This document shows, one piece after another, positions 1 through 23,022 of a stretch of 23,022 nucleotides of DNA (its first letter is position 1; each line of letters begins with the position of its first letter). The position numbers and the translations under genes were made by a program. The stretch is from a virus: the IMG/VR virus record IMGVR_UViG_3300005541_000023, positions 1-23,022 of that record. The stretch is one strand, 5' to 3'. The notes under the pieces were generated by a model, which saw nothing but the letters and a program-made list of their open reading frames with translations, was not told where the DNA came from and did not search any database.

Positions 1-195
1 AAGGTTCGCGCCCCGAAGGTCCGCGCCCCGAAGGTCCGCGTCCTCAAGGTTCGCGCCCTGAAGGCTCGCGCCCTCAAGGTTCGCGCCCTTAAGGTTCGCG
101 CCCCGAAGGTTCGCGCCCCGAAGGTTCGCGCCCTCAAGGTTCGCGCCCCGAAGGTTCGCGCCCTCAAGGTTCGCGCCCCGAAGGTTCGCGCCCTG
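1..195. repeat. 15-bp tandem repeats encoding pentapeptides
   Basis: Thirteen adjacent 15-bp units, read on the - strand as GGCGCGAACCTTCGG or GGCGCGAACCTTGAG with a few substitutions. They code for the pentapeptide repeats and continue past the window edge. Confidence 0.9.
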
Positions 196-279
196 TGAGG
201 CTGCCTCTGCCACAGCTTCACGGATATCCTTATCACTGTGGAAAATCACTTCATTCGACCATCGGTTTAGTATGTCCAT
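1..279 (-). CDS. Pentapeptide-repeat protein, N-terminal part (cut by the window edge)
   Basis: The reading frame is open from ATG at 279 to the window edge, 93 codons. After about 30 ordinary residues (starting [11 protein letters not shown]) it becomes an uninterrupted run of about 13 pentapeptides of the A(N/D)LxG type: [30 protein letters not shown]. This is the signature of the right-handed quadrilateral beta-helix of the pentapeptide-repeat family. Some members of that family mimic DNA and bind gyrase, but many have no known role, so no function is assigned. The DNA is correspondingly a near-perfect 15-bp tandem repeat (positions 1-195), which suggests recent expansion by slippage. An SD-like GGGGAG lies about 5 nt before the ATG, inside a start hairpin. 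It is the last visible gene of the left - strand group. Confidence 0.85.
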
Positions 280-295
280 TGCACTCCCCCGATGG
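259..295 (-). promoter_or_regulatory. Start hairpin of the pentapeptide-repeat gene
   Basis: CCATCGG (259-265) can pair with CCGATGG (289-295). The 23-nt loop contains both the SD sequence and the start codon (277-279). It is the loosest of the six start hairpins of the left arm but uses the same CATCGG/CCGATG stem. Confidence 0.5.
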
Positions 296-321
296 GGTCT
301 CATTCCGCTTAGATGCTGCCA

Positions 322-341
322 TCGCAGGCCACCACCTGCGA
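322..341 (-). other. Stop hairpin after the 347-895 gene
   Basis: A 7-bp stem, TCGCAGG (322-328) with CCTGCGA (335-341), and a 6-nt loop. It starts 5 nt downstream of the stop codon. No U-tract follows, so it is not a standard intrinsic terminator. Confidence 0.6.
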
Positions 342-346
342 GTGTA

Positions 347-895
347 TCAAACGTGCATACACGCTTCGATCTTGCTGGACTCCTCCGTCTCATGCTTCCG
401 TGCGTACTCGGCGGATTCGCGGGCTTCCTTCTGTACGTATTCCAGCCCGTAGAATCCCCAGCATGAGTCTACATTATTGCCGTCCGCGTCCTCCACGATA
501 TAGCCCCACACGTCTCCGCTGAGGTACTGATTCCACTCACTCATGAGTGATTCAGCAGCCTTGCGGATGTTGCGGAATCCCTGCCGTTTCTTGACTAGGA
601 CATATCCGATCTGGCCCGAGTCCCAAGGATCGGAGAACTGACCTCCTCGCCATAGGCTAAGAGCCACGCCGGAATGGATGTAAGCGAACAACGGCAGAGC
701 ATGATAGTCCTTCTTGTGCTCACCGTCGCGGATCGAGTCAAGCTCGAAGCCTTTACGCTGGACTACAAAGTGCCGATTGCGAGTGGTAACGAGGAACAAG
801 TCATTATTACCATTCTCAGGAGCACTCGCGTCCTCATCCTGATGGATGCTGACACGAAAGCCAGCGTGCTCAAACGTCTCATATGCTTTTGCCAT
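347..895 (-). CDS. Conserved phage protein of unknown function
   Basis: 182 aa from ATG at 895, which has GGAGGT at a good distance. A longer frame opens at 919, but its first codons run through the SD sequence. The protein resembles, from memory, a family frequent in environmental phages and sometimes in plasmids, with the aromatic core [36 protein letters not shown] and DSCWGFYG. No catalytic motif or membrane segment is visible. It sits in the left - strand group between the pentapeptide-repeat gene and the 170-aa gene, a usual place for small early host-interaction genes. Function unknown. Confidence 0.85.
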
Positions 896-915
896 AGAAG
901 TGACCTCCGATGGCA
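890..915 (-). promoter_or_regulatory. Start hairpin of the 347-895 gene
   Basis: TGCCAT (890-895) pairs with ATGGCA (910-915). On the mRNA the start codon forms the 3' side of the stem and GGAGGT lies in the 14-nt loop. The stem sequence differs from the CATCGG stems of its neighbours, but the geometry is kept. Confidence 0.55.
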
Positions 916-936
916 GCATCTATCTGTAGGCCCCCA

Positions 937-956
937 TCGCGGGGTTAAACCCGCGA
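937..956 (-). other. Stop hairpin of the 945-1457 gene
   Basis: TCGCGGG (937-943) pairs with CCCGCGA (950-956), 7 bp with a 6-nt loop. The TAA stop codon (945-947) lies inside the loop. Confidence 0.6.
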
Positions 957-1457
957 GTCAGTTTTGATGTCGTACACCGGATAAGGTGCCTTCCCATCCT
1001 CAAACCAATCATGCCCGAGGCAGAATGTTTTCAGTCCGCCATCGGGGTTATCTAAGTCACCAGCATTCGGAGCGCAAGGTGAGCATCCCCGAGTGTAGGT
1101 GTAATAGGGTGATCGTTCGATGAAGAGACACACGAGACTGGGCGAATTGCTGATCTTGTAGCCGTCTCGTTCGTACACGAACTGCTCATCCTCGGCTTCG
1201 TAGCAATCGTTGAAGTCATCTTCGATTGCCTCAAACGCGGAGTCTACCGCGTCATCCAGTCTGTATGAGTGAAGGTAATCACTCAGGGCCGACCGGATGG
1301 ACGCCTTGATATTCTCCACACAGGCTTTGTACGTCATGGAGTCTCCCTGTGTGAATACGTCATCTAGCGCTTCAGCCATGACGGAATGATATGAGATCAC
1401 CCCATAGTGGCATTGTGTCTCTACATCGTAATTGCATAATGCAAGTGGTTGTGTCAT
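945..1457 (-). CDS. Conserved phage protein of unknown function
   Basis: 170 aa, ATG at 1457 preceded by GGGAGGT. The second half holds the recognisable block SPYYTYTRGCSPCAPNAGDL followed by GLKTFCLGHDWF. I remember this block from unannotated proteins of environmental phages and plasmids; its cysteines could bind a metal. The acidic middle (DDFNDCYEAEDEQFVYE) and the absence of membrane segments suggest a soluble protein. It is bracketed by a start hairpin and by a stop hairpin whose loop contains its TAA. Function unknown. Confidence 0.85.
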   Translation of the reverse strand: MTQPLALCNYDVETQCHYGVISYHSVMAEALDDVFTQGDSMTYKACVENIKASIRSALSDYLHSYRLDDAVDSAFEAIEDDFNDCYEAEDEQFVYERDGYKISNSPSLVCLFIERSPYYTYTRGCSPCAPNAGDLDNPDGGLKTFCLGHDWFEDGKAPYPVYDIKTDSRV

Positions 1458-1476
1458 CGGCTTAACCTCCCGATGA
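1454..1476 (-). promoter_or_regulatory. Start hairpin of the 945-1457 gene
   Basis: TCATCGG (1454-1460) pairs with CCGATGA (1470-1476), 7 bp with a 9-nt loop. The loop holds most of the SD sequence and the start codon is in the stem. Confidence 0.6.
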
Positions 1477-1621
1477 GGGTCTACAGTGAAGTCTCATTAG
1501 AACTATCACGTCAAACAAGTGAATCACTCTTACTCTTACACTGGATTGTGACTTTCCCTAACCGGGATGGCTGCACCCTAAGGTGCCAGTGTGTCGCCAA
1601 GTGTAAATATTACGGTCCAAT

Positions 1622-1641
1622 CGCAGGGATTCTACCCTGCG
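1622..1641 (-). other. Stop hairpin after the 1649-2047 gene
   Basis: CGCAGGG (1622-1628) pairs with CCCTGCG (1635-1641), 7 bp with a 6-nt loop. It starts 7 nt after the TAA stop. The following 145 nt up to the next start hairpin contain only a small GCACC/GGTGC hairpin and no ORF. Confidence 0.6.
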
Positions 1642-1648
1642 TTAAGGC

Positions 1649-2047
1649 TTACATTTGGCCTGATCGGCTGGGGAATGCAAAGCCCCGCACTCCAAGCTCT
1701 GTAGCCTTGTCTTTGATCGAAAGCAGATACTTGTGAAGTCCGGGCACGGCGTTAAGGTCCCTTGACCCTACTGGAACCACGATAACCAATGTGACTTGGC
1801 TTTCATGTTTCCTATAGGGCAGGTTGCATCCATTCATGCCGCACCTAACACCCATGCGCTCTGCCGCCTCGATTGCAGACTCACCAAGCATTCCGCCGAA
1901 GTCATCAGCGGCTACTGCTACATGCTTGGGAGTAATGCAATACGGATGCGGCAGACTCACCTTAACCACCTTCTCAGTTTTGAACACTGAGTCAGTAGCA
2001 GGTGCGGGTATCTGCTCAAAAACACTCTTCAACTGTTCATCGGTCAT
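1649..2047 (-). CDS. Hypothetical protein
   Basis: 132 aa, ATG at 2047 preceded by GGAGGG. I do not recognise the family. The sequence is soluble-looking, with a central VAVAADDFGGMLGESAIEAAERMG stretch (alpha-helical, acidic) and a hydrophobic strand VTLVIVVPVGS near residue 95. It shares the start-hairpin and stop-hairpin arrangement of the other left-arm genes, which supports its being a real gene. Confidence 0.75.
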   Translation of the reverse strand: MTDEQLKSVFEQIPAPATDSVFKTEKVVKVSLPHPYCITPKHVAVAADDFGGMLGESAIEAAERMGVRCGMNGCNLPYRKHESQVTLVIVVPVGSRDLNAVPGLHKYLLSIKDKATELGVRGFAFPSRSGQM

Positions 2048-2065
2048 GGATTGAATCCCTCCGAT
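2039..2065 (-). promoter_or_regulatory. Start hairpin of the 1649-2047 gene
   Basis: ATCGG (2039-2043) pairs with CCGAT (2061-2065). The loop holds the start codon (2045-2047) and SD, and a nested GGATT/AATCC pairing is possible. The stem is shorter than in the neighbours. Confidence 0.45.
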
Positions 2066-2089
2066 TGAACCGTAATCCTCAAGCCTTCA

Positions 2090-2109
2090 TTGCAGGAGTC
2101 ACCCTGCAA
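2090..2109 (-). other. Stop hairpin of the 38-aa gene
   Basis: TTGCAGG (2090-2096) pairs with CCTGCAA (2103-2109), 7 bp with a 6-nt loop. The TGA stop (2099-2101) is inside the loop. Confidence 0.6.
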
Positions 2110-2215
2110 GCATCACTGTAATCCATTTCCCCACTGCTATCGACAATCCTTGATCGGCGATCAACAGCAGCGTCATGATTACCAGCAAAGCCAGTACTGT
2201 TACTAAGTCTTTCAT
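2099..2215 (-). CDS. Small single-span membrane protein, 38 aa
   Basis: ATG at 2215, preceded by GGAGGAG, opens a 38-codon frame starting MKDLVTVLALLVIMTLLLIA and ending VMLAG. The hydrophobic run at about residues 4-20 is long enough to span a membrane, followed by a short amphipathic tail. It has both a start hairpin (8 bp) and a stop hairpin with its TGA in the loop, the same grammar as its larger neighbours. That is the best evidence that this tiny frame is translated. No family recognised. Confidence 0.7.
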   Translation of the reverse strand: MKDLVTVLALLVIMTLLLIADQGLSIAVGKWITVMLAG

Positions 2216-2232
2216 TGGACTCCTCCAATGAA
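2211..2232 (-). promoter_or_regulatory. Start hairpin of the 38-aa gene
   Basis: TTCATTGG (2211-2218) pairs with CCAATGAA (2225-2232), 8 bp with a 6-nt loop carrying part of the SD. Compared with the TCATCGG/CCGATGA stem of the next gene, a C-G pair is replaced by T-A, which is a compensatory change. Confidence 0.65.
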
Positions 2233-2258
2233 GGCTTGATTGAGTCTCAGGTTATCAT

Positions 2259-2276
2259 CGCAGGTTTCACCCTGCG
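2259..2276 (-). other. Stop hairpin of the 58-aa gene
   Basis: CGCAGG (2259-2264) pairs with CCTGCG (2271-2276), 6 bp with a 6-nt loop. The TGA stop (2267-2269) is inside the loop. Confidence 0.6.
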
Positions 2277-2443
2277 CTCTCCATCGAGTCCGTTATGACA
2301 TACTTAGCCGACTTAAGGTGCTTTAATGCCTCACCCAAGGCTTGATGTAGTTTGTTCTCTTTGTGGGCGTATCTTATCTCATCCGTCTGTTCAATAAGGG
2401 TATCGAGCATACGGATTAGAACTCGCAATGCTACTCTATTCAT
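2267..2443 (-). CDS. Small hypothetical protein, 58 aa
   Basis: ATG at 2443 preceded by GGAGGT, 58 codons. The product starts MNRVALRVLIRMLDTLIEQ and ends SAKYVITDSMESAG. It is predicted mostly helical (heptad-like L/I spacing) and rich in charged residues; it could be a small dimeric protein, but I recognise no family. It is the first gene after the structured region in the direction of transcription. Start and stop hairpins flank it as in the other left-arm genes. Confidence 0.7.
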   Translation of the reverse strand: MNRVALRVLIRMLDTLIEQTDEIRYAHKENKLHQALGEALKHLKSAKYVITDSMESAG

Positions 2444-2462
2444 CGGTTGAAACCTCCGATGA
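2440..2462 (-). promoter_or_regulatory. Start hairpin of the 58-aa gene
   Basis: TCATCGG (2440-2446) pairs with CCGATGA (2456-2462), 7 bp with a 9-nt loop. The start codon is in the stem and GGAGGT straddles loop and stem. Confidence 0.6.
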
Positions 2463-2474
2463 TAACCTGAGTGA

Positions 2475-2618
2475 GAGAGCCACGATACAGACTAGACGGA
2501 AGCCGGTTGGAACACCGCTCACGGTCTGTATGGGGTCGCGTCCGCTAGTTTCCCAGCTACCGTTCTACCGGACCATTCAGCAATTACCGCATTCCATCTA
2601 GTCTGTATCGTGGCTCTC
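2475..2618 (-). ncRNA. Long-armed RNA hairpin domain
   Basis: Arms 2475-2500 and 2593-2618 are complementary over 26 positions with one exception, which is a G-U wobble in a - strand transcript and a C-A mismatch in a + strand transcript. This favours RNA from the - strand. The 92-nt head contains further short complementary pieces (for example GGTC/GACC). It lies just upstream of the 58-aa gene, so it would be in the 5' leader of the left-arm transcript or be the 3' domain of a larger RNA. Confidence 0.6.
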
Positions 2619-2640
2619 AGTGTCTTTGTTTGACGTGTCT

Positions 2641-3240
2641 CCCTTTAAAACCATGTGGGGAAAATATCATGGGTTAGCCTTACTTCGCTGGACTCAGGGG
2701 AATTACGCCTATTGGCAACCAATCGTAAGAGTCCGACTACTCACGCCTTTAGGGTTAACTCACTTCCCGGTGTGAATAGCTGCTTTTCGCCCTACCGCTT
2801 ATTCCCTTCGACATAGGGCAACCGACTAACGAGTACTACCGTATCAGTCCGGCAGTGACGACTCTCCCGTATTGCTATAGTTCGCACAGTCCCTGTAACC
2901 ATGTGGGCCGTCAGTCCTAGCAAGCTCACGCTTGCTTTCCAGCGCCATCCCACAACCGTTACTGAACCCTCGGGTTTGCTCTTAGGGCTTTGGACACTTC
3001 GCCCTATAGGTCACGTTCCTACGGCTAAGACCTGACCTGCCAGTCTCATTCTGGCTTATCAACACCTTACAGTAGGGCCAGCCTGCCGAGCAGCATTAGA
3101 TCGGAACCCGTTAAGGTCCCTCGCATCCCTACTCTTGCCAGCAGGTCGGTTTACTCGGTTTCCCTTTGGCCCTTCCCGCTTGCAGACCCAGTATACGGTT
3201 GATACCGCCGAATGTCAAATCTTTATTGCCTTTGGCCTCA
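2641..3240 (-). ncRNA. Candidate large structured RNA region
   Basis: About 0.6 kb with no plausible gene but a chain of local stems. TAGGGC/GCCCTA occurs twice (2789-2794 with 2814-2819; 2983-2988 with 3001-3006). ACTACCG/CGGCAGT (2835-2841 with 2850-2856) contains a wobble valid only on the - strand. GTAAC/GTTAC plus TGTGGG/CCCACA (2895-2907 with 2949-2962) encloses AGCAAGC/GCTTGCT (2919-2925 with 2930-2936), whose loop is the GNRA tetraloop GTGA on the - strand. GCCAG/CTGGC and ATTGG/CCAAT stems are also present. Size and setting recall phage-associated large RNAs such as GOLLD or ROOL, but I cannot match it to either. It may be a long leader rather than a separate RNA. Confidence 0.45.
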
Positions 3241-3282
3241 ATCACTTAGAAAATAGTTGCTACCCAACCGCGGCCATCGGCC

Positions 3283-3309
3283 CAAAGGGGTATCTTACAT
3301 ACCTCTTTG
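3283..3309 (+). other. Hairpin next to the first palindrome
   Basis: CAAAGGGGTAT (3283-3293) pairs with ATACCTCTTTG (3299-3309), 11 bp including one G-U on the + strand, loop of 5 nt. A palindrome copy begins 2 nt later. Confidence 0.5.
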
Positions 3310-3310
3310 A

Positions 3311-3323
3311 TGTAATCATTACA
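3311..3323. promoter_or_regulatory. Palindrome copy 1 (13-bp core)
   Basis: TGTAATCATTACA, a perfect inverted repeat lacking the outer G/C pair of the full motif. It is the leftmost copy and marks the boundary with the hairpin-controlled left arm. Confidence 0.6.
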
Positions 3324-3342
3324 GTCTGCGATCCGGCGGGAC

Positions 3343-3375
3343 CAGGCCGGGGGCAGGCCGGGGGCAGGCCGGGGG
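3343..3375. repeat. Three tandem 11-bp G-rich repeats
   Basis: CAGGCCGGGGG three times head to tail (3343, 3354, 3365). The G runs could form a quadruplex on the + strand. There is no spacer, so it is not a CRISPR. Confidence 0.8.
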
Positions 3376-3633
3376 GCGTATGCTCTCTGTGCTCGCATAG
3401 ACGACCTTAGGTCGCTATGCTCGCAGCCGTGCGCCTTCCATCCATGCTCAAGCTGACAGCGTGTCCTATCACGTCCCAAGCTTGCCGATGGCCGATCTAA
3501 GGAGTCTCTAGGACGCTAGACCCCGGTATGCCCCTTTTTGGCTTAGGGTCCCCCCAGGCAGGCAAGCGGTCATTCTGTCCTTGATGGAAAGTCCATTTGG
3601 TCGTCTATGGAAACAGCCGTGGAGACCAGTAAA
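3376..3633. other. Non-coding stretch with hairpins
   Basis: No gene supported here. Hairpins: GCATAG-CGACC/GGTCG-CTATGC (3395-3420) and CAAGCT/AGCTTG with an inner CGTG/CACG (3449-3484). A CCCC followed by TTTTT occurs near 3531 without a clear stem before it. Confidence 0.5.
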
Positions 3634-3648
3634 GTGTAATGATTACAC
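3634..3648. promoter_or_regulatory. Palindrome copy 2
   Basis: GTGTAATGATTACAC, perfect 7-bp arms around a central G. It is 44 bp before copy 3, the closest pair in the window. Confidence 0.75.
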
Positions 3649-3677
3649 TCAAACCCATGGAAAACCCAGCCCACAAA

Positions 3678-3692
3678 GTGTAATGATTACAC
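3678..3692. promoter_or_regulatory. Palindrome copy 3
   Basis: GTGTAATGATTACAC, perfect. It is followed by GGAGG and the ATG of a 22-codon ORF. Confidence 0.75.
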
Positions 3693-3705
3693 TCGGAGGC
3701 ACTAT

Positions 3706-3774
3706 ATGACCGAATACGATGACGATCTACCCATCGACAGAGGGGCTAACGAGGAAGAGGAGACCCTGCCCTAG
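3706..3774 (+). CDS. Possible 22-aa acidic peptide
   Basis: ATG at 3706 has GGAGG 6-7 nt upstream, itself right after a palindrome. The frame encodes MTEYDDDLPIDRG...EEEETLP, very acidic. A structured element follows 12 nt after the stop. The good SD and the palindrome favour translation; the tiny size leaves real doubt. It could equally be a regulatory leader ORF. Confidence 0.4.
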   Translation: MTEYDDDLPIDRGANEEEETLP

Positions 3775-3786
3775 CCGTAGGTGACT

Positions 3787-3874
3787 GTCGCTCCGCTACA
3801 TATCTCACCACAGCTACGCATGGCCCTTCGGGCCATGCTCCGCTGGGTTCGCTATGGTAGCTCCGCGAGGCGAC
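3787..3874 (+). ncRNA. Twin hairpin element, copy A
   Basis: Outer stem GTCGC/GCGAC and GCTACATA with CTATGGTAGC, middle stem CAGC/GCTG, apical 9-bp stem GCATGGCCC/GGGCCATGC (3818-3826 with 3830-3838) with loop TTC. The same architecture and part of the sequence recur at 3984-4072. It may end the small 3706 transcript or be an independent RNA. Confidence 0.55.
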
Positions 3875-3886
3875 GCCCCCCATCAA

Positions 3887-3901
3887 GTGTAATCATTACA
3901 C
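3887..3901. promoter_or_regulatory. Palindrome copy 4
   Basis: GTGTAATCATTACAC, perfect arms. Followed by AGGAG and ATG at 3913. Confidence 0.75.
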
Positions 3902-3912
3902 TAGGAGACCCC

Positions 3913-4044
3913 ATGAACGGACATCAGTTACATAGTCCTAAAGTGAGTGGGGGATACCTACACTCAGGGGGGGGGGGCTACTTGTCCCTCCGCTACATAG
4001 TTCGGTCAGCTACGTACAGGCCCTTCGGGCCTGTACTACGCTGA
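3913..4044 (+). CDS. Possible 43-aa ORF running through hairpin element B
   Basis: ATG at 3913 has AGGAG 5 nt upstream and a palindrome just before that. The product starts MNGHQLHSPKVSGGYLH, contains a Gly run coded by an 11-G tract, and ends RPFGPVLR inside the hairpin element. Because its second half coincides with a strongly paired nucleotide structure, the coding signal is doubtful; the ORF could be a chance extension or a short regulated leader. The frame past 3977 depends on the exact G count. Confidence 0.3.
   Translation: MNGHQLHSPKVSGGYLHSGGGGYLSLRYIVRSATYRPFGPVLR
3967..3977. repeat. Homopolymer of 11 G
   Basis: Eleven consecutive G, a likely slippage site and also a place where assembly length may be wrong. 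Confidence 0.9.
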
Positions 4045-4072
4045 CACTCACTATGTAGCTTCGGGAGGCGAC
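3984..4072 (+). ncRNA. Twin hairpin element, copy B
   Basis: CCTCC/GGAGG and GCTACATAG/CTATGTAGC outer stems, GTCAGC/GCTGAC middle stem, symmetric TAC/TAC internal loop, apical 10-bp stem GTACAGGCCC/GGGCCTGTAC with loop TTC. Relative to copy A, the apical stem has changed on both sides while staying paired. Confidence 0.6.
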
Positions 4073-4109
4073 GACCCAGGCTATAGTGGAGGGCGCGGTC
4101 TGCGAGCGA

Positions 4110-4132
4110 GAACAAACGCGAAGCGTTTGTTC
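4110..4132. other. 10-bp hairpin
   Basis: GAACAAACGC (4110-4119) pairs with GCGTTTGTTC (4123-4132), loop GAA, flanked on both sides by GAGCGAG. A second hairpin CAGAAGG/CCTTCTG (4142-4174) follows. Confidence 0.6.
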
Positions 4133-4181
4133 GAGCGAGCACAGAAGGGTGGCCCTTGGACCCGTTGCCTTCTGGGAGTGG

Positions 4182-4268
4182 ACTTGAGAGTCTTAAGGAG
4201 GGAAGGGGTGAAAGGGAAGGGCCTTTCTTTCTTCTCTTTCATCCCTTCTCTCTTTAAGAGTCTTAAGT
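4182..4268 (+). other. 33-bp near-perfect stem
   Basis: Arms 4182-4214 and 4236-4268 pair at 32 of 33 positions. Four of the pairs are G-U wobbles that exist only in a + strand RNA, so selection for RNA pairing on that strand is likely. The loop is 21 nt of polypurine/polypyrimidine. There is no U-tract directly after it. It lies 62 bp before the + strand gene at 4331. Possible roles are an RNase III site, an RNA decoy or a leader structure. Confidence 0.65.
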
Positions 4269-4330
4269 TTAGCACAGATAATCGTGGGGGTCAAGGGTCA
4301 AATGTGGTATTATAGAAATGAGGTAAGTGT

Positions 4331-4579
4331 ATGGCAGTAAAGGAGATCCGCAGATTTAACTGGCCCGACCAGTTCAATCCTGGAGATGAGGTCACTATCC
4401 ACTGGGAGAACGCACAGTGGGGACGTGATGGTCTCAGCCCTCACTCCTTTGGTCCGTTCATAGTGCAGGGAGCCGGTTATCCATTTACACATATAGTAAT
4501 GGATGGATGTGGGGACTCAGAGTTCGTGGACTCATTACTATTGTCTAAGGTGGAGGCGGGAGCGGTAATCCAAGAATAG
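4331..4579 (+). CDS. Hypothetical protein, 82 aa
   Basis: ATG at 4331 with GAGGT 6 nt upstream. Starts MAVKEIRRFNWPDQFNPGDEV and contains HWENAQWGRDGLSPHSFGPF, ending KVEAGAVIQE. No membrane segment or known motif; the GDEVTIHW segment suggests a small beta-barrel fold, but I cannot name a family. It is the only + strand gene between the structured region and the - strand block, and its stop faces the stop of the malectin-like gene across a palindrome. Confidence 0.7.
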   Translation: MAVKEIRRFNWPDQFNPGDEVTIHWENAQWGRDGLSPHSFGPFIVQGAGYPFTHIVMDGCGDSEFVDSLLLSKVEAGAVIQE

Positions 4580-4583
4580 GTCA

Positions 4584-4598
4584 GTGTAATGATTACAC
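4584..4598. promoter_or_regulatory. Palindrome copy 5, between convergent genes
   Basis: GTGTAATGATTACAC, perfect, filling almost all of the 20-bp gap between the stops of 4331-4579 (+) and 4600-5142 (-). A promoter role is not expected here. Confidence 0.75.
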
Positions 4599-4599
4599 C

Positions 4600-5142
4600 C
4601 TACGGCTTAGTCTGAACCACAGTCGTATCAATCTTGATCTCGGTCGCGGGTCCGGTATCCGTAGGCACGGTTACTGACTCAAGACCCAACCCAATAGTGA
4701 ACAGGCCAATAGACACAAGGGGGTATACCCCGACTGAGGATATTACTGCGCTCCTAGTCTGGGTAATAAACTGTAGGGTGATAGTCCCATTAGTGGGTGG
4801 AATGGCTATGAGGGCAGTGCGGGAGCAGGGCTGCTGATACCCACAGGACTTCCATAGGTCGAACTGGTCCAGTATCACTAGGGAGTTGGCGAGTACCCGG
4901 AATAGCCTCTGCCCTGCTCCAGTAACTACAGGCTCGACAAAATTCAGACTAAGGATAAAGGGTTGGGTTGGGGCTGGGATGGTGCAGGTAAACGTCCCGA
5001 ATCGTAAGGTAGCATCTGTGGACCCTGGGGGCTGGAAGGGGATAGTGTAGGTGAATCCGCCAGTACAGGGATCAGAGGGAAGGCCGAGGTCGTACTGCTG
5101 GGCGGAAGCTAATCCACCCAGCAGTAGAAGAAGGAAACGCAT
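4600..5142 (-). CDS. Exported malectin-like protein
   Basis: 180 aa. MRFLLLLLGGLASAQQ is a clear Sec signal peptide with likely cleavage after ASA. The rest resembles a malectin-type carbohydrate-binding beta-sandwich: DATLRFGTFTCTIP, ILSLNFVEPVVTGAGQRLFRVLANS, then NGTITLQFITQTRSAVISSVGV. In that family similar aromatic and turn residues bind glycans; binding here is inferred. The start overlaps the stop of the upstream gene by one base (TAATG), so they are probably translationally coupled. A cleavable signal on a tailed-phage protein is unusual and suggests action in the host envelope or secretion rather than virion assembly in the cytoplasm. Confidence 0.75.
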   Translation of the reverse strand: MRFLLLLLGGLASAQQYDLGLPSDPCTGGFTYTIPFQPPGSTDATLRFGTFTCTIPAPTQPFILSLNFVEPVVTGAGQRLFRVLANSLVILDQFDLWKSCGYQQPCSRTALIAIPPTNGTITLQFITQTRSAVISSVGVYPLVSIGLFTIGLGLESVTVPTDTGPATEIKIDTTVVQTKP

Positions 5143-5825
5143 TAGCGGCGGGGAGCCGGGGCTGGGGTTGGAGCGGGGGGGATTGGGACCTGCGGGCCGA
5201 GGACGAAGGTAGTGGCCACGGCAGCAGGAGGCAGAATGTCGAATGTGTCAGTCACAGGGGGGAAGTTGGTCCCATCGGCATGAGTGACTTCCTCTGTGAT
5301 TTGGAACCCAGTGGCGGGCTTGAGGAACTGAAGGAACCCGGTCTGTACTGCATTGGGCACGGATGGCGTGGCATCCGGCACTACCAAGCAGGTAGTCGGG
5401 TCGGGGCTAGTGACCTTGCAGGTGTCTCCTGCTACCGGCGGATCTAGGGTACCGTCTGCCGGGTTTGTCTCTCCGACTACGTAAGGAGCCATGAACCCGA
5501 CGTTGAATTGAGGATTGGCTGCGGCGGCGGCTGTGCCGTGCATGCCCCCTTGTTGAATCGGCATCTTTGTTAGTTCTCCTATCAGTGTTTTTATTGGGAT
5601 TGGAACCTGCTCCCCCAGGGTAAAGGTGGTGGATGTTGCCGGAGGTGGTAGTACTTCCTCCAGAATTAAGGCTAGAGCCTGCCCCTGGACTGCTTGGGTA
5701 TTTTCAATGCGGGCCAGAGCGCTCTCAATCCTAATACAGGATTGTTCTATCTCTTCTACTTCCGTGTTGAGGTTATCATGGTCGGCCCTGACATCCCCGT
5801 GCATCCCACCGATCTTAATCGGCAT
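5142..5825 (-). CDS. Internally duplicated protein, possibly two fused paralogues
   Basis: 227 aa from ATG at 5825 with AAGGAGT upstream. The N-terminal half is MPIKIGGMHGDV, a coiled coil (about residues 14-50) and PPPATSTTFTLGEQVPIP. The second half begins again with MPIQQGGMHGT at residue 88, continues with Pro/Thr-rich sequence, and repeats PPAAVATTFVLGPQVPIP before a PAPTPAPAPRR tail. An excellent AGGAGA stands 10 nt before the internal ATG (5564), so a second 140-aa product is likely. The family is unknown; the coiled coil and beta-rich repeats would fit a fibre or virion accessory protein. Confidence 0.75.
   Translation of the reverse strand: MPIKIGGMHGDVRADHDNLNTEVEEIEQSCIRIESALARIENTQAVQGQALALILEEVLPPPATSTTFTLGEQVPIPIKTLIGELTKMPIQQGGMHGTAAAAANPQFNVGFMAPYVVGETNPADGTLDPPVAGDTCKVTSPDPTTCLVVPDATPSVPNAVQTGFLQFLKPATGFQITEEVTHADGTNFPPVTDTFDILPPAAVATTFVLGPQVPIPPAPTPAPAPRR
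5565..5581 (-). promoter_or_regulatory. Internal ribosome binding site
   Basis: AGGAGAACTAACAAAG directly before the in-frame ATG at 5564 inside the 5142-5825 gene. It would start a 140-aa C-terminal product. Confidence 0.55.
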
Positions 5826-5831
5826 ATTGGG

Positions 5832-6623
5832 TTACTCCTTATCTGAAGCAGTCCCGGCAATACCGGGGGTGTATTCACTATGGAGCCACTGAGACCGGCT
5901 CAAGCTGCGCCTCTGCCTACGGGAGCCGATATGGGGTCGAGACCTCAGTGAATCCTTAGCGTTAGATGATCGGGCTACCACCTGCTGCCATCCAGCAGAT
6001 AGATTAGCCAAATCTAGGACCCCAATGTATCCTCCAGAGGCTAGGGAGAATGGGGATGGTAGGGAAGTCTTAAAGGCGTAGGGGCCGGGGGCGAAGGATT
6101 GGAACCAAGATGGGAGTACAAAATCACTCACTAGGACAGTGGTTCCCTCTCCTTGGAATTCCTTGGGGACTGTGATCGGATATGCAAGAGCGTCGGCCTC
6201 GACTGCATCGCACACCTCATAGGCGTAGAACTTGGAGGGATTCCCACTGGCATCATCAAACTCTGCGGTGAGGTTGATGTCAGGGTCCCCCAACATCTCT
6301 AGGAGTTCGTGCCCTACAGTCACACTGAACGTGCCCCCGTCCGCGATGGTAGTGGATACGAATGCTTTACCAAGGGGCTGCCCTGTGGGTGTGACGTCAT
6401 GGTAGCCTAGGGCACCTGCCACATCTGAGTTGTCGAATATCCCTAATACCCAGTGGTCGCTCGGGGGATTAGGGTCTGTGGTCTTACTGTGGAATAACTG
6501 GGCGAAGGACCCCCATGCCTTGAACCAGTCTCCACTCACCTGAAGCTGGAGCGCGTTTGTCAAAGCAGGGAGGTCTGAGTCTTTAAACTGAGTCGAGCGG
6601 TTGACGATGGAAATCTTTGTCAT
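5832..6623 (-). CDS. HExxE metallopeptidase-like protein
   Basis: 263 aa, ATG at 6623 with AGAGG upstream. Residues 101-115 read VTVGHELLEMLGDPD, and YAYEVCDAVE and VSDFVLPSWF follow. I remember this combination (HELLEML..DP, EVCDxxE, VSDFxxPxWF) from a group of uncharacterised phage and bacterial proteins. HE-x-x-E resembles a zinc-peptidase helix, but the second residue is Glu rather than the usual His, so catalysis is uncertain. The last 50 residues are Arg/Ser-rich and look like an added tail. It lies between the muramidase and the duplicated protein and may be virion-associated. Confidence 0.7.
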   Translation of the reverse strand: MTKISIVNRSTQFKDSDLPALTNALQLQVSGDWFKAWGSFAQLFHSKTTDPNPPSDHWVLGIFDNSDVAGALGYHDVTPTGQPLGKAFVSTTIADGGTFSVTVGHELLEMLGDPDINLTAEFDDASGNPSKFYAYEVCDAVEADALAYPITVPKEFQGEGTTVLVSDFVLPSWFQSFAPGPYAFKTSLPSPFSLASGGYIGVLDLANLSAGWQQVVARSSNAKDSLRSRPHIGSRRQRRSLSRSQWLHSEYTPGIAGTASDKE

Positions 6624-6660
6624 TACATCCTCTAGTATAAGGCATTCGACGCCCTTTAGA

Positions 6661-6674
6661 TGTAATGATTACAC
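6661..6674. promoter_or_regulatory. Palindrome copy 6
   Basis: TGTAATGATTACAC; the arms are complete except that the outermost left G is A at 6660. It lies in the gap between two - strand genes, about 38 bp before the start of 5832-6623. Confidence 0.65.
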
Positions 6675-6683
6675 TGATTACAG

Positions 6684-7241
6684 TTAGGTTAGGGGCTGGC
6701 GGGCCTGCTGGATGGAGGATACTACCTCAGGCATACTTGCAATCGAGAGGATTGTGTTGGCGTAGTTTGGGTCAGTAGAGTACTTAGTGGAGATTGCCTT
6801 GATGAGGTTATACAGGTTGCCGTCCTTCTTATACTGATCCAGTTCTGGGCCATAGGATTGGATTAACTCCGCTCTCTTGCTGAAGCAGTCGGCTAGGGTC
6901 TTGAATGTGGCAAAGAGGTCTTGGATCTTATACCGCATCCGACCATTGAGATCCGCGCCTGAGGCAGAGTCCACTTCACACATTCTGTCGGGGTGGGCCT
7001 TACGAAAGGCCATGGCCTGCTCAGTAGTGAACCACTCGTGGGTAGTGAGTAGCTGACTCCCATAACAGCCGGGGTAGGTTTTGATCCCGAAGCAGTTGCA
7101 GTTAGGGGAGTTGGCTCCCCACCCAGACTCTATGGCCCACTGAGCTACAGTCAGTTCGGCTGGGACCCCGGTGGACTTCTCGGAGGATACGGCCTCTTGG
7201 GAGGCAGTATACAGGTTGGATAGCTGAGTGGGAGATAGCAT
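6684..7241 (-). CDS. Muramidase/glucosaminidase endolysin
   Basis: 185 aa. The motif PAELTVAQWAIESGWG with catalytic-type Glu at residue 38, followed by NCNCFGIK, is typical of the FlgJ-like N-acetylglucosaminidase (GH73) fold. In that family it hydrolyses the peptidoglycan glycan chain. Downstream FATFKTLADCFSKRAELI matches the substrate-groove helix often seen in these enzymes. There is no signal peptide, so release would need a holin or the protein may ride in the virion. The ATG follows a palindrome by 1 nt and has no SD sequence. Cysteine content (NCNCFG) is unusual for a cytoplasmic enzyme. Confidence 0.85.
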   Translation of the reverse strand: MLSPTQLSNLYTASQEAVSSEKSTGVPAELTVAQWAIESGWGANSPNCNCFGIKTYPGCYGSQLLTTHEWFTTEQAMAFRKAHPDRMCEVDSASGADLNGRMRYKIQDLFATFKTLADCFSKRAELIQSYGPELDQYKKDGNLYNLIKAISTKYSTDPNYANTILSIASMPEVVSSIQQARQPLT

Positions 7242-7242
7242 A

Positions 7243-7257
7243 GTGTAATGATTACAC
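7243..7257. promoter_or_regulatory. Palindrome copy 7, at the muramidase start
   Basis: GTGTAATGATTACAC. It ends one base before the muramidase ATG (- strand) and overlaps the TAG stop of the upstream gene by one base. No SD sequence is present. Confidence 0.8.
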
Positions 7258-7808
7258 TACTTATTGAGGGAGTCTAGGGCCTTGACTCTGGCATCTACTA
7301 TCTTCTGAGGATCAACCGGGGTGAATGCTTGGACTGACGGGGGATTAGACATGGACCTGCCCCATCCTATAGTGTAAGAAGTGTAAGAGGCCCCAGCAGG
7401 ATTCTTGAGAAGGACGGCTCCGAACTCAATAGTCCACACCCTACTCTTGCCGAGTTGCCACACTGCTAGAGCACCACTGCTGAAAGATCCACCTATGGAT
7501 ATAGCACTAGTGGAGGCCCCTGCTGTGGCTAGCCCTAGGACCATGACTGGCCCGAACTGGCGTAGGGGAGTGGCTATCCCAGTTCTAAAGTTAGACTGGG
7601 AGACGTAAGGCTGAGTCTTAGGAGTCGTGAAGTCCAAAGTAGTATAGCTGTATAGCTGGGACTTCTGGCTAATAAGGGTGGCGTACCCGGTCCATCCATT
7701 AAACTTGGGACTGCTTTGGGACCCGTAGGTTGCTCCCTCACCAATCCAATCAGTCGGGAGTTGGGCATATAATAAGGACAGGGGGAAGAATAAGAGAAAG
7801 AGTTTCAT
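7257..7808 (-). CDS. Exported protein of unknown function
   Basis: 183 aa. MKLFLLFFPLSLLYAQ is a Sec signal peptide with likely cleavage after YAQ or YA. The mature part is rich in Ser, Thr, Gly and aromatic residues arranged like alternating beta-strands (LYSYTTLDFTT, MVLGLATAGASTSAISIGGSF, YTIGWGRSM), which would fit an outer-membrane or periplasmic beta protein. No Cys follows the signal, so it is not a lipoprotein. The start has no SD sequence (preceded by TAAATTACTGAA). Function unknown; superinfection exclusion, lysis or envelope modification are possibilities. Confidence 0.7.
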   Translation of the reverse strand: MKLFLLFFPLSLLYAQLPTDWIGEGATYGSQSSPKFNGWTGYATLISQKSQLYSYTTLDFTTPKTQPYVSQSNFRTGIATPLRQFGPVMVLGLATAGASTSAISIGGSFSSGALAVWQLGKSRVWTIEFGAVLLKNPAGASYTSYTIGWGRSMSNPPSVQAFTPVDPQKIVDARVKALDSLNK

Positions 7809-7839
7809 TTCAGTAATTTAGCCAAAAGCTGTATCCTTA

Positions 7840-8004
7840 TTATATGTATACCTTAAAGACCTTCAAAAGGCTGCGGCGGTAGTCGTCTATTTTGTCATCC
7901 GTGTCCAAGGCGTCCTGGGCTTCCTGCTGGGATTCATAGCCGAATCCGTTATTGGCTAGGTCCTCAGCCTCAGCCCAGTTTTTGGCAATCTCGTAGACAA
8001 CCAT
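7840..8004 (-). CDS. Small hypothetical protein, 54 aa
   Basis: ATG at 8004 follows a palindrome by 1 nt. The frame encodes MVVYEIAKNWAEAEDLANNG, then ESQQEAQDALDTDD and ends LLKVFKVYI. It is acidic, helical and soluble-looking, with two tandem stop codons. No SD sequence. Its start signal matches that of the muramidase and of 8015-8836, which argues that it is real. Family not recognised. Confidence 0.7.
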   Translation of the reverse strand: MVVYEIAKNWAEAEDLANNGFGYESQQEAQDALDTDDKIDDYRRSLLKVFKVYI

Positions 8005-8005
8005 A

Positions 8006-8020
8006 GTGTAATAATTACAC
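8006..8020. promoter_or_regulatory. Palindrome copy 8, overlapping a stop codon
   Basis: GTGTAATAATTACAC, the only copy with A/T in the centre. The TAA stop of the 8015-8836 gene lies inside it and the next ATG (8004) follows 1 nt after it. Confidence 0.75.
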
Positions 8021-8836
8021 CTTTGCTGATGGATCTAGCATAGCTGAGATGGAGCCGCCAGTAGGGTCAGAGCAGTCAGCGTGACTGACGTACTCTTCGG
8101 ACTTAAGCCATTTAGGGCCAGTACTATTCCAAGACGTGGACATTGGGGAGTACCCCCACTTGAACCCTTTACCACACTTGCAGCATTTGGAGAAGGCCCA
8201 CCTCTTGAACGTCTGGGCTGGATGGATCTGGAGTTCCCAGTGCCAGAAATGCCATCTGGGATGCTCCCACCAGTAACGCTGCTCTCTAAGGATATAGCCC
8301 ATAATGGCCCCAAAGAATGAGGCGGCGTTCTGCTCTCTGAAGTATTCATCCTCCTTCTCAGTATTGAGTTCTCCGTCCCTGTACGAGTTCGAGTGCCACC
8401 CACTCTTAAAGGCTAGGGATGACCTGAAATTGTCGATGGGGTTGTGGATCATGATGGACGCCCAAGTGGTGGCATCCTCCAGAGTCACTTTACTCCTCAG
8501 GCATTTTCTGTTTTTCATGCAGCGGGCTACTAGGAGGAATGCACCCCTGACGTAGGACTCGCATTCTACTGGGTTACTATTAGTTTTGGCTGACAGGGAC
8601 AAGAACCAGGGATCTCTAGCTTCATCTCCAGATAGAGATTTGACTATTTCTCTCTGGGTGTCCGTGAATGGGGGAGTAAACCATCCACAGGAGTCGTCAC
8701 TGCCCCTTTTTTCTGGGTCCTTATGCCAGATGGTGATTAGGGGGACCCAGTATCTCCAAGGCTTACCGCCTACGGTAAACTGCTGGGTCTTATATCGCCA
8801 TGGGATCACAAAGGCTTGGGTGTGTGGGTCATGCAT
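8015..8836 (-). CDS. Conserved phage protein with a zinc-knuckle-like motif
   Basis: 273 aa, ATG at 8836 directly after a palindrome. Contains YWWEHPRWHFWHWELQIHPAQ followed by CCKCGKGFKWGYSPMSTSW and a late HADC. This Trp/His-rich block and CxxC pair recall unannotated proteins of other environmental phages; the Cys and His residues probably bind zinc. The N-terminal half (WRYKTQQFTVGG, WFTPPFTDTQREIV) has no motif I recognise. It is the first gene of the - strand block and is divergent from 8897-9361. Function unknown. Confidence 0.75.
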   Translation of the reverse strand: MHDPHTQAFVIPWRYKTQQFTVGGKPWRYWVPLITIWHKDPEKRGSDDSCGWFTPPFTDTQREIVKSLSGDEARDPWFLSLSAKTNSNPVECESYVRGAFLLVARCMKNRKCLRSKVTLEDATTWASIMIHNPIDNFRSSLAFKSGWHSNSYRDGELNTEKEDEYFREQNAASFFGAIMGYILREQRYWWEHPRWHFWHWELQIHPAQTFKRWAFSKCCKCGKGFKWGYSPMSTSWNSTGPKWLKSEEYVSHADCSDPTGGSISAMLDPSAKV

Positions 8837-8837
8837 A

Positions 8838-8852
8838 ATGTAATGATTACAC
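8838..8852. promoter_or_regulatory. Palindrome copy 9, in the divergent gap
   Basis: ATGTAATGATTACAC; one arm base differs from the consensus. It lies 1 nt upstream of the - strand ATG at 8836 and 45 bp upstream of the + strand ATG at 8897. Confidence 0.7.
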
Positions 8853-8861
8853 TAATCCGCC

Positions 8862-8890
8862 TTGTGTTTCCAGTCCCTATCCTATATATA
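8862..8890 (+). promoter_or_regulatory. Possible leaderless promoter
   Basis: TTGTGT (8862-8867), 17-bp spacer, TATATA (8885-8890). The start codon at 8897 is 6 nt after the -10 box, so the transcript could begin at or near the ATG. That fits the absence of an SD sequence. Confidence 0.4.
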
Positions 8891-8896
8891 TGATAT

Positions 8897-9361
8897 ATGA
8901 CTGACTCACCCGAGAATGGAATATACGTAGACCGCCAAACCTTTGGTGGTGGACAGATGCTTGTCCCAATCGGCCTCCTGCCAATGTACTGGGCAAACTG
9001 GCCTCGTGGGGAGAATGTATTCTCCACCCAAGATGAAGCGGACGCCTTCCTAGTGCGGGTTAATGCCGCACTTGCAGCCCAGCCGGGACTTGGGACTCCG
9101 ACTGCCACCCTTGTTGATCTGACTGGGGCTGGGGAGAATGCTGCGATCCTGATACCGGATTCATCCCTCTATCGGATCTTTGCTATCGCAGTCTCTCTGA
9201 CCACCGGGGGGAAAGCCTATACCTCACAGGACTACGTGGGGTCTCTGCTTGATAGGGAGCTAGTCCCTGCTGATGGCTCTGGTGATGCGTGGCCCAAACC
9301 TGCTAGTGTCAAGCTCCAGTGGAGCGTGTCCGAGCAGGGATTAGTCTGGGCTGCCGCCTAG
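8897..9361 (+). CDS. Hypothetical protein, 154 aa
   Basis: First gene of the long + strand block. Starts MTDSPENGIYVDRQTFGGG and contains FSTQDEADAFLVRVNAALAAQ and LLDRELVPADGSGDAW. Mostly alpha/beta soluble sequence without a catalytic motif. No SD sequence precedes the ATG; a TATATATATG box is close. A weak TGCAGG/CCTGCA hairpin follows the stop (9382-9398). Family not recognised. Confidence 0.7.
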   Translation: MTDSPENGIYVDRQTFGGGQMLVPIGLLPMYWANWPRGENVFSTQDEADAFLVRVNAALAAQPGLGTPTATLVDLTGAGENAAILIPDSSLYRIFAIAVSLTTGGKAYTSQDYVGSLLDRELVPADGSGDAWPKPASVKLQWSVSEQGLVWAAA

Positions 9362-9440
9362 GATTCTGGGGGCGAATGGTGTGCAGGGAGATCCTGCAAC
9401 AGGGTGGACACTTCCCGGCATGAAACAAAGCCCAGCGGCA

Positions 9441-9455
9441 GTGTAATGATTACAC
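9441..9455. promoter_or_regulatory. Palindrome copy 10
   Basis: GTGTAATGATTACAC, perfect, ending 1 nt before the ATG at 9457. Confidence 0.8.
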
Positions 9456-9456
9456 T

Positions 9457-9693
9457 ATGCTGACTGTCATAATCAGACTCAATCGGGATCTTAGCCCTCG
9501 CCTCATTGATGAGTTACTAGGGCATGAGAGGGCTAGGCATCTCTATAAGAAGGGTCCTGAGTTTGCCTTGGACTGCCGGGATAGGGAAGAGGCGGACCTG
9601 GTGATGGTGGATGTGAACAACCAAGTAGGGATGCACGCCTTAATTATACAGACCCCTAATCATAGTCACATGGATATCCCTCCCGCTGCATAG
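9457..9693 (+). CDS. Hypothetical protein, 78 aa
   Basis: ATG at 9457 comes 1 nt after a palindrome, with no SD sequence. Starts MLTVIIRLNRDLSPRLIDEL and contains LLGHERARHLYKKGPEF and EEADLVMVDVNNQVG. A compact alpha/beta protein by appearance. It lies 17 bp before the phosphatase gene, probably in the same transcript. Family not recognised. Confidence 0.65.
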   Translation: MLTVIIRLNRDLSPRLIDELLGHERARHLYKKGPEFALDCRDREEADLVMVDVNNQVGMHALIIQTPNHSHMDIPPAA

Positions 9694-9710
9694 CACATAA
9701 TTAGGATACG

Positions 9711-10475
9711 ATGCCTCAGGATCTCATCCGTGGAATGGCTGACTTGTCATCAACGCCCATCGGGATTGCTCAGGCTGAGCATCTAGGTGCCCGCATCGCA
9801 CATAAAGGTGGGATAGACAGCGTGATGGCCGGTCCCCTTATAAGGACTCGGCAACTGGCGGCTGCCATCCTTCGCCATAATCCTCGTGCCCAAATGGCTG
9901 GTGTGACTAAGGGACTGCTGCCTTGGGCGTCTGGGGAGTTTGAGGGTGCCCCGATAGACGTAGTGCATGGGGAGATGGCTCACTACATCCGCAACCCCCA
10001 TATCCCCTTTCCCGGTGTGTCCCCCTATTCTGGAATACCCGGTGAGTCCTTAGATCAGTTCTGGAAGGGCAGGCTAGCCCCTCATGTATATAAGAGGTAT
10101 GCCAGTCTTAGGCCGGGTGAGAAGGCACTGGACGCCACTCACTATAGGGACATCCGCACTGTTAGGGCACACATCCTAGCCGGAGCTAAACCTGATCTCT
10201 CCATTGATAAGGATGCTTTGATCCAGAAGGACCACACGGAGCCAGGGTCCTTGTTCAAGATCACATTGGGTCCCAATCCTGACTTCCAGCATATCAACCT
10301 TAATGAGGATACTCCGCTTGAGCCAGGATACTACATGGCTCGTCATGGAGCCACGCAGTGGTCAAAAGAGAACACGACTGGGGAGGGGTTGGATAATCTG
10401 AGGCAGAATCCCCATGGGAATCACATCCTTCGAGGACTGGGGCTAGGACTTGGGAGGGGAATCCGTGGCATTTGA
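9711..10475 (+). CDS. Histidine-phosphatase superfamily protein with permuted order
   Basis: 254 aa, ATG at 9711 with AGGA upstream. It has the hallmarks of the phosphoglycerate-mutase-like histidine phosphatases, but in an unusual order. The N-terminus begins where the family normally has its second block (DLIRGMADLSSTPIGIAQAE), then AGPLIRTRQLAAAI (second Arg pocket), GEFEG (acid residue, E76) and ATHYRDIR (second catalytic His, H144). The nucleophile motif RHGATQW (R211-H212) is at the C-terminus instead of the N-terminus. All expected active-site residues are present. This suggests a circular permutation and probably an active phosphomonoesterase; the substrate is unknown. It overlaps the next gene by 11 bp. 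Confidence 0.7.
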   Translation: MPQDLIRGMADLSSTPIGIAQAEHLGARIAHKGGIDSVMAGPLIRTRQLAAAILRHNPRAQMAGVTKGLLPWASGEFEGAPIDVVHGEMAHYIRNPHIPFPGVSPYSGIPGESLDQFWKGRLAPHVYKRYASLRPGEKALDATHYRDIRTVRAHILAGAKPDLSIDKDALIQKDHTEPGSLFKITLGPNPDFQHINLNEDTPLEPGYYMARHGATQWSKENTTGEGLDNLRQNPHGNHILRGLGLGLGRGIRGI

Positions 10476-10869
10476 GAGAGAGTCCCGTGTAGATCGTAAG
10501 CTGAGGCTCAATCGGATTCAGGGCCATGGGTTCTATGCTCCAACCTTGGATGAACGTATGGCCCCCAAGACTTTGCAGATTCCAGAAGGACACTTTGGTG
10601 TAATCATTACATATCCCAAGGGAGAGAGGGTGGTCATGACTCCTGGGACTTATGATATTCATGGATTCAGCCAACTGTTGGGGGTGAAACCTATGCAGTC
10701 AGATGAACGTATTACTCCTCAGATGCTACAGGAGATGCTGACATTTACTACCCGGCTGAAGCCTGCTGCTGGCAGTGATGAGGAAAGACTGACTGCCATG
10801 GTCACTCACATGGCTGGTGAGATAGAGCAACTCTGGAGTGATAAAGACTCCCAGACCAAGGAGAAGTAA
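10465..10869 (+). CDS. Hypothetical protein, 134 aa
   Basis: Best start is GTG at 10465, with GGGAGGGG 5 nt upstream, overlapping the previous gene by 11 bp. Includes KTLQIPEGHFGVIITYPKGE and a helical C-terminus ending LWSDKDSQTKEK. No catalytic motif; perhaps a small structural or regulatory protein. A palindrome copy lies inside the coding sequence and encodes GVIIT. It is followed immediately by the 59-aa gene. Confidence 0.65.
   Translation: MAFERESRVDRKLRLNRIQGHGFYAPTLDERMAPKTLQIPEGHFGVIITYPKGERVVMTPGTYDIHGFSQLLGVKPMQSDERITPQMLQEMLTFTTRLKPAAGSDEERLTAMVTHMAGEIEQLWSDKDSQTKEK
10598..10612. promoter_or_regulatory. Palindrome copy 11, inside a coding sequence
   Basis: GTGTAATCATTACAT (last base differs), well inside 10465-10869 and far from any start codon. 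Confidence 0.6.
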
Positions 10870-10871
10870 CT

Positions 10872-11051
10872 ATGGCTGAGAAGTGGATTCAGAAGGCTGT
10901 CCCTGAAAGCCACAAGGGACTGCTTCACAAGAACCTTGGCATTCCTCAGGGGCAGAAGATACCCCGAGACACTTTGGAGGAGGCAGCTAAGAAACCCGGA
11001 AAGATCGGGCAGAGGGCTAGATTTGCCTTGACTCTCAGAAAGATGTCTTGA
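10872..11051 (+). CDS. Small conserved phage protein, 59 aa
   Basis: ATG at 10872, AGGAG 10 nt upstream, 2 bp after the previous stop. MAEKWIQKAVPESHKGLLHK followed by NLGIPQGQKIPRD and ending RARFALTLRKMS. The pattern W-I-Q-K-A...LH..LG.P.G.KIP...A..tL is, from memory, widespread in unannotated small phage proteins. Basic, probably helical; function unknown. Confidence 0.8.
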   Translation: MAEKWIQKAVPESHKGLLHKNLGIPQGQKIPRDTLEEAAKKPGKIGQRARFALTLRKMS

Positions 11052-11122
11052 AGGTTAACTTCATAGTTGCCATAATCTTACTTGCCCTTACAGTCTGGAT
11101 TCTTCTGGCTAGGAGGAAGTAG
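11048..11122 (+). CDS. Possible 24-aa membrane peptide
   Basis: TTG at 11048 overlaps the previous stop and opens LKVNFIVAIILLALTVWILL followed by ARRK and TAG. The hydrophobic span with a positively charged end is typical of tiny membrane peptides. It fills the gap exactly up to the SD of the next gene. The rare start codon and small size make it uncertain. Confidence 0.35.
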   Translation: MKVNFIVAIILLALTVWILLARRK

Positions 11123-11124
11123 GT

Positions 11125-11301
11125 ATGCCCGATAGTAGGGCGCAGGTACGCCTTGCACACGCTGTAGTTGAGGGTGGTGCTAAGTCTAGTATGCCTATCA
11201 GTGCCGCTAAGGAAATCCTCCGTAAGATGCACGGCAGGCATATGAGTTCCCTCCCAGAGAAGGTCTCGGATAAGCAGAAGACCCTAAGGAAAATGAGGTA
11301 G
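11125..11301 (+). CDS. Small conserved phage protein, 58 aa
   Basis: ATG at 11125 with AGGAGG 8 nt upstream. MPDSRAQVRLAHAVVEGGAK, then MPISAAKEILRKMHGRHMSSL, ending KTLRKMR. Very basic and helical; similar small proteins with HGR/GRDRSxLP segments are, from memory, common in phages next to the gene above. Possibly nucleic-acid binding; function unknown. Confidence 0.75.
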   Translation: MPDSRAQVRLAHAVVEGGAKSSMPISAAKEILRKMHGRHMSSLPEKVSDKQKTLRKMR

Positions 11302-11303
11302 AT

Positions 11304-11558
11304 GTGCTCATGCCGGATACTTGGATCACCCATATTGGCCTAGTAGCGGGTGGGGCTACCGCCTTAGGGATCGTGGCTCATGCCGTCAACACATTCCCAA
11401 CTCCTAACAACCCTTATGGGGCTTGGCTGCTGGGCGTCATCCAGTTTGCTGTTGGTCAGAGAATAGCCTCCAGGAACACCTTTAATGGGATGCAGACAGG
11501 CACTTTTGCTGTGGATACTAGGCCGGAGTCTGTTGACGGGTCCCCCACTAAGGTGTAA
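11304..11558 (+). CDS. Small membrane protein, holin-like
   Basis: 84 aa with GTG at 11304 (GAGG 5-6 nt upstream) or 82 aa from ATG at 11310. Segment WITHIGLVAGGATALGIVAH and segment YGAWLLGVIQFAVGQ give one or two membrane spans, followed by a soluble C-terminus. Small membrane proteins in this position of a phage often form lysis pores, but no holin family is recognised. Its stop codon lies within palindrome copy 12. Confidence 0.65.
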   Translation: MLMPDTWITHIGLVAGGATALGIVAHAVNTFPTPNNPYGAWLLGVIQFAVGQRIASRNTFNGMQTGTFAVDTRPESVDGSPTKV

Positions 11559-11567
11559 TCATTGCAC
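11553..11567. promoter_or_regulatory. Palindrome copy 12 (imperfect)
   Basis: GTGTAATCATTGCAC; one base of the right arm differs. It overlaps the TAA stop of the preceding gene and lies 18 bp before the next ATG. Confidence 0.65.
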
Positions 11568-11585
11568 CAAGACCCACCAATTTTT

Positions 11586-11879
11586 ATGACCGATGTGGCT
11601 CTCATAGCGATGCTGGCGGCAGTCCCAGGAACCTTGGCTGCACTTACTGGACTTTTGCAGGTGGGACTTTCGGTATACCACGATATAAAATCTGAAAGGC
11701 GTAGTGAGCGCCTGAATGATAATTTGAAGGAGACTAAGGATACTGTGACTGATCTGAAGGTGCAAACAAATGATCGTATGGATCAGCTATTGGAGTCTAA
11801 GGGCAGAGAGAAGTTCCAAGAGGGTGGGGATGCAGCACGGGCGGATCAGGCTCGGTTGGATCATGGAGTAGTAGAGTGA
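11586..11879 (+). CDS. Small membrane-anchored coiled-coil protein
   Basis: 97 aa from ATG at 11586; a TTG at 11562 would extend it through the palindrome and is less likely. An N-terminal hydrophobic stretch (VALIAMLAAVPGTLAALTG) is followed by a charged coiled coil, with LKVQTNDRMDQLLESKGREK near residues 64-83. This layout, membrane span plus NxxMDxLLExK helix, resembles small phage membrane proteins often called holin-like. Role in lysis is inferred from context only. Confidence 0.65.
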   Translation: MTDVALIAMLAAVPGTLAALTGLLQVGLSVYHDIKSERRSERLNDNLKETKDTVTDLKVQTNDRMDQLLESKGREKFQEGGDAARADQARLDHGVVE

Positions 11880-11929
11880 TCCCACTCTGGAGGATAAGAT
11901 TGGACGGATAGTAGTGCCTAGGAGAGACA

Positions 11930-12229
11930 GTGCCCGACGAGAAAATCCTAACAGAAAAGACCAAGATATCCATCGCTGTATCCTCTTGGTGGCATCTAAT
12001 TGTCCTCGTGACAGTCATCATATGGTGGGGGTCAGCCATAAAAATCTCTATTGATACTGCCAGTGAGAAGGCTGAAAAGGCCACTCAGGCGGCAGTTCAA
12101 CTGGACAATCGGCTCAGAGAGATAGAGGTGGATATTAGGATCTTCCATCAGAGGTACGATGATGATATGAATAGGTACATTCGGGACTATTCAGATCCAA
12201 ATCGAGTCAAGAAGCAGTCTCTCCCTTAG
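11930..12229 (+). CDS. Small membrane-anchored coiled-coil protein
   Basis: 99 aa from GTG at 11930 with AGGAGAG upstream. After a charged start, SSWWHLIVLVTVIIWWGSAI is one membrane span, followed by a coiled coil (ASEKAEKATQAAVQLDNRLREIE) and a charged tail. Similar topology to the preceding gene. Could be a holin, antiholin or inner-membrane lysis component; no family assigned. Confidence 0.65.
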   Translation: MPDEKILTEKTKISIAVSSWWHLIVLVTVIIWWGSAIKISIDTASEKAEKATQAAVQLDNRLREIEVDIRIFHQRYDDDMNRYIRDYSDPNRVKKQSLP

Positions 12230-12249
12230 TTGACAGATGGTCCTCAGGA

Positions 12250-12264
12250 GTGTAATCATTACAC
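12250..12264. promoter_or_regulatory. Palindrome copy 13, between SD and start of TerS
   Basis: GTGTAATCATTACAC, perfect. GGAG abuts it on the 5' side and the ATG follows after 5 nt. If the RNA folds on the palindrome, the SD is brought to a normal distance from the ATG. Confidence 0.75.
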
Positions 12265-12269
12265 TAGAA

Positions 12270-12764
12270 ATGGCCCAGAAAGAAATCCCGATTGAGTCTC
12301 ATCCCCAGTTAATGGAGATCACTAGGAGAATCCTCCGGGGTGAGCCGCCCAGCCTGATTGCAAAGACAGTTAGGCCCCCTCTTAGGCCCAAACAGGTATC
12401 TCAGTATATTGCCGTGTCTATCAGGAAGGCTCAGAACAACGCTGACTTGCTGCCTGAATTGGCTACCTCCATGAACCGGGAGTTCGTGCGGCAGGAACTT
12501 GAGGAAGAGTTAGCTAGGACTTCCGCCCGCAGGGAGAGGTGGATTGAGGCCGCTGAGAATGATGCCCAAGTGGATGCCGATGGCAACGTGGTGAATGTCA
12601 TGAACCATAACGCCCTAGGTCGTCATGATGGGAATGGTCTCAAGGCTGTGGAACTGAGGGCGAGACTGGCTGGGTTGATGAACGAGTCGGCCCCAGCGTC
12701 CCAAGTCAAGGTGTCTGTCAACTTCCCTAACGTCCAGACTCAGGCTGAAATCATAGATGTTTGA
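12270..12764 (+). CDS. Putative terminase small subunit
   Basis: 164 aa from ATG at 12270; an ATG at 12237 adds 11 residues that translate the palindrome and has no SD. N-terminal helical region (EITRRILRGEPPSLIAKTV, then PKQVSQYIAVSIRK) could be the DNA-binding HTH, followed by a coiled-coil middle. The end LKAVELRARLAGLMNE, then VKVSVNFPNVQTQAEIIDV, is typical of small terminase subunits. In that family the protein recognises phage DNA and regulates the large subunit. Its TGA overlaps the ATG of the terminase ATPase ORF by one base, strong support for the assignment. Confidence 0.75.
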   Translation: MAQKEIPIESHPQLMEITRRILRGEPPSLIAKTVRPPLRPKQVSQYIAVSIRKAQNNADLLPELATSMNREFVRQELEEELARTSARRERWIEAAENDAQVDADGNVVNVMNHNALGRHDGNGLKAVELRARLAGLMNESAPASQVKVSVNFPNVQTQAEIIDV

Positions 12765-13714
12765 TGGCATTTAAGAAGTCATCCTCCACCCATATTGAGG
12801 CGGGTATAGCCTACGCCTGCCCCATCACGCCTGAGGATGTCTTTGCCCCAATTTACTGTGCTGAACACTTTTTTTCTGGCCCTTGGCCTTGTGCTTGTCA
12901 TCCTGGACCGCAAATCCAAACCCTAACTGCCACTGCGGATGAGATCAGTAGTGGTGGAAGCCGTGGCCCCGGCAAGACTATCATCTTGATGGCCTGTATG
13001 ATAAAGGGGAATCAGGGTTTCAAGACTCTCAATCCCAAATCTGCTGGATGTGATGTCACCTACGTAGCCCATCCCAACTATAGGGGGCTGCTACTGATCG
13101 AGCAGGCTAGTGACTTGGGCTATATGCTGGACCGGGCAGAGGCGATGTACGAGCCGACTGGGGCCGAAATCAAGCGGGGCAGCAATCCTCCCGAGGCTGT
13201 ATGGCCCAGTGGGGCTAAGATCATCTTTGGGTACTTCGGTGAGGACGGCTGGAAGAAGTACTTGGGTCCTGAGTTCCAGCGTGTCGGCATAGACCAGATG
13301 GAAAAGCTGGCTAAGCGGGAGACTCATGATAGGATCATGGGATCATGCCGGTCCCGATGGCCTGAGATGAAGGCCCAAGCCTTCTCCACTTGGAATCCTG
13401 GTGGGGGGGATGACCTAAGGGGTGCCCCCGGTCAGGGCTGGATCATGGACTACTTTATGGTCGAGTCCTACCTCAATGGGAAATACCCTAAGGGGGCTGT
13501 CATCCGGCACCCATCCGGCAAGACTACCACGTTTATCCCATCTAAGGTCACGGACAATCCCTACTACAGGTGGAAGATCACTAAGAGTCCTGAGGGTGAA
13601 CTGCTCCAAGTGATGGGGTGGAAGTGCAGAACCTGTGGGAAGATGACGGAATCCGTGGATCACCCGGAAGAATGCTCAAATAGGGCCTGTCCAACCAATA
13701 GGGTTGCGGCCTGA
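12764..13714 (+). CDS. Large terminase subunit, ATPase part (split gene)
   Basis: 316 aa. Walker A GGSRGPGKT at residues 64-72, a Walker B-like FQRVGIDQMEKL, and the coupling motif STWNPGG mark the DNA-packaging ATPase. The frame runs normally to PSKVTDNPYY, which in ordinary terminases leads directly into the nuclease domain. Here it ends instead in a short zinc-ribbon-like tail (WKCRTCGKM, then CSNRAC) and a TGA. The nuclease domain is in the next ORF. So either two polypeptides assemble or the gene was interrupted by an insertion. Start ATG overlaps the stop of TerS. Confidence 0.85.
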   Translation: MAFKKSSSTHIEAGIAYACPITPEDVFAPIYCAEHFFSGPWPCACHPGPQIQTLTATADEISSGGSRGPGKTIILMACMIKGNQGFKTLNPKSAGCDVTYVAHPNYRGLLLIEQASDLGYMLDRAEAMYEPTGAEIKRGSNPPEAVWPSGAKIIFGYFGEDGWKKYLGPEFQRVGIDQMEKLAKRETHDRIMGSCRSRWPEMKAQAFSTWNPGGGDDLRGAPGQGWIMDYFMVESYLNGKYPKGAVIRHPSGKTTTFIPSKVTDNPYYRWKITKSPEGELLQVMGWKCRTCGKMTESVDHPEECSNRACPTNRVAA

Positions 13715-13717
13715 AAA

Positions 13718-13732
13718 GTGTAATCATTACAC
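13718..13732. promoter_or_regulatory. Palindrome copy 14, between the two terminase ORFs
   Basis: GTGTAATCATTACAC, perfect, 3 nt after the stop of the ATPase ORF and 1 nt before the ATG at 13734. No SD sequence. Confidence 0.8.
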
Positions 13733-13733
13733 T

Positions 13734-16211
13734 ATGGGACCCAAAAACAAGATAGCAGAGGAGATGGAGTCTCGTAGTAAGGAGAGAATCTGGAGACTTT
13801 ACGCCTTTGGTCTCACAAACGAGGATATTTCCAACGAAACTGGCCTCTCCATAACTTATGTAGAGGCAATGCTCCGTGTTTTAAGAGAAGAGGAGCACAG
13901 AGTCCCCCGATACTCAGTAGACCTTCCCGATCCTGTCCGGTATGCCCCTGGTGATAGCTTCCCTGATCCTCCAAAGCCCAAAGTTGAGTCCCCAAAGCCC
14001 CCCCGACCCCCTAAAAAGCCTAAAGTGGTCGTCTCGAAGGCTGAATTTGAGGACCCCGTGCCTCTTGAGGGGGACTATTTCAGGTGGCTGAGGTCGATTG
14101 AGCCTGAATCTCTTAGAAGGGCGTGGCTAGATGGAGATTTTCACGCCCTATCTGGCACTTATTTTAAGGACTTCCGTGCAAATGGCCCCCTGAGTGGGGA
14201 GCCAGTCGAGGCGATGCACGTCTTTGATGAGGAAGCTGGTCAGCCTCTCTATCAGAGGCTTGAGCCTTGGTGGCATACGTGGGTTGGGCTAGATTGGGGC
14301 TACATCCACCCCACCGTGTGGCACTGCCACAAGAAATCTCCTGAGGGGCGCATCTTCACCTTCCGTGAGAGGGTATTTAACAGGATAGAGCCATATGAAT
14401 TAGGTGTAACTCTGGCTTATGATCTTAAGTCTATTGTGGAGGAGTCACAGTCTAAGCGTGTTATCTGCTATATATCCCCAGACGCCTGTGCTAGGACTGA
14501 GAGTGAGGATACCCCGGCTATTCAGATGGTTCCAGGGATCAACCATGTGTTAGGCCCCAAAAGTGCTTTCCTTATGAAGTTTACTGAGGCTGAGGAACAG
14601 ATGAGGGAGGAAGAAGCTCTTGCATCTATGCTTCAGAGAAGGGATGAGCAGAGGGATCTTCGGGTAGTTCTAGTCCCAGCTAACAACAATCGCGTGGCCG
14701 GTTGGATGCACCTGCAAACTCTTCTTAGGTTCAAGTCCTTAGAAACTGAGTCAGTTCCAGATATGGTTTATGCCTTCCATCTGATGGAGACCCAAGGAGT
14801 GGTTGCTCAGATGGAGTACCTGAATCAGCCTGAGTTCTCTAAGGCTAAGGTTCCACTGCCAAGGTGGAAGATATCTAGACAGTGTGTGCAGTTGATTAAG
14901 TGTCTCCAGACTGCAATGCACAAACCGGGGACCAACGATATTGCGAAAACAGACGCCTCTGAATCTTCCATTGGGGATGATGCCTGTTTTACTGCTGGAA
15001 CGCCGATAGGTGTAGAGGGCGGCAATATGGCGATTGAGGAGGTACGACCCGGTGACAAGGTTTGGACTAGGGAGGGACTTAGGGTAGTCAGGGATGCGGG
15101 GGTTACTGGGGTTAGGGAAGTTCAGGCTCTACTTACTACCTCTGGCAGGGTGTTAGTGGGTAGTGGATCTCACCCTATTTGGGTTAGGGATATCGGATGG
15201 AGAAGGCTTGACTCTCTACGATATGGGGACATACTAGATACATGGTCGAAACCATTGAGTTCAATGGGATCAGATTTAGGAGATACCCAGAGTCCAAGCG
15301 TGCCCATCTTAGAAAGTACTACTGGCCAGGAATTAGTCATCGGATGCGGGGAGTTGGAGCACTCCACCAAGAAGTTTGGAGATTCTATAACGGCCCTTAC
15401 GACACTAGTTCTTTCCACATTCACCATGTTGATGAGAATACTCTCAATAACGACATCCTCAATCTGGAGAAACTTCCCGCATTTGAGCATCTGTCTATGC
15501 ACTCCCGGAATCAGGAGTACGATCTTGGGCATCTGGCCAGAATCCGACCTCTCACTAGGGCATGGCACGCCTCAGCCGAGGGTAGGATGTGGCATAGATC
15601 CCATGCAAAAAGCTCCCTCGAAAAATCTAGGGAGCCTACTCTTATGGTGTGCGAGGAGTGCCGTACTGAGTTTATATCCAAGGTCAAACACTGGTCTAGA
15701 TTCTGCTCCAATAACTGCAAATCCAAGGCCCGTAGGAAATCTAAAGTGGATGATGTTGAGAGGATTTGCATCAAGTGTGGCTCTAGGTTTAAGGCGGATA
15801 AATACTCTGATGTCGCCCACTGCTCCAGATCGTGTGCTATGTCGCATCCCCGTAGGAAGAGAGCCAGTGTTTAATCTATCGGTAGATGGTATCCCAGAGT
15901 ACTATGCCAATGGGATTCTAGTTCACAACTGTGACGCCGCTAGATATGGCCTTATCTCTGAGGAAAGGCAGACTACCGGCAAAGCCCCATTGATGCAGAG
16001 GGTAGATGAGAGAATGAAGCAGTTTGATACCCCCGGCTACTCAGATCACTCCCGCTTTATGGCCCGTCAGATGGCCATCTATAATGAGAGTGGCCAAAAG
16101 AGGGAGGAAGTGGCCCAAATTGGGCATAACAGGTTGGCTGTGCGGCGTGCTATGCTTCAGGATAGAGCCAAAGAGTTGACAAGAGCAATGCAGTCGAGGA
16201 GGGTCATGTAA
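13734..16211 (+). CDS. Large terminase subunit, nuclease part, with intein
   Basis: 825 aa precursor from ATG at 13734. Order: HTH-like segment (about residues 17-50: RLYAFGLTNEDISNETGLS), Pro/Lys-rich linker (about 78-105), then terminase sequence from SLRRAWLDGDF. RNase H-type nuclease residues: D187 (GLDWG), D250 (YISPDACA) and D415-D416 next to the intein. Residues 418-732 are an intein; splicing would join GDDA to CDAARYGL and restore the conserved terminase DDA..DA.RY block, leaving about 510 aa. In terminases this nuclease cuts concatemers during packaging. The precursor should be inactive until spliced, because the active-site motif is interrupted. An upstream in-frame TTG (13704) would read through the palindrome and is unlikely. 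Stop overlaps the next ATG by one base. Confidence 0.85.
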   Translation: MGPKNKIAEEMESRSKERIWRLYAFGLTNEDISNETGLSITYVEAMLRVLREEEHRVPRYSVDLPDPVRYAPGDSFPDPPKPKVESPKPPRPPKKPKVVVSKAEFEDPVPLEGDYFRWLRSIEPESLRRAWLDGDFHALSGTYFKDFRANGPLSGEPVEAMHVFDEEAGQPLYQRLEPWWHTWVGLDWGYIHPTVWHCHKKSPEGRIFTFRERVFNRIEPYELGVTLAYDLKSIVEESQSKRVICYISPDACARTESEDTPAIQMVPGINHVLGPKSAFLMKFTEAEEQMREEEALASMLQRRDEQRDLRVVLVPANNNRVAGWMHLQTLLRFKSLETESVPDMVYAFHLMETQGVVAQMEYLNQPEFSKAKVPLPRWKISRQCVQLIKCLQTAMHKPGTNDIAKTDASESSIGDDACFTAGTPIGVEGGNMAIEEVRPGDKVWTREGLRVVRDAGVTGVREVQALLTTSGRVLVGSGSHPIWVRDIGWRRLDSLRYGDILDTWSKPLSSMGSDLGDTQSPSVPILESTTGQELVIGCGELEHSTKKFGDSITALTTLVLSTFTMLMRILSITTSSIWRNFPHLSICLCTPGIRSTILGIWPESDLSLGHGTPQPRVGCGIDPMQKAPSKNLGSLLLWCARSAVLSLYPRSNTGLDSAPITANPRPVGNLKWMMLRGFASSVALGLRRINTLMSPTAPDRVLCRIPVGREPVFNLSVDGIPEYYANGILVHNCDAARYGLISEERQTTGKAPLMQRVDERMKQFDTPGYSDHSRFMARQMAIYNESGQKREEVAQIGHNRLAVRRAMLQDRAKELTRAMQSRRVM
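14985..15929 (+). other. Intein in the terminase nuclease domain, 315 aa
   Basis: Begins with Cys1 of CFTAGTPIGVEGGNMAIEE, followed by VRPGDKVWT (block A). SGRVLVGSGSHPIWV (His at intein residue 63) matches block B. It ends GREPVFNLSVDGIPEYYANG then ILVHN, with +1 Cys, matching blocks F and G, with the penultimate His and terminal Asn needed for splicing. The roughly 210 residues between the two halves have no recognisable domain in this frame, because that DNA encodes an HNH endonuclease in another frame. Confidence 0.9.
15242..15874 (+). CDS. HNH homing endonuclease nested out of frame in the intein
   Basis: 210 aa, in the -1 frame relative to the intein. Starts MVETIEFNGIRFRRYPESK, then LHQEVWRFYNGP, HIHHVDENTLNND and NLEKLPAFEH, the classic HNH nuclease core, with an N-terminal sequence typical of free-standing phage HNH enzymes. 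The C-terminus has two zinc-binding Cys sets: VCEECRTEF...FCSNNCKSKARRK, and CIKCGSRF...HCSRSCAMS. It begins right after the N-terminal splicing domain (in the intein frame ...RYGDILDTW) and its TAA lies within intein block F. No good SD sequence is visible, so it may be expressed by reinitiation or frameshifting. Predicted role: cut intein-free terminase genes and promote intein spread. Confidence 0.9.
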   Translation: MVETIEFNGIRFRRYPESKRAHLRKYYWPGISHRMRGVGALHQEVWRFYNGPYDTSSFHIHHVDENTLNNDILNLEKLPAFEHLSMHSRNQEYDLGHLARIRPLTRAWHASAEGRMWHRSHAKSSLEKSREPTLMVCEECRTEFISKVKHWSRFCSNNCKSKARRKSKVDDVERICIKCGSRFKADKYSDVAHCSRSCAMSHPRRKRASV

Positions 16212-16564
16212 TGCCCGCTCTCATTATTGGGATAGGCCCCAAGGGGGATGATAAGGGTGGTCCTCCCCCCCTACAGTCCCCTGAGGGTGGGGGGATGAAG
16301 GATGAGCAGCCTGATGCCGAGCAGGAGTGTGGCAACTGTCTATCCTATGGCAGCAATGACACTACCTGCCACAGGTTTCCTCCTCATGATAGTGGCTGGC
16401 CCATCGTGCCTGAGGGTGAAGAGGGATGGTGCCGAGAGTGGGAGCATGGGACTCCGAGGGATTACTCTCAGACTGAGCAAACCCAGCAAACTTCTCAATC
16501 CCCCATGGACACTGCTACTGCTGGAATCAACTCCCCCGGCCTCTCATCTCTCCCCCAGAGATAG
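16211..16564 (+). CDS. Cys-rich conserved phage protein, 117 aa
   Basis: ATG overlaps the terminase stop (TAATG). After a Gly/Pro-rich start it has ECGNCLSY, TCHRFPPHDSGWPIVPEGE and GWCREWEHG. The spacing C-x2-C...C-x-R-x-P-P...WP.V...WC.EW is one I remember from unannotated phage and bacterial proteins; the four Cys probably bind zinc or an iron-sulfur cluster. The C-terminus is Gln/Ser/Thr-rich and disordered. Between terminase and portal, likely head-related or just a passenger. Confidence 0.7.
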   Translation: MPALIIGIGPKGDDKGGPPPLQSPEGGGMKDEQPDAEQECGNCLSYGSNDTTCHRFPPHDSGWPIVPEGEEGWCREWEHGTPRDYSQTEQTQQTSQSPMDTATAGINSPGLSSLPQR

Positions 16565-16569
16565 ATCAT

Positions 16570-16929
16570 ATGAACCTGCAACAGCGGATACTGCTCATGT
16601 TTGCTGACTACCGAGACCTCCTGTCTCGGGAGCAGAAAGCCTCTGAGGAAGTCCTGCGGCTGAGGGGAGTCTGTGAGGGGCTGGAGCAGAGGTTTGAGCA
16701 GTTCCAGAAGGATGCTATTGAGAGGGAGCGTCAACTGTCTGAGAGGTTCCTGAGCGGGCAGATTCAAGTGAATGCCCCTCGAACCCATGTTCCTGCCTCC
16801 AATCAAACGGATGTCCCCATTGTAACTGCTGGGGTCAAGCAGTGGCACATTGACCAGCGTAACGAGTTTCGCAAAGCCCTGGAAGCTCGAAGGATCAAAC
16901 TCATTCACCAAGCCGAGAAGTCGGCATAA
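16570..16929 (+). CDS. Coiled-coil protein, 119 aa
   Basis: Starts MNLQQRILLMFADYRDLLSR, followed by a long coiled coil to about residue 63 (EEVLRLRGVCEGLEQRFEQF, then IERERQLSERFLSG). A disordered middle and a C-terminal helix (QWHIDQRNEFRKALEARRIK) follow. No family recognised; a small structural accessory protein or chaperone is possible. Weak SD (AGAGA) upstream. Confidence 0.6.
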   Translation: MNLQQRILLMFADYRDLLSREQKASEEVLRLRGVCEGLEQRFEQFQKDAIERERQLSERFLSGQIQVNAPRTHVPASNQTDVPIVTAGVKQWHIDQRNEFRKALEARRIKLIHQAEKSA

Positions 16930-16941
16930 GAAGGATATACA

Positions 16942-17115
16942 ATGCCTGCTGGACTGCTGTTCTGGATAATCATGCTGATTTGGATTCTGGCGGGGTTATG
17001 GTCTGACTATACCCCTGGACAGCCCTACCCATTCAAACGACTCCCAGGAAACCTGATGACGTTTGTTCTATTCCTGGTGATTGGCTGGAAGGTATTTGGA
17101 CCTCCGATCCAGTAA
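16942..17115 (+). CDS. Small two-span membrane protein, 57 aa
   Basis: ATG at 16942 preceded by AAGGATA. MPAGLLFWIIMLIWILAGLW is the first span; DYTPGQPYPFKRLP forms a short loop; NLMTFVLFLVIGWKVFG is the second span, ending PPIQ. Similar 55-60 aa two-span proteins with MPAGLLFW starts occur, from memory, in other phages. Function unknown; lysis or membrane interaction is possible. Confidence 0.7.
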   Translation: MPAGLLFWIIMLIWILAGLWSDYTPGQPYPFKRLPGNLMTFVLFLVIGWKVFGPPIQ

Positions 17116-17120
17116 CCCCT

Positions 17121-17261
17121 ATGCTGCTGCTCCTTATCATCTTGATCCTCCTCTTTGGGGGAGGTGGGTTCTATCTTGGGCATCCCGGCCCAGGGCTTGG
17201 AATGGGGACTCTTTTGCTCATAGTCTTAGTAGTCCTGCTCATCAGAGGCAACCCCGACTAA
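17121..17261 (+). CDS. Small membrane protein, DUF3309-like, 46 aa
   Basis: ATG at 17121, 5 bp after the previous stop, no clear SD (probably coupled). MLLLLIILILLFGGGGFYLG, then HPGPGLGMGTLLLIVLVVLL and RGNPD. Two hydrophobic helices joined by a Gly/Pro turn, the layout of the DUF3309 family of tiny membrane proteins. Function unknown. Confidence 0.65.
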   Translation: MLLLLIILILLFGGGGFYLGHPGPGLGMGTLLLIVLVVLLIRGNPD

Positions 17262-17267
17262 ATGAAA

Positions 17268-17282
17268 GTGTAATCATTACAC
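17268..17282. promoter_or_regulatory. Palindrome copy 15, at the portal start
   Basis: GTGTAATCATTACAC, perfect, 3 nt before the ATG at 17286. No SD sequence. Confidence 0.8.
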
Positions 17283-17285
17283 TTT

Positions 17286-19913
17286 ATGACCGGCACAGAT
17301 CCTAGAATCCTAGCCCTAATCGACTCAGATTACCCACTTGTTGGGCCTGACGGGCAAGCCACGATCTATGCCAAGGTCCTGAGTGCAGTCGAAGACCTTC
17401 TCAAGTCCAATGTGGACGTGAACTATCAGGGGGAGAGGGTTCTTCAGCTAATGCGGCTGGAGAAGGCTGACAACTTCTACAGAGGAATCCAGAACATTGC
17501 TCCCTCCATGGACCCGGCCACTGGGTCGTTGTTTTGGGTTAGCTATGGGCAGGCTGGTACACCCACTGCCGACTCCACTAACCATCAGGATTATGATAGG
17601 ATCTTCGACTACAATCCCCGCATCACTGCCGCCTATGGCAAGAAGTTCACATCTGTCTTAGGTCAGAGACCGTTCTACGATACTGCGGCTGAGCCTATGG
17701 ACCCCAAATCCGAGACGGACAGGATGGGGGCACGTCAGGTCAACCTGTTGGTGCAGATGCTCCACACTCAATGGAAGGTGAGGAAGATCAATCATCGGCT
17801 GGCCTATAAGCTCTACAAGACTGGCACGGCATTTGGCCACACCAAGCCCGATACGGATGGACAGAAGTATGGATTCTATACAGTTGCCTACTTCCAAGAG
17901 CCACAACTAGTGACAGTCCAGCCGGGAGGGTATCACTGTCTGGATTGTGGGCAGTTCACCCCTGGCCCCCCGCCAGACCAGATGGGTGGCAATGATCCCA
18001 TGTGTGCTGGATGTGCCAAGACTGTCCCGGCTGGGATGTACGAACCCCCTATCACGGCATTAGCCCCTCCTCCTGCCCCACAAACCCAAGACTTCCCTAG
18101 AACGTCCATCTGTCTTGAAGTCGTAGATGGTTACGTGGCGACCCATCCTTATAATGTGGTGGAGCTTGAGGATACCCCCTGGTTCATCACGGAACTGGAG
18201 TTGGAGTTTGGCAAGATCCTTCAGGCATTCCCCAAGTGCCGGGATATTGTAGGCCCTGATGCCTATGGGGTAGCCGGGACTATTGGAGATCCAGCCCAAG
18301 CACTGGCTGCTGTGGTTAGGGCATCATCCCAGTCTCAGACCGGAACCATTCGATCCCGTAACACTAATCTCAGGACTTTCCGCAACACGTATCTTGAGCC
18401 TGAGATGCTGGAATTGATTAGGGATGATCCTGAGAATATCAGGGATGCAGCGAAGCAGTTCTTCCCTACTGGGATCAAGTTGACAGCCTGCGAGGGGAAG
18501 ACGATTGGATTCAAGAAGGGTTACTTTGGGGAGGAGTGGTCATCTTGCCTGCCGTCGATGGCAGATTACCTGTTTGCAGATGGTGAGTCCTGGGCCATCT
18601 TTGGGCTGGAGGATGGGATCACTAATCTCCTGAATATTGCAGCCGAGACCTACGAGACCGGCATCACTAAGTTCCTCTGCAATCTCGACTATATCAATGT
18701 GGATGCAGCCAACCGCAACCGATACTCACCTAACCGCTTTATTGGGGCTATTCCGAATAGCGGCGCAAGCCTAAGTGAGGCATTCGCCAACTTCCCGGCC
18801 TCTGATCCCCCTCAGGGTCTACCCGAGATGATGAATATGTATAAGGACTTCATTGAGGGAGTCCTTGGCCTGATCCCTGCTGTATATGGAGTCCTCCCTG
18901 AGAACATAACTCTTGGTCAGGCGACCAAGATGATTAACCAGGGCCTCTTGCAGTTGTCCACGACTGCGGAGATGATGAGCGGATTCTGGGAGCAAACTGA
19001 TACCAATGCTGTGAAGATGTATCTCCGGTATGGGCAGCCTAATCCCCAATTCAAGGGTCAGACGATTGATCTCGACCTGATCCGTAATTCAAATTGGGTG
19101 ATCCGGGGGCCATCTGGTCTGCCCCGCACATTCTCTGAAAGGAAAGAGGCTGTTCAGGATCTTATCACTCAGAATCCTGATGCGGCTAAGGCTCTGCATG
19201 TCACTGACCCCATCAATTACCCTGTGGTATCTGACCTATATGGACTGCCTGAACTCAAAAATCCCGCAGTGGACATGGTAGAGGCAATTCAGGAGATCGT
19301 GGATCAGTTATGGCAGGGGCAGCCTACGCAGATACCGGGACCAGATGGGAACCCTACGTCTCAGCCATCTATTCAGTTCGATCCACTCGTGTTCGATCCC
19401 TCGATTGCTGTGTCCGTGGCTCAATACTCCCTTGTGGACCGCTTGGGGCAGCAGCGGCAGATGACCCCCGGCTATGCTAATGTGCGGGCATTCCTGCAAG
19501 CGGCCCAGACTGAACTGGATAAGAAGAACACAGTTCAGCCTCAGCCTCCACGGCTGGGTCTCACGCTGGATCTGGCTAAGACCCCGCCTGAGCAGGAGAT
19601 GTCGATATTGCAGAAGTATGGTATTCAGGTGCAACCCTCTGAGACTCCATCATTTAACACTCAGAGCAAGGTCACGGTGCAGGAGCACAAGCACGCGACC
19701 GACCTGAATAAGACTCAGGTTCAGCATACCCAGAACTTGGAGAGGGATATGATGGGTGAGGAACACTCCCACTCTACTGCTCTGCATAGGGCGCAGCAGG
19801 CCCACCAGCAGAACCTTGAGAGGGATGCTCTGGGACATGCTCAGGATTTGGAGAGTCAGGCTATGGCTCCTCAGCCTATGCCCCCAATGCCTGAGAATCA
19901 GGTAGTGCAATAA
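17286..19913 (+). CDS. Portal protein
   Basis: 875 aa. Position (after terminase, before scaffold and capsid) and sequence (NHRLAYKLYKTGTAFGHTKP; long alpha-helical central region FIEGVLGLIPAVYGVLPENI; GQATKMINQGLLQLSTTAEM) fit a large portal, the dodecameric ring through which DNA enters the head. It is longer than many portals for two visible reasons. A zinc-ribbon-like insert has C218/C221 and C240/C243 (HCLDCG...CAGCAK). The Gln/His-rich coiled-coil C-terminus (about residues 790-860) has HTQNLERDMMGEEH and HQQNLERDALGHAQ repeats. ATG 3 nt after a palindrome; no SD. Confidence 0.8.
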   Translation: MTGTDPRILALIDSDYPLVGPDGQATIYAKVLSAVEDLLKSNVDVNYQGERVLQLMRLEKADNFYRGIQNIAPSMDPATGSLFWVSYGQAGTPTADSTNHQDYDRIFDYNPRITAAYGKKFTSVLGQRPFYDTAAEPMDPKSETDRMGARQVNLLVQMLHTQWKVRKINHRLAYKLYKTGTAFGHTKPDTDGQKYGFYTVAYFQEPQLVTVQPGGYHCLDCGQFTPGPPPDQMGGNDPMCAGCAKTVPAGMYEPPITALAPPPAPQTQDFPRTSICLEVVDGYVATHPYNVVELEDTPWFITELELEFGKILQAFPKCRDIVGPDAYGVAGTIGDPAQALAAVVRASSQSQTGTIRSRNTNLRTFRNTYLEPEMLELIRDDPENIRDAAKQFFPTGIKLTACEGKTIGFKKGYFGEEWSSCLPSMADYLFADGESWAIFGLEDGITNLLNIAAETYETGITKFLCNLDYINVDAANRNRYSPNRFIGAIPNSGASLSEAFANFPASDPPQGLPEMMNMYKDFIEGVLGLIPAVYGVLPENITLGQATKMINQGLLQLSTTAEMMSGFWEQTDTNAVKMYLRYGQPNPQFKGQTIDLDLIRNSNWVIRGPSGLPRTFSERKEAVQDLITQNPDAAKALHVTDPINYPVVSDLYGLPELKNPAVDMVEAIQEIVDQLWQGQPTQIPGPDGNPTSQPSIQFDPLVFDPSIAVSVAQYSLVDRLGQQRQMTPGYANVRAFLQAAQTELDKKNTVQPQPPRLGLTLDLAKTPPEQEMSILQKYGIQVQPSETPSFNTQSKVTVQEHKHATDLNKTQVQHTQNLERDMMGEEHSHSTALHRAQQAHQQNLERDALGHAQDLESQAMAPQPMPPMPENQVVQ

Positions 19914-19932
19914 TAATGTTGCGGATTCTGAA

Positions 19933-19947
19933 GTGTAATCATTACAC
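19933..19947. promoter_or_regulatory. Palindrome copy 16
   Basis: GTGTAATCATTACAC, perfect, in the 47-bp gap between portal and scaffold. Here a separate SD (AAAGGT) follows it. Confidence 0.8.
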
Positions 19948-19960
19948 TTAAAAGGTAAAT

Positions 19961-21346
19961 ATGGCTGCTCTAGCTACACCTCCTCCGGCTGCACCTGCCG
20001 CTCCTGCGGCATCAGCCCCGACTCAGGCTGCTCCCGTCACGGGGCAGCCCCCTGCTGGGCAGACTCCTCCACCTGCTACGCCCTCTGCTCCTCCGACAGA
20101 GCCGCAGACGATGGATGAGGCATTGGCCCAGCTTCGTGCGGTGGAGTCGTCCCCGGAAGTGATGACCCCCGAGACTACTCCCCCCACGTCTCCTGAAGCG
20201 GTTGAGTCTCCTGTTGCGGGACAGGAGACTCAACCCCAGGGTGAAGCTGATCTGGATGAGCCTATCTCGGCTGCTGATGCCACATCCACTGAGGATGGTA
20301 AGAAGCTGATTTTTGATAAGAATAAGGGTCAGAGACTTCTTGCGGCTCAGCAGGCATTGAATCAGATGAGGGAGATTGTCCCTGATCTGTCCGTGGAGTC
20401 TTTCAAGCAGTTGGCGGGTAGGGCTAATGCTGCCGCTCTGATGATGAACCTTTATCATCAGGCTGCCTCTCCCAATGTGGACCCACAGGCTAGGTTCCAG
20501 TCGATGGATGAGATCGTTGGGTACTTCGGGGAGCAGTCCCCCATATCTTTAGGGTTTCTTGCTGTCCGGTCTCAAGCCCTCCTGCCAAAGTTTAATCCTA
20601 CGGCGGCGGCAGAGATCAATAACTGGCATAACTCTAGGGTTCTTAATGACCTTCGTGGGAGAGTCCAGCAGATATCCGATCCGGCTCTAAGGGATCAGGA
20701 AGTCAACTTTATCCAGAATTTGGAGATGAGGCTGACTGGTAAGTTCACCACTAAGGCTGATCTTCTGGCTGGGACCCGCACTAACCCCCAGCAGGCCGTA
20801 CAGTCTGAGAATGACCGTCTCCGTCAGCAGATAGCTGAGGGTGAACGTCAGCGCGCCCAGCAGGCTCAGGCTGCCATGATGGGCCAGATAGGGCAGGCTC
20901 AGACCTCTGCCATCAATCAAGTTATCGAGGGGACCCTTGCGTCTATTAAAGATCGGGTGTCCCCCAGAGAGTATAGTTTCCTTTTCTCCAGCCTTGGCCA
21001 GGAAGTGGCCCAAGCAGAACTTGCCAATCCGCAATGGAAAGAGCAGTACGACACTCTGCTTATACAGGCACAGACCACCGGCTCTGAAGTGGACATCCGC
21101 CGCTTAGCCGAATATCGACGCCAGATTGCACAAAGGGTGATTCGGGCGCAAGGCCCAAAGATCATCAATGAGTGGACTCGCTCGAAATTGGAACGCAGCA
21201 AGGCTGCTGCCCAGACCGCCACCAATCCTCCCACTAATGAGCCTGCCCTGAATGGGGTAGCTACTCCTGCCAGCCCGCAAGGGGTTGACGCGATGCTCAA
21301 GTCGGATAATTGGCAGGATATGTTCAAGGCTGCTGGGTTGCGCTAA
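19961..21346 (+). CDS. Putative scaffolding protein
   Basis: 461 aa. Long Ala/Pro/Thr-rich disordered N-terminus (to about residue 100, with AAPAAPAASAPTQAAP), acidic stretch, then helical and coiled-coil sequence (LRQQIAEGERQRAQQAQAAM) and a C-terminus ending SDNWQDMFKAAGLR. This composition and its place directly before the capsid gene fit a scaffold that guides head assembly. A tail or minor head role cannot be excluded. ATG with AAAGGT upstream. Confidence 0.65.
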   Translation: MAALATPPPAAPAAPAASAPTQAAPVTGQPPAGQTPPPATPSAPPTEPQTMDEALAQLRAVESSPEVMTPETTPPTSPEAVESPVAGQETQPQGEADLDEPISAADATSTEDGKKLIFDKNKGQRLLAAQQALNQMREIVPDLSVESFKQLAGRANAAALMMNLYHQAASPNVDPQARFQSMDEIVGYFGEQSPISLGFLAVRSQALLPKFNPTAAAEINNWHNSRVLNDLRGRVQQISDPALRDQEVNFIQNLEMRLTGKFTTKADLLAGTRTNPQQAVQSENDRLRQQIAEGERQRAQQAQAAMMGQIGQAQTSAINQVIEGTLASIKDRVSPREYSFLFSSLGQEVAQAELANPQWKEQYDTLLIQAQTTGSEVDIRRLAEYRRQIAQRVIRAQGPKIINEWTRSKLERSKAAAQTATNPPTNEPALNGVATPASPQGVDAMLKSDNWQDMFKAAGLR

Positions 21347-21354
21347 GCCCTCGG

Positions 21355-21369
21355 GTGTAATGATTACAC
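21355..21369. promoter_or_regulatory. Palindrome copy 17
   Basis: GTGTAATGATTACAC, perfect, 27 bp before the capsid ATG, which has its own SD (AGGGAGA). Confidence 0.8.
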
Positions 21370-21396
21370 TTTAGGCGAACATAGGGAGAACATTTC

Positions 21397-22776
21397 ATGG
21401 CTGGTCAAAGCCTAAATGACCTCCTCAATGCCAATATTGAGAGGGTCCGTAGTGGAGTCCTACCCCGGATCTACCAACTGAATAAGGATCTGGCGGTACA
21501 GCGCGTCATGAAGAACAGTGAGACGTGGCGCATCACTAAAACAACCAATTCAGCAGACTTCCGTGCTCCGATTGAGTTAGGTCCTCCTGGAATCTTCGGG
21601 GCGGCTAACTTGGACGGTGGCACTCTTGGCGTGGGTGTTGGGTTCTCGATTGCCCAATTCCTTCAGACGTTCTTTGAGACTAAGATGGCTTTCCAACTGA
21701 GCTATCGGTCGATCAAAGGAACGGCTACGAGTGAACAGTCCGTGCTGAACGCTTGGCAGCGAACGATGACCGAGGGCCTGCCGAACATGGCAGCCTACGA
21801 GGACATCAGTTGGCATAACCTTGGGGGTCAGGATGGCCAACTTGGGGTTGTAACCAGCGTGGCTGGTGCCTCTCCTGGTGCTGCTGGTGTGTTCACGATG
21901 GAGACCGATATGGGCAGCCGTATGTTCCTGCCCAATATGAGGTTTGAGATCGTGGACTCGACTGGTGCCACTTGGAAGACCTCGGGTGTCAGCCCTGATA
22001 ACCTACCTTACGCCAATCCTGGTGGGGTTCGGTATCCTGGGCGCACCATTGCCTACACCTGCCCGGTCACTCTGACTGGCGGTAATGTCCCGGCTGCTGG
22101 AGACATCCTGTACTTCCAGGGTGCTATCTCTGCTGGTCCTGTGGCCACTTGGCTCCAGGGTCTCCGGTACGTCAACACCACGACCACATCAGGGAACTAT
22201 TTGGCCCTGAGCCGCACCACCTACCCGGTCATCAATTCCTCTGCCATTACCAGTGGCGGGACTCTGACCCCGGATATGTGTCTCGCTCTGCTCCAGTTGA
22301 TCCGTATCAACACGGGTACCAATCAGGTTCCCTCTTCGCTCATTGGCCTCGTGGGGCCTCATCAGATCGCTGTGATGAACTCCACGGTGCAGAACATCCA
22401 GACCTTCTTCCGTACTCAGGTGACTGAGAAGCAGATCGACCCTCTGCCTCAGGTCATGCTGGACGGTGGAATCGTGTGGGGTGGTCAGACCCACTGGTAT
22501 GACTCGAAGCAGTCTGCCAGCCGGATCGACTACTGCAACCCGCCCGATTGGGGCCGGGTGTATCTGGACGACAAGCCGGGGGCGGACTTTTACCGGAATC
22601 CCGGTAACAATGAGATGTTCTTCCCGCAGTACAGTTCGGGAAGCGGCGGGAATGGCACGCCGATGACGAACGTGCTGTTCTACTTGATCTCGACGATGAA
22701 CTACTACAACCTGAATCCTCAAAATTCGGGCCTGCTGACCTCGCTGACCCCGCCTGCGGTGAATTACACCTACTAG
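21397..22776 (+). CDS. Major capsid protein
   Basis: 459 aa. Begins MAGQSLNDLLNANIERVRSG, then a beta-rich body (IELGPPGIFGAANLDGGTLG; FQLSYRSIKGTATSEQ; VTSVAGASPGAAGVFTMETD; VGPHQIAVMNSTVQNIQTFF) and ends QNSGLLTSLTPPAVNYTY. Identification rests on position after portal and scaffold, length, strong SD (AGGGAGA) and a fold-typical mix of Gly-rich loops and an N-terminal helix; I recognise the style but not a named subfamily. The G+C-rich third codon positions toward the 3' end suggest high expression. Confidence 0.75.
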   Translation: MAGQSLNDLLNANIERVRSGVLPRIYQLNKDLAVQRVMKNSETWRITKTTNSADFRAPIELGPPGIFGAANLDGGTLGVGVGFSIAQFLQTFFETKMAFQLSYRSIKGTATSEQSVLNAWQRTMTEGLPNMAAYEDISWHNLGGQDGQLGVVTSVAGASPGAAGVFTMETDMGSRMFLPNMRFEIVDSTGATWKTSGVSPDNLPYANPGGVRYPGRTIAYTCPVTLTGGNVPAAGDILYFQGAISAGPVATWLQGLRYVNTTTTSGNYLALSRTTYPVINSSAITSGGTLTPDMCLALLQLIRINTGTNQVPSSLIGLVGPHQIAVMNSTVQNIQTFFRTQVTEKQIDPLPQVMLDGGIVWGGQTHWYDSKQSASRIDYCNPPDWGRVYLDDKPGADFYRNPGNNEMFFPQYSSGSGGNGTPMTNVLFYLISTMNYYNLNPQNSGLLTSLTPPAVNYTY

Positions 22777-22777
22777 G

Positions 22778-23022
22778 TTAGGGGTTGAGATATGGGGGGA
22801 TGTATATCCCCCCATCCTCATTTAGGACGTGACTCCAAATGTCCGCCCTGTGGATTTTGGATATGAGTGGGATGCTAACTTTATATTCGTCGGCCAAGTC
22901 TTTCAGTTTCTCCCCTGAGGATCTTCTTCTTCTTATGTCTCTGACTTGGTTGTCTGTAAGTCTAGCCCTTGGATGTTTCATGCCGGGCTTACTGGCATGG
23001 GGCCATGGCATACCCACTCTGT
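22778..23022 (-). CDS. HTH protein, probably C-terminal part of an HNH-type homing endonuclease
   Basis: The frame is open to the right edge; a GTG at 23017 is possible, but a longer gene is more likely. The sequence KHPRARLTDNQVRDIRRRR, then SGEKLKDLADEYKVSIPLIS and KIHRADIWSHV, is the DNA-binding HTH tail common in phage HNH endonucleases (pattern NPRAKLT..qV..IR......ELA..ygVS...IS.I..g..W.hV). No HNH motif is in the visible part. It points at the capsid gene with only 1 bp between the stops. Confidence 0.7.
   Translation of the reverse strand, partial: RVGMPWPHASKPGMKHPRARLTDNQVRDIRRRRSSGEKLKDLADEYKVSIPLISKIHRADIWSHVLNEDGGIYIPPYLNP
22792..22815. terminator. Hairpin between convergent genes, possible terminator
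   Basis: ATGGGGGGAT (22792-22801) pairs perfectly with ATCCCCCCAT (22806-22815), loop GTAT, starting 16 bp after the capsid stop. The following TCCTCATTT is only weakly T-rich. It lies inside the C-terminal codons of the convergent HTH gene (GGIYIPP). Confidence 0.55.

Follow-up and report, generated by a model that had tools for sequence, protein, structure and literature searches.

An HNH endonuclease gene overprinted out of frame within a viral terminase intein, and related loci in bacterial and archaeal viruses

Terminase, intein and HNH gene in the window

The window, i.e., the whole stretch of 23,022 nucleotides of viral DNA that was analysed (IMG/VR record IMGVR_UViG_3300005541_000023), encodes a terminase large subunit (TerL) in two overlapping ORFs, and all features described here lie on the + strand. 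The ATPase-side half of TerL, which forms part 1 of the N-extein, is a separate ORF at 12761–13714 (phrog_979, terminase large subunit, 2.6e-10). It overlaps an ORF at 13704–16211, an open frame of 835 aa (phrog_2, terminase, 4.6e-7) that comprises part 2 of the N-extein, an intein and the C-extein with the TerL nuclease half; this frame is open upstream as far as 13647 and free of stops across the intein. The intein covers 315 codons at 14985–15929, from Cys1 to the terminal Asn, and is located in the TerL nuclease motif GDDA^CDAARY. It matches Hint_2 (7.3e-7), scores above the family cut-off of TIGR01443 (intein_Cterm) and is modelled by AlphaFold2 with a HINT fold, for which a Foldseek search returned the gp41-1, DnaB and GyrA inteins (best E 1.7e-5). 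The N-terminal splicing blocks A and B (14985–15245; profile match 1e-34; pLDDT 80–96 over residues 1–90) and the C-terminal blocks F and G (15843–15929; profile match 2e-17; pLDDT 89–95) are separated by a linker at 15246–15842 that is open, poorly conserved between relatives in the intein frame and predicted to be disordered (pLDDT about 30–47). By extein reading, the C-extein at 15930–16211 starts with the +1 Cys and holds the remaining TerL nuclease domain (CDAARY...). Residues C1, H63 and N315 are invariant across 19 aligned inteins, and the window has both the His of block B and a terminal His-Asn followed by Cys (HN/C). As in cis-splicing inteins, Hint blocks A, B, F and G, the nucleophile residues and a single frame with TerL on both sides are thus present, and we read 14985–15929 as a complete intein in the TerL nuclease half that is predicted to splice. 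A nucleotide search in phages gave no match to this locus, the collections searched held no close relative of its TerL, and the window contains no tRNAs and no RNA element in Rfam.

A second gene overlaps the linker. At 15242–15874, in the -1 frame relative to the intein, an ORF of 210 aa running from ATG to TAA encodes an HNH endonuclease (HNH_3, 3.3e-8, above the family cut-off; phrog_15471, 2.2e-32). Profile and alignment place the HNH_3 catalytic core with the invariant residues H61, H62 and N70 at 15362–15481. The core is followed by two zinc-finger-like motifs of the type CxxC...CxxxC, of which the one at 15650–15718 has cysteines C137, C140, C155 and C159 that are invariant in alignments A1 and A2, while those of the one at 15767–15835 (C176, C179, C194 and C198) are nearly invariant in A2. 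The best match to a solved structure is the homing enzyme I-HmuI, which is weak (E 0.007), and a Foldseek search with the HNH model gave weak matches only, with I-HmuI on top at E 0.55. AlphaFold2 assigned the HNH a mean pLDDT of 92.3 vs about 35 for the intein-frame linker that it overlaps. Profile matches and ORF reading thus bear out the sequence-only reading, which had proposed this intein, this -1 HNH ORF with its own start and stop, and an intein frame that stays open across it. That reading had also placed the HNH stop inside block F and held that conserved residues are encoded there in both frames. The former is correct, the TAA at 15872–15874 spanning the intein codons TTT-AAT (F-N in V-F-N-L), but the latter is weaker than proposed, the conserved residues in the overlap with block F being those of the intein only and the HNH tail not being conserved there. 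Taken by itself, the open frame of the window is only mildly improbable by chance, synonymous shuffles of the HNH codons giving a mean of 2.7 intein-frame stops and none in 2.2% of shuffles; the strength of the case comes from the relatives.

Relatives, registers and constraint in two frames

A tblastn search with the HNH detected the same layout in Tetrasphaera phage TJE1, Acinetobacter phage Highwayman, Rhodobacteraceae phage LS06-2018-MD07 and a faecal phage contig, with 35–41% HNH identity, and it was also found in a Halobacterium plasmid, where the gene is annotated as 'Hint domain-containing protein'. After IMG/VR had been scanned twice and bacterial and archaeal genomes once, the collection stood at about 200 loci; an exact-peptide scan of IMG/VR with the window HNH returned nothing, while an alignment query did find relatives. 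The loci were sorted with profiles for the intein N block, the intein C block and the HNH, and some loci whose C block had diverged too far for its profile to match were classed by the N block together with an open covering frame. Removing duplicates left 192 distinct HNH genes with a length of 130 aa or more. The HNH lies at -1 within an uninterrupted TerL intein in 125 of them and at +1 in 21. Another 20 are flanked by the two halves of a TerL with a split intein, 24 stand alone with no intein nearby, and two are special cases (L028 and L100). None of the 192 is in frame with an intein, a count that holds for the HNH family of the window, from which the set was gathered. The +1 loci are a true intein class, as seen from a match to Pfam Intein_splicing (6e-11) in L066 and from intact intein ends in L086. 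Two TerL genes (L060 and L125) carry two inteins each, each intein with its own -1 HNH. Every extein with a described PHROG match is a terminase. What the sequence-only reading had presented as a single case is therefore confirmed in its layout but, judging from these sequences, is a recurring architecture (about 146 distinct loci in viruses of bacteria and archaea) and not a one-off or an error, and in annotated records the HNH is concealed by the labels 'terminase large subunit' and 'Hint domain-containing protein'. Homologues with a broken intein frame, which that reading had expected to count against it, do occur, but in these the intein is split and the HNH free-standing, so that they look like a related state and not a refutation.

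The distribution of stop codons differs between the frames. In the -1 class (125 loci) the intein frame contains 0 stops vs 277.5 expected from within-gene synonymous shuffles, and in the +1 class 0 vs 193.2; as an uninterrupted intein frame was a condition of the classing, these zeros are partly built in, and it is the comparison with the third frame, and with split and free relatives, that carries the weight. The unused frame holds 2306 stops vs 2352 expected in the -1 class and 190 vs 154 in the +1 class. Split relatives have 138 stops vs 135.8 expected in the -1 register and 329 vs 376.3 in the other frame, and for free relatives these values are 158 vs 156.7 and 466 vs 478.7, respectively. 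Stops are thus missing only from the frame that the intein uses, in two registers, and are as expected in split and free relatives, which upholds the earlier proposal that selection keeps the intein frame readable. The avoidance of stops is also visible in codon choice, ATA making up 12% of the Ile codons in overprinted genes vs 37% in free ones (first set).

Between related pairs, substitutions at HNH codon positions 1, 2 and 3 number 3964, 3348 and 7208 in the -1 class (7208 of 14520 at the third position) and 5047, 3786 and 9147 in the +1 class (9147 of 17980). This concentration at third positions indicates that the HNH is the constrained protein. Identity in the HNH frame amounts to 66% (-1) and 71% (+1), vs 42% in the intein frame of both classes. 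In the region of overlap, the HNH is under constraint and the intein frame is merely held readable, and the confidence pattern of the AlphaFold2 models agrees with a constrained HNH and a linker that is predicted to be only readable.

The joint at the 3' end of the HNH is also shared among relatives. In 61 of 79 -1 loci the HNH stops within block F, 12–20 residues before the end of the intein, and in -1 loci the stop is usually built from the conserved block F codons Y-N, Y-D, V-E or F-D (NNT/AA or NNT/GA), so that block F would appear to set where the HNH ends. The smaller number of stops in the -1 register of split and free relatives (138 vs 329 and 158 vs 466) makes this register easier to open, which may account for its being commoner.

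Regarding the start of the HNH, a Shine-Dalgarno match of at least 4 bases at the right distance precedes 59% of 68 overprinted starts, vs 21% after shuffling and 15% of other ATGs within the elements (first set, nearly all -1), and a match of 5 bases precedes 29%, vs 4.5% and 1.9%, respectively. Such enrichment is absent from the +1 class (1 of 21 starts), so that Shine-Dalgarno sites were rejected as a universal signal. A hypothetical frameshift element was likewise rejected, as slippery heptamers showed no excess (2 observed vs 4.0 expected). Separate initiation is the best-supported route by which the HNH would be made in the -1 class. Because only a weak GGGGA is located upstream of the window HNH and the +1 class shows no enrichment, the start mechanism in these cases may differ or be coupled.

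Mobility and origin of the element

A homing signature was seen in a relative, Acinetobacter phage Highwayman, and comes from one phage pair and not from the window itself. The spliced TerL extein of Highwayman is 98.5–99.2% identical to the intein-free TerL of the Acinetobacter phages listed among its matches, and 42 records are at least 80% identical to it. With Acba_21 as the reference, the 981-bp Highwayman element is cleanly inserted, and the 15 differences in 2,900 flanking bp all fall within 200 bp to the left and 50 bp to the right of the insertion; the +1 residue has changed from Leu to Cys. No other phage record was found to contain the DNA of the element. The insertion in this phage is thus precise and recent, with co-conversion. 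The pattern is as expected from recent homing and shows recent movement of an element built in this way, with the HNH as its presumed cutter. BP10 had been considered as the empty-site partner of Highwayman and was rejected, its TerL being 27% identical and apparently module-swapped, so that Acba_21 was used.

Free-standing relatives of the HNH adjoin terL in phages BP10, PAE1, SN1 and Shemara, and the HNH is located between the TerL halves of split inteins in CL2, BL3, Vibrio phages and metagenomic contigs. The free-standing genes beside the target gene are the likely source of the overprinted ones. The sequence-only reading had proposed the capture of a free-standing HNH gene by a mini-intein, and the existence of these relatives supports it; the direction of capture we infer. 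Intein and HNH distances correlate weakly, with a Mantel r of 0.32, the nearest neighbour is shared in only 22 of 79 loci, and 25 changes of state are required on the HNH tree, where starred branches force at least seven for the -1 class (FastTree tree with many weak branches). A single capture followed by strict co-inheritance is not supported by the neighbour agreement and the number of state changes, and repeated capture, or switching among free, split and overprinted states, appears to fit these trees and distances better.

Proposed explanation, alternatives and known systems

Based on these results, we consider it very probable that the window carries a mobile intein whose homing endonuclease is overprinted and not fused, i.e., that TerL-targeting HNH genes were captured by mini-inteins, are translated separately and have had stops in the intein frame purged. 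In this scheme, an HNH gene that targets TerL, of a kind also found free-standing beside terL, would sit in the other frame at the endonuclease position of a mini-intein. Ribosomes reading TerL would cross it in the intein frame and produce a long disordered linker, after which the Hint domain would splice TerL. The HNH would be translated on its own, beginning at its own start codon, which in many relatives follows a Shine-Dalgarno site, and ending at a stop that the block F codons of the intein supply in most -1 cases. It would then cut the intein-free TerL of co-infecting phages, and repair would copy the whole element in. Stops in the intein frame would be purged because the host gene must stay readable, with the HNH under ordinary purifying selection.

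Other explanations account for part of these observations. HNH proteins of the HK97 type have been reported as a packaging accessory of terminase (discussed in PMC10448857, cited in PMC12613952), and an HNH kept for the benefit of the phage, and not as a homing endonuclease, would agree with terminase being every extein with a described PHROG match and with free-standing relatives adjoining terL. Against this, about 40 Acinetobacter phages have nearly the same TerL without an intein, the copy in Highwayman looks like a fresh insertion accompanied by co-conversion and the top solved-structure match, though weak, is to a homing enzyme, which makes a packaging role unlikely. Programmed -1 frameshifting, by which the HNH would be a fusion to the N-half of the intein and would not be made from its own start, strikes us as decidedly unlikely: there is no surplus of slippery heptamers, the overprinted starts of the first set (nearly all -1) carry an excess of Shine-Dalgarno sites, the same HNH family also occurs as free-standing genes and a +1 class exists, even if most members use the -1 register, the ribosome-binding site of the window is weak and the HNH frame is open upstream of its start at several loci.

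The lack of conservation in the intein frame would also be seen if the HNH were a decaying, non-functional relic that overlaps an open intein frame by chance, but the invariant catalytic His/Asn and zinc ligands, the dominance of third-position substitutions and the purging of intein-frame stops render this very improbable. We give almost no credence to sequencing or assembly frameshifts, i.e., to a normal in-frame HNH intein that indels have made to look out of frame, an explanation with which the different frames of the N and C blocks in L100 are compatible and which for the class as a whole is already refuted. The sequence-only reading had likewise dismissed an indel artefact, and this is substantiated by finished genomes with the same layout (TJE1, Highwayman and the Halobacterium plasmid) and by about 146 distinct loci in two registers with no in-frame member; moreover, the HNH has its own stop, and a single indel would not leave both frames open over 160–210 codons.

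The mobile, overprinted intein that we favour shares features with several known systems. In fractured genes, reportedly described by Dassa et al. in 2009 (cited in PMC10448857), a free-standing endonuclease is located between the halves of a split intein. This is the layout of the 20 split TerL relatives, and the position between intein halves and the presumably separate translation of the endonuclease are shared with the window, where, unlike in fractured genes, both intein halves lie in one ORF and one frame, the HNH is overprinted and splicing should occur in cis. In collaborative homing, a free-standing endonuclease targets the insertion site of a nearby intron (PMC10448857). The free-standing HNH genes beside their target gene, the likely source, resemble this arrangement, whereas in the window the endonuclease gene lies within the splicing element, and the two should be mobile as a unit. 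Mycobacteriophage TerL proteins carry LAGLIDADG inteins with an in-frame endonuclease, and terminase inteins have been reported in the ATPase domain (PMC5050341). Like these canonical large inteins, that of the window has a Hint domain, an endonuclease between blocks B and F and a TerL host, but its HNH is at -1 with its own stop and not in frame with the splicing halves, 0 of the 192 relatives are in frame, and most inteins of the window class lie in the nuclease motif. A further parallel is ShiLan, an out-of-frame HNH in phage DNA methylases, in which no splicing domains are detectable and splicing is not predicted (Arsenault, Gosselin and Gogarten 2025, PMC11855218). Both have a zinc-finger HNH out of frame within an uninterrupted host-gene frame and a homing-like distribution; the window class differs in the complete Hint blocks that flank the HNH, the TerL host, the two registers and the measured purging of stops. 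In the literature searched, the coverage of which was incomplete, we found no description of an out-of-frame endonuclease inside a true intein. A 2025 preprint by Gosselin, Arsenault and Gogarten (bioRxiv 10.1101/2025.01.02.630785) reportedly concerns, by its title, actinobacteriophage inteins with non-canonical architecture, and there is a real chance that part of this architecture has already been described elsewhere.

Overall, we think it probable that these loci represent a class of viral inteins, in viruses of both bacteria and archaea, that never fuses its endonuclease but overprints it in either of two frames, that arose repeatedly from free or split states, and in which splicing and homing evolve independently, making it a natural collection of overprinted genes on a very large scale, with only readability selected on one side. 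It would be a third, common intein arrangement beside in-frame fusion and split halves, hidden by standard annotation, and behind some of the long linkers that mini-inteins have in phage databases there may be out-of-frame genes that have gone unrecognised. It would also offer a testable path along which a mini-intein and a free-standing homing gene merge into a single mobile element. As a natural experiment in overprinting, it would supply two registers and many replicates, with the split and free relatives serving as controls. With splicing and cleavage presumably residing on two separate proteins, each could be studied without the other.

Layout of the window terminase

The TerL (terminase large subunit) of the window is divided between two overlapping ORFs that differ in frame (12761-13714 and 13704-16211). 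The former ends in a C-terminal tail of the form CxxC...C, while the latter starts with an N-terminal HTH-like and proline-rich stretch, followed by the nuclease half of TerL. This layout may reflect a frameshift, the existence of two proteins, or a further insertion. Elsewhere in the window, a histidine phosphatase family protein is encoded at 9711-10475 (PF00300, 4.9e-14), and most of the remaining window proteins tested matched no Pfam or PHROG family.

Arrangements of the HNH gene in related loci

Among the loci carrying relatives of the window HNH, two (L060, 1-2832, and L125, 1331-4132) have two inteins in a single TerL ORF. Each intein contains a separate HNH encoded in the -1 frame, and the two HNHs within one TerL gene share an identity of only 20-28%. 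A second class, with the HNH overprinted at the +1 register, comprises L066, L086, part of L146-L173, and L220. In this class, a conserved stretch (gatctgatacgctgcgttac) lies upstream of the HNH ATG; it lacks a Shine-Dalgarno site and is probably kept as intein coding sequence. In split-intein TerL loci (L010, L012, L033, L044, L045, L140, and L141, among others), a free HNH gene is located between the two halves, and the annotations include 'terminase', 'HNH endonuclease', and 'hedgehog/hint domain protein'.

Two loci are irregular. In L028 (2627-3715), the HNH is overlapped by an open frame that ends in a terminase-like CDAMRY motif, and recognizable intein blocks are absent from this region, which is possibly a decayed intein or an insertion resembling ShiLan, the published out-of-frame HNH insertion in phage methylases. 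In L100 (3209-4191), the intein N and C blocks flanking the overprinted HNH are in differing frames, a mismatch that may stem from a sequencing indel or from inactivation.

A possibly shared virus and a possible terminase swap

Two contigs (L131 and L132), one assigned to a Falkowbacteria bin and the other to a Shapirobacteria bin, have identical intein and HNH match values and coordinates, which suggests one virus, either common to both or misbinned into both. For the Acinetobacter phages Highwayman (L002) and BP10 (L003), the DNA is ~88% similar from the portal gene onwards, whereas their terminases are only 27% identical and look like the outcome of a module swap beside the HNH genes.
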